A stretch of DNA of 64,000 bases from Phycisphaerales bacterium (GTDB lineage Bacteria > Planctomycetota > Phycisphaerae > Phycisphaerales > UBA1924), in contig JAJDDI010000048.1 in the NCBI GenBank assembly GCA_029260375.1, positions 1 to 64,000 of the forward strand, read 5' to 3'. Under the pieces are notes generated by a model that saw only the letters and a list, made by a program, of their open reading frames with translations, had not been told where the DNA came from and did no database searches. A program made the translations under genes and the position numbers. How positions within the stretch are numbered: position 1 is the stretch's first letter; every line of letters begins with the position of its first letter. Shown here in pieces: positions 1-64,000 of the stretch.

Positions 1-2
1 TG

Positions 3-1853
3 CTGCACGACGGGACGGGGCGCCTGGACCTGGTCTGGTTCAACGCGCCGTACATGCGCCACAAGATCAAGCCGGGCATGCGCCTGCGGGTGCAGGGCAA
101 GGCGGGCACGTTCGGCGGCGGGCTGCAGATCGTCAACCCGAGCCTGGAGATCCTCGAGGACGAGGGAGACGAGCCCGACGCGCGGGGCGAACGCCTGCGC
201 CCGGTCTATCCCGCGAGCGAGCGTGTGAACTCCCGCGCGATCGAGCGGGCGGTCGGCCTCGTGCTCGAGCGGGCGGTGTCGCTGCTGGACGACCACCTGG
301 ACGACACTTTCCGGCGCGAGCGCGAGCTGCCGGCGCTGGGGCAGGCGTACCGGATGATGCACGCGCCCGGGGACGAGCGCGAGATCGACGAGGCGAGGCG
401 GCGTCTGGCGTACGACGAGCTGCTGCTGCTGCAGCTGGGCGTGGCGATGAAGCGGGCGCACCTGCGCCGGACGCTCAGGGCGCCGGCGCTGCGCTGGGAC
501 GACGCGATCGATGCGCACATCCGCGGGCGGCTGCCGTTCACGCTCACGCCCGGGCAGGACAAGGTGGTGCTGGAGATCGCGCACGATCTGTCGCGCGAGG
601 AGCCCACGAACCGGATGGTGCAGGGGGATGTGGGCTCGGGCAAGACCCTGGTGGCGCTGTACGCGATGCTCATGAGCGTGGCGTCGGAGCGTCAGGCGGC
701 GCTGATGGCGCCGACGGAGATCCTGGGCGAGCAGCACTTCGCGTCGATCTCGGAGATGCTCAAGGGATCGCGGGTTTCATTGGCGCTGCTGACGGGCTCG
801 ACGCCCGAGGCGGAACGGAAATCGGTGCTCGAACGTCTGGCGTCGGGCGAGCTGGACCTGGTGATCGGCACGCACGCGCTGCTGACCGAGACGGTGGCGT
901 TCAAGAGCCTGGGCGTGGCGATCATCGACGAGCAGCACCGGTTCGGGGTGCGTCAGCGGGCGCTGCTGCGGACCAAGGGGATGGGCGACGGCGGGCTGAC
1001 GACGCCGCACGTGATCGTGATGACGGCCACGCCCATCCCGCGCACGCTTGCGATCACGCTCTTTGGCGACCTGGACGTGTCCACGATCATCGGCCTTCCC
1101 CCCGGGCGAAGGCCCGTGGAGACGAGGGTGATGGAGGAGGGGCGGCGCGACGAGGTGTACGCGTTCGTGCGCACGCGCGTGGAACGCGGCGAGCAGGCGT
1201 ACGTCGTGGCCCCCGCGATCGACACGGGGCTCAGCGCCGGCGGGGCGCTCAAGGATCTGCGGGCGCTTGTCAAGGAACTCGAAGAGGGCCCGCTCGGGGG
1301 GCTGCGGATCGCGTCGCTGCACGGGCGCCTGAAGCGATCGACGCGCGAGCGGGTGATGGGTCGGTTCCGGGCGGGGCTGATCGACGTGCTAATCGCGACG
1401 ACGGTGATCGAGGTGGGGGTGGACGTGCCCAACGCGAGCGTGATGGTGGTCGAGCACGCGGATCGGTTCGGTCTGGCGCAGTTGCACCAGCTCCGGGGAC
1501 GCGTCGGTCGGGGCAGCGCGTCGTCGGTGTGCGTGCTCGTGGGCGACGCGAAGACGCCCGACGGGATCAAACGCCTCGGGGTGATGTCGCAGACGAGCAA
1601 CGGGTTCAAGCTGGCCGAGCTGGACATGGAGATCCGCGGGCCGGGCGAGGTTTTCGGCGCGCGCCAGTCGGGGCTTGCCCCGTTCAAGGTCGCGGACCTG
1701 CGGCGGGACGTCGAGCTGCTGGCGATGGCCCGGCGCGACGCCCAGGCGTGGATCGAGGCGTCCCCCACGCTCGCCAGGCCCGAGGACGCGATCGCCCGGC
1801 GGCGCCTGCTGAAGGCGCACGGGGATTCGCTGGGGCTCGGGGACGTGGCCTAG
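3..1853 (+). CDS. recG: ATP-dependent DNA helicase RecG, 5'-truncated by the window edge
   Basis: RecG remodels stalled replication forks and branched recombination intermediates in the cytoplasm. The reading frame is open from base 3, so the start lies outside the window; the first visible residues (DGTGRLDLVWFNAPY) match the end of the OB-fold wedge domain. Walker A GDVGSGKT is at bases 624-647, the DEQH box at 927-938, motif III MTATPIPRTLAITLFGDLD follows, and the C-terminal helicase domain ends in HQLRGRVGRG and the RecG-type tail. About 616 residues are visible, which leaves only part of the N-terminal domain missing. An internal ATG at 54 is not the true start, because the conserved domain continues upstream of it. 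Confidence 0.96.
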   Translation: MHDGTGRLDLVWFNAPYMRHKIKPGMRLRVQGKAGTFGGGLQIVNPSLEILEDEGDEPDARGERLRPVYPASERVNSRAIERAVGLVLERAVSLLDDHLDDTFRRERELPALGQAYRMMHAPGDEREIDEARRRLAYDELLLLQLGVAMKRAHLRRTLRAPALRWDDAIDAHIRGRLPFTLTPGQDKVVLEIAHDLSREEPTNRMVQGDVGSGKTLVALYAMLMSVASERQAALMAPTEILGEQHFASISEMLKGSRVSLALLTGSTPEAERKSVLERLASGELDLVIGTHALLTETVAFKSLGVAIIDEQHRFGVRQRALLRTKGMGDGGLTTPHVIVMTATPIPRTLAITLFGDLDVSTIIGLPPGRRPVETRVMEEGRRDEVYAFVRTRVERGEQAYVVAPAIDTGLSAGGALKDLRALVKELEEGPLGGLRIASLHGRLKRSTRERVMGRFRAGLIDVLIATTVIEVGVDVPNASVMVVEHADRFGLAQLHQLRGRVGRGSASSVCVLVGDAKTPDGIKRLGVMSQTSNGFKLAELDMEIRGPGEVFGARQSGLAPFKVADLRRDVELLAMARRDAQAWIEASPTLARPEDAIARRRLLKAHGDSLGLGDVA

Positions 1854-1887
1854 CGCTTGGGCTGAGGCACAGTTTCTCTTACGTGAA

Positions 1888-1947
1888 CACACCCGATTCT
1901 GTGTACCGCGCCCGGGCGGTCGTGGCGTAAACACACCCAAAGATGTG
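1888..1947. promoter_or_regulatory. Tandem CACA-CCC-N5-TGTG inverted repeats upstream of the HTH gene
   Basis: Two copies of the same interrupted palindrome lie in the recG/HTH intergenic region: CACA-CCCGATTC-TGTG at 1888-1903 and CACA-CCCAAAGA-TGTG at 1932-1947. Both have an 8-base spacer beginning CCC, both are preceded by AA, and they start 44 bases apart, about four helical turns. This layout suggests two operator sites on one DNA face. The adjacent HTH protein is the obvious candidate ligand, but that link is inference. Confidence 0.45.
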
Positions 1948-2035
1948 CAATAAACCCAAACATATATCGATCTTGGACAAACGGATCCCGATTGCAAAAC
2001 GTGCAGAGCCCGAACGAGGCTGTAGGATTGATCTT

Positions 2036-2524
2036 ATGAGCGAGTCCACGCTTCACGAACGACTGACACTGGTGGCGGGCAAACGGACGTACCGGGCCCT
2101 CGGAGATGTGACGGGGATTCATCCGGAGACGGTGCGACGGTACATGCAGGGGCAGGCGCCGAGCATCGAGTTTGTGTCGCGTCTGTGCGGGGCGCTAAAG
2201 CTCAATCCTGAGTGGATACTGCTTGGCAAGGGGCCGCAGAAGGCGGCGGATCTGCTGGCGGAAACGCTGAGGGGGGCGGATCCGTCCGAGTTGCTGTCGG
2301 CGATCGCAAAGACGCTCGAGGAACTGACCGACCGGGTGACGAACGTGGAGCGGTTCGTTCAGTCTTTGGATACCCGAGTTCGTGGATCTGGCGGTAGGAT
2401 CGGCGTGGATGTCGAAGGAAAGCCGCCCACTCCACAGCCCGCGAAGGCCAAGCGAATCGGAGCCGTTGTCGCCCAACGAGCACCTTCGAATGCTGGTGGA
2501 ACTGATGCGCTCGATGGGGCCTGA
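2036..2524 (+). CDS. Small XRE/Cro-type helix-turn-helix protein
   Basis: This 162-residue protein probably binds DNA as a regulator. An HTH of the Cro/CI type is visible at about residues 15-62 (ALGDVTGIHPETVRRYMQG followed by SIEFVSRLCGALKLNPEWIL). It is followed by a helical stretch with heptad-like leucines and valines (about residues 75-115), which may mediate dimerisation, and a disordered Pro/Ala-rich tail. The ATG at 2036 is chosen because AGGA lies nine bases upstream and because the HTH begins right after it; an in-frame ATG at 1943 would add residues without any motif and would overlap the putative operator. The tail overlaps the next gene in another frame. The target genes are unknown. 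Confidence 0.7.
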   Translation: MSESTLHERLTLVAGKRTYRALGDVTGIHPETVRRYMQGQAPSIEFVSRLCGALKLNPEWILLGKGPQKAADLLAETLRGADPSELLSAIAKTLEELTDRVTNVERFVQSLDTRVRGSGGRIGVDVEGKPPTPQPAKAKRIGAVVAQRAPSNAGGTDALDGA

Positions 2525-2663
2525 GCTGGGGCGGCGCTGGCTTGCGGCACTCACGCTCGTGCCCGAGGACGAGCGCGAGGCGGTGGTGCGGGCCGTGGAG
2601 CGGCAGATCGTCGCGGAGTTCGGCGACGACGCGCCCGGATTCATCGTTCCGGACGACGCCTGA
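2409..2663 (+). CDS. Small conserved-looking protein overlapping the HTH gene
   Basis: This 84-residue protein is of unknown function. It overlaps the last 116 bases of the HTH gene in another frame and ends shortly before polX. The N-terminal 30 residues are Ser/Pro/Arg-rich and look disordered; the rest (from about residue 32) is predicted helical and acidic, with LVELMRSMGPELGRRWL and PEDEREAVVRAVERQI. AGGA lies about ten bases before the ATG at 2409. A shorter version starting at 2490 would avoid most of the overlap. No catalytic motif or membrane segment is visible. Coupling to the HTH gene is likely because of the overlap. Confidence is moderate since the frame has no recognised family. 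Confidence 0.5.
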   Translation: MSKESRPLHSPRRPSESEPLSPNEHLRMLVELMRSMGPELGRRWLAALTLVPEDEREAVVRAVERQIVAEFGDDAPGFIVPDDA

Positions 2664-2681
2664 GCCGGCCTCGGCGGGCGG

Positions 2682-2687
2682 TACCAT
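2682..2687 (+). promoter_or_regulatory. -10-like TACCAT six bases before the polX start (leaderless candidate)
   Basis: TACCAT is followed by exactly six bases and then the polX ATG at 2694. There is no Shine-Dalgarno sequence. The same TANNNT-N6-start layout recurs before several other lead genes in this window, which supports a leaderless transcript starting at or near the ATG. No convincing -35 is visible. Confidence 0.4.
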
Positions 2688-2693
2688 CCGTCT

Positions 2694-4487
2694 ATGAGCT
2701 TCAACGACGAACTGGTCAGGCGATTCGAGCAGATGGCGCAGATGCTGGAGCTGACGGGCGCCAACCCGTTCCGCGTCAACGCCCATGCGCGCGCGGCGCG
2801 GACGATCGACGACCTGACGAGCGATCTCGGGGAGATCGCGGGGGACGCGAAGGCGCTGATCGCGATCCCGGGGATCGGGAAGGGGATCGCCGAGAAGATC
2901 GGGGAGTTCGCGGAGACAGGCAAGATCGGCGAGCACCTGGACCTGCTGGCGGAGGTCCCCGCGGGGCTGCTGCGGGTGCTGGAGGTTCCGGGGCTGGGGC
3001 CCAAGAAGGTGGCGCTGCTGTGGAAGGATCTGGGCGTCGAGGACATCGACGGGCTCAAGCGGGTGATCGCGGACGGGTCGATCCTGGGCCTGCCACGGAT
3101 GGGGGCCAAGACGGTTGAGAACCTGATCGCCTCCATCGCGTTTATGGAATCGAGCGGGCAGCGCCTGCACCTGGGGATCGCGGCGCCCATCGCGGAGGCG
3201 ATCGTCGAGCGCATGGAGTCGGTGAAGGGCGTGAAACGGGCCGCGTACGCGGGGTCGCTGCGGCGCGGGCGGGAGACGATCGGGGATATTGACGTGCTCA
3301 TCACCACGGGCGACCCCGACGGCGCGCGCGAGGCGTTCACGACGATGCCAGGCATGACGGAGGTGCTGGCCAAGGGGGAGAGCAAGTCGTCGGTGCGTCT
3401 GAGCCTGGAGGGGATCGACCACGCGCGCTGGGGCGGGGACGGGGCCGCCGCCCAGGTGCAAGTGGACCTGCGGATCGTGCCCGAGGCGAGCTGGGGCGCG
3501 GCCTTGATGTACTTCTCGGGCTCGAAGGAGCACAACGTGCGCCTGCGCGAGCGGGCGCAGAAGCAGGGCCTGACGCTCAACGAGTACGGGCTGTACCCGG
3601 AGGACGGGGAGGATGAGCCGCCGCAGAAGCGGGGCGTCAAGGCGAAAGCCGGGAAGACGGAAGAGGACATCTACGCGGCGCTGGGGCTGGCGTGGGTTCC
3701 GCCCGAGATCCGGGAGGACCGGGGGGAGCTGGATGTTGAGCAGACGCCCCGCCTGATCGAGGCTGGTGATATCCGGGCGGAGCTGCACGCGCACACGACG
3801 GCGTCGGACGGGTCGATGTCGCTCGAAGAGCTGGTCGCGGAAGCCAAGGCGCGGAAGTTCCACACGATCGCGGTGACAGACCACTCCAAGAGCAGCGCGC
3901 AGGCGGGCGGGCTGGACGAGACGCGGTTGCGGGCGCAGCGCGCGCAGATCGAGGCGCTGCGGGAAACGACCACGGGCATCGAGATCCTGTGCGGGTGCGA
4001 GGTGGACATCCTGGGCGACGGGTCGCTGGATTATGACGATGGGTTCTTGGCGGAGCTGGACGTGGTGGTGGCGTCGCCGCACGTGGCGCTGAGTCAGGAG
4101 CCCAAGAAAGCCACGGCGAGGCTGCTCAAAGCGATCGAGAACCCGTACGTGCACGTGCTGGGGCACCCGACGGGGCGGCTGATCAACCGGCGCAAGGGGC
4201 TGGAGCCGGCGATGGACGAGATCATCGCGGCAGCCGTCGAGCACGACGTGGCGCTGGAGATCAACGCCCACTGGATGCGATTGGATCTGAGAGACACGCA
4301 CGTCCGGGCGGCGGTGGAAGCGGGGGCGAAGATCGCCATCGACTGCGACGACCACGCGCCGGGGGACTTTGACAACCTGGTGTATGGTGTGCTGACGGGT
4401 CGGCGGGGGTGGCTGACGCCGGAGCTGTGCGTCAACACGTGGACCAAGGCGAAGCTGCACAAGTGGTTGCGCTCCAAGCATGGGTGA
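2694..4487 (+). CDS. polX: DNA polymerase/3'-5' exonuclease PolX
   Basis: This 597-residue protein is a family X polymerase fused to a PHP domain, which acts in gap filling during base excision repair. Helix-hairpin-helix motifs IPGIGKGIAEKIGEF (about residue 61) and VPGLGPKKVALLW (about 97) come first. The nucleotidyltransferase signature GSLRRGRETIGDIDVLI lies near 183-200, with the metal-binding aspartates intact. The PHP exonuclease domain begins near 360 with ELHAHTTASDGSMS and AVTDHS, and continues with GCEVDIL and metal-binding histidines through the C terminus. Length matches bacterial PolX. It is probably transcribed from its own promoter; the preceding small gene ends 30 bases upstream. 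Confidence 0.95.
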   Translation: MSFNDELVRRFEQMAQMLELTGANPFRVNAHARAARTIDDLTSDLGEIAGDAKALIAIPGIGKGIAEKIGEFAETGKIGEHLDLLAEVPAGLLRVLEVPGLGPKKVALLWKDLGVEDIDGLKRVIADGSILGLPRMGAKTVENLIASIAFMESSGQRLHLGIAAPIAEAIVERMESVKGVKRAAYAGSLRRGRETIGDIDVLITTGDPDGAREAFTTMPGMTEVLAKGESKSSVRLSLEGIDHARWGGDGAAAQVQVDLRIVPEASWGAALMYFSGSKEHNVRLRERAQKQGLTLNEYGLYPEDGEDEPPQKRGVKAKAGKTEEDIYAALGLAWVPPEIREDRGELDVEQTPRLIEAGDIRAELHAHTTASDGSMSLEELVAEAKARKFHTIAVTDHSKSSAQAGGLDETRLRAQRAQIEALRETTTGIEILCGCEVDILGDGSLDYDDGFLAELDVVVASPHVALSQEPKKATARLLKAIENPYVHVLGHPTGRLINRRKGLEPAMDEIIAAAVEHDVALEINAHWMRLDLRDTHVRAAVEAGAKIAIDCDDHAPGDFDNLVYGVLTGRRGWLTPELCVNTWTKAKLHKWLRSKHG

Positions 4488-4524
4488 AACCGACTGAATT
4501 GTTGCCACACTCACGCCTTTGCGG

Positions 4525-4552
4525 TTGAGACTCAGTCTCAATTGTATATGAT
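4525..4552 (+). promoter_or_regulatory. Promoter with a 17-bp palindromic operator over the -35 element
   Basis: TTGAGACT-C-AGTCTCAA at 4525-4541 is a perfect palindrome with eight-base arms around one central base. Its left half doubles as a -35 (TTGAGA, 4525-4530) and is followed after 16 bases by a -10 (TATGAT, 4547-4552). A bound repressor would block the polymerase. The 7-1-7 geometry (TGAGACT-C-AGTCTCA) is like operators of the Fur family, so metal control is a reasonable guess. A related site lies before ctaA at 37280-37296. Confidence 0.6.
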
Positions 4553-4607
4553 CTTGCCCCAGTAGCGGCCCATGAGGGGCGTTGGTGTGGGGCAAGGAGC
4601 TTGTGCG

Positions 4608-5492
<885 letters not shown>

Positions 5493-5508
5493 GGAAGGCC
5501 TGCTCCGG

Positions 5509-5514
5509 TATACT
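5509..5514 (+). promoter_or_regulatory. -10 TATACT six bases before the next start (leaderless candidate)
   Basis: TATACT, a near-consensus -10, is followed by six bases and the ATG at 5521. No ribosome binding site fits between them, so a leaderless transcript is likely. No good -35 is visible at the usual distance. Confidence 0.45.
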
Positions 5515-5520
5515 GTTCGT

Positions 5521-6780
5521 ATGCGTCTACTTCACGGCCCGATGTGTCTCGCCCTGGTTGTACTCGCTGTGCTTGCGGCTCAGGCCCCGGCACAGGTTGA
5601 CAAGGCGGGACGGCTTCAGGCGAGGACCGACCCGCTCCCGGAGTACCCGCCGTTCACGGATCCGATCTCATCAGATTCGCCGAACGCGGCGGGACGGTAC
5701 ATGTGGCTCCATCAGCAGATGGTGTCAGTTGAATTCTGGAAGGTGTGGGCGTTCATCGAGATTGACTTCTACCAGTGGCGGTCTATTGGGAATGGTCTGC
5801 ACATCCCAGATGGCCCCCCCGACGCCGGGGTGTGGCGAGACTGGCTCCGCGACCACCGTGTGTGGACCGACGCGATCGTCGAGGCTTCTCGGCTTGATCG
5901 GTTTGAGAAACACCGGCACGATGATCCGTGGGTAACGCTTGCGTTCCCTGGTGGCGACCCGAGGATGGATTTAATCTCCGCGTGCCGTCAGCTTTCAACG
6001 GTCTTGAAGGATGATGCGATCCGGCTCTGGATCGATGGCGAGCGTGCCGCCTCGATCGATCGGGTTGAGGCGATGATCCGTATTGGACGGCAACTCGGAA
6101 ACGAAGAGGGATCGCTGATCGACTCGCTGATAGCAGGCGCTATGTTCACACGCGGCTTCGACTTCATTGAGCACATGGGTGTGCTTGAGCTCAGCGAGAC
6201 AGAACGGGAGCGACTGATTGAGATCTGCTTGCTCGTGCCGACCGATGATCCCGCATCGATCCGTGCTGTTTGGTCTCGCGAGTTTACGATACAAAGGGAA
6301 TTCGTTGAACAGCAGCTGAGAACCGACGGCGGAAGCGATGCGCTCTGGCTTCGCCTCGGCATTATGGCAGAGTCGGATGGGTTCTTTGAGGACCAGACGT
6401 TTGCCCCAGAGTTTGAGGCCTTCGTAAAGGATGGCGCCGCACTTCCGCCCATCGCGAAGGAACCTGCGAAGGGGAGCATTTCAGATGTGCAGATGAGGGT
6501 CCGCTCATCGGACAAGCGGTTCCGCGGCCTGACGCATGAAGACTTGAAAGCGGCATTTGAGACAAGCTGGTCGTATGGCTACGAGTTGCAAACCAAGTGG
6601 AACGCCAGGCACGCCGACTCACTGGCTGAGAATGCCCACGAGTTCTATGAGAGTGACCGGACCCAGATCGCATCGCTGATGCTGGGTCCCGTGGCGAGCT
6701 ATCGGAAACAGAACCAGAAGATAATTGACGCCCGCAACAGCACCATCGCCACCCTGTGCGGGGCGGACCCGGCGCCCTAG
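5521..6780 (+). CDS. Secreted protein of unknown function
   Basis: I do not recognise this 419-residue protein. It begins with a clear signal peptide (MRLLHGPMCLALVVLAVLAAQAPA, cleavage near residue 24-26) and has no later membrane segment, so it is probably periplasmic. The mature part is mostly helical, rich in Trp and charged residues, with repeated features such as IRLWIDGERAASIDRVEAMI; it has no cysteine-rich motif, heme motif or obvious catalytic signature. Codon third positions are more relaxed (more A/T) than in polX or ffh, so it may be more recently acquired or weakly expressed. It follows the prepilin-like gene by 28 bases but seems to have its own promoter. An in-frame earlier start at 5458 would spoil the signal peptide. 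Confidence 0.7.
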   Translation: MRLLHGPMCLALVVLAVLAAQAPAQVDKAGRLQARTDPLPEYPPFTDPISSDSPNAAGRYMWLHQQMVSVEFWKVWAFIEIDFYQWRSIGNGLHIPDGPPDAGVWRDWLRDHRVWTDAIVEASRLDRFEKHRHDDPWVTLAFPGGDPRMDLISACRQLSTVLKDDAIRLWIDGERAASIDRVEAMIRIGRQLGNEEGSLIDSLIAGAMFTRGFDFIEHMGVLELSETERERLIEICLLVPTDDPASIRAVWSREFTIQREFVEQQLRTDGGSDALWLRLGIMAESDGFFEDQTFAPEFEAFVKDGAALPPIAKEPAKGSISDVQMRVRSSDKRFRGLTHEDLKAAFETSWSYGYELQTKWNARHADSLAENAHEFYESDRTQIASLMLGPVASYRKQNQKIIDARNSTIATLCGADPAP

Positions 6781-6876
6781 ACTCCTCCACTGCTGCGGTC
6801 ACGGCACTGACGACATCTGCTCAAGGAGAGACCCCCGGGCCCGGGATGAAGCATGGGCCGGCGGGTCGGTCATCGC

Positions 6877-8403
6877 ATGTTCGACACGCTCTCAGACGGG
6901 TTCAACGGCGTCTTCCGCAGGCTCTCGGGCAAGGGCTCGATCTCCGAGTCCAACGTCCGCGAGGCGATGGAGGAGGTCAAAACGGCGCTGCTGGAGGCGG
7001 ACGTCAACTACGACGTGGTCCAGCAGTTCACCAGGGACGTCATCGCCGACGCCGTGGGGCAGGAGGTCACCAAGAGCCTCAAGCCCGGGCAGGAGATGAT
7101 CGGGATCGTCAACGCCCGCCTGATCGAGCTGCTCGGGGGCGACCCTGACGCGGGGCCCGAGGCGGCGATGGAGGCGGGACCGGGGATCATGAAGGTCTCG
7201 CCCGGGCCAACGGTCGTGATGATGTGCGGGCTGCAGGGCTCGGGCAAGACCACCACCTGCGGCAAGCTGGCGGGGTACCTCAAGAAGCGCGGGCGCTCGG
7301 TCATGCTGGCCGCGGCGGACCTGCAACGCCCGGCGGCGGTTGAGCAGCTCGAGACCGTGGCGCAGACGGCCGACGAGGCCGTCTCGGGCGGGTCGCAGAT
7401 TCACTTTTATGGTGAGCCGGACAAGTGCGCCGAGTACGGCAAGGGCGTGGGCGTCGCGGTGGGCGTGTGCCAGAACGCACTCAAGGCCGCGAAGGCCAAG
7501 GGCGTTGATGTCCTGATCCTGGATACCGCCGGGCGTTTGCACATCAACGACGAGCTGATGGGCGAGCTGCAGCAGGTCAACCGCAGCCTCAGCCCCCACC
7601 ACATCTTCCTCGTCGTTGATGCGATGACGGGGCAGGACGCGGTCAACAGCGCCAAGGCGTTCCACGAGCGGCTGGAAGTGGACGGGGTGATCCTGACCAA
7701 GCTCGACTCGGACACGCGGGGGGGCGCGGCGATCAGCGTCAAGCGCGTGACGGGAGCGCCGATCCGGTTCGTGGGCGTGGGCGAGAAGATGGACGCGTTG
7801 GAGGTGTTCAACCCGCACCGGATGGCGGGGCGGATCCTGGGCATGGGCGATGTGGTTTCGCTGGTGGAGAAGGCGCAAGAAGAGGTCAGCGAGGAGGACG
7901 CCAAGGCGCTCGAGGCCAAGATGGCCAAGGGCGAGCTGACGATGGACGACTTCCTCAAGCAGCTCCGCTCGCTGCGCCGGATGGGGCCGATGAAGCAGAT
8001 CATGGGGATGCTGCCGGGCGTGGGGCAGATGCTCAAGGGCGTGGACATCGACGACAAGCAGCTCGACCGCACCGAGGCGATCGTCCAGTCGATGACCAGC
8101 GACGAGCGCAAGAGCCCGAAGGTGCTCAACAACTCGCGCCGCAGGCGGATCGCGGTCGGCAGCGGCGCCGACCAGCAGCAGGTCGGGCAGCTGGTCAAGC
8201 AGTTCGAGATGATCAGCAAGATGACCAAACAGATGGCGTCGATGAGCGCGGGGGCCAAGATCAGCGCCGCCAAGCAGCTCGCGGGCTCGGGCGGGATGGG
8301 CGACATGCTCGGCGGCATGGGGGCGCTGGGCATGGGCGGCAAGGGCTCGACGAAGGTCAAGAGCAGCGGTGTGAAGAAGCGCAAGCCCAAGAAGCGGCGG
8401 TAG
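6877..8403 (+). CDS. ffh: Signal recognition particle GTPase Ffh
   Basis: Ffh binds signal sequences on nascent chains with 4.5S RNA and delivers ribosomes to FtsY at the membrane. The order is N domain (residues 1 to about 85), G domain and methionine-rich M domain. GTPase motifs are intact: GLQGSGKTTTCGKLA (G1), DLQRPAA, DTAGR (G3), TKLDSD (G4). The M domain contains DFLKQLRSLRRMGPMKQIM and the RNA-binding SRRRRIA region, then a Met/Gly-rich stretch and a basic tail. A short Gly/Pro/Ala-rich insert sits between N and G domains (about residues 90-110). The start at 6877 gives MFDTLSDGF as in the family; 6853 would add eight residues. Length (508) is slightly above the usual 450-480. Confidence 0.96.
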   Translation: MFDTLSDGFNGVFRRLSGKGSISESNVREAMEEVKTALLEADVNYDVVQQFTRDVIADAVGQEVTKSLKPGQEMIGIVNARLIELLGGDPDAGPEAAMEAGPGIMKVSPGPTVVMMCGLQGSGKTTTCGKLAGYLKKRGRSVMLAAADLQRPAAVEQLETVAQTADEAVSGGSQIHFYGEPDKCAEYGKGVGVAVGVCQNALKAAKAKGVDVLILDTAGRLHINDELMGELQQVNRSLSPHHIFLVVDAMTGQDAVNSAKAFHERLEVDGVILTKLDSDTRGGAAISVKRVTGAPIRFVGVGEKMDALEVFNPHRMAGRILGMGDVVSLVEKAQEEVSEEDAKALEAKMAKGELTMDDFLKQLRSLRRMGPMKQIMGMLPGVGQMLKGVDIDDKQLDRTEAIVQSMTSDERKSPKVLNNSRRRRIAVGSGADQQQVGQLVKQFEMISKMTKQMASMSAGAKISAAKQLAGSGGMGDMLGGMGALGMGGKGSTKVKSSGVKKRKPKKRR

Positions 8404-8410
8404 GTCATCG

Positions 8411-8479
8411 GTGGCATGGGCGTCCCGCCCGTGTGAAATGCGAGCATGCGTGAGATCACGGGCGGGACGCCCGTGCCAC
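8411..8479. repeat. Long hairpin repeat with 23-base arms, downstream of ffh
   Basis: The left arm at 8411-8433 and right arm at 8457-8479 are reverse complements at 22 of 23 positions, separated by 23 bases. Each arm is itself a small hairpin (GGGCG-TCC-CGCCC). It belongs to the same family as the elements at 9167-9237 and 44133-44204. It may stabilise or terminate the ffh transcript, but no U-run follows. Confidence 0.8.
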
Positions 8480-8561
8480 GAGAGTGTGGAAGGCGAGCCC
8501 GCGTGCAACGGGGATTGCCGGGATCCGGTAGGATCGGCTCAACTTTCGGAGGGCAATGACC

Positions 8562-9158
8562 ATGCGCACGATCACGGTACTCGCGGGTGTTCTGGCGACT
8601 TCGGCGATTGCCGGGGCGGGGTGGTACGGGTACGAGGCCAGCGCCGAGGCGCGGGCGGAGGCTGAGGCCCTCGCGGCCGTGGAGGCGATGTACAGCGTGA
8701 TCTCGGGCCCGGCGGGTCAGGATCGGGACTGGGACGCGTTCCGCGGCATGTTCGCCGAGGACGGGCGCCTGTCGCTGTTCACGCGGGGTCGCCCGGCGGG
8801 GGCGGACGGGACAGCAGCGGTCCCGGCGCGGCGCATCACGTGGACGCCCGAGGAGTACGTCGAGAAGGCCGGAACGCACATGAAGTCCAACGCCTTCTAC
8901 GAGGAGAGCGTGTGGAACAACGTGCAGGTCTTCGGGCGGATGGCGCACGTCTTTAGCACGTACGAGACGTACAACACGCCCGGGGGCCAGGCGGTGGCGC
9001 GCGGGATCAACAGCATCCAGCTCGTCAAGGACCCGGCGGACCCGGGCGCGGGGTGGAAGGTGCTGCTGATCGTGTGGGACACGGAGGCGGACGGGCGGAC
9101 GGTGCCCGGCGCCATGCTGCCGGCGGACGGGAGCGCGGTTGTGCCAACGGACGATTGA
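8562..9158 (+). CDS. Exported NTF2/SnoaL-like protein
   Basis: This 198-residue protein has an N-terminal signal peptide or anchor (MRTITVLAGVLATSAIAGAGWYG) and then a fold that reads like the NTF2/SnoaL superfamily: an acidic helix (EAEALAAVEAMYSVISG), DRDWDAFRGMFAEDGRLSLF, then beta strands through YVEKAGTHM, VFGRMAHVFSTYETY and GINSIQLVKD...WKVLLIVWDTE. Such domains serve as ligand pockets or enzymes; the substrate cannot be told. The second ATG (8562) is chosen because GGAGGG lies eight bases before it, while the ATG at 8556 is only two bases away. It is flanked by two copies of the long hairpin repeat and stands alone. Confidence 0.7.
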   Translation: MRTITVLAGVLATSAIAGAGWYGYEASAEARAEAEALAAVEAMYSVISGPAGQDRDWDAFRGMFAEDGRLSLFTRGRPAGADGTAAVPARRITWTPEEYVEKAGTHMKSNAFYEESVWNNVQVFGRMAHVFSTYETYNTPGGQAVARGINSIQLVKDPADPGAGWKVLLIVWDTEADGRTVPGAMLPADGSAVVPTDD

Positions 9159-9166
9159 GTTGATCG

Positions 9167-9237
9167 GTGGGGCAGGCGTCCCGCCTGCCGTCGGTTCATG
9201 CCGAAATCATTGGTGGCAGGCGGGACGCCTGCCCCAC
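9167..9237. repeat. Long hairpin repeat with perfect 23-base arms
   Basis: The arms at 9167-9189 and 9215-9237 are perfect reverse complements (23 of 23), with a 25-base loop. Each arm again folds on itself (GGCAGGCG-TCC-CGCCTGCC). The architecture equals that of 8411-8479, although the arm sequence differs in compensating positions, so the structure rather than the exact sequence seems conserved. Confidence 0.85.
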
Positions 9238-9243
9238 TGCCAA

Positions 9244-9283
9244 ACAAGAAAAAGAAACCGAGCCGCGGGCGTCCGCGGCTCGG
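9244..9283 (-). terminator. Rho-independent terminator of the 9311-9724 gene
   Basis: CCGAGCCGCGG (9258-9268) and CCGCGGCTCGG (9273-9283) form a perfect 11-base stem with a four-base loop. Read on the minus strand it is followed by TTTCTTTTTCTTGTTT, a good U-tract. Confidence 0.9.
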
Positions 9284-9310
9284 TGTGCCTTTGCGTTGAT
9301 GGCTCAGGTA

Positions 9311-9724
9311 TCAGACCCCCGGCGGGTCGTCGGGGTAGTCCTTGAGCTGGGTGATCGTGATGATGCCGCAGATCAGGCCCGGGACGTTGCCGAAGATGAT
9401 TGTGCAGATCTCGAGGATGGCGATGAGGTTGAGGTGCTTCTTGGTGGGGTTGGGCTTGGAGTCGTCGTTGAGGGCGATGAAGTTCTTGATCTCGAAGAAC
9501 GCAAGCGCGCCGGCCGCAACGCCGAAGGGCAGGATGACACACCCGACGATGACGAGCAGGAAGAGAACGCCCGTGATGGTCAGCCAGAAGGCGTTGATGG
9601 CGTTGAAGATGCCCGAGATCAGCTGGGCGATCTTGATGAGGTTGGCCGCGGGGCTGGACGAGCCGCCCGAGGTCGGCGGGGGCGGCGCGGAGGGCGGGAT
9701 CGGTGTGTCGGGTGTGTCGGTCAT
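9311..9724 (-). CDS. Small membrane protein of unknown function
   Basis: This 137-residue protein starts with a Pro/Ser-rich cytoplasmic tail (about 30 residues) and then has three hydrophobic stretches: IFNAINAFWLTITGVLFLLVIV, CVILPFGVAAGALAFF and LNLIAILEICTIIFGNVPGLIC. The pattern resembles small DUF4064/CD225-like membrane proteins in layout, but I do not recognise a family. A strong terminator lies just downstream and the transporter gene begins its own unit upstream, 59 bases away. Confidence 0.65.
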   Translation of the reverse strand: MTDTPDTPIPPSAPPPPTSGGSSSPAANLIKIAQLISGIFNAINAFWLTITGVLFLLVIVGCVILPFGVAAGALAFFEIKNFIALNDDSKPNPTKKHLNLIAILEICTIIFGNVPGLICGIITITQLKDYPDDPPGV

Positions 9725-9782
9725 GGGCGGATCTTCCCTCGCGAGAGTGCGGTGTGCAAGCGGGCGGCTCCCCCCGGGAGCC

Positions 9783-11039
9783 TCATGACTGGTCGATCGG
9801 GAGCATGTCGCTGGCCCGACCTTCGGCCCAGTCCTTGAACCGGGGCCAGAATATCTCCTCGACCAGGATCTTGAGACAGGCGGCGATGGGGATGGCGATG
9901 AGCAGCCCGAAGACGCCGAACAGGACGCCGCCAGCGATCGAGGCGAAGAGGATCATGGGCGTGGACATGCCCGTCTCCTTGCCCTGGATGAGCGGGGTCC
10001 AGACGTAGTCGTCCAGAGCCTGAGCGAAGAAGTAGAACCCGAGCGGGGCGGCGACGATGTAGATCGGGTTGCCGCGGATGCCCGTGTTGTTCTCGAGCCA
10101 GAGCAGGACGATGGCGATGGGCACACCGATGAGCGCGAGGTAGGGGACGATCGAGAGCAGCGCGACGGCCGGCCCGAGGATGAACGCGGCGGGAACGCCG
10201 ATGAGCCAGAAGCCGACGGTGAAAACGATCGCCTGGATGAAGGCGATGGTCAGGCGCCCGCGGATGAAGGCGGAGATGACCTTGTCGAACTTGGTGGCCA
10301 GATCGATGACCTGGTCGCGGTGCGCGTCGGGAAGGAGCTTGCCCGTGAAGCCCTTGAAGTTGACCCAGCCCGTGCTGAAGAAGAAGAAGAAAAACGTGGT
10401 GAGGAAGGCCATGAACATGAGGCCGAAGGCGGAGGCGAGGAAACTCAGCGCGGTCTGGACGACGCCGACGCCCGCGGAGGCCGCGGTCTGGGCGATGCGG
10501 TCCATGTTGGTATCAGCCCATGAGTAGAGCGCGTCGATCGCGCGGGTGACCCCGCCGTCCTCGCGGAGGCTCGCCTGCTCGGCGAGCCAGACCCACGCCG
10601 ACCCAGCCTGCTCGAGCTTCGCGTTGACGCGTTCGACGTCGGCCTCATCCGCGTCGACATAGTCCATGACGTAACCGGTGTTCTCGATCACTCTGCTGAC
10701 GAGCCCGACACCCTGCACGACGCCGTAGGTCAGCCCCAGGACTGAAGGCACGATCACGAGCGCGATGGTGGTTGCGATAATGGCGATGACGGCGCCGGTG
10801 CGCTTGAGGCTGGTCTTGCGGGTCAGCCAATCGATCACCGGCTCGAAGAGGTACGCGAGCAGGATCGCCAGCAGCACGGGGACGGTGACGACGCTGACCT
10901 TCTGCCCGACCCAGAACAGCCCGAAGACGCCCAGGATGACCAGGACATCGCGGACGCCCTGGATCTGCCAGAGGTGGAGGTTGGACCACAAGCGCGTCGG
11001 CGCCGGATCGGGTTCTGGGGTTTGGTCTGGGTGGGTCAC
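9783..11039 (-). CDS. AI-2E/PerM family membrane transporter
   Basis: This 418-residue inner-membrane protein matches the AI-2E (PerM/YdgK-like) family: a cytoplasmic Pro-rich start, two close N-terminal helices (VLVILGVFGLFWVGQKVSVVTVPVLLAILLAYLFEPVIDWL), a long amphipathic periplasmic segment (about residues 110-200), a run of helices and the family C-terminal region with GVLFGVFGLLIAIPIAACLKIL. Members export small molecules or act as Na+(Li+)/H+ antiporters; the substrate here is unknown. The start codon is GTG, and no downstream ATG keeps the first helix. A run of six Phe codons lies near residue 215. Its promoter appears to give a leaderless message. Confidence 0.88.
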   Translation of the reverse strand: MTHPDQTPEPDPAPTRLWSNLHLWQIQGVRDVLVILGVFGLFWVGQKVSVVTVPVLLAILLAYLFEPVIDWLTRKTSLKRTGAVIAIIATTIALVIVPSVLGLTYGVVQGVGLVSRVIENTGYVMDYVDADEADVERVNAKLEQAGSAWVWLAEQASLREDGGVTRAIDALYSWADTNMDRIAQTAASAGVGVVQTALSFLASAFGLMFMAFLTTFFFFFFSTGWVNFKGFTGKLLPDAHRDQVIDLATKFDKVISAFIRGRLTIAFIQAIVFTVGFWLIGVPAAFILGPAVALLSIVPYLALIGVPIAIVLLWLENNTGIRGNPIYIVAAPLGFYFFAQALDDYVWTPLIQGKETGMSTPMILFASIAGGVLFGVFGLLIAIPIAACLKILVEEIFWPRFKDWAEGRASDMLPIDQS

Positions 11040-11045
11040 GCGTTC

Positions 11046-11051
11046 AGGCTA
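11046..11051 (-). promoter_or_regulatory. -10-like TAGCCT six bases before the GTG start (leaderless candidate)
   Basis: On the minus strand TAGCCT is followed by GAACGC and then the GTG start of the transporter gene. There is no Shine-Dalgarno sequence. The spacing is the same six bases seen before polX, the 5521 gene, the 44106 gene and kdsA. Confidence 0.4.
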
Positions 11052-11087
11052 TCGCAAGCCTGAAAATGGCGCCCGGACGGACCGGCG

Positions 11088-11516
11088 TCAGTTGTGCGAG
11101 CCTGCGGCGATGGGGCCCGAGGGGTCGGGCTCGCGGAAAACCTCGTCGAAGCTGTAGACGTTGACAAAGTCTTCGAGGCGGTCGTCCTCGGTGGTGCGCA
11201 TGAGGCCGGCATCGACCATGGCGAAGATGATCCTGCCGAAGTCCTCGGTGGAGCGGATGCCCCAGCGTGAGAGGACGGTGCGGGCGAGCAGGCCGTACTG
11301 CTTGACGCCGAAGTCACGCAGACCGTCGCAGAGCTGTTCGCCCGAGACGTGGCGGGAGTCTTCCTCGTCGTCCCCGGTGGGCGGGGCCTCGAGGGCGGCG
11401 TCGCCGTGGATGGTGCGGACGGTGTGGGCGAGCCCGTCGCGGATGAAGCGGTAGGACTCGGGCGCGTAGCCGCCGGCGTCGTGCATGATCTGTTTGAGAT
11501 CGATTTCCTGGGACAT
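11088..11516 (-). CDS. Minf_1886-type conserved hypothetical protein
   Basis: This 142-residue soluble protein matches from memory the Minf_1886 family, common in planctomycetes and Verrucomicrobia. Recognisable parts are YRFIRDGLAHTVR near residue 22, HVSGEQLCDGLRDFGVKQYG near 56, TVLSRWGIRSTEDFGRIIF near 80 and the acidic end DDRLEDFVNVYSFDEVF. No function is established for the family. GGGAG lies about nine bases before the ATG. It stands alone between the transporter and the glycosylase gene, on the same strand as both. Confidence 0.75.
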   Translation of the reverse strand: MSQEIDLKQIMHDAGGYAPESYRFIRDGLAHTVRTIHGDAALEAPPTGDDEEDSRHVSGEQLCDGLRDFGVKQYGLLARTVLSRWGIRSTEDFGRIIFAMVDAGLMRTTEDDRLEDFVNVYSFDEVFREPDPSGPIAAGSHN

Positions 11517-11669
11517 GGAACGGCTCCCAGCGAGGCTGACCCGCCCGTGGAACGGGCTCGGGCGGGCGCCGGGCTTCTCCCGGCGTGAACTATTGTATCC
11601 ACCGTCTTCTTCGCTGCGAGACTGACGCTGGATCGAGAATCCCCGAAGTTTGGCCCATGTTCACGCGGT

Positions 11670-12368
11670 TCAGGGTGTTCTCACCACGCTGACATGGGGG
11701 TTTCCCCGGATGTGCCAGCGGAGGGGCTTGAAGGCCCACTCGCTGGCCTGGCCCACCCCGACGCGGGCGTCGTTGACGATGTCCGCTGGATCTATCGGAC
11801 CACCAGGCGGTGGCTCCACAAAGACGCGTTCGTGGGTCGTCAGATCGATCCCTGAGAGGGTTCGATCCACGCCCAGGGCCTGGCAGATCTTGGCCGGCCC
11901 CGAGCAGAGATCGGTGGCGCGGAGCTGGCGGGTTGGCTTTGGATGAGAGGGCGCCTTGCCCTCCCGACTGGACGCGCGGGGGGGCTGGAAGCCCCCCCCT
12001 CCAGGTGTGCGGTGTGCGCTGCGATTGGCGGCCATCACGCCATGTCCCTCGGTCGGCTCCAGGGCGCGGATGAGCACGGCCACGGGCTGGTCGATCTCGC
12101 CCGCGACGACGTTCATGCAGTGGTGCATGCCGTAGGTGAAATACACATACAGCGTGCCGGCGACGCCGAACATGGGCTCGGTGCGGGGGGTGCGGCGGTT
12201 CTTGTAGGAGTGGGCGCAGGCGTCGTCGGGCCCGAGGTAGGCCTCGGTCTCGACGATGCGTCCGGCCAGGCGTGTCCCGTCGTTGGTGAGGCAGACGAGG
12301 GTGGCGCCGAGGAGACGCTGGGCGAGCCGCGGGGAGGGGTGGGAATAGAAGTCGCGCGGCGCCCGCAT
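11670..12368 (-). CDS. mpg: DNA-3-methyladenine glycosylase (AAG/MPG family) with a repeat-derived insert
   Basis: This 232-residue enzyme removes alkylated purines in base excision repair. Typical parts are DFYSHPSPRLAQRLLGATLV, RIVETEAYLGPDDACAHSY (with the catalytic Glu), PMFGVAGTLYVYFTYGMHHCMNVV, IRALEPTEG and GPAKICQALGV. Between NRSAHRT and RQLRATDLCSG about 25 extra residues rich in Gly, Pro and Ser appear (residues about 118-143); the underlying DNA is a pair of GC-rich hairpins like the interspersed repeat of this window, inserted in frame. The ATG at 12368 is chosen because the family begins right there; a longer frame from 12482 would translate other repeat copies. TACCCT lies five bases before the start, a possible leaderless promoter. 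Confidence 0.9.
   Translation of the reverse strand: MRAPRDFYSHPSPRLAQRLLGATLVCLTNDGTRLAGRIVETEAYLGPDDACAHSYKNRRTPRTEPMFGVAGTLYVYFTYGMHHCMNVVAGEIDQPVAVLIRALEPTEGHGVMAANRSAHRTPGGGGFQPPRASSREGKAPSHPKPTRQLRATDLCSGPAKICQALGVDRTLSGIDLTTHERVFVEPPPGGPIDPADIVNDARVGVGQASEWAFKPLRWHIRGNPHVSVVRTP
11946..11998. repeat. Hairpin repeat copy inside the glycosylase gene
   Basis: Two adjacent hairpins lie within the coding sequence: GAGGGC-GCCTT-GCCCTC at 11946-11962 and a G6C-TGGAA-GC6 type hairpin ending near 11998. The layout (two self-folding arms about 15-20 bases apart) resembles the intergenic hairpin repeats. It encodes the extra low-complexity residues of the glycosylase. Confidence 0.6.
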
Positions 12369-12385
12369 GGAGAAGGGTACGGTGG

Positions 12386-12511
12386 CACGCCTGACCCGGA
12401 GGGCAGGCGTGGGCGGCGTTGGGAGAGGCACGGCTGCCCTTCGGGTTAGCCGTGGCGCCGGAGGGGAACGGAACCGCGGCACGGCTTGCCCTGCGGGTCA
12501 AGGCGTGGCAC
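12386..12511. repeat. Three hairpin repeats between the glycosylase and VOC genes
   Basis: CACGCCTG and CAGGCGTG pair across ten bases at 12386-12411; GGCACGGCT and AGCCGTGGC pair (one mismatch) at 12427-12456; GGCACGGCTTG and CAAGGCGTGGC pair imperfectly at about 12478-12509. The loops share a CCC..(G)GGG motif. These fill almost all of the divergent intergenic region. Confidence 0.7.
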
Positions 12512-12520
12512 CCTAGTGGT

Positions 12521-12904
12521 ATGGAAGTCCAGCTCGATCATGTCGCGGTGTACGTGTCGGACCTCGAACGCTCGAAGGCGTTTTACGCTGAGGTCCTGGG
12601 GCTCGAGGACGCGTACCCGGGGCAATGGGGTGGGGCGCCGACGATCATGATGGCTCCGGGCTCGCGCACGGGGGTGGCGATCTTCCCTGCGGAGATTGGT
12701 GACGACGGACGGACCAACCGGGGCCCGGGGGCGATCGATCACGTCGCGTTCCGGACGGGCCGGGGCGAGCAGGACGGGCTGCGGGTCAGGCTGGACGCGC
12801 TCGGGATTGCGTACGAGGTGAAAGAGTTCGGGATCTGCCACTCGGTGTTCGTGCGAGATCCGGACGGGGTGGTGGTTGAGGTGACGACGTACGACGATCG
12901 GTAA
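12521..12904 (+). CDS. VOC (glyoxalase/bleomycin resistance) superfamily protein
   Basis: This 127-residue protein has the paired beta-alpha-beta-beta-beta units of the vicinal oxygen chelate fold: MEVQLDHVAVYVSDLERSKAFYAEVLGL in the first half, GAIDHVAFRT and SVFVRDPDGVVVEVTTYDD in the second. Likely metal ligands are His7, His near residue 71 and the Glu of VVEVTT. Lyases, dioxygenases and resistance proteins share this fold, so the reaction is not known. The ATG at 12521 starts exactly at the conserved fold; an upstream in-frame start would translate hairpin repeats. It is convergent with ccsA, with only seven bases between the ends. Confidence 0.85.
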   Translation: MEVQLDHVAVYVSDLERSKAFYAEVLGLEDAYPGQWGGAPTIMMAPGSRTGVAIFPAEIGDDGRTNRGPGAIDHVAFRTGRGEQDGLRVRLDALGIAYEVKEFGICHSVFVRDPDGVVVEVTTYDDR

Positions 12905-12911
12905 TGGTCGA

Positions 12912-14678
12912 TCACGCGTACGCGTGCAGCCCCGGCAGGAGCAGGTTCACCCCGAAGTAGGTCCAGAGCATGACGATGAAGCCCAGGACCGAGAGCCAGG
13001 CGGTGACGAGGGCGCGCTTCTCGCCGCCCATGCCCAAGCGGGCGTGGATGACGATGAGGTAGATGATCCAGGTCACGAGCGCCCAGGTCTCCTTGGGGTC
13101 GAACGCCCACCAGCGGCCCCAGGAGTGGTCGGCCCACCAGGCGCCGAGCAGCGTGCCCACGCCCAGCGTCCAGAAGGCGAGCTGGAGGACGACCATCTGG
13201 GCGCGGTCGAGATCGCCCAGCAGGCGGGCGCGGGTGGCCGTGGCTTCGTCGTCGCCGAGCGCGCTGGCGGCGACGGCGCCGGCCTCGGACGCGAGCTGCG
13301 GGTCGGCGCCTTTGACGCGTCCGGCGTAGAACGTGCCCAGGTAGAAGAGGCTGATGATCATGCCCAGGGTGATCAGGCCGTAGCTGGTGAGCACGGTCGT
13401 GACGTGGTACTTGAGCAGGACCGAGGTGTTGAGGATGGCGGCCTCGCGCTCGATGTTGACGCCCGGGATGCCCATCTGGGTGGCGCCGGTGAGGATGAGG
13501 AAGCCGGTGCCCGCGGCGGCGGCGCCGAAGAGCCACTGGCGGCGCCAGATCATGATGCCCAGCCCGATGACCGCCGCGAAGAGTGAGATGCCCGTCATCG
13601 ACTCGAACTGGTTCTGGATCGCGAAGCGCTCGGCGATGACGCAGCGGGCGGTAAAGCCGAAGGCGTGCAGGGCGATCGCGAGCACGAGCGTCGCGATGCC
13701 GCCGATGACCAGCCACCGGCGCCCGGAGCCGAAGGCGAGGACGAGCAGGACCAAACTCAGCAGGTAGACCCAGGCGCCCCAGGCGAAGGCGTTGGAACGG
13801 TTGTAGGCGAGCTCGAGGTCGCGTCGCGAGCCGGGGTAGACGTCGGGGTGGATGGTGGGCAGGACGTCGGCGAGCGCGGCGACGGCCGCGTTGACGCGGT
13901 TAGCGTCCAGGGCACGCCAGGCGCTGCCAAGCTCCAGGGCCGCCTCACGGGCGGGGTGGTTGGATTCGAGCGAGGTGAGCGGGAGCCAGGGCTCGGACTT
14001 GGAGTCGGGCGCGACGAGCAGGAGGTTGGAGGCGCCGAAGAGAAAGAGCTGTTGCTTGCGGTCAAGCTGGTTGAACCCGCGCCGGAAGGGGGGCTCGCCG
14101 CCGTGCTCGGCGAAGACGGTCCGCGCGTGGGCCTCGATGATCTCGGGCGAGAGCCTCGTCCGCTTGTTCCAGATCTGCTGGGCAAGCTTGTCATCGGGGA
14201 AGGCGTACTCAAGAAGCGAACGGCGCAGCGGCAGGTACTCGATGTAGAGCAGGGGCTTGTCGGTGTAGTACGCGGGATCGATGATCGTGTCGAGGAGGGT
14301 GAAGAGCGGGTCGGGTTTGTAGGTGTCCGCGTCCTTGCCCTCAGAAGCGGGGATGATGTCGATGTAGTCCTTGCGCCCGGTGATCGTGCGGACGCTCTCG
14401 CGGGCGAGGGTGTCGAGGATCTTGACGCGCCCGTTGTGCCCGACAGCGAGGTTGCGCAGCGGGTCCAGATCGAGCGCCTCGGCAAAATCCTTCTTCTGCG
14501 CTGGCGTGCCCGCGGGGGTGTTGCTGGGCAGGGCGAAGGGGATGAACAGGGCGGACTCGTCGGTCGCGCTGACGAGGTGCGACTCGGGGTGGGCGTTGCC
14601 CTGCGGCGCCGTCTGGGCGCTGGCGAGGCTTGCACACAGAGCCAGGGTGACGAGCGTGAGGACACGGATCGGGTTCAT
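12912..14678 (-). CDS. ccsA: System II cytochrome c maturation protein CcsA (ResC) with large N-terminal extracytoplasmic domain
   Basis: CcsA carries heme across the membrane and, with ResB/Ccs1, attaches it to apocytochromes c. This 588-residue form has a signal peptide (residues 1-21), an extracytoplasmic domain of about 260 residues that includes RNLAVGHNGRVKILDTLARE, and then about eight membrane helices. The heme-handling WWD signature reads WGRWWAFDPKETWAL near residue 528, a Phe replacing the usual Trp/central residue, and conserved histidines are visible at LKYHVTTVLTSYG and IVIHARLG. Its ATG overlaps the resB stop by four bases (ATGA), so the two are translated together. They serve the c-type cytochromes of the oxidase operon. 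Confidence 0.9.
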   Translation of the reverse strand: MNPIRVLTLVTLALCASLASAQTAPQGNAHPESHLVSATDESALFIPFALPSNTPAGTPAQKKDFAEALDLDPLRNLAVGHNGRVKILDTLARESVRTITGRKDYIDIIPASEGKDADTYKPDPLFTLLDTIIDPAYYTDKPLLYIEYLPLRRSLLEYAFPDDKLAQQIWNKRTRLSPEIIEAHARTVFAEHGGEPPFRRGFNQLDRKQQLFLFGASNLLLVAPDSKSEPWLPLTSLESNHPAREAALELGSAWRALDANRVNAAVAALADVLPTIHPDVYPGSRRDLELAYNRSNAFAWGAWVYLLSLVLLVLAFGSGRRWLVIGGIATLVLAIALHAFGFTARCVIAERFAIQNQFESMTGISLFAAVIGLGIMIWRRQWLFGAAAAGTGFLILTGATQMGIPGVNIEREAAILNTSVLLKYHVTTVLTSYGLITLGMIISLFYLGTFYAGRVKGADPQLASEAGAVAASALGDDEATATRARLLGDLDRAQMVVLQLAFWTLGVGTLLGAWWADHSWGRWWAFDPKETWALVTWIIYLIVIHARLGMGGEKRALVTAWLSVLGFIVMLWTYFGVNLLLPGLHAYA

Positions 14679-17353
14679 GCTTCGGCTCCGACAGGCGTGC
14701 TTGACTCGACAGTCGCGGGGGATTCGGAATCGGCGGGCGGCGGCGAGGTCGCCTTGCTCTGGTGCTGGGTCTTGAGTAGGGCCTTCTCGCGTCGGACGAG
14801 CCAGGGCTTGAGGTAGAAGGCCCAGGGGATGCCCACGCCCATGAAGATGCCGCCCAGGGCGATGATGTGGATGCCCGGGTTGTTGCCCACGCCCAGGATG
14901 GTGAAGCTGGCGCGGGGCTTGTCGAGCAGGCCCTGGTCGACGAGCTTCTGGCTCTCGTTCCAGCCGGACTGATCCCAGCCGGACTGGCTGAGCTTGAACT
15001 GGCGCGGGTTGAGGCCCGAGGCCAGTCGAAGGGACGTGTTGGCGAGCCAGGAGCGGTCCTGGCTCCAGTGGTACGGGGCGCGGAGGGGGTTGTTGAGCTT
15101 GGTGACGTGCTCGTAGGCCTCGAACTTGGCGGTGTTGGTGTTGGGCTCGACGCGGATGACGGACTGGTAATCGCGCGGGGCGCCGCGGTGGTCGTAGGCG
15201 ATCATCTCAAAGTCCACCAGGCGCAGGCGGAAATCGGGCAGCGCGTGCTGCAGGCGCCCGAAGGCGAGGCGGATCTGACGCCCGTCGGGGAGCGTGACGT
15301 CGCGCTCCGTGCCCAGGCCCGGGATGTGCATGTAGCGGGTGAACGGCAGCCAGACCACGCGCGACCAGCCCGACGGAAGCGAGACGCGCACGCCCATGAG
15401 CGCCTCGTCGTGCGTGCCGATGCGGTCGTTGCGTCGGTCCTCCACGGGCACGGGGATGGGGCGTTCGAAGCGGCGGGCGTGGTCCCAGCGATCGGCAAGC
15501 TTGAGGTCGATCTTGTCAACGATGTTCTCGATGCGCCCGCCCGGCTCGATGCGGTCGATGACGCGGACGCTGCCGCGGGGCTGGCGGATGATGGCGCGGG
15601 CCGAACCGTCGGGGCGCCCGTCGATGTAGACCTGCAGGCGCGAGGCGTCGATGAGAGAGACACGGATCGCGTCGTCGGCGTCGCGCCGGGCCGGGCGACC
15701 GGACGCGGGATCAACGTTGGGGAGCATGTCCTGGGCGATCTCGGGGAAGCGGTGATAGACCCAGCGCTCGTACGTCTCGGCGGGCTCGTCGCCCGATGCG
15801 GGGGCTTCGATCTCGACGATGGCGACGGCGCTGGTCGCGCCCTCGTAGCCCTTGGTGATGATCGGGAACGGGGGTTCGGGCAGGATGTCCTTGACGCGGA
15901 CGGAGAAGCCCGTGTCCGAGAGGACGCGCTTGACGCCCGGGACGATGGGCAGGGCCGTGCGGTAGACGCCGCCCTCGCGGGGGATCTCGATGATGAGCGC
16001 CTGCTGGGTTCCCGGGGGGATGGGCGCCGAGAGGACGCTCCAGCGCTGCTCGCTCATGCCCTCGGTGTATTCGACGCCGAACGCCTCGTTGGCGGAGATT
16101 CGAGCCGCGGGAGAGTTGGGTGAGAGGGAGTAGCGGAAGATCGGTTTGGTCGGGTCCGGCGGGGCGTGGTTGTGCCCGTCCTCGGCGGTGTGACCCGCGG
16201 GCAGTTGCTGCTCGAGACGCGAGTACAGCTCGATCGAGCGCAGCGGTTCGGCGGTGAAGCCCGCGGGGATCGGCGTTCTCGGGTCGATGGGTTCCTCGAC
16301 CAGGTCCTCGCCCGCCTCGGCGTAGGACGCGTAGCCGACGATGCGCAGCTCGATGTCCGGGTCCACCAGGCCCGAGGCGCCGGGCGAGACCTTCATGTTC
16401 AGTGGCAGGCCCGGGTCGTCCTTCCAGGCGCTGTCGGCCCCGGTGATCGACCAGAGCGAGCGGGCGCCGTCTTCGATGCCGGCGAAGAGGTTGTAGTCGT
16501 TGTAGCGGGGCAGGCGGCGGAGCACGCGCTGCTCCCACGCGGGGTGCCCGGGGTTCATGCCCGGGCGAGACTGCCCCCCCACCGCTCTCGTCTGTGCGAC
16601 GTAGAGGACCACTTTCTCGCGGTCGTAGAACGCGACCTGCGGCGAGCCGGCGATCTCGGGATTGGACGACTGCGAGGCGAAGAGGATCGTGTCGCCCTCC
16701 TTCTTGAACCTGCCGTAGAAGAGGCTGCCCAGCGCGATCAGGACGATGCCCGTGTGCACGGTGAGCACGCCCAGGTTCTTGAAGTTGAACTCGATGCGCC
16801 GGATCGTGGTCACGACCATGTTCGTGATGAAGAGCATCAGCACGAGGAACAGGGGCCACCACGAGTAGAACTGGAGCTCGGTCATCTCCAGCATCGGCAG
16901 TCGGCGGATGGTTGTCGCCTCGTACGCCTTGACGAACTCCGGGAAGAGGCGCAGGCCGGCGCCCGCGATCGGGTCGTAGCGGAGCAGGGGCCAGACGAGC
17001 GAGACCCATACGCTCGTTGCGATGACGCCCAGCCCGATCAGCGAGAGCAGCGAGACGGCGAAGCGTGTCCCGCGTCCGGCCGAGCGCATCGCGCGGCGGA
17101 GCGCGATCACGGGCAGCACGGCGATGACCACAAGAGCGCCGACGAATGTGAGCGCAACGATCAGGTACGTCGGCGCCATCGCGAGCAGGCCGATGGGGAC
17201 GCTGGCGAGCACGGCGTACAGCGCGATGATCGTGAGGAGCACGATCGCGAGGGACACGGAACTGAGGGCCCGGAGCAAGAGCCGGACCGGCTCGAGCGGG
17301 CCGCGGAGGTGCTCGTCATCCCACTGTTTGGTCTGCTGCCACTTGCGGCTCAT
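14675..17353 (-). CDS. resB: System II cytochrome c maturation protein ResB (Ccs1)
   Basis: ResB/Ccs1 keeps apocytochrome c reduced and presents it to CcsA in the periplasm. This 892-residue member has three N-terminal helices (LRALSSVSLAIVLLTIIALYAVLASVPIG opening as in the family, then two more near residues 65-120), a fourth near 190-210 with NFKNLGVLTVHTGIVLIALGSLFYG, a very long extracytoplasmic domain (about residues 220-820) and a last helix near 840-860. The ATG at 17353 places SVSLAIVLL near the start as expected; the frame extends further upstream only through low-complexity Arg/Pro codons. It is considerably longer than Bacillus ResB, as is common in planctomycetes. Confidence 0.88.
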   Translation of the reverse strand: MSRKWQQTKQWDDEHLRGPLEPVRLLLRALSSVSLAIVLLTIIALYAVLASVPIGLLAMAPTYLIVALTFVGALVVIAVLPVIALRRAMRSAGRGTRFAVSLLSLIGLGVIATSVWVSLVWPLLRYDPIAGAGLRLFPEFVKAYEATTIRRLPMLEMTELQFYSWWPLFLVLMLFITNMVVTTIRRIEFNFKNLGVLTVHTGIVLIALGSLFYGRFKKEGDTILFASQSSNPEIAGSPQVAFYDREKVVLYVAQTRAVGGQSRPGMNPGHPAWEQRVLRRLPRYNDYNLFAGIEDGARSLWSITGADSAWKDDPGLPLNMKVSPGASGLVDPDIELRIVGYASYAEAGEDLVEEPIDPRTPIPAGFTAEPLRSIELYSRLEQQLPAGHTAEDGHNHAPPDPTKPIFRYSLSPNSPAARISANEAFGVEYTEGMSEQRWSVLSAPIPPGTQQALIIEIPREGGVYRTALPIVPGVKRVLSDTGFSVRVKDILPEPPFPIITKGYEGATSAVAIVEIEAPASGDEPAETYERWVYHRFPEIAQDMLPNVDPASGRPARRDADDAIRVSLIDASRLQVYIDGRPDGSARAIIRQPRGSVRVIDRIEPGGRIENIVDKIDLKLADRWDHARRFERPIPVPVEDRRNDRIGTHDEALMGVRVSLPSGWSRVVWLPFTRYMHIPGLGTERDVTLPDGRQIRLAFGRLQHALPDFRLRLVDFEMIAYDHRGAPRDYQSVIRVEPNTNTAKFEAYEHVTKLNNPLRAPYHWSQDRSWLANTSLRLASGLNPRQFKLSQSGWDQSGWNESQKLVDQGLLDKPRASFTILGVGNNPGIHIIALGGIFMGVGIPWAFYLKPWLVRREKALLKTQHQSKATSPPPADSESPATVESSTPVGAEA

Positions 17354-17472
17354 AGGGCCTCGGGGCTGGGCCGCGCCCTCGGTGAGGAGATGCGGCGGAG
17401 GGCTTGGAATCGCGGCACTTGCGCGCTGGGAATCGTACGCCTGCTCTTGTGGTTTCGTAGAACAAATCTCGT

Positions 17473-18858
17473 TTAGCAGGCAGGATTCCTGAGCAGCAGG
17501 AACTCGGGCGGGGTGTCGTTGCGGAGGGCGGCGTCGAGGGGGTGTTCGTCTGAACATTCGACGGCGAGGAGTCCGGCGATGCGAGCGCCCGGGTCGAGTC
17601 GGTATGCGCCGGGTTCGAGCCCGAGGGCCCGGGCGCCGTGGGTCGTTCCCATCGCCAGGAGAAGCTCGGGCGGGGTCGCGTCGCGCTGGTGAAGGAATCG
17701 CATCTCGTCGAGGATGCATATGCGGGCGGCGGGGCCGGCGCACGTCTCGGGGGGGAGGTTGACGATCGAGTCGGTCCCAAGACAGACGTTCACGCCCGCG
17801 TCGAGAAGCTCGCGGTACGGGTGGGGACCGAAATGACGCTCGGCGGCAAAGTAGGCGCTGGCGCGGGGGCAGTAGGCAACGCTGGTGGACGTTCTGGCCA
17901 GAGCCGGCGCGTGCCCACCGAGGGCGTTGACGTGGGCCGCGAGCAGGGGCGGGTCGAGTGCCGCGGCGTCTTGCAGGAAGGGGCGGAGGTGCTCGATGGG
18001 GTGCTTGGCGTGCCCGACGTCGATGTCGTCGGTCCAGACGCCCAGGCGTTCGAGCAGCTCACGCTGCGGGCCTGTGCCCGAGGCGATGAACTGGATCTCC
18101 TCGGGCGTCTCGCTGAGGTGGGTGCTCAGGGGCAGGCCCAGCTCGCGGGCCCTTTGGGCGGCCCAGAGGTAGAGGGCGATGGCGACGGTGTTGGGGGCGT
18201 GGGGCTGGAGGCCGAAGCGGACGCTTGAAGAGCGGGCCAGCTCGGGCGCGTGCTTGGTGAGGAGGGCGTCGAGGCGGTCGCGGGCGGGGGTCTCGGAGGC
18301 GCCGATGCCGAAGAACTCAAGGTAGCTCACGCCCGAGAGCGGGGTGTCCTGGAGTGCTCGCCAGGGGACGAGTGAGGGAACGCCCGCGGGGGCGCCGGCG
18401 ATGTCCCCCACCGCGGCTGTGCCTCCCATGAGGAGCATGCGGGCGCCGTCGAGGACGCTGGCGCGGATGTGGGCGTCGTGGGTGCAGCGTTGGGCGCGGA
18501 TCTGATCGACCCAGGCGACGAAGCCGTCGCTGGGGTCGTGCGGGCGGGGGCCCATGTGGGTGAGGTCGAGGTGGGCGTGGGCGTTGACCAGGGGGGGGAT
18601 GATTACGGAGGTGGGTCGGTTGATGACCTGGTCGGGCGTGTGCTCGGGGAGCTGATCGGGCGAGCCGATCGCGAGCAGGTGGATCTCGCGGGCGAGCGGG
18701 ACGCCGGCGAGGGGGTCGGCGGTTTGGGGCGCGGATGAGACACCCAGCAGCAGCGACGCGGGGCTGGCGAGCACGCCGCGCTCGTCGGCGACGGCGCGGG
18801 CGTTGATCCGGACGAGTCTGGAGGGTGTTTCGGGGGTGTTTGGGGGGCTGTCGTTCAT
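17473..18858 (-). CDS. Amidohydrolase family metal-dependent deaminase/hydrolase
   Basis: This 461-residue protein belongs to the TRZ/ATZ-like branch of cytosolic amidohydrolases. The metal-binding HxH is in PPLVNAHAHLDL (about residue 87-98), followed by HLSET near 245, AAHVNALGG near 308 and GTDSIVN near 362, all in the right order. Enzymes of this branch deaminate chlorotriazines, guanine, adenosine-like substrates or aminodeoxyfutalosine. The last one (menaquinone synthesis, MqnX) would fit an organism with an alternative complex III, but nothing in the sequence decides this. The ATG at 18858 is used; the frame continues upstream without motif. The gene diverges from the OmpA-type lipoprotein gene. 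Confidence 0.8.
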   Translation of the reverse strand: MNDSPPNTPETPSRLVRINARAVADERGVLASPASLLLGVSSAPQTADPLAGVPLAREIHLLAIGSPDQLPEHTPDQVINRPTSVIIPPLVNAHAHLDLTHMGPRPHDPSDGFVAWVDQIRAQRCTHDAHIRASVLDGARMLLMGGTAAVGDIAGAPAGVPSLVPWRALQDTPLSGVSYLEFFGIGASETPARDRLDALLTKHAPELARSSSVRFGLQPHAPNTVAIALYLWAAQRARELGLPLSTHLSETPEEIQFIASGTGPQRELLERLGVWTDDIDVGHAKHPIEHLRPFLQDAAALDPPLLAAHVNALGGHAPALARTSTSVAYCPRASAYFAAERHFGPHPYRELLDAGVNVCLGTDSIVNLPPETCAGPAARICILDEMRFLHQRDATPPELLLAMGTTHGARALGLEPGAYRLDPGARIAGLLAVECSDEHPLDAALRNDTPPEFLLLRNPAC

Positions 18859-18979
18859 TGTGGATTGGGCCTGGATCGGGGAGATCACGGTAGCATCTGG
18901 TGGACAGAGGCATGGAGCCGCGGGCGTGCGACGGACGCGAGAGCCCGCGGTCTGGCTGCAAAATCTGGGAGTCAACGGA

Positions 18980-19843
18980 ATGAACAGCAGATTGCGAGCA
19001 GGACGAACGATCACGCTTCTGGCGCTGTGCGCCGGGGGCCTGGGTGGCTGCGTGAGTCAGGGCGAGTACGACGCGCTCTTCGACAACAACCGGAGCCTGA
19101 CCAACCGGAACCAGGAGCTGCTGGCGCAGCTCGAGGAGTGCAACCAGTCGGTGGCGAGTCTGCGTGGATCGCAGACGGGCGCCGACGACCTGATGGGTCG
19201 CCAGCAGAGCGAGAACTCGACGCTGCGGAGCCAGCTGACGCAGGCCCGCAACACCATCAACGACCTCGAGTCCCGCCTGGGCTCGATGGAGCTGGGGCAG
19301 ATCGACCCGACGACGGATCGGGCCCTGGCCCGCCTGGCGGCGAAGTTCCCGCGCCAGATCCAGTACGACCCGGACCGGGGCATGCTGCGGTTCGCCAGCG
19401 ACCTGACGTTCGGCTCGGGCAGCGACGTGGTGCGTGACGAGGCCAAGGCGAGCATCGCGGCCCTGGGCGAGGTGCTCCGCACGCCCGAGGCGCAGGCGTA
19501 CGACGTGGTCATCGTCGGGCACACCGACTCGGCCAAGCCCAGCGCGGGCACGCAGCAGCGGCACCCGACCAACACGCACCTCTCGGCGCACCGGGCGATC
19601 TCGGTGAAGAACGAGCTGCGGGGCATGGGCATCCCGGCGGAGAAAATGCAGGTCGCCGGCTGGGGTGAATACCGCCCGATCGTGGCCAACGCCCCGGACG
19701 GGAACACGCCGCAGAACCGGCGCGTGGAGATCTTCCTCGTGTCGTCGGACTTCAACTTTGTTGGTGGCGGCGCCCCGGCGCCGACGACCGTGAACGTGGA
19801 CTCGGACAACCCGCCCGCGTCGGCGTTCGACCCGACCAAGTAA
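18980..19843 (+). CDS. OmpA-family peptidoglycan-binding lipoprotein
   Basis: This 287-residue protein has a lipoprotein signal peptide ending in LGGC (Cys near residue 24), then a coiled coil (about residues 30-100: ALFDNNRSLTNRNQELLAQLEEC and LMGRQQSENSTLRSQLTQA), and an OmpA C-like domain (about 140-265) with LTFGSGSDVVRDEAKASI, VVIVGHTDS, LSAHRAISVKNEL and NRRVEIFLV. The peptidoglycan-contacting Asp and Arg positions (HTDS, NRRVEI) are present. It probably tethers the outer membrane to the cell wall, like Pal. GGGAG lies eight bases before the ATG at 18980. A terminator follows. Confidence 0.92.
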   Translation: MNSRLRAGRTITLLALCAGGLGGCVSQGEYDALFDNNRSLTNRNQELLAQLEECNQSVASLRGSQTGADDLMGRQQSENSTLRSQLTQARNTINDLESRLGSMELGQIDPTTDRALARLAAKFPRQIQYDPDRGMLRFASDLTFGSGSDVVRDEAKASIAALGEVLRTPEAQAYDVVIVGHTDSAKPSAGTQQRHPTNTHLSAHRAISVKNELRGMGIPAEKMQVAGWGEYRPIVANAPDGNTPQNRRVEIFLVSSDFNFVGGGAPAPTTVNVDSDNPPASAFDPTK

Positions 19844-19883
19844 GCGCGCAGCTCGGCTCACCGGAGCCAAGAGATAGATGAGG

Positions 19884-19915
19884 GGCCGGGGCGTGAACGC
19901 GGCCCGGCTCTTTTA
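19884..19915 (+). terminator. Terminator of the OmpA-type lipoprotein gene
   Basis: GCCGGGGCG and CGCGGCCCGGC pair around TGAA with a small bulge, followed by TCTTTTA. The stem is GC-rich and the U-tract is short, so this is a moderate Rho-independent terminator. Confidence 0.7.
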
Positions 19916-19969
19916 TCATGCCGGGGGCATGCGATTACTCACAACCTTGATCACCGGTTCGGGCAACGA

Positions 19970-20593
19970 CTATTCGATGCGTTTGATGTCTTGATACTCC
20001 CCGCTGGTTTGCAGGGTAATGGTTAGCGGCCCGGGCGATCGATTCCTCCAGTGCCACCCATGGGAGCCGTCGAAGGTGGCCTCAAGGATGCCTTCTCGGC
20101 GGGCGCTGGAGCCCTTGGCGTAGCTGTGGTAGTTGATGTTCAGAGCCTTTGAATCTGCGTGCAAGTCGAAGCTCGCAGGAACGCCGTCAGTCCACCAGAC
20201 GTAGCTGGCCGTCTCTCCCTCCTTCATCTGAAGCTTGATCTCGGTGCTCCCATCACGGGCGAGCGTGAAGGTCTGTTCGTGCCTTACTGGCACGGACGCG
20301 GACTCGAGCTCGGGAACGCCCGCGTTCGGCGTGGCAGGCTGGGAAGCGGGTGGTTGCTCACGGGTCTCCGCGGCCCTGTCCGCGGCGGCCTCCTTGGCGA
20401 GAGAGACCTTGATCTCTCCCATTCGCTGCAGTCCGACGAGGCGCCCGAAACCGGTGATGTCGATCGCGTACTCCGCCGGGAGAACGACCGTCACGAGGAT
20501 GACCGCGGCAACGATTACCGCGAGCACGGTAGACTTAATGAGCTTGCTCGTTGAGGGAAGTTCTGCTTGTGGGGGGGCGTTCGTATTGTGCAT
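19970..20593 (-). CDS. Transmembrane anchor protein next to a HupE-like gene
   Basis: This 207-residue protein has one membrane helix near the N terminus (STVLAVIVAAVILVTVVLPAEYAIDITGFG, residues about 22-48), a Gln/Pro/Ala-rich linker and a C-terminal extracytoplasmic domain with TFTLARDGSTEIKLQMKEGETASYVWWTDG and WHWRNRSPGPLTITLQTSGEY. It matches what is annotated in other bacteria as a transmembrane anchor protein beside HupE/UreJ-like genes, from memory. No function is established. It follows the HupE-like gene by 54 bases on the same strand. Third codon positions are less GC-biased than in the neighbouring oxidase genes. Confidence 0.75.
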   Translation of the reverse strand: MHNTNAPPQAELPSTSKLIKSTVLAVIVAAVILVTVVLPAEYAIDITGFGRLVGLQRMGEIKVSLAKEAAADRAAETREQPPASQPATPNAGVPELESASVPVRHEQTFTLARDGSTEIKLQMKEGETASYVWWTDGVPASFDLHADSKALNINYHSYAKGSSARREGILEATFDGSHGWHWRNRSPGPLTITLQTSGEYQDIKRIE

Positions 20594-20647
20594 TGTGTTT
20601 CTTTGATGGCGCCGAAGGAAACGGGTGGGGTGGATCGAGATGCTGCC

Positions 20648-21373
20648 CTACGCGACGAAGAACCCGGTGAGCTGATACCCAACGAACAGGAACCCGGCCG
20701 AGGCGAGCGCTGTGTTGGCCGAGTAGGCGTGGCGCATGAAGCTGCCGGAGCGTCTCCAGAAGCCCAAGAGAATGAGGATGCCGCTCAGGGCGAGGATCTG
20801 CCCGACCTCGACGCCAACGTTGAAGGCAATGAGGTTGGCGAGGAGGCCATCGGGTGACATCTCGTATTCAAGGATCTTTGTCGCGAGACCGAAGCCGTGG
20901 AATAGTCCGAAGATCAGCGTTGCGGCCTTTGTGCTCGGCTGAACGCCGAACCAGCGTTGGTACGCCCCCATGTTGTCGAGCGCCTTGTACACGATCGAGA
21001 AGCCGATGATTGCATCGATGATATAGGCGTCGACGCTGATCTGGAACAGGACGCCGGAGAGGAGGGTGACGATGTGCCCGACCGCGAACAGCGTGACGTA
21101 GATGGAGACGTCTCTCAGACGGAAGAGGAAAAAGATCACACCGAACAAGAACAGGAGATGGTCGTACCCGGTGACCATGTGCTTTGCTCCGAGATAGCTG
21201 AATGGGACGAGCATCACCCCGGAACTCTCCTGGATGAAACCCTTGTCCCCCTCGGTGACTCCGTGAGCGAAGGCGCTGGACGAGCTGGCGAACAGGGCTG
21301 CAGAGCACGCGATGACGCTCAGGCGCATGGCCAGTCTGTTGTTGATCCCTGAAGCTTCAGGTCTTTTGGTCAT
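20648..21373 (-). CDS. HupE/UreJ-like membrane protein
   Basis: This 241-residue protein has a signal peptide (cut after SSSAFA) followed by about six membrane helices. Family marks are GYDHLLFLFGVIFFL, FAVGHIVTLL and IFGLFHGFGLATKI, each with a histidine that could bind metal. HupE/UreJ relatives import nickel or cobalt for hydrogenase or urease; this branch (HupE/UreJ_2) occurs without those enzymes and its substrate is unknown. Its place directly after the oxidase operon hints at copper or another metal used by the respiratory enzymes, which is only inference. The gene is 58 bases downstream of the last operon gene but has lower GC bias, so it may be an added module. Confidence 0.8.
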   Translation of the reverse strand: MTKRPEASGINNRLAMRLSVIACSAALFASSSSAFAHGVTEGDKGFIQESSGVMLVPFSYLGAKHMVTGYDHLLFLFGVIFFLFRLRDVSIYVTLFAVGHIVTLLSGVLFQISVDAYIIDAIIGFSIVYKALDNMGAYQRWFGVQPSTKAATLIFGLFHGFGLATKILEYEMSPDGLLANLIAFNVGVEVGQILALSGILILLGFWRRSGSFMRHAYSANTALASAGFLFVGYQLTGFFVA

Positions 21374-21431
21374 AGTGTTGCCCGCACCTTACAGTCTGAA
21401 ACGGCGGGTCCTCTCGTGGTATCCGGGAGCC

Positions 21432-22325
21432 CTATGCGGCGCGTTGGACGCGGTGTTCGAGCTGCTCGCGGCTGGGCGCCAGCGCGAAGGCGAGGAAGAC
21501 CATCAGCGCGATCATGGAGGCGGACGCCGCGGGGAGGGTCCAGCCGGCGTTGCGCAGGCCCTGCTGCTCGGTGGTGATGCCGGGCCTGCGGTTCATGAGC
21601 GGGAGGGCGGCCTGGTACTGCCAGGAGCCCTCTTTGAGCTCGTCGTCTGGGCGGACGGGCAGGGGCTCGCCGGCGAGGTCGGCCTTGACCTGGCGGCGGT
21701 AGAAGCTGGCGCCGCTCTCGGGGAAGCGGAGCGTCTCGGAGCTGAAGCCGCCCTCGCGGAGCAACTCATGGAAGGTGAAGGTCCAGAGGTCGCGACGGAC
21801 CTCGCCCCAGCCCCAGGTCTCGGACGTCTCCAGATCGAAGCGCCCCTCCTTGGTCGTCTCGGAGTGCGGGTTGCGGGTGACGATGACGAGGCGGGGCTTG
21901 ATCTCGCCCGAGTTGATCCTGGACTCGAACTCGTCCTGGCCCATGCCGGTGCTCTCGGCGAACATCTGCACGCGGAACCAGTCGGCGTGGCGCGCCAGGC
22001 CTGGGAAGGCGAACTTCTGCGGGATCTGCACGGGGAGGGTGAGCGCAGCGTCACCGTAGCGGACGGCGACCTCGCCCTCGCCCGCGTCGTTAAGGCTGTC
22101 GGTGATGGTGACGGGGCGACCGGCGAAGGTGAACTCGGTCTTGTCGCCCTGGATGAACGAGAAGATCGGGCGGTCGAGCGCCTCGTTGTACGCGGCGATG
22201 CGCTGCGCCAAGACGGAGCCGCTGACGACCAGCACCACGAGCGAGACCACGACCCCGAGCCAGGCGACGCGCTTGGCGGCGGTGGCGGTCCTGGGTTTGG
22301 CGCCGGGGCGCGCGGGCTCGGTCAT
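21432..22325 (-). CDS. Single-pass or two-pass membrane protein at the end of the oxidase operon
   Basis: I do not recognise this 297-residue protein. It has an N-terminal helix (VAWLGVVVSLVVLVVSGSVLAQ, about residues 19-40), an extracytoplasmic region of about 220 residues with EIKPRLVIVTRNPHSE and ETWGWGEVRRDLWTFTFHELL, and a C-terminal helix (ASASMIALMVFLAFALA). Its start is nine bases after the coxD stop, so it belongs to the operon. A role in assembly or stability of the oxidase is plausible from position only. Cysteines are absent, so it is not a copper or heme chaperone of the usual kinds. Confidence 0.65.
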   Translation of the reverse strand: MTEPARPGAKPRTATAAKRVAWLGVVVSLVVLVVSGSVLAQRIAAYNEALDRPIFSFIQGDKTEFTFAGRPVTITDSLNDAGEGEVAVRYGDAALTLPVQIPQKFAFPGLARHADWFRVQMFAESTGMGQDEFESRINSGEIKPRLVIVTRNPHSETTKEGRFDLETSETWGWGEVRRDLWTFTFHELLREGGFSSETLRFPESGASFYRRQVKADLAGEPLPVRPDDELKEGSWQYQAALPLMNRRPGITTEQQGLRNAGWTLPAASASMIALMVFLAFALAPSREQLEHRVQRAA

Positions 22326-22334
22326 CGGGGTCCC

Positions 22335-23273
22335 TTAGTGATCGGGGTCGGTCTCGGCGGTGTCCGCGGGGGCGGCGTCGTGGTTGTCATTGGGGCTCTT
22401 GTTGTGCGTATCCCCGTGAGCGTCGTGGTCCGAGCCGTCACCGAAGAGGCCTGGTGTGAGCCCGGTCAAACGTTTCGAGTAGTTGGGGCTCGATTCGGCG
22501 ACGTTCTCGAGCGAGATCCGCGAGACGGGTTCGATTCCGTCCGCGTCGTGGTGGGCAAAGTGGAGCTTGGCGAAGTAGTTGTGCTCGTCGTGCTCGTGGC
22601 GGTGCGGGTGCTTGCCCTTGTCGACGTAGTCCTGGTAGTAGATGCGCCAGAACTCGGCCTCGCCGGCGGCGACATCCGCCTCGGTGGGCTCGGTGCGTCC
22701 GTGCTCGTGCGCTTCTTCCATCGCCAGTTCGGCGAGGCGTTCCTTGCGTCGGAACTCGGCGATGGGCAGGCCCGAGGTGCTGGGACGCGGTGAGGCGGCG
22801 GTGCTGATGCCGTCGTACGTCCGGTCGAGCCCGTACCCGGTGCCGCCCGGGGAGAGGACGGTGGCGCGGAGCGGGGAGACGGCGCCGCGGTTGCCCAGGT
22901 CGATGCTGGTGAAGAACAGGAAGCAGATCACCGCGGCGATGCAGATGAGCATGATGATCGAGTTGAGGGCCTTGTCGAAACGCAGGCCCATGAAGTAGGC
23001 GCCCACGAGCACGGCCTTCACGGTCGCGATGCTCATGGCGATGATGATGTTGAGCCACTGTGGGAGGACGACGTCGAAGGTGTTCTGGATCCAGACCTCG
23101 GCGCGCGAGAGGGCGACGGTGAGCACGGTGAAGAAGAGCAGGATGAGCAGGACGGTCATCAGCGTGCGTGCGGTGATGATGTGGTGCCCGTGGTGCCCGT
23201 GCCCGAGGCCGTGGGGGTCGGTGGGGTCGAACTCGGGGTTGGGGATGTGGACGTCGTCGATCGAGTGTTCCAT
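22335..23273 (-). CDS. coxD: caa3-type cytochrome c oxidase subunit IV with long acidic/His-rich tail
   Basis: The first 130 residues fit the prokaryotic COX4 family: three membrane helices with LMTVLLILLFFTVLTVALSR, IIIAMSIATVKAVLVGAYFMGL and SIIMLICIAAVICFLFFTS. Subunit IV stabilises the subunit I/III core. A further 180 residues, unusual for the family, follow: GNRGAVSPLRAT, a charged helix (RRKERLAELAMEEAHEHG), EAEFWRIYYQDYVDKGKHPHRHEHDEH and a Asp/His/Asn-rich end. Histidines also cluster at the N terminus (GLGHGHHGHH). These could bind metal or contact the ACIII partner. The gene lies 12 bases after coxC. Confidence 0.85.
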   Translation of the reverse strand: MEHSIDDVHIPNPEFDPTDPHGLGHGHHGHHIITARTLMTVLLILLFFTVLTVALSRAEVWIQNTFDVVLPQWLNIIIAMSIATVKAVLVGAYFMGLRFDKALNSIIMLICIAAVICFLFFTSIDLGNRGAVSPLRATVLSPGGTGYGLDRTYDGISTAASPRPSTSGLPIAEFRRKERLAELAMEEAHEHGRTEPTEADVAAGEAEFWRIYYQDYVDKGKHPHRHEHDEHNYFAKLHFAHHDADGIEPVSRISLENVAESSPNYSKRLTGLTPGLFGDGSDHDAHGDTHNKSPNDNHDAAPADTAETDPDH

Positions 23274-23285
23274 GGCGTCGTCCCG

Positions 23286-23990
23286 TTAGTGGATGAGGTA
23301 CAGGAGGGGGAAGAGGAAGATCCAGACCAGGTCAACCAGGTGCCAGTAGAGGGCGCTGGTCTCGACCATGGTGTACTCGGTGGGGCCGTAGGCCTCGTAG
23401 CGGATGGCGCGGACGAGGACCCAGGAGAGCAGGCCCGCCCCGATGAGCACGTGCAGGGCGTGGATGCCGGTTCCGATGTAGTAGACGCTCCACCAGAGGG
23501 GCTCGTGGGGGTCGTGGGCGTAGGGGTAGGAGAAGAAGGTGCCCGGGGCCTTGCCCGCGCTCAGCTTGGGGATGTACTCGAAGTAGAGCTTGATGAAGAC
23601 GAACAGCCCGGCGCAGATGAGGGTGATGACCAGGTTGCGGATGAGCGCGGCGTTGTTGCCCATCTGCGCCGCGCGGACACCCGAGGCGACCGTCCACGAG
23701 CTGAACAGCAGCACGATGGTGTTGAGCCCGCCGAAGCGCCAGTCCAGGTGGTGGCTTCCGGCGGCCCAGGCGTCGGGGTAGAGCATGCGGAAGATGGCGT
23801 AGGCACAGAAGATGCCGGCGAAGAGCAGGACTTCCGTGGTGAGGAAGAGCCACATGCCGAGCTTGCAGGCGTCGAACTGCTCGTCGGCGTTGCGGAAGTG
23901 GTGCGCGAAGCCGCGGTTCTTCCAGTAGAGCGGGTGGCTCTTGGCGCCGGCGGCGGGCAGGTCGGGCTTGTTGGCGTCGATGGTTGCCAT
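23286..23990 (-). CDS. coxC: Cytochrome c oxidase subunit III
   Basis: This 234-residue membrane protein has the COX3 pattern: [30 protein letters not shown] at the start, [17 protein letters not shown] in the middle, and [21 protein letters not shown] followed by [21 protein letters not shown] at the end. The family Glu in FLTTEVLLF and the His in GIHALHV and YWHLVD are present. Subunit III helps keep proton uptake efficient. Five helices are visible, a short form typical of caa3 oxidases with a COX4 partner. It follows coxA by 27 bases. Confidence 0.94.
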
Positions 23991-24017
23991 GACTGTCTCT
24001 CAGTGTGACCGGGACGC

Positions 24018-25781
24018 TCAGTGCGACGCGGGGGGCTGGTCCTGGGGGGGAAGCGGGAAGTCGCGCTCGTCGCAGTGTGGGGGAACGACGGTGTCGAAGT
24101 CGTACGGCCCGTGCTGGACAAGGACCTCGTGGTGGAAGTTGTGTTCGATCGGGGGCGACTCGGTCTCCCACTCGAGCGTGAGCCCGCCCCAGGGGTTCGG
24201 GGGCGCCTTGGGCCCGGCGACGAGCGAGTGGATGAAGTTGAACAGGTGGACGAGGAAGCCGGCCAGGATCAGCCAGGACCCGTAGGTCGAGAGCGTGTGC
24301 AGGAACTGGAACTCGTCAACGTAGCTGGCGTAACGGCGCGGCATGCCCTGGGTGCCCAGGAAGAACTGGGTCATGAAGGTGAGGTTGAATCCGATGAAGA
24401 CGAGCACGCATCCGAGCATGCCGGCCTTCTCGTTGTACATGCGTCCGAACATCTTGGGCCACCAGTGGTGGATGCCACCGATGAAGGCGATGACGGTGCC
24501 GCCCATCATGACGTAGTGGAAGTGGGCGACGACGAAGTAGGAGTCGTGGAGGTGCAGGTCGGTCGCCAGGGCGCCCAGGGGCAGGCCCGTGAGGCCGCCG
24601 ATTGAGAACAGGAAGAGGAAGGACAGGGCGTAGAGCATCGGGGTGTTGATCGCGATGGAGCCCTTGTAGAGGGTGGTGATCCAGTTGAACACCTTGATGG
24701 CGGTCGGGATGGCGACGAGGAAGGTCAGGGCGCTGAAGATGGCCGAGGCGAGCTCGCCCATCGCGGTGAACATGTGGTGCCCCCACACGATGAACGACAC
24801 GGCCGCGATGCCCAGCGAGCTGAAGGCGATGGCGCGGTAGCCGAAGATCTGCTTGCGGGAGTGCACCGAGAGCAGCTCGGAGATGATGCCCATGCCCGGG
24901 AGGATCATGACGTAGACAACGGGGTGGGAGTAGAACCAGAAGAAGTGCTGGTACAGCACCGGATCGCCGCCCAGGCCCGGGTCGAAGATGCCGACCTTGA
25001 AGAGACGCTCGAAGATGAGCAGGAGCAGGGTGATGCCGATGACGGGCGTGGCGAGGACCTGGATGATGCTCGTGGCGTAGATGGCCCAGATAAACAGCGG
25101 CATGTCGAACCAGCCCATGCCCGGGGCTCGGAGCTTGTGCGTCGTGACGATAAAGTTCAGGCCCGTGAGGATCGAACTGAAGCCCAGCACGAACGCGGCC
25201 AGGACCATGAGCAGCACGCGCCAGTGGTCGGCGTCGGTCGTGGTTGAATATGGCGTGTAGAAGGTCCAGCCGGTGTCAACACCGCCCAGCACGATGGAGA
25301 GGATGCCGAAGATGGAGCCCGAAACGTAGATGTACCAGCTGAAGAGGTTCAGGCGGGGGAAGGCGACGTCCTTGGCGCCGAGCATGAGCGGGAGGAAGAA
25401 GTTGCCCAGGCTGGCGGGGACGGAGGGCACGATGAACATGAAGACCATGATCGCGCCGTGGAGGGTGAACAGGCGGTTGTAGATCTGGTTGCCGGTGTTG
25501 ATGCTCTCGGCGCCCGCGGGGGCGAAGAGCTGGCCGGTGATGGCGCCGTCGGCGGCAACACGGACGGGCTCGAGCAGTTCGAGGCGGACGGCGAGCGCGG
25601 CGACGCCGCCCAGGAAGAACATGAACAGCACCGCGAAGAGGTACATCACGCCGATCTTCTTGTGATCGACGGTGGTCATCCAGTCCCAGACGGTGCCCAT
25701 CGCGCCGTACTTGGGGGTGAGGTAGGACCCCTCGTCGTGGTGGTCGTGGTCGGGTTCGTGGGTTCGGTCGGCGGTGCTCAT
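24018..25781 (-). CDS. coxA: Cytochrome c oxidase subunit I, A2 type (YSHP motif)
   Basis: Subunit I carries heme a and the heme a3-CuB site where oxygen is reduced. This 587-residue protein has about 12 helices; the heme a/a3 histidines are in [16 protein letters not shown] and the low-spin ligand in [12 protein letters not shown]. The CuB region reads [18 protein letters not shown]: the usual D-channel Glu of GHPEVY is missing and the Tyr-Ser pair of the A2 subgroup takes over, as known in Rhodothermus marinus caa3. The ATG at 25781 gives a His/Asp-rich cytoplasmic start; an upstream start at 25880 would add 33 basic residues. It follows coxB by 40 bases. Confidence 0.95.
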
Positions 25782-25821
25782 GTCTGTATCCAGTCGGGGG
25801 CGGGCCCCGGGAACGGCTCGG

Positions 25822-27000
25822 TCAGCCCTCTTCCCCGGCGCCGGTCTCGGTCTCGCCCGGGGCGTCCTCGCCGGCTTCACCCTCGGCGGGCTGCTCGACG
25901 TGCACGGAGATGGACTTCATGTACGCGATGATGTTGGAGATTTCCTCGTCCTTGATCACGCCCTGGAAGGGTGTCATCTGGTTCTGGTAGCCCTGGACGA
26001 TCTTGATCCCGGGGTTGAGGATGGACTCGCGGATGTAGTTGTCGTCGGCGATCTGCGGGGGGGCTTTGTTGAAGCTGCGCTCGGAGCCGTAGAGATCTTT
26101 CCAGCTCGGGCCGATGTTGTTCGACCCGTCCACGGAGTGGCAGGTGGCGCAGCGGCTCTGGAAGACGCGCTGCCCGTCGATGACGGGGTCGCCCGAGCTG
26201 CCCTGGTTCTCGAGCCAGATCTCGTAGTCGGCCTGGGGCACGACGCGGATGATGGCGGCCATCTCGGAGTGCAGGTCGCCGCAGTACTCGGCGCAGAAGA
26301 CCCACTGGTCGCGGTAGCGTCCCTCGGGGTGGTCGTCCTCGGGGCCGAGCTTGGGGGTGGTGAACCCGTAGCCGGTGTAACGGTTGGGGAAGACGTCGGT
26401 CTTCATGCGGTAGTCGGGGATCCAGAAGGAGTGGATCACGTCGGTGGAGACCATGCGGAGGGCGATGTCGGTGTTCTCGGGGAGGGCGTGGATCTTGACG
26501 TTGTCGCGCCCGCCGAGGGTGGTCATCTGGGCCGACTGCGTGCCGTCGGGGTACTCGACGGTCCAGTCCCAGGTCTGGCCCGTGATGCTGAGCTCGAGCG
26601 CGCCGCCGGCGGGGACGACCTTGTCCATGTAGCCCCAGAAGCCGAGGAAGAAGAAGACGAGCATCGAGGACGAGGGGACGACGGTCCAGAAGATCTCGAG
26701 CTTGCTGTTGTGGGCCGGGCTGACGGGGGCGGGCACGCCCGGGCGCCGGCGGTAGATGATGCACCAGTAGACCATCAGGCCCATGAGCAGCACGAAGAAG
26801 AACATGCTGAACCAGAAGGTGAGCATGAAGAGGCCGTCGGTCCAGACCGCGGCGTCCGTCGTGCCGTTGGTGCGGAAAAACAGGCCCTGGAGCCCCTCTC
26901 CGTCGAACGGGAGGGTGCGGACGGGGGCGACGGCGTCCGCGGGGAAGGCCGCGACGGCCTCGGGGACGGTGCTGGTCGGTGCTGCTGGAGGCATGGTCAT
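25822..27000 (-). CDS. coxB: Cytochrome c oxidase subunit II with C-terminal cytochrome c domain
   Basis: This 392-residue caa3-type subunit II receives electrons and passes them through CuA to subunit I. It has two helices ([23 protein letters not shown] and [21 protein letters not shown]), a cupredoxin domain with CuA ligands in [15 protein letters not shown] (about residues 231-245) plus [10 protein letters not shown], and a fused cytochrome c domain with CATCH near residue 284 and the axial Met near FQGVIKD/NQMTPF. A Glu/Gly/Ala-rich tail ends it. The ATG overlaps the stop of the SCO gene by four bases. Confidence 0.95.
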
Positions 27001-27917
27001 GACACGGATCCTGGAACGCCCGCGCCGGGGAGCGGCCCCGAGTGCTGAGCGTCTGTAAGTGTCTTCGTTTTGGAGCGGTTTCGGAGTCGTTCGACGGTGA
27101 GCAATCCACCGATGAGGGCGATGAGCCCGATGACGGTCAGCACGCCGGCCAGACGCATCACGTTCATCGCGTGCATGCTGTAGGACCCGGCGTCGGGGTC
27201 GTAGCGGTAGCAGAAGTGGAGCAGGCGGTCGCCGAAGGAGCGGGCTACGCCGCCGTTGGACGCGTCGAGCATCGCGAGCTTCATGTCACGGGGCGGGTAG
27301 TCAAACCCGTGGAAGTACGCGGCGACCTCGCCCTCGGGCGAGAGCACGGTGATGCCCACGGGGTGGGCGAACTCGCCGTCTGGCAGCTTGTTGGTCTTGA
27401 AGCCCACGGCGCCCGTGAGCTGGTCGATGGTGTCCTGATCGGCGACGCAGAACGACCACGCGGCGTCGGTCTCGGCGGTGCGCCGGTTGTAGAGCGCGGT
27501 GTACTGCGTCTTGGCGCCCAGCGCGTGCGTCGGGGTCTCGGTTGCGTCGAAGCTGACGACCAGGACGTTGTACTCCTGGCCCATCGTGTAGTCGAGCTCG
27601 TTGAACGATCCGAGCAGCTTCTGCAGCACGACGGGGCAGACGATCGGGCAGTCGTAGTAGACCAGCGCGAGCACGACGGGCAGCCCGCCGCTGAGGACCT
27701 CGGCCATCGGCAGCGGCCGCGAATCGGCCTCGGTGAAGACGAGGTTCATGGGGACGCGCTGGCCGAAGTGCTCCTCGAGCTCGACGCCGCGCGCCTGCTC
27801 GGGGATCTCTTTCTTGAGCAGCTGCGCGGGCGAGAGCGACGCGCCCACAGCGATCGCGCCGCACGCCGCGAGGGCGAGCCGGCGGAAACCCGGGATGGAT
27901 CGCCGGTCAGTCCGCAT
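26997..27917 (-). CDS. SCO1/SenC family copper chaperone with C-terminal membrane helix
   Basis: SCO proteins load copper into the CuA centre of subunit II. This 306-residue member has an N-terminal signal (residues about 1-32), the thioredoxin-like fold with the metal-binding CPIVCP (about residue 89) and the distal His in FAHPVGITVLSPEG. A C-terminal helix (LAGVLTVIGLIALIGGLLTVE) anchors it, whereas most SCO proteins are anchored at the N terminus. It lies immediately upstream of coxB with ATGA overlap, which fits its role. It overlaps the preceding small gene by 11 bases. Confidence 0.9.
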   Translation of the reverse strand: MRTDRRSIPGFRRLALAACGAIAVGASLSPAQLLKKEIPEQARGVELEEHFGQRVPMNLVFTEADSRPLPMAEVLSGGLPVVLALVYYDCPIVCPVVLQKLLGSFNELDYTMGQEYNVLVVSFDATETPTHALGAKTQYTALYNRRTAETDAAWSFCVADQDTIDQLTGAVGFKTNKLPDGEFAHPVGITVLSPEGEVAAYFHGFDYPPRDMKLAMLDASNGGVARSFGDRLLHFCYRYDPDAGSYSMHAMNVMRLAGVLTVIGLIALIGGLLTVERLRNRSKTKTLTDAQHSGPLPGAGVPGSVS

Positions 27918-28323
27918 CGGTCAGCGAAAGCTCCTCTGAGGTACCGGGCGACGCGCTGGCGTAGCGCTGGACGACGCGGTCCATCGCGGCCTCGACGGGG
28001 ATGTACACGGTGTCGTGATCGACCCAGCCGTACCCGTCGAGGTGGGCCAGGTCCTGGGCCTTGGTCGCCTCGAACGGAGCGGCGATGCCGACGCCCTCCT
28101 GTTTCTCGGCCTTGATGGTCGAGACGTAGTTGTTGAAGTACGCCACGAGCACGACGATGACGAACGCGACGCCCAGGATCATCCCGATGAAGGTGATCGC
28201 CAGGGCGGTGGGGTTGGCGTGGGCGGCGTGCTCGAGCTGCGGCGCGCCCTCGTCGGGGGAGTGCCGGTGCCAGGCGTCGGGCTCGGTGTGGTGGACCGGT
28301 GTTTCGTGGGGTGTATCGCTCAT
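27907..28323 (-). CDS. Small single-pass membrane protein of the ACIII/oxidase operon
   Basis: This 138-residue protein is not recognised as a named family. It has a His/Glu/Pro-rich N terminus (about 40 residues), one helix (ALAITFIGMILGVAFVIVVLVAYF) and a soluble end with GYGWVDHDTVYIPVEAAMDRVVQRYA, which resembles the heme-free tether peptides often placed between act and cox genes in planctomycete operons. It could be a small accessory subunit linking the two complexes. It is co-transcribed: 39 bases after actF and overlapping the SCO gene. Confidence 0.7.
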   Translation of the reverse strand: MSDTPHETPVHHTEPDAWHRHSPDEGAPQLEHAAHANPTALAITFIGMILGVAFVIVVLVAYFNNYVSTIKAEKQEGVGIAAPFEATKAQDLAHLDGYGWVDHDTVYIPVEAAMDRVVQRYASASPGTSEELSLTDAD

Positions 28324-28362
28324 GGGTGTGTCCCGTTCTCGGGGGCGGCTCCGCCCGCGTGG

Positions 28363-29709
28363 TTAGACGTAGTTCTTGTGCGCCAGGGCCTCGTGCAGCA
28401 TCGGGTCCTTCAGCGGGATCAGCGGCGACGCGCCGACCGCCCGCACCAGGAAGAAGCCCCAGATGCAGAGCGGCGCCACGATGCCCGCCGCGTCAAGCCA
28501 GATCCCGCCCCAGACCCCGGGGTTCTCCGAGGCGTGCTCGCCCACGTAGACCATCGGGCGGACGATCCAGATCATGTCCGCGACCGTCATCGCGATCATG
28601 TACGCGGCCATGAACGCTAGCAGCCCTGTGATGCGTTTGACCTTGCGGAAGAGCAGGATGCAGAACGGCGCGACGAAGTGCCCGAACGCCAGGACGAGGA
28701 ACAGGGCCTTGTACCCGCCCTCGCCGGTGCGGTAGACGTACCAGGCGGTCTCCTCGGGGATGTTCGAGTACCAGATCAGGAAGTACTGGCTGAAGGCGAT
28801 GTACGCCCAGAAGACGGTGAACGAGAGAATCAGCTTGCCCAGGTCGTGGAAGTGCTCCTCGGTCACGGCGCCGGTGAGGCGACCCATGCCCTTGAGCACG
28901 GCCAGCACCAGGACGACCACCGAGACGCTCGCGAGGGCCGCCGACGCGAAGAAGTACACGCCCCACATCGTGGAGAAGAAGCGGAAGTCCAGGGCCATCA
29001 GGAAGTCGAAGGCGAAGAACGCGGTGGTCAGCGCGAACACCAGCAGGCCCCAGCCCGAGTTGAATCGCATCACGCGGGTGAGACCGCGCTGGCCGGTCTC
29101 GTCCTGCTTGAGGCTGGTGCGGACCATGATCTGGGAGAGGACGAGCCAGACGAGGCCGTAGATAAGGAAGCGGACGCCGAAGAAACCGACGTTGAGGAAG
29201 GGCGACTTCTGCTCGAGCAGGTGATCGCCCGCCATCTCTTCGCTGAGCCAGGTGAGCAGGATGCCCCCGCCCAGGACCTCGATGAGCACGACGCCCAGCA
29301 GCATCACCCAGCAGACGGGCAGCAGCGAGGCGACGTTCTCGAACTGTCGGCGGACGGTGCTTGTCCAGCCGGCGTTGAGCGAGTGGAAGACCATCGTCAG
29401 GAACAGGGCGCCCAGGCTCATCGCGACGCAGGTGAAGAGCCCGACCTCAAAGGCGGCAAGCGCGTGCCTCGCGTTGATGGCGAAGGCGCCGAGGATGGTG
29501 ATCACGAGGGCGGCGGCGCCGGCGATCAGCAGCAGTCCGGACAGCTTGGTGGTCGCGCCCTCGGGCAGGTGGATGTTGTCGTGGCGCATCGCGGGGTGGG
29601 CCGCGAGCTTGTCGAGGCGCTTGCGCCACTGGGCCTCGGTGAGGTAGGCCCTGGGCGTCTCTCGCTCGGGAATGGGGATGGATGTGGCGGGCGCCTGGGT
29701 CTGGCTCAT
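28363..29709 (-). CDS. actF: Alternative complex III membrane subunit ActF
   Basis: This 448-residue integral membrane protein has about ten helices and is the ActF-type quinol:cytochrome c/oxidase oxidoreductase subunit, a reduced relative of ActC. Typical stretches are TVFHSLNAGWTSTVRRQFE-like sequence near residue 110, FFGVRFLIYGLVWLVLS, GWGLLVFALTTAFFAFDFLMAL and GHFVAPFCILLFRKVKR. ActF contributes to the membrane domain, possibly to proton movement. The ATG at 29709 overlaps the actE stop by four bases, which fixes the start; the frame extends upstream only as a shadow of actE. Confidence 0.9.
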   Translation of the reverse strand: MSQTQAPATSIPIPERETPRAYLTEAQWRKRLDKLAAHPAMRHDNIHLPEGATTKLSGLLLIAGAAALVITILGAFAINARHALAAFEVGLFTCVAMSLGALFLTMVFHSLNAGWTSTVRRQFENVASLLPVCWVMLLGVVLIEVLGGGILLTWLSEEMAGDHLLEQKSPFLNVGFFGVRFLIYGLVWLVLSQIMVRTSLKQDETGQRGLTRVMRFNSGWGLLVFALTTAFFAFDFLMALDFRFFSTMWGVYFFASAALASVSVVVLVLAVLKGMGRLTGAVTEEHFHDLGKLILSFTVFWAYIAFSQYFLIWYSNIPEETAWYVYRTGEGGYKALFLVLAFGHFVAPFCILLFRKVKRITGLLAFMAAYMIAMTVADMIWIVRPMVYVGEHASENPGVWGGIWLDAAGIVAPLCIWGFFLVRAVGASPLIPLKDPMLHEALAHKNYV

Positions 29710-30500
29710 GGGGAGACTCCCTCGCTCGCGGGCGCGGCGGGCCTGCTGCGGGTGAGCAGGGACCGCTGTGAATCGGGGATGCTCGGGTCGTCGGGCGAGA
29801 CGTTCTGCGACGCCTGGAGCACGCGGATGTAGGCGATGATCGCCCACGCCTGGTCGGCGCTGATGTTGTGCCCGTAGGCGGGCATGCGGTTGGCGCCGGT
29901 GATCTCGTTCCAGAGCCCCTCGCGGATCACGCTGAACATGTGCCCGTCCTTGGCGGAGCGCTGGGACGGGTCGGAGAACTTGGGATCGAGCAGGTTCGCG
30001 GGGGCCGGGGTGTATCCGGCCTGGGCGACCATGCCCGTGCCGTCGCCCTTGTAGCCGTGGCAGGCGACGCAGTTGATCTCGAACTTGCGCCGTCCCAGGT
30101 CGAGCATCTCGCGGGTGACGGTCGTCGGGATGGTGTCCACGAACGCATCGGGGCCGGTCCTGCCCGTGTAGTAGGCGTCGTCCTCGGCGAGGAAGGACGC
30201 CCGCTCGAGGCTGTAGTCCGCGGCCCAGGCGTTGGCGCCGAACTGATCGGGGTTGAAGCTTCGCCGGGCGAAGGCGACGGTGTTCTGGTTGGGCACACGC
30301 TGCGTGCGGCGTGTCCCGTCCTGGAGCGCGAAGAACTCCGTCTCGGACTGCGCCTTCCACTTGGGCTGGTCGTCCATGTCGGGCAGGAACTGACGCGGGC
30401 GGTCGTCGGTGCGATCGCCCCGGCAGCCCGCCAGCGGCAGGGCCAGCAGCGTGCTCGCGACCAGCAGCAGACCGACTCGGATGATGGGTGAACTGATCAT
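29706..30500 (-). CDS. actE: Alternative complex III monoheme cytochrome c lipoprotein ActE
   Basis: ActE is the monoheme cytochrome c that passes electrons from the ACIII core to the oxidase. This 264-residue protein has a lipoprotein signal with the lipobox LPLAGC (Cys near residue 26) and a cytochrome c domain with CVACH near residue 144 and the axial Met in ITGANRMPAYGHNIS. A region typical of ActE (VPNQNTVAFARRSF) precedes the heme. The gene overlaps actD at its start and actF at its end by four bases each. Confidence 0.92.
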   Translation of the reverse strand: MISSPIIRVGLLLVASTLLALPLAGCRGDRTDDRPRQFLPDMDDQPKWKAQSETEFFALQDGTRRTQRVPNQNTVAFARRSFNPDQFGANAWAADYSLERASFLAEDDAYYTGRTGPDAFVDTIPTTVTREMLDLGRRKFEINCVACHGYKGDGTGMVAQAGYTPAPANLLDPKFSDPSQRSAKDGHMFSVIREGLWNEITGANRMPAYGHNISADQAWAIIAYIRVLQASQNVSPDDPSIPDSQRSLLTRSRPAAPASEGVSP

Positions 30501-31138
30501 CGGTCCTCGTCCTCCACGAGTTCGATGCTCTCGGCGCCCACGGATTCAAGCAGCGCCCGCGTGCGCGCCGGGTCGAAGTTTGGGTCCGAGGCCTCGATGC
30601 AGATGAAGAAGGTGTCGTCCGAGACGCTCAGAAAGCGGTCGCGGGCGAACAGCGGGTGGTGGAACCGGGGCAGGCCGTTGAGCGCGAGCATGCCAAAGAG
30701 ACAGGTGAACGCGGTGACCAGGATGCCCAGCTCGAAGGTGATAGGGGTGAACGGTTCCCACGCAAGAAAGGGCTTGCCCTGGACAACGATGTTGTAGTCG
30801 CTGTTCATGAAGAACTGCATCGCGAGGGCGCCAGCCACGCCGGTGATCGCGGCGCCCGCGGCGATCGCGGGCAGGATCGTCCGCTTGATGCCCATCGACT
30901 CCTCCATCCCGTGGATCGGGAAGGGGGTCATCACGTCCCACTTTGTGTAGCCCGCGTCCCGCACGCGCTCGGCGGCGTGAACGACTGCGGGCGTCTTGGA
31001 GAACTGGGCGATGATCCCGTGCACGGGCTTGCCCGCCTCCGAGACGTATCTGGGCGCGGGCTTGGGGATGAAGGGCATGTAGTCGCTGGCGAGAGCCATC
31101 ATCTCCGAAACGCTTGGGATCTTGGGAAGCTCTGGCAT
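30497..31138 (-). CDS. actD: Alternative complex III subunit ActD (DUF3341)
   Basis: This 213-residue protein has the DUF3341 pattern: an N-terminal soluble part with GIIAQFSKTPAVVHAAERVRDAGYTKWDVMTPFPIHGMEE, two helices (ILPAIAAGAAITGVAGALAMQFF and FELGILVTAFTCLFGMLALNGLP) and the end with HHPLFARDRF followed by a ferredoxin-like segment. ActD is a peripheral/membrane subunit of ACIII without cofactor. An N-terminal addition of about 30 residues precedes the conserved part. It starts two bases from the actC end and overlaps actE. Confidence 0.92.
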   Translation of the reverse strand: MPELPKIPSVSEMMALASDYMPFIPKPAPRYVSEAGKPVHGIIAQFSKTPAVVHAAERVRDAGYTKWDVMTPFPIHGMEESMGIKRTILPAIAAGAAITGVAGALAMQFFMNSDYNIVVQGKPFLAWEPFTPITFELGILVTAFTCLFGMLALNGLPRFHHPLFARDRFLSVSDDTFFICIEASDPNFDPARTRALLESVGAESIELVEDEDR

Positions 31139-31139
31139 G

Positions 31140-32729
31140 TCAGTGATCCTCCCCGTGGTCGTCGTCGTGCGGGTGCGGGTCCGCGTCGGGCATCACGGCC
31201 TTGAGCTCCGCCATCGCGAAGACGGGCAGGAACTTGACGAAGAGCAGGAACAGCGTGAGGAAGATGCCGCACGAGCCGGCGAAGGTCAGGATGTCCACCC
31301 AGGTCGGGTAGAACATGCCCCACTCGCCCGGCAGGAACGCCCGGTGCAGCGACGTGACGATGATCACGAACCGCTCGAACCACATGCCCACGGTCACGAA
31401 GATCGCCACGACCCAGACCGCCCACGGGTTCTGGCGGACCTTCTTGAACCAGAAGACCTGCGGCGAGAGCACGTTGCAGCCGATCATCGTCCAGTACGCC
31501 CACCAGTAGGGGGCGACGCGCGGGTTGACGCGGTTGTTGGCGAAAGCCTCAAACTCGAACTTGTTGGCGCTGTACCACGCGATGAAGAACTCCATCGAGT
31601 AGGCGAAGCCGACCATCATGCCCGTGACCAGGATGATCTTGGCCATGTTCTCGATGTGGCGGATCGTCAGCAGGTCCTTGAAGTTGGGCAGCAGCGCACG
31701 GAGCGGGATGAGCAGGAAGAGGACCATCGCGAAGCCGCCGAAGATGGCGCCCGCGACGAAGTAGGGCGGGACGATCGTGGTGTGCCAGCCCGGCAGGATC
31801 GAGGTCGCGAAGTCGAACGACACGATCGAGTGCACCGAGAGCACCAGCGGCGTGGAGATGCCCGCCAGGACGAGGTAGGCCGCCTCGTAGCGGTGCCAGT
31901 GGCGGCTGGAGAACCGCCAGCCCAGCGACATCAGCCCGTAGATGTACGCCCGGAGCGTGTCGGGCTTGGGCAGCGGGAGCTGCACCTCGCGACCGCCCGG
32001 GAGCGCGACCATGAACGGCTTGGAGACGCCCAGACGCAGGCGGCGGTCCGCCCGGTCTCGCAGCGTCGCGACGTCCGGGATCATGCCCATGTACCAGAAC
32101 AGCAGCGAGACCGTCGCGTACGTCGAGACCGCGAACACGTCCCACAGCAGCGGCGAGCGGAAGTTGGGCCAGATGCCGTTGGAGTTGGGGATCGGGAAGA
32201 GCATCCAGGCGAACCAGACGCGACCGACATGGATGCCCGGGAAGATGCCCGCGCAGATGACGGCGAAGATGGTCATCGCCTCCGCCGATCGGTTGACCGC
32301 GGTCCTCCATCTCTGCTTGAGCAGGCAGAGGATCGCGGAGATCAGCGTTCCGGCGTGCCCGATACCGATCCAGAACACGAAGTTGGTGATGTCCCAGGCC
32401 CAGTCCACCTGGTTGTTCAGACCCCACACACCGACACCGGTGATGATCAGGTACAGGATCATGCCCGTGCCGACGGCGGCGACCGTCGAGCTGATCGTGA
32501 TGGCGATGAACCACCACTTCGGGGGCGGGTCCTCGGCGTAGCCGCAGACGATCTGCGTGACCTCGCTATGCGTGCGCTGGGAGAGCACCAGCGGCGGGCG
32601 GATGGCGGGGTCCTCGACGAGCGAGCCGTCGCCCAGGCTGGGACCCTCGTCCCGCCCGGGGGTGTGGGCGGCTTCGCGGAGCCCGGCGAGGCGTTCGGCC
32701 GTCACCTTGTCGGGGTGGATGGAGCTCAT
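31140..32729 (-). CDS. actC: Alternative complex III quinol-oxidising membrane subunit ActC
   Basis: ActC is a large NrfD/PsrC-like membrane protein which holds the quinol site of ACIII. This 529-residue member has about ten helices; visible marks are [50 protein letters not shown] with the conserved His, [41 protein letters not shown] and [12 protein letters not shown]-like sequence near 370. The N-terminal tail (about 60 residues) and the His/Asp-rich C terminus are cytoplasmic. Its ATG overlaps the actB stop by four bases. Confidence 0.95.
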
Positions 32730-35700
32730 GCGTGGACTCCGGCTGCGGCAGCGAGGACGCGGAGGCTCAGGGCGTAGCCGCGATCGCTGGACCGGTTGGT
32801 GTCATAGAAGAAGCCGTGCGTTTCATCGCCGTGCGCGTCCGAGTGGTCTTCGCCGTGCCCGTCGCCCACGCCCCCGTCGTGCCCGCCTTCTTCGGAGGCA
32901 TGGCTCAGCGGGTCGTGCGCGAGTCGCGCCTCGTAGCCATCGGGGTCGAGGTGGGCCAGGAGCGCCTCGTTTGGATTGTCGATGCGCATCAGGTGGGTGG
33001 TGCGGGGGCGTGTGTCGAGGTAGCCCAGGACCATGTACGAGCGCTGGTTGTCGCGCCACTTGCTGACGCGGCTGGTCGGGTCGAGGATGTCGCCGAAGAC
33101 GATGGAGTCCGAGGGGCAGGCCTGCTGGCAGGCGACCTGGAAGAAGCCGTCGGGGATGGGCGCCTCGTAGCCCGGGCCCATCTCGGTGTTCTGGCCGCGG
33201 GCCCAGATGTCCTTGACCTTGACTTCCTGTCGCGCCTCGTTGACGCGCTGGATGCAGTACGTGCACTTCTCCATCACACCCCTCGAGCGGACGGTAACGT
33301 CCGGGTTGAGCTGCATGCGCTGGATCTCGTCGAGTTTCTGGCGCAGTCGGGGCGGGATGAAGTTCTTGTTGAGGTCCTTCTGATCGATGGGGGCGTCGCC
33401 GAGCAGGTCCTCGCCGTAGAAACGCCCGTTGTACTTGTTCCAGCCCCACTCGAAGAAGTTGAAGCGTCGGACCTTGTAGGGGCAGTTGTTGGCGCAGTAG
33501 CGGGTGCCGATGCAGCGGTTGTAGGCGATGTCGTTGGTGCCCTCGGCGCCGTGGATCGTCGCGTTGACGGGGCAGACCGTCTCGCAGGGGGCGTTCTCGC
33601 AGTGCACACACGCGACGGGCTGGTTCATCATGCCCGAGGGGTTGTTCAGATCGTCGCCGGCGAAGTAGCGGTCCACGCGGATCCACTGCATCTCGCGCCC
33701 CTTGGCGACCTCGCGCTTGCCGACGATCGGGATGCTGTTCTCGCTCTGGCAGGCGATGGTGCAGACGCCGCAGCCCGAGCAGGTGCTCGTGTCGATCGTC
33801 ATCCCCCACTGCGGCCCCTTGGAGAAGGCCGAGCCGGGGGCGGGGTCTCCGCGCGATCCGTTCTGCGGGTTCTCGTAGATGGAGATGTTCTTTGGCGTGT
33901 GGCTGAGCTCGCCAAGCTGCTCGGCCAAGTGTAAGCGGCTGACCGCATACTCCTCACCGTAGATCGTATCGGGGTGCTCGACCGGCGGGGCGTCGCCGTG
34001 CTCGTCCCACCACTTCTTGTCCAGGGAGCGGAGGATGGTGTCCCGCCCGCCCATGGTCCAGTGGTTCTGGGTGCTGGCGATGGTGTACGTGCCGCCGGCC
34101 CGCTCGATCGTGGCGCCCACGGCGCCGGCCGGTGAGCCGGAGGTCCGCAGCGCGTAGGTGTTGAACCCGACCTGGCTGCCCACGTGCCCGGACTCGGTCC
34201 GCCCGTAGCCGAGGCGGAGCACGACGGTGTTGTCGGGCACACCAGGGAGGATCCAGACGGGCATCTCGAGCTGGCGCCCGCCCAGGGTGAGCGTGGCCAT
34301 CTTGGCCTGGGGCATCTGCGACTTGGTGTACGGGTTGTTCTCGTCCTGCCAGGTGTGGTCGGGCAGCACGCCCAGCGCCTTGGCGGTCGCGGGGCTGAGG
34401 TACGCGGGGTTGTCCCAGACGACCTTGGACGCGGTGTCGGGCAGCTCCTGGAGCCAGCCGCAGTTGGCCCAGCGACCGTCGCCGATGTTGGCGGTGGAGA
34501 AGACGACCTCGAGCGAGTCCTGCGCCGGCGCGGGCGCCAGGGAGAGGCCCGAGACCGCGGCGCGGACGCTGGTGTCGTTGGAGTTGGGCGCCGAACGCGT
34601 CGCGCCGGAGCCGGCGAGCACGCCGTCGTGCAGGGCGCGCCGCCAGAGCTTGTCGAAGGCCTTGTCCTCGACGCGCCCGCCCGCCCGGGCGGCCCAGGTC
34701 TGGCGGACGAGCCCGTAGCCGTCGGGGTGTTCGTCGCCCGCGAGCAGCGCGAGCAGCTCGATATCGCTCAGCGCCGGGTCGTAGAGCGGGGCGATCATCG
34801 GCTGAATCGGGGAGACCGTGCCGTCGTAGGCCTCGACATCGCCCCATGATTCGAGGTAGTGGGCGCCGTTGAGGCTCCAGGTGGAGCGGGCGGCGGTCTC
34901 GCTGGCCTGGACAGACCAGCAGATGCTCGTGCCCAGCGAGGCGAACGCGTCGCCGAACTCAAGATCGGCAGGGGCGTCGAACAGCGGGTTGGTATCGATG
35001 CAGACCAGGGTGTCCACGCGACCGGCGTGCATCTCGGACGCGAGGGACGCGATCGACTCGACCGAGCTGCGCGCCTCGTCGGCGCTCATGGGCGTGGTCG
35101 TGACGACCGAGCCCACAGAGCCCAGCGCCGCGTTGATCGCGTGACACAGGGCGTGGACCGGCGCTGGCTGGCTCGGGCCCGGGATCACCACGCCGCCCGC
35201 GCCCGCGGTGCGGAGGTCGGACGCGATCTGGCTCACCACCTCAGAATCGATCTCGGCGCCCGCCGGCACGCCGAAGCGTCCCACGCCCAGCGCGTTGGCC
35301 AGCGCCATCGCGAACGCGGAGATCTGGCTGGGCGCCATACGGAGGCGGTGGTCCGCCAGCGAGCCGGTGGCGCTCGGACAGGACTCAAGCACATACAGGC
35401 GGCTCATGTCGTCGCCGGCGTGGTGCTGGCGACGGGTCGAGGCCAGGTCTCGGGCATGGATCAGCGCCTCGGGGCCTTCGACGGTGAAGTCTGCGTCGAG
35501 GCTCAAGATGCGTTGTGCCTTGGTCAGGTCGTAGTGGACCCGCGCCGGCGAGCCGAACGCCGCGCGGGCGCCATCGGCGGCGCCGGAACGCTCGCTCGCG
35601 CTGTACGCGTGCCACGAGGCCTCGGGCCATCGCTCGAGGATGCGCGCCTTGAGCGCGTCGCGTGTGGGGCTTGTCTTCTTGTCAACGAGGAACGCCAGAC

Positions 35701-36316
35701 CCCGGCCGCGCGTCGCGTCGAAGCCCGCGAAATGGTCGCCGCCCCACGCCTTGAAGTCGTCCCACGTCGCGGCCTTGGGACCCGACGCCGGGTTGAGGTA
35801 CACCGGGTGCTTCAGACGGTCGGGATCGTAGAGCGTCAGCACACTCGCCTGCGCCCAGATGCTCGACTTGCCCCGGTTGACCGGGTGCAGGGGGTTTCCC
35901 TCGATCTTGGTGGGACGCCCCGCGTGGGTTTCGGCGAGGACGCCCTCGGCGCCGCCGCCGGGCAGGGGCATCGCCGTCGCGTAGTACAGCGCCTTGCCCG
36001 GGATCACCTGCTCGGGCACGCTGCTCGAGTAGGGCATGATGTGGTGCTCGGGCCTGCGGCAGCCCGGGAGCGTCATCGCGCCCGCGAGCGCGACGCTGGC
36101 GCCCATCAGCTTGACAAAGTCACGGCGCGACTCGCCCAGCAGCTCCGACGCGCCCCCCGGGAACTCTCGCTCGACGAAGTCGCGGAACTCGTTGGTGTCG
36201 CTCACCTCGTCGAGACTGCGCCAGTACCGGCGCCCGGTCACACCGCCAGCGTGCGCGGCGAGCTCCGGGGTCCGGTCCGAGTTCTTCGTCGAGGGGCACT
36301 GATCCAGCTTGCTCAT
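32726..36316 (-). CDS. actB: Alternative complex III iron-sulfur/molybdopterin-like subunit ActB (fused)
   Basis: ActB is the large peripheral subunit which moves electrons through iron-sulfur clusters. In this 1196-residue fused form the N terminus carries a Tat-type signal ([19 protein letters not shown]) with a possible lipobox LPGC. The next 700 residues form a molybdopterin-enzyme-like domain without cofactor. The C-terminal third is ferredoxin-like, with cysteines in [48 protein letters not shown] and CQQACPSDS, enough for one [3Fe-4S] and three [4Fe-4S] clusters as in ACIII structures. A His/Asp-rich tail ends it. It follows actA by 78 bases. Confidence 0.95.
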
Positions 36317-36394
36317 GGTCCGCCCTGTCTCTCAGGCCCGCTCGGCCTGTGGGTTCGTTCGCGTGTCGGGTCAAAGTGAACTCGTAGGAAGGAA

Positions 36395-37087
36395 CTAGTA
36401 GTGGCAGGCGCCGCAGTGCTGGGGCGGGTCGCGCCGCAGCGAGTCGAGCAGCGCCTCGGGGCTCATCGCCGCGTGCGCCTCGTCCGCCCGCTCGTCGAGC
36501 GGCGTGCTGAGCCACTGCTCCACCCAGATCAGGTCCGTCACCCGGTCGGTGGGCACCAGGTTCTTCTCCGGGTTGCGGTGGCAGTCCAGGCACCAGCTCA
36601 TCGAGAGCGGCTCGGCCTGCGCGACCACCGGGAGTCCCTTGATCTGCCCGTGGCACGAATAGCAGCTCACACCCGCCGAGAGGTGAGACTGGTGCGTGAA
36701 CTGCACGTAGTCGGGGAGCTTGTGGACCTTGCGCCAGGGGATGGACGCGTCGGTCTCGTACGCCTCGCGCACAAACGCGGTCTTCTGCTCGACACGTTGG
36801 AGCTTGCCCTCTTCGTGACAGCCGTAGCACGTCTTGACGCTCGGGACGTTGGCGTGGCGCGACTCCTCGACGTGGGAGTGGCAATAACGGCAGTCCATGC
36901 CGAGCTTGCCCGCGTGGATCTGGTGGTTGAACCCGTTGCCGGGCTGGACGGGCATGTAGCCCACCTCCCAGAACGCGGGCGTGAAGTAGTACCAGACGCC
37001 ACCGATCGCCAAGGTTCCGCCGCCCACGGCGCCGAGGGCGCCGAGCGTGGGCAGCACGTTCATCCAACGGGGAAAGAGGCCTGCCAC
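36395..37087 (-). CDS. actA: Alternative complex III pentaheme cytochrome c ActA
   Basis: This 230-residue protein has one N-terminal helix (LPTLGALGAVGGGTLAIGGVWYYF) and five CxxCH heme sites: CRYCH, CYGCH, CYSCH, CLDCH and CGACH, the last two residues from the end. ActA relays electrons from ActB toward ActE. The start is taken as GTG at 37087: TAGGAG lies seven bases upstream on the minus strand and the helix follows; the first ATG inside would be eight codons later and the frame upstream has no motif. It is the first gene of the act/cox operon, divergent from ctaA. Confidence 0.92.
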   Translation of the reverse strand: MAGLFPRWMNVLPTLGALGAVGGGTLAIGGVWYYFTPAFWEVGYMPVQPGNGFNHQIHAGKLGMDCRYCHSHVEESRHANVPSVKTCYGCHEEGKLQRVEQKTAFVREAYETDASIPWRKVHKLPDYVQFTHQSHLSAGVSCYSCHGQIKGLPVVAQAEPLSMSWCLDCHRNPEKNLVPTDRVTDLIWVEQWLSTPLDERADEAHAAMSPEALLDSLRRDPPQHCGACHY

Positions 37088-37279
37088 TCGACGACTCCTA
37101 CGATGGTGATCCGCGACACGCCCCCGCGGGCGGGCGTGGCGCCCCGATCTATCCCAGGCCCGCACTCGGGCGTGGGCTGGGGAGGTTAGCACCACGAGTT
37201 CTTTCCCGCATTGCTGTCCAGCCGAAATTCTGACCCCTGGCGCGTATGCTCAGGGGATCGCGTCACTGCCAGACCGTAA

Positions 37280-37296
37280 CTGAGACAGGGTCTCAA
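37280..37296. promoter_or_regulatory. Palindrome TGAGAC-N3-GTCTCA before ctaA
   Basis: TGAGACAGGGTCTCA at 37281-37295 shares both six-base arms and the three-base spacer with the operator at 4526-4540. It lies 74 bases before the ctaA start in the actA/ctaA divergent region and could control either gene. The rest of this 280-base intergenic region shows no clear -35/-10 pair. Confidence 0.5.
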
Positions 37297-37369
37297 TAAC
37301 GATGTTGGACCCCGTATTCACGACAACTTGATCCTTATAGAGAGCGCCCCGGCGCCCGAGGACCCCACC

Positions 37370-38779
37370 ATGACACAGGCCTCTTCCGACGACCTCACGC
37401 GAAGCCCGCTCGGAGGGCCGGTCCTCGTCACCGGCGTGGGCGTGACCGTGGCGATGTGGATCGCGTGGTTCCTGCTGCACATGCCGGGCGTTCGGGCCGA
37501 CGCGAGCATCGCGACCCCGATCCAGGGCGGCGTGCTGCTGCTCGGGCTGGGCCTGGGCGTGGCGCGATCAGGGCACGGGCGCGCGGGATGGCTGATCGGC
37601 CTTCTCGCGGGGTTGTTGGCGGGCGCGCTGAACCTGCTGCTGCTGGGGATGCAGCTCGTCGAGCAGCCGGAGACAACCGAGCAGATGGGCGAGGCGGCCA
37701 ACAGGCTGCGCCCCAACGCCGCGCTGGTCATCGTCGGGTTCCTGGTCGCGTGCGCCGTCGCGGGCGCGATCGCGGGCGCGGTGGGCGCCGCGCTCCGGGC
37801 CCCGCGATCCGGGGGGGACGGGCAGCGATGGCTGGGGCGTTTGGGGGTTGTGAGTGCGCTATCGGTCATTCCATTGCTTGCTGTTGGCGGCGCCGTCACC
37901 AGCACAGAAAGTGGGATGTCCGTCCCCGATTCGGTAACGAGCTACGGAGCGGTCAGCTTCCTTTTCCCGCTGAGTCTCATGGGTGAGGATCGAATCTTCC
38001 TTGAACACTCACATCGACTGCTCGGATCCCTCATCGGGCTTGTGACCTTTCTGTGGGCGGTTTACACCACAATCGTTGACCGTCGCAAGGGCATGAAGAT
38101 CGGCGTCTGGATTCTCTGGCTATTTGTCGTGCTGCAGGGAATCGCTGGAGCGCGTCGTGTTGGCGCCGATCTTTCTTGGATGGCTGTCATCCATGGTGTC
38201 TTCGGACAAATCACTTTCATACTCGCGGCTGGACTGGCTGCGGCGCAGATGCGCGGGTACATCGACGCCCCGGATCTGCTCGAGGACGAGACGCGCAAGG
38301 CCGCGAAGCGCGCGCGCAAGTTCGCGGTGATCACGCTGGTCGCCGTGCTCATCCAGCTTGTGTTCGGCGCCCTGTACCGCCACCTGGGCGTTGAGAAGGG
38401 CATCCACTCGCTGTACGCGCACATCGGGTGGTCGTTCATCGTTTTCGCGATGGTCATCGTCAACGGCATCCTGTGCATGAAGGGCTCGCGCGAGAGCAAG
38501 CCCGGCAGGACACTGCGGCGTGTGGGCGTGCTCCAGCACGGGCTGGTGGCGTGGCAGTTCCTGCTCGGGTGGGCCGCGCTGGGGATGGCCCCGCCCAGCA
38601 AGGCGGACCGCCCGATCCCCAGCGCCGACGAGCTGGCCTCGGCGCCCCCGATCCAGGCGGTCGAGGCGATCATGACCACCGCCCACCAGGCCAGCGGCGC
38701 CCTCGTGTTCGCGGCGGTCGCCCTGGCGGTGGTCTGGAGCCGGCGTCTGAGCCGGGATCAGGAGCGTGATCGGACCTGA
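37370..38779 (+). CDS. ctaA: Heme A synthase CtaA (COX15) with N-terminal four-helix extension
   Basis: CtaA oxidises heme O to heme A for the oxidase encoded divergently. The last 310 residues fit COX15: VGGAVTSTESGMSVPD, the ligand-bearing EHSHRLLGSLIG, VIHGVFGQITFIL, LYAHIGWSF and TTAHQASGALVF, giving the four expected membrane histidines. The cysteine pair of Bacillus CtaA is absent. The first 155 residues add about four helices of unknown role. GAGGA lies six bases before the ATG at 37370. From about 37841 to 38250 codon use shifts sharply: by hand about 53 of 137 codons end in A or T, against very few on either side. A palindromic operator lies upstream. Confidence 0.9.
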   Translation: MTQASSDDLTRSPLGGPVLVTGVGVTVAMWIAWFLLHMPGVRADASIATPIQGGVLLLGLGLGVARSGHGRAGWLIGLLAGLLAGALNLLLLGMQLVEQPETTEQMGEAANRLRPNAALVIVGFLVACAVAGAIAGAVGAALRAPRSGGDGQRWLGRLGVVSALSVIPLLAVGGAVTSTESGMSVPDSVTSYGAVSFLFPLSLMGEDRIFLEHSHRLLGSLIGLVTFLWAVYTTIVDRRKGMKIGVWILWLFVVLQGIAGARRVGADLSWMAVIHGVFGQITFILAAGLAAAQMRGYIDAPDLLEDETRKAAKRARKFAVITLVAVLIQLVFGALYRHLGVEKGIHSLYAHIGWSFIVFAMVIVNGILCMKGSRESKPGRTLRRVGVLQHGLVAWQFLLGWAALGMAPPSKADRPIPSADELASAPPIQAVEAIMTTAHQASGALVFAAVALAVVWSRRLSRDQERDRT

Positions 38780-38918
38780 CCGGGGGGTCGTCGCGGAACT
38801 GCGTGCCGCGGGGCACGGACCGGTACTCTGGGAAGCGACCGGCGCCGATGCCCAAGGAGGCAATAGGCGCTCGGGTCGGGCGTTGAGCGCTTGAGGGCAA
38901 CCCGGGAGGACGGCCGCG

Positions 38919-40466
38919 ATGAACGCCGTGAGCATGGCGAAGCGACAGACCGAGCCGGTCGAGGGGCCGCCGCTGCATCTCAAGCCATTGGACAAGCGCC
39001 GCTTCGGGTACAGCGAGGCGCGGCATCTGTTGTGGCGAGCCGGGTTCGGGGGCACGCCGGCGCAGATCCAGACGCTCGCGTCCTGGGGCAGCGAGAAGTC
39101 GGTGGACCACCTGCTGAACTACCGCGACGTACCCTACGAGGCGCCCGGGGCGGACACGTTCGACGCGGACATCATGCGCCCGCCGTCGGACGAGGAACGC
39201 CGGATGATCCGCGCGGCGCAGCGCTCGCAGGACGAGAACGCGCTGGCGCAGTACCGCCTCCGACGCCAGCAGGCGCAGCGCCGCGACCGCCTGCAGATCG
39301 GCGAGATGCAGCGATGGTGGCTCAAACGCATGATCGAGACGCCCCGCCCGTTCGAGGAGAAGATGACGCTCTTCTGGCACGGGCGCCTGGCGACCGGGTA
39401 CCGGACGATCGAGAACTCGTACCACATGTACCTGCAGAACCAGACCTTCCGGGCGCACGGGGCGGGCAACTTCGGGGCGATCCTGACCTCGATCGTCCGC
39501 GACCCGGCGATGCTCAAGTACCTGGACAACGACGAGTCGTCCAAGCGCCGCCCCAACGAGAACCTCGCGCGCGAGCTGATGGAGCTGTTCAGCCTGGGCG
39601 TGGGCGCGTACAGCGAGCGTGACATCAAGGAGGGCGCCCGCGCCCTGACCGGATACACCTTCCGCGACGACGAGTTCTACTTCGACCGCCAGAACCACGA
39701 CACCGGCAACAAGAACATCCTGGGAATCCGTGCTGCGCACGACGGCGAGAGCTTCGTCCGCGCCATCCTTGCGCAGCGCGCGTGCTCCGAGTATCTCGCG
39801 TCAAACCTGTACCGGTTTTTCGTTCGCCATGTCCCCACCGACCCCCGCCAGCAGGATGAAGCGACACAGATGATCGTCGGGAAGATCGCCGCTGCTCTGC
39901 GGCGCGCCGACTACGAGATCCGTCCCGTGCTTCGCCAGATCTTCCTCAGCGAGCACTTCTATCACCCGGGCGTGATGCACGAGCAGATCAAGAGCCCGAC
40001 CGAGCTGGTCGTGGGCGCGATCCGCTCGCTCAACGCCCCGGTGCGCGACCTGGCGGTGCTCAACGACGCGCTGGACCTGATGGGCCAGCGCCTGTTCTTC
40101 CCACCAAGCGTCAAGGGCTGGGACGGCGGGCGGGTCTGGGTCAATACCTCGACGATGTTCGTCCGCCAGAATATCCTCGCGTTCCTGCTGACGGGCAAGA
40201 AGCCTGTCGGGTACGACGCGGTCGCGGGCGGGGACCCGTTCGACCCGATGGCGCTGCTGGACGAGCTCGAGGCCGGTGATCCGGGCGCGTCCAACAACCC
40301 CGCGAAGGTCGTGGACTACCTGCTCCGCCTGACGCTCGGGCGGTCGCCGACGCAAGCCAGAGAGGTGCTCACCGAGTTCGTCGAGAGCCACGGCGGGGTG
40401 CGGCGCGACGTCATCACCGGCGCCCTGCTGCTCGTGACGGCGATGCCGGAGTATCAGCTGTGTTAG
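38919..40466 (+). CDS. DUF1800 family protein
   Basis: This 515-residue protein fits the DUF1800 family, which is abundant in planctomycetes and nearly always paired with DUF1501. Marks are ARHLLWRAGFGGTPAQI at about residue 34, WWLKRMIETPRPFEEKMTLFWHG near 128, NENLARELMELFSLGVG near 212, YTFRDDEFYF and the end with LTLGRSPTQAREVLTEFV. No signal peptide is visible, although relatives act with exported partners. The biochemical role is not known. GGGAGG lies about ten bases before the ATG. The DUF1501 gene follows after 43 bases. Confidence 0.88.
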   Translation: MNAVSMAKRQTEPVEGPPLHLKPLDKRRFGYSEARHLLWRAGFGGTPAQIQTLASWGSEKSVDHLLNYRDVPYEAPGADTFDADIMRPPSDEERRMIRAAQRSQDENALAQYRLRRQQAQRRDRLQIGEMQRWWLKRMIETPRPFEEKMTLFWHGRLATGYRTIENSYHMYLQNQTFRAHGAGNFGAILTSIVRDPAMLKYLDNDESSKRRPNENLARELMELFSLGVGAYSERDIKEGARALTGYTFRDDEFYFDRQNHDTGNKNILGIRAAHDGESFVRAILAQRACSEYLASNLYRFFVRHVPTDPRQQDEATQMIVGKIAAALRRADYEIRPVLRQIFLSEHFYHPGVMHEQIKSPTELVVGAIRSLNAPVRDLAVLNDALDLMGQRLFFPPSVKGWDGGRVWVNTSTMFVRQNILAFLLTGKKPVGYDAVAGGDPFDPMALLDELEAGDPGASNNPAKVVDYLLRLTLGRSPTQAREVLTEFVESHGGVRRDVITGALLLVTAMPEYQLC

Positions 40467-40509
40467 ACAGGGCATCAGGCAACGGGGATCAGGCATCAGG
40501 AGCCGACAG

Positions 40510-41874
40510 ATGACGCTGCACAACAACCCGTCCGAGGCCAGCGCGTTCACGCGACGTGAGTTCCTGCACACGGGGCTGACGATGGCCTCCGCGGCGGTCG
40601 CGGTCCCCCACTTCCTGCAGCGTTCGGCGCTGGCGCTGCCCATGGCCGCGCCGGGGCTGAGCTCCATCGCGGGTGTCGATGAGGACCGCATCCTCGTTGT
40701 CTGCCAGCTGGGCGGGGGCAACGACGGGCTCAACACGGTGATCCCGTTCAGGCAGGACGCGTACTACCGCGCCCGCCCGGGCCTCGCGCTGCGGGGCGAG
40801 GACCAGCTGCTCGAACTCTCCAAGCTCGGCGCCAACGGCTCCGAGGGCGTCGCGCTGCACCGCGCGATGGCGGGCGTGAAGTCGCTCTACGACGACGGCC
40901 TGTGCGCCGTTGTCCAGGGCGTGGGGTACCCAAACCCCAACCGCTCCCACTTCAAGTCCATGGACATCTGGCACACGGGCGACACCTCGGGCACCGGCGA
41001 CGGCTGGCTCGGGCGCTACATCGACAGCGAGTGCTGCGGCTACGGCAAGGGCGAGTCCGGCAAGGACGACGGGACAAACCGCGGGGTTGGCGAGACCATC
41101 AACCCGCCCATCGCCATCGGGCGCACGGCGCCGCTGGCGCTCGAGGGCGGGCGCGTCAAGCCCGTCGCCTTCGAGACGCCGGACCTGTTCCGCTGGATGG
41201 GCGAGGACGTGCACGAGTCGCTGGTCGATCCGTACGAGAAACTCGCGCAGCAGGGCGTGGCGCCGGGGACGGACCCGCACTCCAACGCCGCGTTCCTGAT
41301 GCGGACGACCCTGGACGCGCAGGTGTCGAGCGACCAGATCCGCCAGGCCGTGTCGCGCCAGCCGCTGGTCCGCTACCCGGGGACGAACCTCGGGCGGCAG
41401 CTGCAGATGGTCGGGTCGATGATCCGCTCCGGGCTCAAGACGCGCGTCTACTACGTCACGCACTCCGGGTTCGACACCCACTCGGGCCAGGGCGGCGCCA
41501 ACGGGCGGCACGCGCAGCTGCTCCAGCAGTTCGGCGACGCCGTGAAGGCGTTCTACGACGATCTCAAGGCCCAGGAGAACGACTCGCGCGTCATGACGAT
41601 GTGCTTCAGCGAGTTCGGACGGCGCGTGAGCCAGAACGCCTCGGGCGGGACGGACCACGGCACCGCGGCGCCGATGTTCCTGCTCGGGCCGATGGTCAAC
41701 GCGGGCGTCATCGGCGCCCACCCCTCGCTGACCAACCTCGACCAGGGCGACCTGAAGTACACCATCGACTTCCGGTCCGTCTACAGCGACGTGCTGGGCT
41801 CGTGGCTGGGCGCGAAGGACCCGGACGCGATTCTGGAGGGGCGGTTCAGGGCGTTGAGGGTGGTGAAGGGGTAG
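40510..41874 (+). CDS. DUF1501 family Tat-exported protein
   Basis: This 454-residue protein belongs to DUF1501, related to the alkaline phosphatase/sulfatase fold. It has a Tat signal (FTRREFLHTGLTMASAAVAV, cut near residue 40) and the family motif VCQLGGGNDGLNTVIPF right after it, then RSHFKSMDIWHTGD, GFDTHSGQ and MTMCFSEFGRRVSQNASGGTDHGTAAPMFLLG near residue 355. The conserved Asp/His residues suggest a metal site but no activity is proven. The 3' end overlaps the end of the opposite-strand zinc-ribbon gene by 29 bases. Confidence 0.9.
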   Translation: MTLHNNPSEASAFTRREFLHTGLTMASAAVAVPHFLQRSALALPMAAPGLSSIAGVDEDRILVVCQLGGGNDGLNTVIPFRQDAYYRARPGLALRGEDQLLELSKLGANGSEGVALHRAMAGVKSLYDDGLCAVVQGVGYPNPNRSHFKSMDIWHTGDTSGTGDGWLGRYIDSECCGYGKGESGKDDGTNRGVGETINPPIAIGRTAPLALEGGRVKPVAFETPDLFRWMGEDVHESLVDPYEKLAQQGVAPGTDPHSNAAFLMRTTLDAQVSSDQIRQAVSRQPLVRYPGTNLGRQLQMVGSMIRSGLKTRVYYVTHSGFDTHSGQGGANGRHAQLLQQFGDAVKAFYDDLKAQENDSRVMTMCFSEFGRRVSQNASGGTDHGTAAPMFLLGPMVNAGVIGAHPSLTNLDQGDLKYTIDFRSVYSDVLGSWLGAKDPDAILEGRFRALRVVKG

Positions 41875-42382
41875 ATTCGCCGGGCGCCTCAGCGGCTTCG
41901 AGCATCTCGAGGATGCGCACGTCCCGCTTGTCGATCACTGACAACTCGCCGCATTCGGGGCAGGTTGCCTGCACGCGATCGCCGACCTTCCAGCGACTGA
42001 CACCGAGGAGCGAGTAGCCGCAGTTTCCACAGACTCTCTTTGCTCTGAACGACTGCCCGTCAACGATCATCTTCGAGATCCGCGCAGCCTGGCACTTCTC
42101 GAAATACAGCATGTGGAGCAGCAGGAGAGGACTTGTAGTCACAAGTGCGAGGGCGAGAAGCCCGGCGAGACCAAGCACTGACAGACCGATTTGATCGCTA
42201 TACACCAGGATCGCGAGCGATACCGCAATGTGTACCGCAGGCCACGCAAAGCCAGAGATCAAGAGTTTCGGTCTGACCGGCGCATCTCGAAACGCATCGT
42301 TCCATAGCCTCCGGGCCTGGGCGTCGGAGAACCCGCGGAGGGGCTTACATCGCCGCCATGGTTTCCAGATCGAGAACCGCAT
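41846..42382 (-). CDS. Zinc-ribbon two-helix membrane protein, type A copy 2
   Basis: This 178-residue protein is unrecognised but is clearly a paralogue of the gene at 42882-43382. Both begin MR[FY]S.WKPWRRC, have .FS.A.AR..W next, two helices in the middle (here LLISGFAWPAVHIAVSLAILVY and LGLAGLLALALVTTSPLLLLHML) and a C-terminal zinc ribbon CGNCGYSLLG...CPECG. The ribbon would face the cytoplasm. It is the last gene of a five-gene operon, five bases after the type B gene. The tail after the ribbon is longer than in the others and overlaps the DUF1501 gene end. Codon use is more relaxed than the genome norm. Confidence 0.72.
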   Translation of the reverse strand: MRFSIWKPWRRCKPLRGFSDAQARRLWNDAFRDAPVRPKLLISGFAWPAVHIAVSLAILVYSDQIGLSVLGLAGLLALALVTTSPLLLLHMLYFEKCQAARISKMIVDGQSFRAKRVCGNCGYSLLGVSRWKVGDRVQATCPECGELSVIDKRDVRILEMLEAAEAPGESTPSPPSTP

Positions 42383-42387
42383 CTCGC

Positions 42388-42882
42388 TCAGACTCCCCCC
42401 AGCTCACGCATTTGCTCCAGCATCTCGTTGGAAAGGCTGACCTGAGAACCGCACTCTGGGCATATCACATATTTGGAACTCTCCCCAATCGGATCTAGAC
42501 CGACCACGTTGTACCGACAGTTCGGGCATTCCATCACACTCAGCCGAAGTCGAATCGCCCAACGCAGCCAACGGTCCCGCACCAACACGGGGATAGGCAC
42601 GAGCAACGGCACAACGAGCATGGGTGGAACCCAGCTGACATACGCAGACTCAATGACATCTATCTTTCCCGCACTCTCGAGAGAGTCGCTCACACGAAAC
42701 AATACGGCAGTTCCAAAGATCCAAACCAGAAACAAGCACGGAGCCACCGCCCAAACAAGCAGGCGTGTTTTTGGTCGCTGGGACTTGGCTTCCCGGACAT
42801 ACCTCTCGCAATGTCCATCGTCGTACTCATCGAGCACGTGAAAGGCGCGCCAGACTTTGTCTCGCGGAACTCGCATCGCCAT
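42388..42882 (-). CDS. Zinc-ribbon two-helix membrane protein, type B copy 2
   Basis: This 164-residue protein is a paralogue of the gene at 43388-43873. Shared marks are MR.P..KVWRAF..LD..DD..C.RYV.EAK at the start, two helices (LLVWAVAPCLFLVWIFGTAVLF and WVPPMLVVPLLVPIPVLV), RDRWL..AIR.RL before the ribbon, CPNCRYNVVGLDPI...ICPECG and the end EMLEQMRELG. Function unknown. The start at 42882 is chosen because its ATG overlaps the preceding stop as TGATG. Third positions are AT-richer than in the copy 1 gene. Confidence 0.72.
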   Translation of the reverse strand: MAMRVPRDKVWRAFHVLDEYDDGHCERYVREAKSQRPKTRLLVWAVAPCLFLVWIFGTAVLFRVSDSLESAGKIDVIESAYVSWVPPMLVVPLLVPIPVLVRDRWLRWAIRLRLSVMECPNCRYNVVGLDPIGESSKYVICPECGSQVSLSNEMLEQMRELGGV

Positions 42883-43382
42883 CAGACTACCCCGAGCTCG
42901 CGCATCTCGATGAGGGCGACTTCTCGCGAAGTGAGAACGGTCTTTACGCCGCACTCAGGGCAACGCACCTCCGCCCCGCGATCCAGTTCACGCCGCTCCA
43001 GACCGAGGAGCGAGTACTCGCACTGGGGGCAGCAGTCACGCAGGCGGGAGGGGTACTCCCCGGCCGCGATGCGGCGTATCCACCGCATCCGCTCGCGCTC
43101 GACCCAGCGGACATTGAGAAACATCAGCGGCGATGGGGCAACAATCGCAATCGCCAGCATGCCCATCAGCGGCCCATCTTTCACATTGAACCGCTCTCCA
43201 GCCCAGAGCGTCACAAGCATCCCCGCAACGAAGACGACCAGATAGGGCAGCAGGTAGAGACAGTTGCGGATCGATCCGGATGTCAGCCGGCTCGCCAGAA
43301 TCCAGCAGCGACGCGCATCCGCTTCGGAGAAACGACTCAGTTCTGGACATCGCCGCCAAGGTTTCCAGGTCGAGTACCGCAT
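42882..43382 (-). CDS. Zinc-ribbon two-helix membrane protein, type A copy 1
   Basis: This 166-residue protein is the first type A gene: MRYSTWKPWRRCPELSRFSEADARRCW, helices at about residues 40-60 (LYLLPYLVVFVAGMLVTLWAG) and 72-92 (MGMLAIAIVAPSPLMFLNV), a basic segment (RERMRWIRRIAAGEY), a ribbon CPQCEYSLLG...CPECG and the end LIEMRELGVV, which it shares with the type B proteins. It starts five bases after the type B copy 1 gene and its stop overlaps the next ATG by one base, so translation is coupled. No catalytic motif is visible. Confidence 0.72.
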   Translation of the reverse strand: MRYSTWKPWRRCPELSRFSEADARRCWILASRLTSGSIRNCLYLLPYLVVFVAGMLVTLWAGERFNVKDGPLMGMLAIAIVAPSPLMFLNVRWVERERMRWIRRIAAGEYPSRLRDCCPQCEYSLLGLERRELDRGAEVRCPECGVKTVLTSREVALIEMRELGVV

Positions 43383-43387
43383 CGCGC

Positions 43388-43873
43388 TCAGACTACCCCC
43401 AACTCCCGCATCTGCTCCAGCATCTCGTCCGTCAGCTCACCGGCCTTGCCGCACTCGGGGCAGACGACCACGCAGCTGCCCTTGATCGGCGTCAGCCCCA
43501 GCAGGCTGTACGAGCAGCCCAGGCAGCGGGCGACGTTGAGGCGGTTGCGGATGGCCCGCTGCAGCCACCGGTCGCGGGCTTTCAGGAGGATCAGCAACAG
43601 CACAAGGGGCGTCCCCGCGTAGAGCGCGAAGGCGGTGATCGTGCCCGCCGTCCCCGGTCCAGCGCCGCCGGGTTGCATCAGGTCAAGGATGGCGATCGCG
43701 ACCGCGACGCTGATCATCCAGGCGAGGACGCTCAACGGGATCAACGCAGCGACCAGCAGGCCGGATCTCCAGCTCTCCCGCTTCGCCTCGCCGACGTAGC
43801 GGGCGCAGCGGGCGTCGTCAAAGCGGTCCAGCTCGGGGAACGCTCGCCACACCTTGCTGATCGGCAGTCGCAT
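43388..43873 (-). CDS. Zinc-ribbon two-helix membrane protein, type B copy 1
   Basis: This 161-residue protein is the first type B gene: MRLPISKVWRAFPELDRFDDARCARYVGEAK, helices LLVAALIPLSVLAWMISVAVAIAIL and FALYAGTPLVLLLILL, ARDRWLQRAIRNRLN, ribbon CLGCSYSLLGLTPI...CPECG and the end EMLEQMRELGVV. Its ATG overlaps the stop of the upstream small gene by one base (TGATG). It keeps host-like, strongly GC-ending codons, in contrast to the other three paralogues. Function unknown; the ribbon suggests binding of nucleic acid or protein at the membrane. Confidence 0.74.
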   Translation of the reverse strand: MRLPISKVWRAFPELDRFDDARCARYVGEAKRESWRSGLLVAALIPLSVLAWMISVAVAIAILDLMQPGGAGPGTAGTITAFALYAGTPLVLLLILLKARDRWLQRAIRNRLNVARCLGCSYSLLGLTPIKGSCVVVCPECGKAGELTDEMLEQMRELGVV

Positions 43874-44106
43874 CAGTCGTCGGACTGTTCGTCCGAACCC
43901 TCGTCGCTGTTGCTGTCGCTCTTGAGCATCTCGCCGATGGCGTTGGCGCCACCGGTGTCACCCGCGCCGGCGCCCACGCCCGGCTCGTCCATCTTCGGGC
44001 CCGCGCGGAGGGAGTAGAAGATCCAGCCGACGATCATCGCCAGCACCGCGAACGGCGCCAGCAGCCAGAGCGTCAGCAGCACGTTCTGTTTGGCGTGTCG
44101 CCTCAT
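43873..44106 (-). CDS. Small single-pass membrane protein heading the zinc-ribbon operon
   Basis: This 77-residue protein has a short basic start (MRRHAKQN), one helix (VLLTLWLLAPFAVLAMIVGWIFYSL) and an acidic, Ser/Asp/Gly-rich tail ending in SDEGSDEQSDD. It lacks a zinc ribbon. The ATG at 44106 is preferred over a GTG at 44130 because a TACGAT box sits exactly six bases before it. It may be a small partner or adaptor of the four downstream proteins, with which it is translationally coupled. Confidence 0.65.
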   Translation of the reverse strand: MRRHAKQNVLLTLWLLAPFAVLAMIVGWIFYSLRAGPKMDEPGVGAGAGDTGGANAIGEMLKSDSNSDEGSDEQSDD

Positions 44107-44112
44107 GGCTCG

Positions 44113-44118
44113 ATCGTA
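44113..44118 (-). promoter_or_regulatory. -10-like TACGAT before the zinc-ribbon operon (leaderless candidate)
   Basis: On the minus strand TACGAT is followed by CGAGCC and then the ATG at 44106, with no ribosome binding site. This repeats the TANNNT-N6-start pattern. Confidence 0.45.
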
Positions 44119-44132
44119 GAGACCGCGCACGC

Positions 44133-44204
44133 CGGTGGGACGGGCTTCCAGCCCGTCTTTGCCAGGCCTATTGGGCGATCACCGGCTGGAAGCCCGTGCC
44201 ACCG
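44133..44204. repeat. Long hairpin repeat with 21-base arms
   Basis: The arms at 44133-44153 and 44184-44204 are reverse complements at 20 of 21 positions, with a 30-base loop. Each arm folds on itself (GGGCT-TCC-AGCCC). It lies between sod and the zinc-ribbon operon and belongs to the family at 8411 and 9167. Confidence 0.8.
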
Positions 44205-44224
44205 TTTCTGGGTGGCAGCCGTTC

Positions 44225-44857
44225 CTAGGTGGCGGCGGCGGCGAAGTACTCGCCCGCTTTGTCCCAGTTGACGACATTCCAGAACGCTTCGATGTAGTCG
44301 GGACGCTTGTTCTGGTAGTTGAGGTAGTACGCGTGCTCCCAGACGTCCAGGCCCAGGACCGGGCGGCCTTCGATGCCGGCGATCGCCTTGCCCATGACCG
44401 GGTTGTCCTGGTTGGCGGTGGAGCCGACCTTGAGCGTGCCCTGGGGATCGACGTACAGCCAGGCCCAGCCCGAGCCGAAGCGGGTCGCGGCGGCGTCGGA
44501 GAAGGCCTTTTTGAAGGCGTCGAAGGAGCCGAAGGCCTTGCTGATCGCGTCGCCGAGCGGGCCGGCGGGCTCGCCCCCGCCGCTCGGAGACATGATCTCC
44601 CAGAAGAGGGTGTGGTTGGCGTGCCCACCGACGTTGTTGCGGGCGGCGGTGCGCCGGCTCTCGTCGAGCTCACCCAGGCGGGCGCAGGCCTGGAAGGGGC
44701 AGTCCACGCCGGCGAGGCTTGTGCCCTCGAGGGCGTTGTTGCCCTTGGCGACGTAGCCGGCGTGGTGCTTGTTGTGGTGGATCTCCATCGTGCGGGCATC
44801 GATGTGCGGCTCGAGGGCATCGAAGGCGTACGGCAGGGCGGGGAGTTCGAAGGGCAT
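44225..44857 (-). CDS. sodA: Superoxide dismutase, manganese type
   Basis: This 210-residue cytoplasmic enzyme dismutates superoxide. Metal ligands are His in [12 protein letters not shown] (about residue 27), His in [10 protein letters not shown] (about 80), and Asp and His in [16 protein letters not shown] (about 170). The second-shell Gln appears in STANQDNP, the position typical of Mn-type enzymes, rather than the Fe-type position near NHTFYW; a cambialistic enzyme cannot be excluded. AAGGAG lies before the ATG at 44857. It has no signal peptide. The gene stands alone and diverges from the promoter at 44928. Confidence 0.93.
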
Positions 44858-44927
44858 CGGGGTCTCCTTCCGGTCATTTCCCGAACAAAATAGACGCAAA
44901 AAGCCGATACGACAAGATGGGCAGCGG

Positions 44928-44957
44928 TTGCAGAGCCCCTGTCGGATCGGCTATACT
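44928..44957 (+). promoter_or_regulatory. Sigma-70-type promoter
   Basis: TTGCAG (44928-44933) and TATACT (44952-44957) are separated by 18 bases. This is the clearest housekeeping-type promoter of the window. It would start transcription about 610 bases before the sigma factor gene. Confidence 0.65.
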
Positions 44958-45574
44958 CTCGGCCCGGCCGACAGAGCGGCGGTGGGACCGATGGGTGGAC
45001 GTCCGAGAATAGGCGTGGCCCAGAACCCGGTCAACCGCGTGTGTAGCGCTCAGAACGCCATCGTCGGGCAAGCAGGACGCGACGCCCTCGCAACCGAAGA
45101 CGGATCCAAACGCCTCGTTTCTTCGAATCACTCTAAGAAATCTGAATCTTCAGGAAGATTTGGGTGTTCAAATGGGTGCCCGAAGAAAGGTCAGGATCGT
45201 GGTGTGTGCAGGCGTGGGCTGCGGGGCCCGCCCGACAATCTCCGACTCAAGCCCTTGAGCACCCACAATCGGTGTTCTGAAGCCAAATCTGGGTGAACCA
45301 GACCCCGCCTCAGACGACCGATCAGCGCCGGAAACCGGCGCGATGCGGGTCCGACGACGAGCGTGCCGGCTCCTGCGGCACTGTATCTCCGGCGGGCTCA
45401 ACGGCCCGGCGGTCAGGATTGGCTCTCGCCCGACGGAAAGATGGCGGGAGAAAGCAGGAACGAACCGTTCGGGGCCGCACACCAAAGGCCCGGCGAACGT
45501 ACGGATACGAAGACTGGACGCGTCGAGCGGGAGGCTCTGCGGAGATCCAGGAAGGACAAGAAGGACTCTTTCGG
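44958..45574 (+). other. Long leader without a recognised gene
   Basis: About 615 bases lie between the promoter and the sigma factor start. No frame in it looks coding, and no tmRNA, RNase P, 6S RNA or known riboswitch motif was recognised. It contains a 16-base palindrome AATCTTC-AG-GAAGATT at 45145-45160 followed by a stretch with two related TGGGTG motifs, and an AT-richer segment around 45110-45180. It may be a regulatory 5' UTR or contain a small RNA. Confidence 0.4.
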
Positions 45575-46648
45575 ATGACGCAGCAAGGACCACAGAAGGC
45601 TCCGAGCCCGCTTGAGCAGGTTCGCCGGAGGCACCGGGTCGGGGTGACCCGCACGGCGGCGCCGCGCTCTTCACGCACGCCCCGCAGGCGCCTGTCCCAG
45701 GAGGACGAGCGTCTGCTCACGCAGATCCTCGCCAAGGAGCAGGATTTCATCGACTCGGAGGTCTTCCGCGAGGAGGGCGCCGAGCAGAGCATTTATGACG
45801 AGGCGCCGGACGTCGCCAAGCCGGACACCACCTGGTACCACCCGGTGATGGACGACATCACGTCGGCGCGTTCGCGAACGGTCAAGAGCACGCAGCAGGT
45901 GATCCTGACGGGCGCCGAGGAGCGGGTGCTGTTCTATCAGTTCAACTACGCCCGCTTCCGGGTGTGGAGGCTGCAGGAGGAGGTCTGGTCAAGCCCGGCG
46001 AAGAAGCCGACGCCCGAGCAGGCGCTGCTGCTGCTGGGCTGGCATCGTCGTGCCGATCGGATCCGCGAGCAGATCGCCGAGACGAACCTGGCGCTGGTGC
46101 TGGCGATGGCCAAGCGGACGCGGATGAGCGAGGTGGACTTCGCGGACCTGGTGTCCGAGGGGAACATGGCGCTGCTGCGTGCGGTGGATAAGTTCGACGC
46201 GGGGCGTGGGTTCAAGTTCTCGACGTACGCGTGCCGGGCGATTCTCAAGGCGTTCAGCCGCCAGGGGATGAAGCTCAGCAAGTACCGCCAGCGGTTCCCG
46301 ACCGACTTTGACCCGAAGCTGGAGAAGTCGGACTACCTGGAGACCAAGCGGGCGGGGTTCGAGCGGGACGCGGCCGACGAGGTCCGTCGGATCGTGATGG
46401 ACAACAGCGCGGAGCTAACGAGCGTCGAGCGGACGGTGATCGAGCACCGGTTCGGACTCGAGAGCGAGTCGGGCGAGAAGCCCATGACGCTCGAGCAGGT
46501 CGGGCAGATCATCGGCGTGACCAAGGAGCGTGTGCGTCAGATCCAGAACAAGGCGATGGAGAAGATCCGCACGCAGCTGGAAGTCAACTTCCTGGGGACG
46601 CGCGAGCCCGAGGAGGCCGAGGACGGCGCCGAGGTCGGCGCCCGTTGA
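45575..46648 (+). CDS. Sigma-70 family RNA polymerase sigma factor
   Basis: This 357-residue sigma factor has a nonconserved N-terminal part (about 140 residues), then region 2 (ETNLALVLAMAKRTRM, ADLVSEGNMALLRAVDKFDAGRGFKFSTYACRAILKAF, about residues 185-245) and region 4 (SVERTVIEHRFGLE and MTLEQVGQIIGVTKERVRQIQNKAMEKI, about 290-345). The part between them is only about 45 residues, so region 3 is reduced. That places it among group 3-like factors of planctomycetes rather than RpoD. AAGGA lies nine bases before the ATG at 45575. Targets are unknown. A terminator follows. Confidence 0.9.
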   Translation: MTQQGPQKAPSPLEQVRRRHRVGVTRTAAPRSSRTPRRRLSQEDERLLTQILAKEQDFIDSEVFREEGAEQSIYDEAPDVAKPDTTWYHPVMDDITSARSRTVKSTQQVILTGAEERVLFYQFNYARFRVWRLQEEVWSSPAKKPTPEQALLLLGWHRRADRIREQIAETNLALVLAMAKRTRMSEVDFADLVSEGNMALLRAVDKFDAGRGFKFSTYACRAILKAFSRQGMKLSKYRQRFPTDFDPKLEKSDYLETKRAGFERDAADEVRRIVMDNSAELTSVERTVIEHRFGLESESGEKPMTLEQVGQIIGVTKERVRQIQNKAMEKIRTQLEVNFLGTREPEEAEDGAEVGAR

Positions 46649-46705
46649 TCCGGGGAGGGAATTCCCCCCCACTTTGACGCCCGAGGCGTCGCAAACTCGA
46701 TTCTC

Positions 46706-46740
46706 ACGCGGGCTCGCCTTCGGGCGGGCCCGCGTTGTTT
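46706..46740 (+). terminator. Terminator of the sigma factor gene
   Basis: ACGCGGGCTCGCC (46706-46718) and GGCGGGCCCGCGT (46723-46735) pair with one mismatch around TTCG and are followed by TGTTT. The rest of the 278-base gap before pilT (46649-46926) shows nothing else recognisable. Confidence 0.75.
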
Positions 46741-46926
46741 CCGGGGGGAGGACGGGCAACCCGCACCCATGGCGTGCGAATCGGAGGATTCGCGCGTCGG
46801 ACCGCTGAGATGGGCCCGCGACGCGAATAGGATGTTTGTCCCCGCCGGGCAGGCCCGGCCGGACCACGAGAGAAACCCCAGGCCGGCAGCGCCCCGCGTT
46901 GCGCCGGATCGGAGGACGCCCGAGCG

Positions 46927-48090
46927 ATGACCGTCTCATCTGACGCCAGACTCGACGATACGCACACCGGTCACGTGGACCTCGACGTCTCCGCCGTCGA
47001 GAAGCACGACCCTCACGCGACGCGCTGGGGGGATTTCCTCAAGGCCACGATCAAGTTCGAGGCCTCCGACCTGATCATGAAGTCGGAGCAGCAGCCCAAG
47101 ATCCGCCTCAAGGGGCAGCTCAAGGCGCTCGACGTGCCCGCGGTCACGGGCGAGGAGTTCCTCAAGATCGCGCATCACATCCTGACGAAGGACCAGCAGG
47201 CCGACCTGCACAAGTTTGGCTCGGTTGACTTCGCGTACAACTACTCCGAGAAAAACCGTTTCCGCGTCAACCTCTTCCAGGCGCGGGGCAAGCTCTCGGT
47301 CGCGGCCCGCAACATCACCAGCAACATCCTCCCCTTCGAGGGGCTGCACCTGCCCCCGATCATGTCGGACATCGCGATGCAGCCCCAGGGCATCGTGCTG
47401 CTGTGCGGCGTGACGGGCTCGGGCAAGTCCACGACCATCGCCTCGATGCTCGACTACGTCAACGCCCGCAAGAGCGTGCACATCGTGACGATCGAGGACC
47501 CGATCGAGTACATCTTCGAGGACAAGAAGGCGACGATCAACCAGCGCGAGATCGGCATCGACTGCCTGGACTTCAAGATCGCGCTGCGGGCGCTGGTGCG
47601 TGAGAACCCGGACGTGGTGCTCGTGGGCGAGATGCGTGACCAGGAGACGTTCGAGGCGGCGCTGCACGCGGCCGAGACGGGACACCTGGTGTACGGGACC
47701 ATCCACGCCTCGAGCACGACGCAGACATTCAGCCGCATCTACGGCCTCTTCCCGCAGGAAGAGGTCGAGCAGGTCCGCAAGATCCTGGGCTACCAGATGC
47801 GGGCGTTCGTGTACCAGAAGCTGCTGCCCACGCTGCACGAGAAGATCCACCGCATCCCCGCGCTGGAGATCCTCATCGGCAACGCGGTCGTCCGCAAGTA
47901 CGTGCTCGACGAGCGCGAGGGCGACATCCGTGACGTGCTCAACACGATCGAGGCCCGACAGGTCGGGATGATCGACTTCAACGACTCGCTCGTGCGTCTC
48001 GTCGAGGAGGAGTACATCCACATGCGCGTCGCGCAAGAGAACTCGCCCAACGTGGACGACCTGATGATGAAGCTCAAGAAGCTCAAGTGA
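46927..48090 (+). CDS. pilT: PilT-like type IV pilus retraction ATPase
   Basis: PilT is a hexameric ATPase that drives pilus disassembly at the inner membrane. This 387-residue protein has an N-terminal PAS-like domain (FLKATIKFEASDLIMKSEQQ, then VDFAYNYSEKNRFRVNLF), Walker A GVTGSGKST (about residue 160), the Asp box IVTIEDPIEYIF, Walker B with VVLVGEMRDQETFEAALHAAETGH and the His box GTIHASSTT. The signature AIRNLV near the C terminus of classical PilT is not seen, so it may be a PilT relative (PilU-like or planctomycete type). GGAGG lies ten bases before the ATG. It is the first gene of a three-gene operon. Confidence 0.88.
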   Translation: MTVSSDARLDDTHTGHVDLDVSAVEKHDPHATRWGDFLKATIKFEASDLIMKSEQQPKIRLKGQLKALDVPAVTGEEFLKIAHHILTKDQQADLHKFGSVDFAYNYSEKNRFRVNLFQARGKLSVAARNITSNILPFEGLHLPPIMSDIAMQPQGIVLLCGVTGSGKSTTIASMLDYVNARKSVHIVTIEDPIEYIFEDKKATINQREIGIDCLDFKIALRALVRENPDVVLVGEMRDQETFEAALHAAETGHLVYGTIHASSTTQTFSRIYGLFPQEEVEQVRKILGYQMRAFVYQKLLPTLHEKIHRIPALEILIGNAVVRKYVLDEREGDIRDVLNTIEARQVGMIDFNDSLVRLVEEEYIHMRVAQENSPNVDDLMMKLKKLK

Positions 48091-48142
48091 CCCGAGTCGT
48101 CCCCCCTTTCGCTCCCAAACCCTCCACCAGGAAACTCCCCCG

Positions 48143-49909
48143 GTGAGCACCTTCACAGAACCAACGACCCTGGCCTCGATCCTCCCGCCCGGTAGCGGGC
48201 TGCTGACCCTCGGCGAGGCGGCCCACCAGCTCGTCTCGTGGTGGAAGCCGCTGCTGCTGCTTGCGCCGTTCGTCGCGTGGGCGTGGCTGATCTCCAACGT
48301 CTTTGACAAGCACGCGTCCCGGTTCTTCCTCGGACGCGAGAAGTGGAACGCGATCCACCTCATCGCGGGCATGCTCGCCCTGGCGGCGGGCTTCCTCATG
48401 CCCGTCCCGGGCGTCGGCGGGTTCCTCGCGGGGTTCGCGGCGGTGCTGCTCATCCTCGGGCTTGATGTGGGGCTCTTCGCCGGCATCACCAACCGCGACG
48501 AACGCGTCCCCGAGAGCCAGCGCCTGAGCCTGGACTTCTCCAAGCTCAGCGAGGCCCGCGACGCCCGCTCAGAGAGCAAGCAGCAGGCGACTGTCCAGCT
48601 TGAGATCAAGAACGCCTCGGGCATCGCGGTCCGGGCGCCGCAGAAGGACTCCCCGGAGTACAACGTCCGGGCCAACGCGGAGCAGATCTTCATCAAGGCG
48701 AGCCAGGTGCGGGCGTCGCAGGTGGACTTCGCGCCCGCGAGCGAGTCGGCCTACGCCGCGTCGTACCTGATCGACGGCGTCCGCCAGGCGGGCGACGCGA
48801 TCCCAACGGGCGAGGCGCTGAGCCTGATCGATTTCTGGAAGTCGTGCGCCGAGCTGGACCTGAAGGACCGGCGGCGGAAGCTCTCGGGCAAGATCAAGGT
48901 CTCGGGCGGCGCCGGCGAGTCGGGCGTCAAGATCGTGACCAGCGGGTCCAAGAACGGGATGCGTCTGACCATGCTCTTCGACCCGGACAAGGCGGTGCGT
49001 CGCCCGCTGGAGAAACTCGGGTTCCTCGATCAGCAGCTCGCCGACATGAAGGCGCTGGGCGAGATCGAGGGCGGCGTGGTGCTGCTGGCGGCGCCGAGCG
49101 ACCACGGGCGCACCACCACGGGGTACGCCGTGCTCAACCTGCACGACGCGTACACCCAGAACGTCCAGACGGTCGAGGTCGAGAAGGAAGACTCGCTCGA
49201 GGGCGTGCGTCAGATCGAGTTCAAGCCGATCGAGGACGGGCCCGACTTCGCGTCGACCGTTCGGTCGGTGCTGCGGCGCGACCCGGACGTGGTGAGCGTG
49301 ATGGAGCTGCCCGACGTCGAGACGGCCAAGGAGATCGCCAAGGCGGACCTGGCCCGGTCGCGGGTGTATGTGTCGATCAAGGGCGACGGGGCGATGGCCT
49401 CGGCGCAGCTGTGGGTCAAGGCGGTGGGCGACGCGAAGCTCGCGGGCAACGGCCTGACGGGCCTGGTCGCGCAGCGGCTGCTGCGGAAGCTGTGCGAGAA
49501 CTGCCGCGTCCCCTACCAGCCGCCGCCGGAGATCCTGAAAAAGCTCGGGCTGCCCGCTGACAAGGTCAAGCAGCTGCACAAGAAGGGCGGGCAGGTGCTC
49601 ATCCGCAACAAGCCCGAGGCGTGCCCGGTCTGCCAGGGCCTGGGGTATGTCGGCCAGACCGGCGTGTTCGAGGTCTACCAGCTCGACGACGAGATGCGCT
49701 CGCTCGTGGTCAAGCAGGACTGGATCGGTCTGCGCAACGCGCTCCGCAAGACGCAGCGTCCATCGATCCAGCAGGCCGCGCTTCGCAAGGCCGTCGAGGG
49801 CGTGACGAGCATCGAGGAGGTGATGCGGGTGACCGCGTCGAGCACTTCCAAACCAAGTTCCAAGAGCAAGCCAGCCAAGTCGAGCGAGGCCCCGGCCAAC
49901 GCCGGGTAA
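48143..49909 (+). CDS. Membrane-anchored GspE/PilB-like protein with degenerate ATPase motifs
   Basis: This 588-residue protein starts with GTG and has about three N-terminal helices (LLLLAPFVAWAWLISNVF, IHLIAGMLALAAGFLMPV, GFLAGFAAVLLILGLDVGLF), not found in normal GspE. Its C-terminal 370 residues align by eye with GspE/PilB: LDFWKSCAELDLKDRRRKLSGKI, LGFLDQQLADMKAL, and the zinc-binding LCENCRVPY...CPVCQGLGYVGQTGVFEV near 449-505. The nucleotide motifs are altered: Walker A reads APSDHGRTTT (no GK), the Walker B/RD motif reads VMELPD and the His box reads SIKGDG. It is thus probably a pseudo-ATPase scaffold. It follows pilT by 52 bases. Confidence 0.8.
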   Translation: MSTFTEPTTLASILPPGSGLLTLGEAAHQLVSWWKPLLLLAPFVAWAWLISNVFDKHASRFFLGREKWNAIHLIAGMLALAAGFLMPVPGVGGFLAGFAAVLLILGLDVGLFAGITNRDERVPESQRLSLDFSKLSEARDARSESKQQATVQLEIKNASGIAVRAPQKDSPEYNVRANAEQIFIKASQVRASQVDFAPASESAYAASYLIDGVRQAGDAIPTGEALSLIDFWKSCAELDLKDRRRKLSGKIKVSGGAGESGVKIVTSGSKNGMRLTMLFDPDKAVRRPLEKLGFLDQQLADMKALGEIEGGVVLLAAPSDHGRTTTGYAVLNLHDAYTQNVQTVEVEKEDSLEGVRQIEFKPIEDGPDFASTVRSVLRRDPDVVSVMELPDVETAKEIAKADLARSRVYVSIKGDGAMASAQLWVKAVGDAKLAGNGLTGLVAQRLLRKLCENCRVPYQPPPEILKKLGLPADKVKQLHKKGGQVLIRNKPEACPVCQGLGYVGQTGVFEVYQLDDEMRSLVVKQDWIGLRNALRKTQRPSIQQAALRKAVEGVTSIEEVMRVTASSTSKPSSKSKPAKSSEAPANAG

Positions 49910-49948
49910 CGCCAGGCTTCACCGAATCGAAGCATCGAGGAGTCAGCC

Positions 49949-51793
49949 ATGCTGATCGTGTTCAACCTGCTCGTGGTCGCCGGAGTGTTGGGGCTCGGGT
50001 ACCTCTGGATGACCCGGGGGTTCTTCAACGCCTTCCTGCACCTGCTGTGCACGCTCGCGGCGGGCGCCATCGCGTTCGCCTTCTGGGAGCCGCTCTCGCA
50101 CCTGCTGCTGGGCGTGCTGCCCACGTCCGGGTTCGCCCGGTTCCTGCACGGCATGAGCTGGGGCATCGGACTGCTGGTCCCGTTCCTGCTCTCGCTGATT
50201 GTGCTGCGGGTGATCCTGGACAAAACCGTCAAGGCCAACGTCACGCAGGCGACCGCCGTGGACTACGCCGGCGGGATCATCTGCGGCGGGGCGGCGGCGG
50301 CGATCTCCGTGGGCTTCCTGGTCCTGAGCATCGGGTACTTCCGCCTGAGCACGGGCTTCCTGGGCTACCAGCCGGCGTACTACTCCGAAGCGCGCAACGG
50401 GAGCATTGTCCGCAAGGACAAGCTCTGGCTGCCCGTGGACTCGATCGTCGCGAAGCTATACGGCTCGATGAGCGAGCACGCGCTGGCCTCCAGCGAGCCG
50501 CTGACCAAGTGGCGCCCGAACGTCGAGCTCACCGGCTTCACCGCCCGGATGAGCCCGGGCAACGGCGCGGGACGCAACACGTTCAACCTCGACGACTTCA
50601 GCCTCTTCCGCGCGTACACCGTCGGGGCGCCCAACACGCCCGCGCGGGACCTGCTCTCCGACACGTTCGATGAGACCCCGCAGACCTACCAGGACCTCAG
50701 CGGACAGAGCGTGGCATCCGGCCAGCTCTACGGCTACATCCTGGACTTCCGCGCCGGCGCCAAGGAAGACTCCAAGGGCGCTCAGGTGCTCATGTCCAAC
50801 GGACAGATCCACCTCATCGCCGAGAAGACCGACGACAGCGCCCGGGGCCCCCGCTCGCAGACGATTTTCCCGATCGCGAGCGTCAGCCAGGCGCAGGCCA
50901 GCGACGGCGACCTGTTCGGGCGCTGGCGGTACGACGCCGAGGACGTCTTCATCGCCTCGGTCGGCGGCGCCTCATCGGTCAAGATGGCCTTCGAGTTCAT
51001 CGTCCCCACCGGGTACACCCCGATCGCGATCAGCGTCAAGAACGCACGCCTCTCGCTCGACGACGAGGCCCCCGCGGCCAAGCCCACGGCCTACGCCAAC
51101 GCGAGCCGGCGTGACGCGGCGATCACCTCGGGCGCCCTGATCAAGGGCGGCGCCGAGGTCTCGCTGGACGAGACGGAATCCGTCATCATCGACGGCGCCT
51201 CGGTCCAGACCAACATGGGACGCGATCTCCCCCCGCCCGGCGTGACCATCTCCCACCGCCTGGGGCACACCCTCGACCGCCAGACCGCCAATCGCGGCCT
51301 CACCGTAGAGAAGGACGGGAAGGACAACGCCATCTTCGGCGGCAGCGGCTCGTTCTCAGAAGAGGAGGCCAAGGCCGGACGCTCGGGCGAGCGCGACTTC
51401 CGCGTCGAACGCTTCGGCGTCGCGCCCGACCAGAACATGGTTCAGATCGTCGTCTCGGGCGACGACATGCCCGCCAACCTCCTCGGCACGGTCGTGCGCT
51501 CCCTCGACGCGGACCTCACGCCCCGCCTGGTCGATACCAACGGCAACTTCTACGACGCCGTGGGCTGGGTCTACGAGGACAAGGAGGGTGTCTGGATCCG
51601 TTTCACGCCCTCGGACACCATCGGGTCGCTCAGCGAGCTGCCCAAGACGCTCTCACGGGCCCGCACCGATCAGAACCTGCGTCTGCTCTTCCTGGTGAGC
51701 AAGGGCGTTGAGATCCAGCATTACGTGTTCGGCGAGAAGGCGATCCTGACCTTCGAGCCCCCGTTCGAGTGCGACCAGAACCAGAGCGGCTGA
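49949..51793 (+). CDS. CvpA-like membrane protein with large extracytoplasmic domain
   Basis: The first 130 residues of this 614-residue protein resemble the CvpA/colicin V production family: four helices with LLVVAGVLGLGYLWMTRGFFNAFLHLLCT, AAGAIAFAFWEPLSHLLLG and AVDYAGGIICGGAAAAISVGFLVLSIGY. The remaining 480 residues appear extracytoplasmic and mostly beta, with no recognised motif (examples MAFEFIVPTGYTPIAISVKNA and AVGWVYEDKEGVWIRFTPSD). No signal other than the helices is visible. AGGAG lies seven bases before the ATG. It follows the pseudo-ATPase by 39 bases. A link to pilus or envelope function is inferred from the operon. Confidence 0.7.
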   Translation: MLIVFNLLVVAGVLGLGYLWMTRGFFNAFLHLLCTLAAGAIAFAFWEPLSHLLLGVLPTSGFARFLHGMSWGIGLLVPFLLSLIVLRVILDKTVKANVTQATAVDYAGGIICGGAAAAISVGFLVLSIGYFRLSTGFLGYQPAYYSEARNGSIVRKDKLWLPVDSIVAKLYGSMSEHALASSEPLTKWRPNVELTGFTARMSPGNGAGRNTFNLDDFSLFRAYTVGAPNTPARDLLSDTFDETPQTYQDLSGQSVASGQLYGYILDFRAGAKEDSKGAQVLMSNGQIHLIAEKTDDSARGPRSQTIFPIASVSQAQASDGDLFGRWRYDAEDVFIASVGGASSVKMAFEFIVPTGYTPIAISVKNARLSLDDEAPAAKPTAYANASRRDAAITSGALIKGGAEVSLDETESVIIDGASVQTNMGRDLPPPGVTISHRLGHTLDRQTANRGLTVEKDGKDNAIFGGSGSFSEEEAKAGRSGERDFRVERFGVAPDQNMVQIVVSGDDMPANLLGTVVRSLDADLTPRLVDTNGNFYDAVGWVYEDKEGVWIRFTPSDTIGSLSELPKTLSRARTDQNLRLLFLVSKGVEIQHYVFGEKAILTFEPPFECDQNQSG

Positions 51794-51839
51794 GCCCGCC
51801 CCCAGCACCCGGCCCACGCGGGCGACCGCCGATACAACA

Positions 51840-51868
51840 GCCGCCCCCGCGATCGATGCGGGGGCGGC
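51840..51868. terminator. Bidirectional terminator between the CvpA-like gene and rplI
   Basis: GCCGCCCCCGC and GCGGGGGCGGC form an 11-base stem around GATCGAT. The convergent genes end on either side; the T-rich tracts are short on both strands (CCTTCAATT and TGTTGTAT), so efficiency is uncertain. Confidence 0.7.
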
Positions 51869-51909
51869 CTTCAATTGCATGCCTTGGACTCGAACAGGAG
51901 CCCGTCGGC

Positions 51910-52476
51910 TCAGGCCTCGGCCTGCTCGGCGGCGGGCTTCTCCCGGGCGGGCTTCTTCTTCTCGATCAGCTCGCCCTCGTTGTCGAACTCCATCTCCTCG
52001 CGCTCGTCCGATTCCATCTCGCGGTCGGCCATCACGTGCAGCTTGATGGACGCCTCGAGATCTGAGTCGAACTTGACGTTCACCTCGTAGGCGTCCAGAC
52101 GCTTGATGGTGTGCGCCAGGCGGACCTCGCGGGGCTTGACGTTGTAGCCCAGCTCCTCAAGACCCGCGGCGATGTCCTGCTGGGTGACCGAGCCGTAGAG
52201 GTGGCCCTGGTCGTTGCAGGCGCGGAGCATGGTGATCTCGATGCCGTCGAGGCGACCGATGAGCTCCTGACGCTTGGCCCGGAGCGCGGCGACGTCCTTC
52301 TCCGCCTGGGCCCGTTTGGCGGCCAGGTCTTTGATCAGATCGTCGCTGGGCGTGGTCGCCAGCTCGCGCGGGAGCAGGTAGTTGCGGGCGTAGCCCACCT
52401 TGACGCTGACGACGTCCCCGACGATGCCGAGGTTGTCAACGTTCTCGGTGAGCAGCAGTTTCAAAGACTTGGCCAT
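51910..52476 (-). CDS. rplI: 50S ribosomal protein L9
   Basis: L9 binds 23S rRNA near the L1 stalk base. The N-terminal domain MAKSLKLLLTENVDNLGIVGDVVSVKVGYARNYLLP is typical, then a long helix (about residues 45-75) and the C-terminal domain with GHLYGSVTQQDIAAGLEELGYNV. This 188-residue form has an extra acidic/basic tail of about 40 residues (ESDEREEMEFDNEGELIEKKK). AAGGAGG lies before the ATG at 52476. It is the last gene of the operon. Confidence 0.96.
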   Translation of the reverse strand: MAKSLKLLLTENVDNLGIVGDVVSVKVGYARNYLLPRELATTPSDDLIKDLAAKRAQAEKDVAALRAKRQELIGRLDGIEITMLRACNDQGHLYGSVTQQDIAAGLEELGYNVKPREVRLAHTIKRLDAYEVNVKFDSDLEASIKLHVMADREMESDEREEMEFDNEGELIEKKKPAREKPAAEQAEA

Positions 52477-52638
52477 GTCGGCCTCCTTCGCTGTCCTGGC
52501 CCCGCCCCGGAGAAGGGCGGGCAGTTGAGGAGCCTGAGATTCCGCCGAACACCGGCGGGCGGGCCCCAACGCGTCCCCGCCCATGATCCAACGACCCGGG
52601 CGGGGCTGAGATACTAGGCGTCCCCCGGGATCGGGGAT

Positions 52639-52854
52639 TCACGCCCGCTTGTCGGCCTGCCGCTCACGGAAGGCCTTGGCCGTCGTTCGATCGAAGCCCC
52701 AGTTCTCCAGCGGCACCTCGTCGATGACGATGTGCGTGTGCTCCGGGCGCTTGCCCAGCACCTCGACCAGCGCATCCGTGACCCGGCGGATCAGCTCCGC
52801 CTTCTGCTCGGGCGTCACGCCCTCATCGGTGACCTTGATGTTGACATACGGCAT
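52639..52854 (-). CDS. 4-oxalocrotonate tautomerase family protein
   Basis: This 71-residue protein matches the small tautomerase fold, with MPYVNIKVTDEGVTPEQKAELIRRVTDAL and HTHIVIDEVPLENWGF. Pro2 becomes the catalytic N-terminal proline after Met removal, which fixes the start at 52854; a TTG four codons upstream is rejected. The family isomerises enol/keto acids; the substrate here is unknown. It sits between ssb and rplI, the place where rpsR normally lies. Confidence 0.88.
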   Translation of the reverse strand: MPYVNIKVTDEGVTPEQKAELIRRVTDALVEVLGKRPEHTHIVIDEVPLENWGFDRTTAKAFRERQADKRA

Positions 52855-52899
52855 CGAGGTCTCCAACCCGGTCGCCCGAGGGGCTATTCCGGGGCGCGA

Positions 52900-53343
52900 T
52901 CAGAACGGGATGTCGTCGTGGTCGATCGCGGGCCCGTCGTCGGGAACGCTAACCTCGGACCGGCGAGAGCCGCCCCCACCGCCGCCGCCGCCACCACCCT
53001 GGGCGTCGCGACCGCCGCCGACGAACTCGAAGTTATCAACCACGACCTTGAGCTTGGAGCGTTTCTGGCCCTGCTTGTCTTCCCACTGGTCCAGGCGGAG
53101 CTTGCCCTCGATGAAGACGGGGCTGCCCTTGCCCAGGAAGCGGGCCATCGCCTCGGCGCGGGCGCCGAAGATCTCGCAGTCCACGAAGTTGGCGCGCTCC
53201 TGCCACTCGCCGTCCTTGGACTTGAACCGCTCGTTGACGGCGATCCCGAAGCTGCCCACGTTCATCCCGCTGGGCAGGGCGCGCATCTCCAGATCGCGCG
53301 TCAGGTTGCCCATCAGGAAGACCTTATTGACGTTACCGGCCAT
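52900..53343 (-). CDS. ssb: Single-stranded DNA-binding protein
   Basis: SSB covers single-stranded DNA during replication and repair. This 147-residue protein has the OB fold (NKVFLMGNLTRDLEMR, GSFGIAVNERFK, ANFVDCEIFGARAEAMARFLGKGSPVFIEGKL), a glycine-rich linker with a run of ten Gly and the acidic protein-docking tip DDIPF. GGGAGG precedes the ATG. It lies in the usual rpsF-ssb context. Confidence 0.96.
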   Translation of the reverse strand: MAGNVNKVFLMGNLTRDLEMRALPSGMNVGSFGIAVNERFKSKDGEWQERANFVDCEIFGARAEAMARFLGKGSPVFIEGKLRLDQWEDKQGQKRSKLKVVVDNFEFVGGGRDAQGGGGGGGGGGSRRSEVSVPDDGPAIDHDDIPF

Positions 53344-53435
53344 ACCAACCTCCCATCGCGCCCAACCCGGGCGCCGAATGATCCTATCAGGCTCCTACCC
53401 CCGCAGGGAAGAACCGACAGGGCGGGTCATCGCGA

Positions 53436-53990
53436 TCAGCCCTCGCTCGATTCGGTCTTGGGCGCGTCCTCGCTGGGGGCGTCCTCGCTGGGGGTTTCGG
53501 CGGGGGCTTCGGCGGCTGCCCCGGCGGCGGGGGCTTCGGCCTTGGGGGCCTCCTCGACCACGGGGGCGCCCAGCGACACGGTCGAGCGGCGCTCGCCCTC
53601 GCCGGCCTCGCCCTGCTCGGCCTTGAGCTTGGCCTCGGTCGCCAGCTCGGCCCGCTTGTCGTGGACGCTCATCTCGTCGATCGACAGGTGGTCCGACTTG
53701 GTCACGAGCACCCGCATGATCTGCTCCGAGATCACGCAGTCGCGCTCTAGGTGGGCCGGGCCGTCGATGGGCATCGACGCGTAGGCGAGGAAGTACACAC
53801 CCCGCTTCTGCTTCTCGATCGGGAACGCCAGGCGGCGCTCGTCCCACTTGCGAAGCGAGATCATCTCCGCCCCGGCGCGCTCGAACAGCTCGCCGATGTG
53901 CGCCACGAGCGAGTTGAGGTCGGCGGCGGCCCCCGGGCTGGTCAGGAACATCACCTCGTACGAGCTGGTCTTCACGGCTGTCTGTGTCAT
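53436..53990 (-). CDS. rpsF: 30S ribosomal protein S6
   Basis: S6 binds with S18 on the platform of the small subunit. The conserved part (YEVMFLTSPGAAADLNSLVAHIGELF, LAFPIEKQKRGVYFLAYASM, LERDCVISEQIMRVLV) covers about 100 residues; a long acidic Ala/Pro/Glu-rich tail including a repeated SEDAP follows, as in several planctomycetes. The start at 53990 has GGAG seven bases upstream; the ATG at 53996, which overlaps the pth stop as ATGA, is a close alternative. Confidence 0.92.
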   Translation of the reverse strand: MTQTAVKTSSYEVMFLTSPGAAADLNSLVAHIGELFERAGAEMISLRKWDERRLAFPIEKQKRGVYFLAYASMPIDGPAHLERDCVISEQIMRVLVTKSDHLSIDEMSVHDKRAELATEAKLKAEQGEAGEGERRSTVSLGAPVVEEAPKAEAPAAGAAAEAPAETPSEDAPSEDAPKTESSEG

Positions 53991-53992
53991 CG

Positions 53993-54682
53993 TCATTCTC
54001 CGATTCTGCGTTCTTCGTTCGCTTGTGCTTTGGTGCTGGTGTCCGGCGTCTCGCCCGCCCCGTCCCGGGGCTCGCCCGTCGATCCCGGCTTGTTCTCGGG
54101 TTGGGGCTGGGTGATCTTCCGGTTGAATGTGTTCATGGCGGCGTCGAGTCCTTCGGACAGCGCCAACTCTGCCGCGTCCGCCGCGGCCTTGATGCCACGC
54201 TCGACGTCCGCCTTCTCCTCGCTCATGAACCTGGACAGAACCCAGTCCGCCTTGATCATGAACTTGGGGACCGCCCCGACGCCGATGCGCAGGCGGGGGT
54301 AGTCCGCCCCGCCCAGCGCCCGGGTGATGTCGCTCAGCCCGTTGTGCCCGCCGTCGGACCCGCTGGGCTTGAGCCGGATCTCGCCCACGGGCAGGGCGAC
54401 CTCATCGACGAGCACGAGCATGTCCTGGCCCGGCTCGAGCTTGTAGAAGCGGACCGCCTCTCCGACGCTCATGCCCGAGCGGTTCATGAAGGTGGTGGGC
54501 TTCATGAGCAGGCACTTCTGGCCGCCGATGGAGGCGTCGAGCAGGGCCGCGTGAAACTTGGAGCGCGGGATCCCCCCCACCGCGTGGCGGCGGGCCAGCT
54601 CGTCGAGCGCGAGGAACCCGGCGTTGTGCCGTGTCCGCTCGTAGTCGAGCCCCGGGTTTCCAAGTCCAACGATCAGCTTCAC
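53993..54682 (-). CDS. pth: Peptidyl-tRNA hydrolase
   Basis: Pth frees tRNA from peptidyl-tRNAs lost by ribosomes. Signatures are MKLIVGLGNPGLDYERTRHNAGFLALD with the catalytic His (about residue 20), MKPTTFMNRSGMSV, LVLVDEVALPVGEIRLK and GSDGGHNGLSDI. This 229-residue form has a tail of about 35 extra residues. The start is GTG, with GGGAG seven bases upstream. It lies between rplY and rpsF. Confidence 0.95.
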   Translation of the reverse strand: MKLIVGLGNPGLDYERTRHNAGFLALDELARRHAVGGIPRSKFHAALLDASIGGQKCLLMKPTTFMNRSGMSVGEAVRFYKLEPGQDMLVLVDEVALPVGEIRLKPSGSDGGHNGLSDITRALGGADYPRLRIGVGAVPKFMIKADWVLSRFMSEEKADVERGIKAAADAAELALSEGLDAAMNTFNRKITQPQPENKPGSTGEPRDGAGETPDTSTKAQANEERRIGE

Positions 54683-54705
54683 GTGGTGCTCCCGAGGGAA
54701 CGGCC

Positions 54706-55368
54706 TTAGCCGTCCTTCTCGTCCTCGTCGTCCTTCTTCTCGCCCACGACCTCGGGCGTCGCGCCCTCGTCGGTGACCTCGGACTCCTCGCCCTCGTCAG
54801 GAACCTCGGCCTGGACGACCACGTGCGCGACCACGCCGTCCTCGTCGGACAGCAGCTTCATCGTGTCCTTGGGGAGCTGAACCTCGCCCGCGTGGATCAC
54901 GTCACCGGCCTGCATCTTCGAGACATCGATCTCGATAAAGCTGGGCAGGTTGGTCACGAGGCAGTTGAGCTCGAGCTCGGCGACCGGGTGCGTCATGATC
55001 GCGCCCGCGGTCTTGAGCCCCGGTGCGTCACCCACGAGTCGCAGCGGCACCATGACGTCAACCCGGTCGGTCAGCTCGATCCGGGCCAGGTCCGCGTGGA
55101 CGATGTTCGTGCCCAGGTAGTCGAACTGCAGGTCCTTGACGAGCACGTGCTGTCGGGCGTCGGAACCGTCGAGCACCAGCTCGAAGACCTTCTCGCCTTT
55201 GGTGATGTGCCCGACGGCTTCCTTGGTGTCGAGCGTGATCGAGACGGGGTCCTTGCCGTGCCCGTAGACGATGGCTGGCAGGCCGCCGGCCTCGCGGATC
55301 CGCTTGCAGTAACGCGAGCCCGTGCGCTCGCGCGCCTGGGCCTTGAGGGTGTGGGTTTCATCGCTCAT
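54706..55368 (-). CDS. rplY: 50S ribosomal protein L25 (Ctc-type)
   Basis: L25/Ctc binds 5S rRNA. This 220-residue two-domain form has the L25 N-terminal part (THTLKAQARERTGSRYCKRIREAGGLPAIVYGHG) and the Ctc beta domain (VPLRLVGDAPGLKTAGAI, HPVAELELNCLVTNLPSFIEIDVS). An acidic tail with DDEDEKDG ends it. GGAGG lies before the ATG at 55368. Next to pth and prs it forms the classical prs-ctc-pth order. Confidence 0.95.
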   Translation of the reverse strand: MSDETHTLKAQARERTGSRYCKRIREAGGLPAIVYGHGKDPVSITLDTKEAVGHITKGEKVFELVLDGSDARQHVLVKDLQFDYLGTNIVHADLARIELTDRVDVMVPLRLVGDAPGLKTAGAIMTHPVAELELNCLVTNLPSFIEIDVSKMQAGDVIHAGEVQLPKDTMKLLSDEDGVVAHVVVQAEVPDEGEESEVTDEGATPEVVGEKKDDEDEKDG

Positions 55369-55427
55369 TTCGTTGCCTCCGATTCGTGTTGGTCTTCGTG
55401 TCGTTGTGTCTGGTTCTGTTCGGCGGC

Positions 55428-56411
55428 CTAGCGCTTCATGCCCGCGGTCCGGGAGAACAGGGCGCTGACCGACTGGTTCTGGTGGATACGCCGGATCGCC
55501 TCGCCCAGCAGCGGGCCGACGCTCAGCTGCACGAGCTTGTCGCGGATGGGCTCGCAGCGCTGCCCGCAGGGGATGGTGTCCGTTACGATCAGCCGCTCGA
55601 TGGGCGACTCGGCCAGGCGCTCGATCGCCATGCCCGCCAGCACCGGGTGCGTGGCCGCGGCCAGCACGCGCTCGGCGCCCTTGTCCATCACGAGCTGTGC
55701 CGCCTCGCAGATCGTGCCCGCCGTCGAGATCATGTCGTCGAACATCAGCACCGTCTTGCCCTTGACGGACCCGATGATGTTGCCCACCGAGACCTCGGTG
55801 CCCGAGATCCGCTGCTTGTTGATGATCGCCAGGTCGCCGTCCATCAGGTTGGCCAGGCCCTCGGCGACCTTGACGTTGCCCACGTCCGGGCTGACTAGGC
55901 ACAGGTCGCCCAGCTCGCTGCGGATCGACTCGAAATAGTCGAGGAACACGGGCGTGGCGGACAGGTGGTCCATGGGCAGGTCGAAGAAGCCCTGGATCTG
56001 GGCCGCGTGCAGGTCGATGGCCATCACCCGGTCGGCGCGCGCGGCCGTGATCAGGTTCGCGACGAGCTTGGCGGTGATCGGGACGCGACCCTCCTCCTTG
56101 CGGTCCTGGCGCCCGTACCCGAAGTAGGGCGTGACGATGGTGACGCGTTTGGCGCTGGCACGCTTGAGGCAGTCGGTGAAGACCAGCAGCTCCATCAGGT
56201 TGTCGTTGACCGGCTGGCAGGTCGAGATGATGACGTAGCAGTCGCGCCCGCGGACGTCTTCCTCGAGCTTGACGAAGATCTCGCCGTCGGGGAAGAGGCT
56301 GGTGCGCGCATCGCCCAGCGGGATATCGATCTGGTCGCAGACCATCTGCGCGAGCGCCTTGCTGTTGCGCCCCGAGAAGACCTTGAGTTCGTTCGACAGC
56401 TCGCCGCTCAT
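55428..56411 (-). CDS. prs: Ribose-phosphate pyrophosphokinase
   Basis: Prs makes PRPP from ribose 5-phosphate and ATP, for nucleotides, His and Trp. The 327-residue protein has FSGRNSKALAQMVC, SLFPDGEIFVKL, the flexible-loop region YGRQDRKEEGRVPITAKLVA, the PRPP loop VLMFDDMISTAGTICEAA and the end with IRRIHQNQSVSALF. It is of normal length. Its ATG overlaps the end of the preceding glmU-like gene by four bases, so UDP-GlcNAc precursor and PRPP genes are coupled. Confidence 0.96.
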   Translation of the reverse strand: MSGELSNELKVFSGRNSKALAQMVCDQIDIPLGDARTSLFPDGEIFVKLEEDVRGRDCYVIISTCQPVNDNLMELLVFTDCLKRASAKRVTIVTPYFGYGRQDRKEEGRVPITAKLVANLITAARADRVMAIDLHAAQIQGFFDLPMDHLSATPVFLDYFESIRSELGDLCLVSPDVGNVKVAEGLANLMDGDLAIINKQRISGTEVSVGNIIGSVKGKTVLMFDDMISTAGTICEAAQLVMDKGAERVLAAATHPVLAGMAIERLAESPIERLIVTDTIPCGQRCEPIRDKLVQLSVGPLLGEAIRRIHQNQSVSALFSRTAGMKR

Positions 56412-57211
56412 GAAGCGCTCCCGTCTGAGATCCCCGCGGCCCCGGCGGCCCGCGTCCTGAACACCCGGTCTACCGCCGCCAGCTGCTCGGGCGTGTTGAT
56501 GCTCAGCACGTCCTGGCTGGGGACCGCCTCGATCACCTCGACCCGCCCGCCGGCGTGCCGCAGCAACTCGGGGACGTCCGTGATGTAGTACTCCCCGCTG
56601 ACGGGGTCGCGTTCGAGCGTTTCCAGCGATTGGAACAGCGAATCGCGGTCGAAGACGTAGTAGCTGGGGTTGACCTCGCGGATCTCCAGCTGCTCGTCGG
56701 TCGCGTTCTTCTGCTCGACAATGCGTTCGAACCGCCCGTCGCCGTCCCGGACCACCCGCCCGTACCCGCTGGGGTCGTCGATCACGCTCGTCGCCAGGAT
56801 CGCGACGGCGCCCTGGCCCCGGTGGCGCTCGAGCATCGTCGCGAGCGTGTCGGTGCGGATCAGCGGGCCGTCGCCGCACAGCACAAAGACGTCCGCGTTG
56901 GGGACACCCTCGAACGAGTCCTTGGCGCACATCACCGCGTGCCCGGTGCCGAGCTGCTCGTCTTGAACCGCGTACGCGACGCGGTCGCCATACGAAGCCA
57001 GCGCCTCACGCACCAGCTCCTGCTTGTAGCCGACGACGACGACGACACGCTCGCAGCCCGCGTCGAGGCAGGCGTCCACGACGGCGCAGACCATCGCCCG
57101 CCCGCCGATGGGGTGGCAGACCTTGGGCAGGTCGGACCTCATCCGCGTGCCCTTGCCGGCGGCGAGGATGATCGCGGAGGGGGCGTTCGCGTTGTTCGTT
57201 GGATTGGTCAT
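56408..57211 (-). CDS. glmU: UDP-N-acetylglucosamine pyrophosphorylase domain protein (GlmU N-terminal half)
   Basis: This 267-residue nucleotidyltransferase has the GlmU uridylyltransferase motifs: AIILAAGKGTRMRSDLPKVCHPIGG, QLGTGHAVMCAK, VLCGDGPLIR, GYGRVVRDG, EIREVNPSYYVF, EYYITDVPELL and INTPEQLAAVD. The left-handed beta-helix acetyltransferase domain of full GlmU (about 190 residues) is absent, so acetylation of glucosamine-1-phosphate must come from another protein. It is the first gene of the prs-rplI operon. A tRNA-Gln lies just upstream on the same strand. Confidence 0.88.
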   Translation of the reverse strand: MTNPTNNANAPSAIILAAGKGTRMRSDLPKVCHPIGGRAMVCAVVDACLDAGCERVVVVVGYKQELVREALASYGDRVAYAVQDEQLGTGHAVMCAKDSFEGVPNADVFVLCGDGPLIRTDTLATMLERHRGQGAVAILATSVIDDPSGYGRVVRDGDGRFERIVEQKNATDEQLEIREVNPSYYVFDRDSLFQSLETLERDPVSGEYYITDVPELLRHAGGRVEVIEAVPSQDVLSINTPEQLAAVDRVFRTRAAGAAGISDGSAS

Positions 57212-57252
57212 CGCCAGAGGCGACGCGTGCTCGGCTTGCTGTCGATGGAAAG

Positions 57253-57325
57253 CTGCCCGACCAGGGCTCGAACCTGGAATGGCTGTACCAAAAACAGCTG
57301 TGTTGCCAATTACACCATCGGGCAG
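57253..57325 (-). tRNA. tRNA-Gln (anticodon TTG)
   Basis: The minus strand gives a 73-base cloverleaf: acceptor CTGCCCG/CGGGCAG, anticodon stem GCTGT/ACAGC with loop TTTTGGT (anticodon TTG), and T arm CCAGG-TTCGAGC-CCTGG. CCA is not encoded. Confidence 0.93.
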
Positions 57326-57623
57326 TGGTGTTTATCGTGCAAGCCGATGCGCGTCGGGCGCCTCCCTCTGAGTCCCGGGCAATGTGCCCGGCACAGCGTC
57401 TCGAACCGTTTCGTCGCGGCCAAGACGCCCTCAGAGGACGGCCGGTCGCGGCGCCGAACGCCCGTCACCTGACGGACTTGGAGCAGAATCCCCCGTCGCC
57501 GCGTCCGAGCGCTCGCCCGGATCAAGAGGGGACCCCTGGACGCGCCTCTCCACGGGCCTTGGCCCTGGATCCGTCACGCCCGGCTCCGCGATGCGGTCAA
57601 TGCTAGGGACGCCCGGCAACGAG
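57326..57623. other. Intergenic stretch without recognised feature
   Basis: The 298 bases between tRNA-Gln and the SWIM gene are GC-rich and hold short inverted repeats such as CCCGGGCAATGTGCCCGG near 57375. No coding frame, promoter pair or repeat of the hairpin family was identified. Confidence 0.4.
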
Positions 57624-58625
57624 TCAATCCTCGTCGGAACGCTCGTCCTCGGGCCCGCTCGCCCCGTCCTGACCCGGCCCCCCGTCGGCGTCCGCGGCGG
57701 GGCCCAGCAGGCCGATCGGGTGGCTCAGCGCCTGCTCGCCGATGAGTTCGTAACAGGTCGCCAGCAGGCCCACAAGCGGGAATCGGGCCTCGGGGAACGG
57801 GCTCGGGCCCAGGCGGCGGAGCAGCACGTAGCCCACCTCGGGCTTCTCGATGGGCAGGTGCACCATCTCCAGCCCGGGGCCCGCCTCCCAGAAATGATCC
57901 AGGCAATCCTCAAGGGCGGGCGAGGCGTCGTCGATCGCTCCCGGCGGGCGGGGCGTGTACAGGTCGCCCGGTCGCGAGCCCCGACCGGCCAGCACGCGCC
58001 GCTCGCGCAGTCGTTCGATCAGCTCCTCGCCGTCGAGCCCCCGGAGCGAGAAGACCAGCATCGGGTCCGCGCCCAGTCGCTCACACAGCAGCGCCGAGGC
58101 GCACACGGCGTGCTTGCACCAGGGCTTGTTCGTTTCCTTGCAGGTACAGGTGACCTCGAAGTCCGACGCGTCGTGCGGGAAGAGGCGCAGCTCCAGCGGC
58201 GCGAGCAGGTCCTCGATGTTGGTGGGCAGCTCGCCCGCCAGCAGCTTGGCCGCGTAGATCGCCTGGTCGCTCATCGCCGCGATAACCCGCTCGCGCTGCT
58301 CGTCGCTGAAGCGGTCGAGCCCCACGCTCACGCGGTACGGACGCGGGGCGCGCCCCTGCACCGAGACCTTGGCGACCCCGTCCTCGATGTCGATGCGGCG
58401 CGTCTGGCCCGTCCGCGCGTACTCCATGCCCTCGCGCAGCGCTTCGCCCGAGGACGCCTGCTCGACCACGCGGAAGAGGCGCTGGGTGACCCAGCTCTCC
58501 CAGGGCTCGCCCTCCTTGGCCTTGAGGCGGACCCCGCCGCGCACCCGGCGCGGGTTGATGGGGATCTTGGCCTCGCGCCGGAAGGGCTGGCCGGGTGGGG
58601 GCGGGGTTGCGGGATTGCTCGTCAT
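57624..58625 (-). CDS. SWIM zinc-finger protein paired with a SNF2 helicase
   Basis: This 333-residue protein contains the SWIM signature CTCKETNKPWCKHAV (CxC-Xn-CxH, about residues 160-174), a zinc-binding domain for DNA or protein contacts. The region before it has WVTQRLFRVVEQASSGEALREGMEYARTGQTRRIDIEDG, typical of SWIM proteins next to SNF2 helicases. The C-terminal half is not recognised and ends in an acidic Gly/Asp-rich tail. It starts directly at the end of the helicase gene without a gap, so the two probably work in one DNA-remodelling unit. Confidence 0.85.
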   Translation of the reverse strand: MTSNPATPPPPGQPFRREAKIPINPRRVRGGVRLKAKEGEPWESWVTQRLFRVVEQASSGEALREGMEYARTGQTRRIDIEDGVAKVSVQGRAPRPYRVSVGLDRFSDEQRERVIAAMSDQAIYAAKLLAGELPTNIEDLLAPLELRLFPHDASDFEVTCTCKETNKPWCKHAVCASALLCERLGADPMLVFSLRGLDGEELIERLRERRVLAGRGSRPGDLYTPRPPGAIDDASPALEDCLDHFWEAGPGLEMVHLPIEKPEVGYVLLRRLGPSPFPEARFPLVGLLATCYELIGEQALSHPIGLLGPAADADGGPGQDGASGPEDERSDED

Positions 58626-61600
58626 TTACGCCTCGTCCCCGACCGCGTCGCTGCGGAGCGTCAGGATGTCGCGCAGCTGGTCCGTGTCCAGCTCGGTCAG
58701 CCAGCGCTCGCCCGCGCCGATGATGTTCTCGGCCAGCTCCATCTTGCTCTCGATCATCTCGTCGATGCGTTCCTCGAGCGTGCCGCGGACGACGTACTTG
58801 TGTACCTGCACGGTCCTCGTCTGCCCGATGCGGTAGGCCCGGTCCGTCGCCTGGTTCTCGACGGCGGGGTTCCACCAGCGGTCGTAGTGGAACACGTGCG
58901 TCGCGGCGGTGAGGTTCAACCCCACACCGCCGGCCTTGAGCGAGAGCAGCAGGATGGGCGCGGTGTTGGTGTCTGACTGGAACTGATCGACCATTTTCTG
59001 GCGCTGGCCCTGGGGGGTGCCGCCGTGAAGGAACATGACCTCACGCCCCAGCTCGTGGCGGAGCATCGAGGCGAGCAGGTGACCCATCTGCCTGAACTGC
59101 GTGAACACGAGCGCCTGGTCGCCCTCGGAGAGCGCCTCGTCGAGCTGCTCGAGCAGACGCACGCACTTGCCCGATCGCCGCGGGTCGGCGGGTCGTGAAG
59201 AGGCGAAGTCGTGGTCCTTGAGCATCTGCGAGGGGTGGTTGCAGATCTGCTTGAGGCGGATGAGGGCCGCGAGCACGACGCCGCGCCGGTGGATGCCCTC
59301 GCTCTGGTCCACGTCCGTGAGCATGCGCTTGACGCAGCTCTCGTACAGCGACGCCTGCTCGCTGGTGAGGTGGCAGTATTCCTTGGTCTCGATCTTCTCG
59401 GGCAGGTCCGAGACCACGTTGGGGTCCGTCTTGACCCGGCGCAGGATGAACGGACGGACGAGTGCCCGCAGACGCTCGCTCTTGCCCTGGTCGTGGTAGC
59501 GTTCGATGGGGACCGCGAAGCGTCTGCGGAAGTTGCCCACCGTGCCCAGGAAGCCCGGGTTGAGAAAGTCCATGATCGACCAGAGCTCGGTCAGGCGGTT
59601 CTCGACCGGGGTACCCGTGAGGGCGATGCGCCTGGGCGCCGCGATCGAACGCACCGCCTGCGACTGCTTCGCCTGCGGGTTCTTGACGAACTGCGCCTCG
59701 TCGAGCACGATCCGTCCCCAGCGCACGCGCTCGAGCGTCTCGAGATCGCGGTGCGCCAGGGCATATGTCGTCACGATCAGATCGCTCGACTCCGCCGCGG
59801 CGACCAGGTCGTCGCCCGTCAGACGCTCGACGCCGTGGTGGATCATCACCTTCAGCCCGGGCGCGAATCGTTTGGTCTCGTGCATCCAGTTGCCGATGAC
59901 GGACATGGGGGCGACCAGCAGCGTCGGGTCAACCGCCTCGCCGTTGCGCTCGCCCTCCTCGCGCTCGTACACCAGCAGCGCCAGCATCTGGATCGTCTTG
60001 CCCAGGCCCATGTCGTCGGCGAGGCACACGCCCAGACCAAAGCGTTCGAGGAACGCGAGCCAGCTGTAACCCCGCTCCTGGTACGGACGCAGCGTGCCCT
60101 GGAAGCCATCGGGCGTGCGCAGCTGCGGGAGCTCGACCTTCGCGTTCTCGTCCGACCCGCCCAGCAGGTCCGAGACCCAGCCCGTTGCCTCAAGCCCCAC
60201 GACGGGCACGCCCGTCTGGCTCGCGTCGGACGCGAAGGCGAGGCTCATGGCTTCGGACAAGGGCATCTGCCCGCCCGGGTTTTCCTGGATGAAGTTGATC
60301 GCGTTCTTGACGTCCTCGGGGCGGATCTCGACCCACTTGCCCCCGACACGCACCAGCGGGCTGGACTTGCTGGCGAACTGCTCGAACTCATGGAGGGTGA
60401 GCGTGGTGTCGCCGATGGCGATCTCCCAGTGGTAGCCCACCAGCGCGGTCAGGCCGATCTGCGCGCCCGCGGCGAGTCCCGAGCCCGACCCCGTGTCCGG
60501 CTCCAGCTCGCCCGAGTCGATCCGGAGGCGGGCGCCCAAACGCCCGACGGGCGAGTCCCACCACGCGGGGGAGACGACGCCGAAGCCCTGCTCAACGAGC
60601 ACGGGGCGCACCTCGCGCAGGAACTCGTACGCCTGGCGGGTGGTCAGCGACGCTTCGATCGGTTCGCTCTCGCCCAGCGCCGACTCGAGCCGCTTGTACA
60701 GGCGGCTGGCGCGACCCAGCTCGCCCAGCAGCAGCTCCTGCGGCGAGTCCAACGCGTAGCCCTCGATCGTGACCCGGTCGCGCGAGAGCAGCCAGATGTC
60801 CGCCGCCTCGACGATCACGCCCGCGTCCTCCTGCGACTGCAAGAAGAAACTGACGGACCAGTCCAGCGATCCGGCCTTGTCGTCGAGGTTGTCGGGCAGC
60901 TCTTCTTCGAGCGGCTCGTTGAGCCGGAAGCACAGGCGCCAGGTCGAGCTCTGCCCGCGTTCTTCGAGCGTGCCGATCCACCGCTTTATCCGGCGAGCGG
61001 CCTCGGTCCGCTGCGGCGCCGGGATCGGGAGCTTGATCTCCTGGCCCAGCAGCCCGGTCAGCCACGCGACCTGCGGGTCCTCGTTTGGGTTCTGGCCCTC
61101 GATGGTGTCGGACATCTCCTCGGAGATGAGCACACGTCGGCACGCCGCGTCGATCAGAGCCCCGACCATTTCTTCGACGATCGACCAGGCGTGGTGCTCG
61201 TTCTCGTCAACGACGGCTCGGACGACCGGGGGCGCCGCCAGGCACAACGCCGCGGCGCGCTCGGCGCTGGCCTCGTCGCCCATCCACCCGCGCCAGGCGC
61301 CGGTGAGCTTGCCCGAGCCGTCCTGGCAGGCCATGGGCACGAACCGGTGCCTGCCCAGCAGGTGCCGGGCAAGCCGGGCGACCATCGCGAGGTAGCCCAC
61401 GGAGGCGCCAAGCTCGATCCCATCCTGGCGGGTGTCGTGCAGCAGCTCGAGCACCGCCGCGGCCTCACCGGGATCGAACGCGATCGTCGGCGTGCGGAAC
61501 AGCCCCAGCCCGGTGGGCCCCTCGCTGGCGTCGTGCACCGATCGACCAAGGGCCAGCGCCAGCTCGCTGCTGGGAGCGGGCTCGCTGCCGATCATCGGCA

Positions 61601-61832
61601 GTCGCATCTCGATCTCGCTGGGGCGACCCGAACCGATGGCGAGCCTCTCGGTCAGCGCCACGGATTCAATGGTGAACGAACGCCCTGAACGCGTAAGGGC
61701 GGGATCCGACGCGGGAGAGCCCGCCGACTCGCCCCAGAGGTGCAGCAGTCCCGCGCTCCACGCGGCGTGGACGATCAGGGTTTCGCGCTCGGTGCTTACG
61801 TCTTGGCTGAGCTGACTCACGTTCCGGCTCAC
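58626..61832 (-). CDS. SNF2/HepA-type DEAD/DEAH helicase with SNF2-associated N-terminal domain
   Basis: This 1068-residue ATPase remodels protein-DNA complexes. The N-terminal 550 residues match the SNF2-associated region of bacterial SNF2 proteins (from memory). The helicase core starts near 585 with LRPYQERGYSWLAFL, then ADDMGLGKTIQMLALL (Walker A), LDEAQFVKN (DEAQ box), ALTGTPVENRLTELWSIM, and the second lobe with QALVFTQFRQMGHLL, LLSLKAGGVGLNLTAA, RWWNPAVENQATDRAYRIGQ and the end with LRSDAVGDEA. The start codon is GTG at 61832. SNF2/SWIM pairs of this kind are widespread with undefined function. Confidence 0.92.
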   Translation of the reverse strand: MSRNVSQLSQDVSTERETLIVHAAWSAGLLHLWGESAGSPASDPALTRSGRSFTIESVALTERLAIGSGRPSEIEMRLPMIGSEPAPSSELALALGRSVHDASEGPTGLGLFRTPTIAFDPGEAAAVLELLHDTRQDGIELGASVGYLAMVARLARHLLGRHRFVPMACQDGSGKLTGAWRGWMGDEASAERAAALCLAAPPVVRAVVDENEHHAWSIVEEMVGALIDAACRRVLISEEMSDTIEGQNPNEDPQVAWLTGLLGQEIKLPIPAPQRTEAARRIKRWIGTLEERGQSSTWRLCFRLNEPLEEELPDNLDDKAGSLDWSVSFFLQSQEDAGVIVEAADIWLLSRDRVTIEGYALDSPQELLLGELGRASRLYKRLESALGESEPIEASLTTRQAYEFLREVRPVLVEQGFGVVSPAWWDSPVGRLGARLRIDSGELEPDTGSGSGLAAGAQIGLTALVGYHWEIAIGDTTLTLHEFEQFASKSSPLVRVGGKWVEIRPEDVKNAINFIQENPGGQMPLSEAMSLAFASDASQTGVPVVGLEATGWVSDLLGGSDENAKVELPQLRTPDGFQGTLRPYQERGYSWLAFLERFGLGVCLADDMGLGKTIQMLALLVYEREEGERNGEAVDPTLLVAPMSVIGNWMHETKRFAPGLKVMIHHGVERLTGDDLVAAAESSDLIVTTYALAHRDLETLERVRWGRIVLDEAQFVKNPQAKQSQAVRSIAAPRRIALTGTPVENRLTELWSIMDFLNPGFLGTVGNFRRRFAVPIERYHDQGKSERLRALVRPFILRRVKTDPNVVSDLPEKIETKEYCHLTSEQASLYESCVKRMLTDVDQSEGIHRRGVVLAALIRLKQICNHPSQMLKDHDFASSRPADPRRSGKCVRLLEQLDEALSEGDQALVFTQFRQMGHLLASMLRHELGREVMFLHGGTPQGQRQKMVDQFQSDTNTAPILLLSLKAGGVGLNLTAATHVFHYDRWWNPAVENQATDRAYRIGQTRTVQVHKYVVRGTLEERIDEMIESKMELAENIIGAGERWLTELDTDQLRDILTLRSDAVGDEA

Positions 61833-61923
61833 TCCATCCCTGACCGGGGATCATCGCCCGCCGCCCGCGTCCGTTGCGGGTCTCATCTCGGCGGGTGTCG
61901 CGTCTCCAATCGGAAACGCTCAA

Positions 61924-61996
61924 TAGGGGCGGGGGGACTCGAACCCACAACCAACGGCTTAAAAGGCCGGTGCTCTACCGATTGAGCTACGCCCCC
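61924..61996 (-). tRNA. tRNA-Lys (anticodon TTT)
   Basis: The minus strand gives a 73-base tRNA: acceptor GGGGGCG with CGCCCCT, D arm GCTC-AATCGGTA-GAGC, anticodon loop CTTTTAA (anticodon TTT) and T loop TTCGAGT. By hand-pairing there is a C-U mismatch closing the anticodon stem (position 27-43) and a U-C mismatch in the T stem (50-64). CCA is not encoded. Confidence 0.88.
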
Positions 61997-62080
61997 GGCA
62001 ACGCGGCGTGCACCACACGCCCAACCTGCCGCGCAGGCGCGATGCTAGGACCGATCCCGATGCGACGCGATCCACGCTCT

Positions 62081-63328
62081 TCAAAAGCCCGCTGGGCCCC
62101 GCCGGGCGAGGTCCAGCAGCAGGCCCGCGTGCACCGGCGCGGCCCCCTGGCGCCCCGCGATGCACGCCCGCCCACGCCCCGCCAACACCCCCCGGGCGTC
62201 GGGGTCATCCAGCAGGCTCGCCAGTCGCCCGCGCAGGTCCCCGGACGCGACAACCTCGATCCCCCCGCCCTCGACCAAGGCGTGAACGATGGACTCGAAG
62301 TCACCGAAGCGCGGCCCGATGATCGTCGCAGCGCCAAGGGCGATGGGCTCGATTGGGTCCGACCCGTGCAGGTCGCCGAAGGACCGACCGACCACGACGA
62401 CGTCCGCGAGCTGGTAGAGCAGCCCGAGCTCGCCGATCGTGTCGAGCAGGAACCGGTCGCCGTCGCCCCGCTGGCCCGTCGATCGGCGGGCGCAGGGCGC
62501 CAGCGCGGCCGCAGCGTCCTCGAACCGGTCCGGCTTGCGCGGGGCGCACGCGAGCTGCGCCCCGGGCGGGCAGGCCTCGCGCAGCAGCGCCTCCTCGCCC
62601 GGACCGGTGCTGCCCGCGACGATCAACGGACGAGCCGGGTCGATGCCCAGCGCCTCGCGCAGAGCGCTGGCCTCGGCGCTGACCCCGGGCGCCGCTCCGG
62701 ACACGTCCCAGCTATCCCACTTCATCGAGCCCGTCACACGGCAGCGATCCTCGGGCACGCCCATCGCGACAAACCGCGCCGCGTACGCGTCGTCCTGCAC
62801 CGCCGCGACCTCGAGCGAGCGGAACATCCGCCCCACCGCCCACCGGAATCGGCGGTAGCCCTTGAACGATCGCTCGCTCAGGCGTCCGTTGATGACGCAC
62901 ACGGGCACTGCTCGCGTGCGGCACACGCGCAGAAAGTTGGGCCACAGCTCGAGTTCCACGAGCCCGACGCAGTCCGGGCGGACCGCGTCCATGAACCGGG
63001 ACACGCCCCACGAGAAATCGATCGGGTAGCGCACCACCTCGCAGGTGTCGGCGAACAACGCGCGTGCCCGGGCCAGGCCCGTGTCGGTGGTGGTCGAGAC
63101 GATGACGTCCGCCTCGGGCGTCAGCAGCGGGACAAGGGGTCGCAGGGCGTTGACCTCCCCCACCGAGACCGCGTGGAGCACGATGCGCGGGCGCCCGGTT
63201 GGCGCCCGGCCGCTGAGCATCGGCCCGACCTTGCCCATGCGCTGGGGCCAGCCCTCGCGCCGCTTCCGCGCCCAGAGCGGGGCACTGACGCCAGCGAGGA
63301 GGATGTACGCCAGGTCGAGTGCGTTCAT
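62081..63328 (-). CDS. waaA: 3-deoxy-D-manno-octulosonic acid transferase
   Basis: WaaA/KdtA adds Kdo to lipid A at the inner membrane. This 415-residue GT30 protein starts with a short hydrophobic anchor (ALDLAYILLAGVSAPLW), then VLHAVSVGEVNALRPLV with the family Gly-Glu, DVIVSTTTDTGLARA, VELELWPNFL, INGRLSERSFKGYRRF, CAPRKPDRFE and the nucleotide-sugar site ADVVVVGRSFGD...PIEPIALGAATIIG. The start at 63328 has GGAAGG before it; the frame further upstream only runs over tRNA-Val. Together with kdsA it shows an LPS-type outer membrane. Confidence 0.93.
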   Translation of the reverse strand: MNALDLAYILLAGVSAPLWARKRREGWPQRMGKVGPMLSGRAPTGRPRIVLHAVSVGEVNALRPLVPLLTPEADVIVSTTTDTGLARARALFADTCEVVRYPIDFSWGVSRFMDAVRPDCVGLVELELWPNFLRVCRTRAVPVCVINGRLSERSFKGYRRFRWAVGRMFRSLEVAAVQDDAYAARFVAMGVPEDRCRVTGSMKWDSWDVSGAAPGVSAEASALREALGIDPARPLIVAGSTGPGEEALLREACPPGAQLACAPRKPDRFEDAAAALAPCARRSTGQRGDGDRFLLDTIGELGLLYQLADVVVVGRSFGDLHGSDPIEPIALGAATIIGPRFGDFESIVHALVEGGGIEVVASGDLRGRLASLLDDPDARGVLAGRGRACIAGRQGAAPVHAGLLLDLARRGPAGF

Positions 63329-63356
63329 GGCCTTCCGTGCGGTCGCGACAAGCCAA

Positions 63357-63430
63357 TGGGCGGGGCGGGACTCGAACCCGCGACCCTTCGCGTGTAAGGC
63401 GAACGCTCTGGCCAACTGAGCTACCCGCCC
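63357..63430 (-). tRNA. tRNA-Val (anticodon TAC)
   Basis: The minus strand gives a 74-base cloverleaf: acceptor GGGCGGG/CCCGCCC, D arm GCTC...GAGC, anticodon loop CTTACAC (anticodon TAC) with stem TTCGC/GCGAA, T arm GCGGG-TTCGAGT-CCCGC. CCA is not encoded. Confidence 0.95.
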
Positions 63431-63488
63431 GGGCGACCAAGCCTACGCCGGCTCGGGCGGGCGTGAGCTGCGGGGCGGGCGCGGGGAC

Positions 63489-63494
63489 TACCGT
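63489..63494 (+). promoter_or_regulatory. -10-like TACCGT six bases before kdsA (leaderless candidate)
   Basis: TACCGT is followed by TGCCCC and the kdsA ATG at 63501, with no ribosome binding site between. The layout equals that before polX and the 5521 gene. Confidence 0.4.
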
Positions 63495-63500
63495 TGCCCC

Positions 63501-64000
63501 ATGAGCCGAAGCTGCAATGTCGGGGACGTCGCGATCGGGGCGGGGCGCCCGCTGGCGATCATCGCGGGCCCCTGCACGCTCGAATCGCCCGAGCTGGCCC
63601 TCGAGGTCGGGCGGGTCGTCAAGGACGCGTGCGAGGGCCTCGGGCTCTCGTTCATCTTCAAAGCCTCGTTCGACAAGGCCAACCGTACCAGCATTGCCTC
63701 GCCCCGGGGGCCGGGGCTCGAGAGCGGGCTGACCGCCCTCGCCCGCGTGCGCGACGAGCTGGGCGTGCCGGTGACGACGGACGTGCACACGCCCGAGCAG
63801 TGCGAGATCGCTGCGCGCGTCGTGGACATGCTGCAGATCCCCGCGTTCCTGTGCCGCCAGACGGACCTGCTGCTCGCGGCCGCCCAGGCGGCGGACCGGC
63901 ACGGGCGGGGCGTAAGCATCAAGAAAGGCCAGTTCCTCTCGCCCCAGGAGATGGGCGGGCCGGTGCGCAAGCTCGGCGAGGGGGGCGCCCACAACGTCCT
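63501..64000 (+). CDS. kdsA: 3-deoxy-8-phosphooctulonate synthase, 3'-truncated by the window edge
   Basis: KdsA condenses PEP with arabinose 5-phosphate to Kdo-8-phosphate. The visible 166 residues contain AIIAGPCTLESPELALEVG, the substrate motif FKASFDKANRTS, GVPVTTDVHTPEQ, MLQIPAFLCRQTDLLLAAA and SIKKGQFLSPQEMG, all conserved in the family. The metal-site position in IAGPC has Cys, as in metal-dependent class II enzymes, but more sequence would be needed. The gene continues beyond the window. It diverges from waaA across tRNA-Val. Confidence 0.95.
   Translation, partial: MSRSCNVGDVAIGAGRPLAIIAGPCTLESPELALEVGRVVKDACEGLGLSFIFKASFDKANRTSIASPRGPGLESGLTALARVRDELGVPVTTDVHTPEQCEIAARVVDMLQIPAFLCRQTDLLLAAAQAADRHGRGVSIKKGQFLSPQEMGGPVRKLGEGGAHNV

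Follow-up and report, generated by a model that had tools for sequence, protein, structure and literature searches.

Introduction

The locus described here is best approached through three families of known components, which are the GspE/PilB/PilF assembly ATPases, the PilT/PilU ATPases of type IVa pili and CvpA, the Colicin V production protein. PilT carries a signature motif, AIRNLIRE. In the PilT/PilU pair one of the two partners may be catalytically inactive and yet must be present (PMC6821130, PMC6762196). How far the structural role of a GspE/PilB-type ring can be told apart from its catalytic role is a question otherwise addressed by point mutants. A trio of genes in the planctomycetes, which are known for their odd cell envelopes, separates these two roles and presents a natural experiment, in which an anchored secretion ATPase is intact in related lineages and, in the Phycisphaerae, is apparently dead but kept together with a working PilT.

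The trio and its surroundings

The trio lies within a window of 64,000 nucleotides, the whole stretch of DNA that was analysed, and the closest named relatives of the locus are MAGs of Phycisphaerales. The three products are referred to as P1 (P0001, the pilT protein), P2 (P0002, the middle protein) and P3 (P0003, the third protein), and the features of the locus are as follows.

46927..48090, + strand: pilT-type ATPase P1, 387 aa (open reading frame; catalytic motifs all intact, AIRNLIRE motif replaced by VVRKYVLDE)
48143..49909, + strand: membrane-anchored pseudo-GspE P2, 588 aa, GTG start (open reading frame, Pfam, structure match)
48242..48496, + strand: three predicted transmembrane helices of P2, aa 34-118 (model; positive-inside pattern)
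49082..49129, + strand: degenerate Walker A region of P2, aa 314-329, LLAAPSDHGRTTTGYA, with Lys changed to Arg323 (alignment)
49298..49315, + strand: degenerate GE-RD motif of P2, aa 386-391, VMELPD (alignment)
49373..49390, + strand: degenerate His box of P2, aa 411-416, SIKGDG, with His changed to Lys413 (alignment)
49493..49633, + strand: retained zinc tetracysteine of P2, C451, C454, C494 and C497 (alignment)
49949..51793, + strand: CvpA-like membrane protein P3 with an extracytoplasmic part, 614 aa (open reading frame, model, Pfam matches of orthologs)
49958..50332, + strand: four-helix CvpA-like domain of P3, aa 4-128 (model, Pfam)
50597..51769, + strand: tandem beta-sandwich extracytoplasmic region of P3, about aa 217-607 (model; no confident structural match)

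All three genes share a strand; 52 bases separate pilT from P2 and 39 bases P2 from P3, and purine-rich ribosome-binding sites precede the genes for P2 and P3. On the 5' side the same strand carries a gene for a sigma-70-type factor (window 45293-46648), and on the 3' side rplI, ssb and pth are found on the opposite strand. No promoter- or terminator-like site at the trio locus rose above chance. The sigma factor has a long N-terminal extension, and its gene lies close to the trio in 48 of 80 relatives, for the most part on the 5' side and on the same strand.

A GspE/PilB fold with a degenerate active site

P2 matches the T2SSE family (PF00437) with 133 bits against a cut-off of 24.9 (E 1e-38) and is 26-30% identical to structures of GspE, PilB and PilF. 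Residues 172-566 have the PilB/GspE fold, with PilF of Thermus (5oiu) aligning over 381 residues at a Z of 39.0 and an rmsd of 3.2. The protein nevertheless stays far under the cut-offs of the GspE/PilB equivalog models TIGR02533 and TIGR02538 (189 versus 630 bits). In the alignment to the known structures GPTGSGKTTT becomes APSDHGRTTT, VGEIRD becomes VMELPD and STLHT becomes SIKGD. Loss of each catalytic residue had been proposed for confirmation by such an alignment, and it is seen for the Walker A Lys (R323), the Arg of the RD pair, the Asp of the Asp box (Val instead) and the His of the His box (K413), but not for the Glu of the GE-RD motif, E388, which is kept along with E345 of the Asp box, the Gly and Thr of the P-loop and the four zinc Cys. 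The model of P2 (pLDDT 89.5) has N-terminal helices at 34-60, 65-84 and 90-118, the soluble N1 domain of GspE/PilB being replaced by three membrane helices, and the charge pattern of 70 orthologs gives an N-out/C-in topology. The sequence-only reading, which had described a GspE/PilB fold with zinc-binding cysteines, a Walker A motif without GK, VMELPD and SIKGDG in the places of the VGEIRD-type motif and the His box, and a gain of about three N-terminal membrane helices, is borne out on all of these points. An intact P-loop elsewhere in P2, which was named as evidence against it, was looked for and none was seen, the degenerate site occupying the canonical position in the fold. On the evidence of the alignment, the ATPase site of P2 is confirmed to be degenerate.

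The same picture extends across the Phycisphaerae, where residues were surveyed in 117 distinct P2 sequences and in 20 further ones picked mostly for divergence. The Walker A Lys is absent from all 137 (117/117 and 20/20), its position being taken by Arg in 92 of the 117, by Leu in 8, by Gly in 7, by Val in 4 and by others, among them Gln, Ser and Met, in the remainder. At the His position the seven commonest residues, which cover 112/117 sequences, do not include His, which appears in one of the 20 further sequences. Position 388 is acidic in 104/117 (Glu 73, Asp 31), and each zinc Cys persists in no fewer than 116 of the 117 sequences and in 19 of the further 20; L092 and L251, which depart from this, belong to the same genus. 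Is P2 then really inactive? With Arg at the position of the Walker A Lys and with E388 retained, the protein could have a non-canonical site for ATP hydrolysis, as the prevalence of Arg and of an acidic residue at 388 would allow. However, the remaining relatives place such varied residues at the Lys position, the His and the Asp-box Asp have gone as well, and the zinc part is under tighter constraint than the ATPase core, and we regard hydrolysis of this kind as very unlikely.

The constraint on P2 can be gauged from comparison with two congeners, against which the whole gene has dN/dS values of 0.18 and 0.34, with 0.10 and 0.12 for the zinc/C-terminal part and 0.27 and 0.35 for the ATPase core. 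By these ratios the gene is under purifying selection, which is strongest in the zinc/C-terminal part, and this selection together with conservation throughout the order rules out a decaying pseudogene. That the catalytic residues are lost and yet the protein is preserved suggests that P2 is a structural partner and not an engine.

The PilT protein and the question of action in trans

P1 passes the PilT/PilU model TIGR01420 of NCBIfam (372 versus 319.1 bits), and the intact motifs that had been read in it are upheld, with the Walker A Lys, Walker B Glu and His present both here and in 123/123 orthologs. Within the segment that corresponds to AIRNLIRE the Asn is changed to Lys across most of the trio-PilT lineage. 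The same genome encodes three other PilT-like proteins, two of which retain the NL(I/V)R core and one of which sits between two pilB/gspE-type genes. In a tree with five other PilTs from genomes of the family, one of them from this same genome, the trio PilT forms a separate clade with a support of 100. Many genomes of the phylum that have no P2 also encode a protein of the trio PilT lineage, so that PilT does not need P2 everywhere, and this counts against a PilT-coupled module.

Among the recurrent neighbours of the trio none resembles a pilin, PilC/GspF or secretin (PilQ) gene, in a search made without pilin or secretin models; the T2SSF matches listed lie on other contigs, and the earlier statement that no pilin, PilC or PilQ gene is nearby agrees with this. 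The question therefore arises of whether the trio acts in trans on a type IV pilus or type II secretion system encoded elsewhere in the genome. PilT would then be an additional ATPase for retraction, and the pseudo-GspE, tethered to the membrane, would serve a shared platform as its regulator or docking subunit. The absence of linked pilin and platform genes, coupled with several such sets elsewhere, makes this a strong rival. The genome has 15 T2SSE matches, all on other contigs except P1 and P2, as well as 15 T2SSF matches, T2SSF is present in 16/16 genomes tested, and the trio has no linked gene for a cargo or a filament; pilT genes are, moreover, often unlinked from other pilus genes. Against it, the genome is already supplied with its three other PilT-like ATPases, the trio PilT belongs to its own clade with an altered AIRNLIRE, and we know of no type IV pilus machine with a conserved membrane anchor on its ATPase or with a CvpA partner. 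Weighing these points, we consider action in trans possible but on the unlikely side. A role as a defence system was also considered and rejected, since PADLOC gave only weak generic P-loop matches.

The CvpA-like protein

P3 scores 16.8 bits against Colicin_V (PF02674), which is under the gathering cut-off of 29.3, and 62 of 72 orthologs match the family at E <= 0.01, with a best value of 7e-9. The model (pLDDT 92.6) has four N-terminal helices (4-23, 25-56, 70-93 and 102-128) followed by two beta-sandwich domains, and the charge pattern indicates that the protein is probably N-out/C-out. In the Phycisphaerales these two domains represent about 400 extra extracytoplasmic residues. With both domains together as the query, neither Foldseek, with probabilities of no more than 0.23, nor VIA-align, with a best Z of 5.2 (MPT63), gave a confident structural relative, and the extracytoplasmic part had no sequence match in the PDB. 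Relatives of P3 in other lineages are mostly about 190-380 residues in all, with the large part short or missing. The description of P3 as a CvpA-like part joined to a large extracytoplasmic domain thus holds for this genome but not for the other lineages, and the large part, being typical of Phycisphaerales, is not the conserved core. Two further observations come from families that are here given the GTDB-based family codes (f1, f32, etc.) of the genome search. In f4 (L060, L063) the CvpA-like protein has about 415-420 residues, with no second beta-sandwich and with a hydrophobic segment at its end, and in f73 (L198:5716-6426, L199:6256-7002) the CvpA-like gene is followed by a gene for a membrane protein that has an extracytoplasmic part of its own.

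Linkage within the order and beyond the class

Orthologs of P2 were found in 39 of the 40 genomes of a first set, its own genome included, the exception being G007, which is 87% complete. The order was sampled with 151 genomes, of which the 137 of high quality were counted, and these hold P2 in 134, P3 in 135 and, at a strict threshold, the PilT type in at least 129. All three genes are missing from G344, G427, G433 and G436, four genomes that are incomplete or fragmented. P3 follows P2 in all 80 named relatives. The upstream sequence is long enough to place pilT in 73 of them, and there it is no more than 400 bp from P2 in 52, further upstream in 7 and off the locus in 14, a looser linkage than that of P2 with P3 and one that counts against a PilT-coupled module. 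Seven genomes of the family lack a pilT directly before P2; all seven have an orthologous pilT (580-651 bits and 70-80% identity, paralogs reaching at most 275), which is 1.7 kb upstream in G004 and elsewhere in the other six. In G021 P2 is at a contig end, so that its linkage to pilT cannot be judged. From gene content and order, pilT, P2 and P3 are shown to be a core set of the order and to be usually adjacent, and the co-occurrence in planctomycetes that had been proposed as a check of the three-gene set is thereby found, whereas the absence of conserved linkage, which had been named as evidence against the set, is not.

In a sample of the phylum, profiles of P3 and P2 detect the family in f32, f39, f53, f73 and f82; most of the other families gave no match. 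In f39, f53, f82 and f73, and in one f32 genome, the genes run pilT-gspE-cvpA. Further f32 genomes have either gspE-cvpA with pilT elsewhere or, in G063, G174 and G230, pilT-gspE with cvpA elsewhere, and the lack of an adjacent pilT in most f32 genomes again counts against coupling to PilT. In genus g68 a conserved 107-residue protein follows gspE (L194:9437-9757, L195:8265-8585, L196:6405-6725), with cvpA elsewhere. Three conserved genes without a common function might stay together by chance synteny, and the neighbouring housekeeping genes are indeed syntenic in about half of relatives. However, only the trio is found in the same order in different families of the phylum and in unrelated neighbourhoods, and an accident of this sort is hardly credible.

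A further alternative makes the CvpA-like protein the main partner of the pseudo-GspE, which would be a scaffold or nucleotide sensor in envelope homeostasis, and leaves PilT as no more than a historical neighbour. The invariable adjacency of P2 and P3 is in its favour, pilT having moved away in roughly a quarter of cases, as are the retained Gly and Thr of the P-loop, with which a nucleotide could still bind. Enteric bacteria, for their part, need CvpA to resist bile salts (PMC6705877). On the other side, pilT stays beside gspE in f73 and in the three f32 genomes in which it is cvpA that has moved, and a pilT ortholog persists in each of the seven genomes checked. We judge a partnership from which PilT is absent to be decidedly unlikely.

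Origin of the degenerate form

Outside the class the GspE-like protein tells of an earlier state. In f32, f39 and f53 the ATPase site is intact in 16/16 sequences, Walker A Lys included, and these proteins too have a membrane segment and a signal-peptide-like N-terminus, as expected for an N-out topology. In two f56 genomes (L217, L218) pilT adjoins an intact GspE with a signal-peptide-like N-terminus and hydrophobic N-terminal segments; no CvpA-like gene was detected near this pilT-gspE pair. The GspE-like protein is degenerate in f73 and f82. A third f73 genome (G306) has a degenerate GspE-like gene next to pilT (L225:3871-5211), whose open reading frame is without a membrane anchor, which counts against reading the module as membrane-anchored. 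The claim of a pseudo-ATPase therefore stands for the Phycisphaerae but is specific to lineage, the relatives in f32, f39, f53 and f56 being intact and likewise equipped with a hydrophobic N-terminal anchor. Because the same set outside the class has an intact, anchored GspE, the dead form is derived, and by this outgroup comparison of sequences the intact form is taken to be ancestral. Catalysis would have been lost once according to the P2 tree, in which all degenerate forms fall in one clade, or twice according to the PilT tree, in which f73/f82 group with the intact f32 family with a support of 100. Forcing P2 into the arrangement of the PilT tree is mildly rejected (AU 0.03), but without the ATPase core it is no longer rejected (AU 0.23).

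Proposed function

The reading that we tentatively prefer, at a likelihood somewhat short of even, is that the trio is a conserved envelope module of the Planctomycetota in which a PilT motor, an inner-membrane partner derived from GspE and a CvpA-like protein work together. In such a module P2 would still form a ring, with 18 membrane helices if it is hexameric, and the task of the ring would be structural, namely to dock the PilT hexamer at the membrane, to act as its stator or to relay conformational changes. In the Phycisphaerae lineage PilT would supply the ATP-driven motion, and P3 would be the membrane element or transducer, with an accessory periplasmic domain in the Phycisphaerales. 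By analogy, the docking of PilT by the pseudo-ATPase that the sequence-only reading put forward is plausible, and that interpretation is supported in part; the module would resemble PilT/PilU in having two coordinating hexamers, one possibly dead but required. The more specific proposal of a PilT-powered envelope machine without a pilin filament, in which the GspE-derived ring and the CvpA-like protein form a stator or transducer and the Phycisphaerae ring is a pseudo-ATPase for mechanical coupling only, is rather unlikely.

Comparison with known systems

A literature comparison that left out the Planctopirus limnophila 'type II secretion' cluster Plim_0401-0410 found no description of the trio. 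The components, which belong to the GspE/PilB/PilT family, are known, and what appears to be new is their arrangement with a class-wide pseudo-ATPase. P2 is like the GspE/PilB/PilF assembly ATPases (PF00437, TIGR02533, TIGR02538) in the fold of aa 172-566, in its zinc tetracysteine and in its domain order, but differs from them in the loss of the Walker A Lys, Asp-box Asp, RD Arg and His and in having three membrane helices where they have N1. With PilT/PilU of type IVa pili the likeness lies in two ATPases of the PilT/GspE superfamily that are encoded together. However, the partner in the trio is GspE/PilB-like and membrane-anchored and not a PilT paralog, there is no linked pilin, PilC or PilQ, and the AIRNLIRE motif of the trio PilT is altered. 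Finally, P3 shares with CvpA (PF02674) the four-helix membrane domain, through a weak but consistent Pfam match, whereas the Phycisphaerales protein is set apart by its extracytoplasmic part of about 400 residues and by its place in an operon with secretion-type ATPases.
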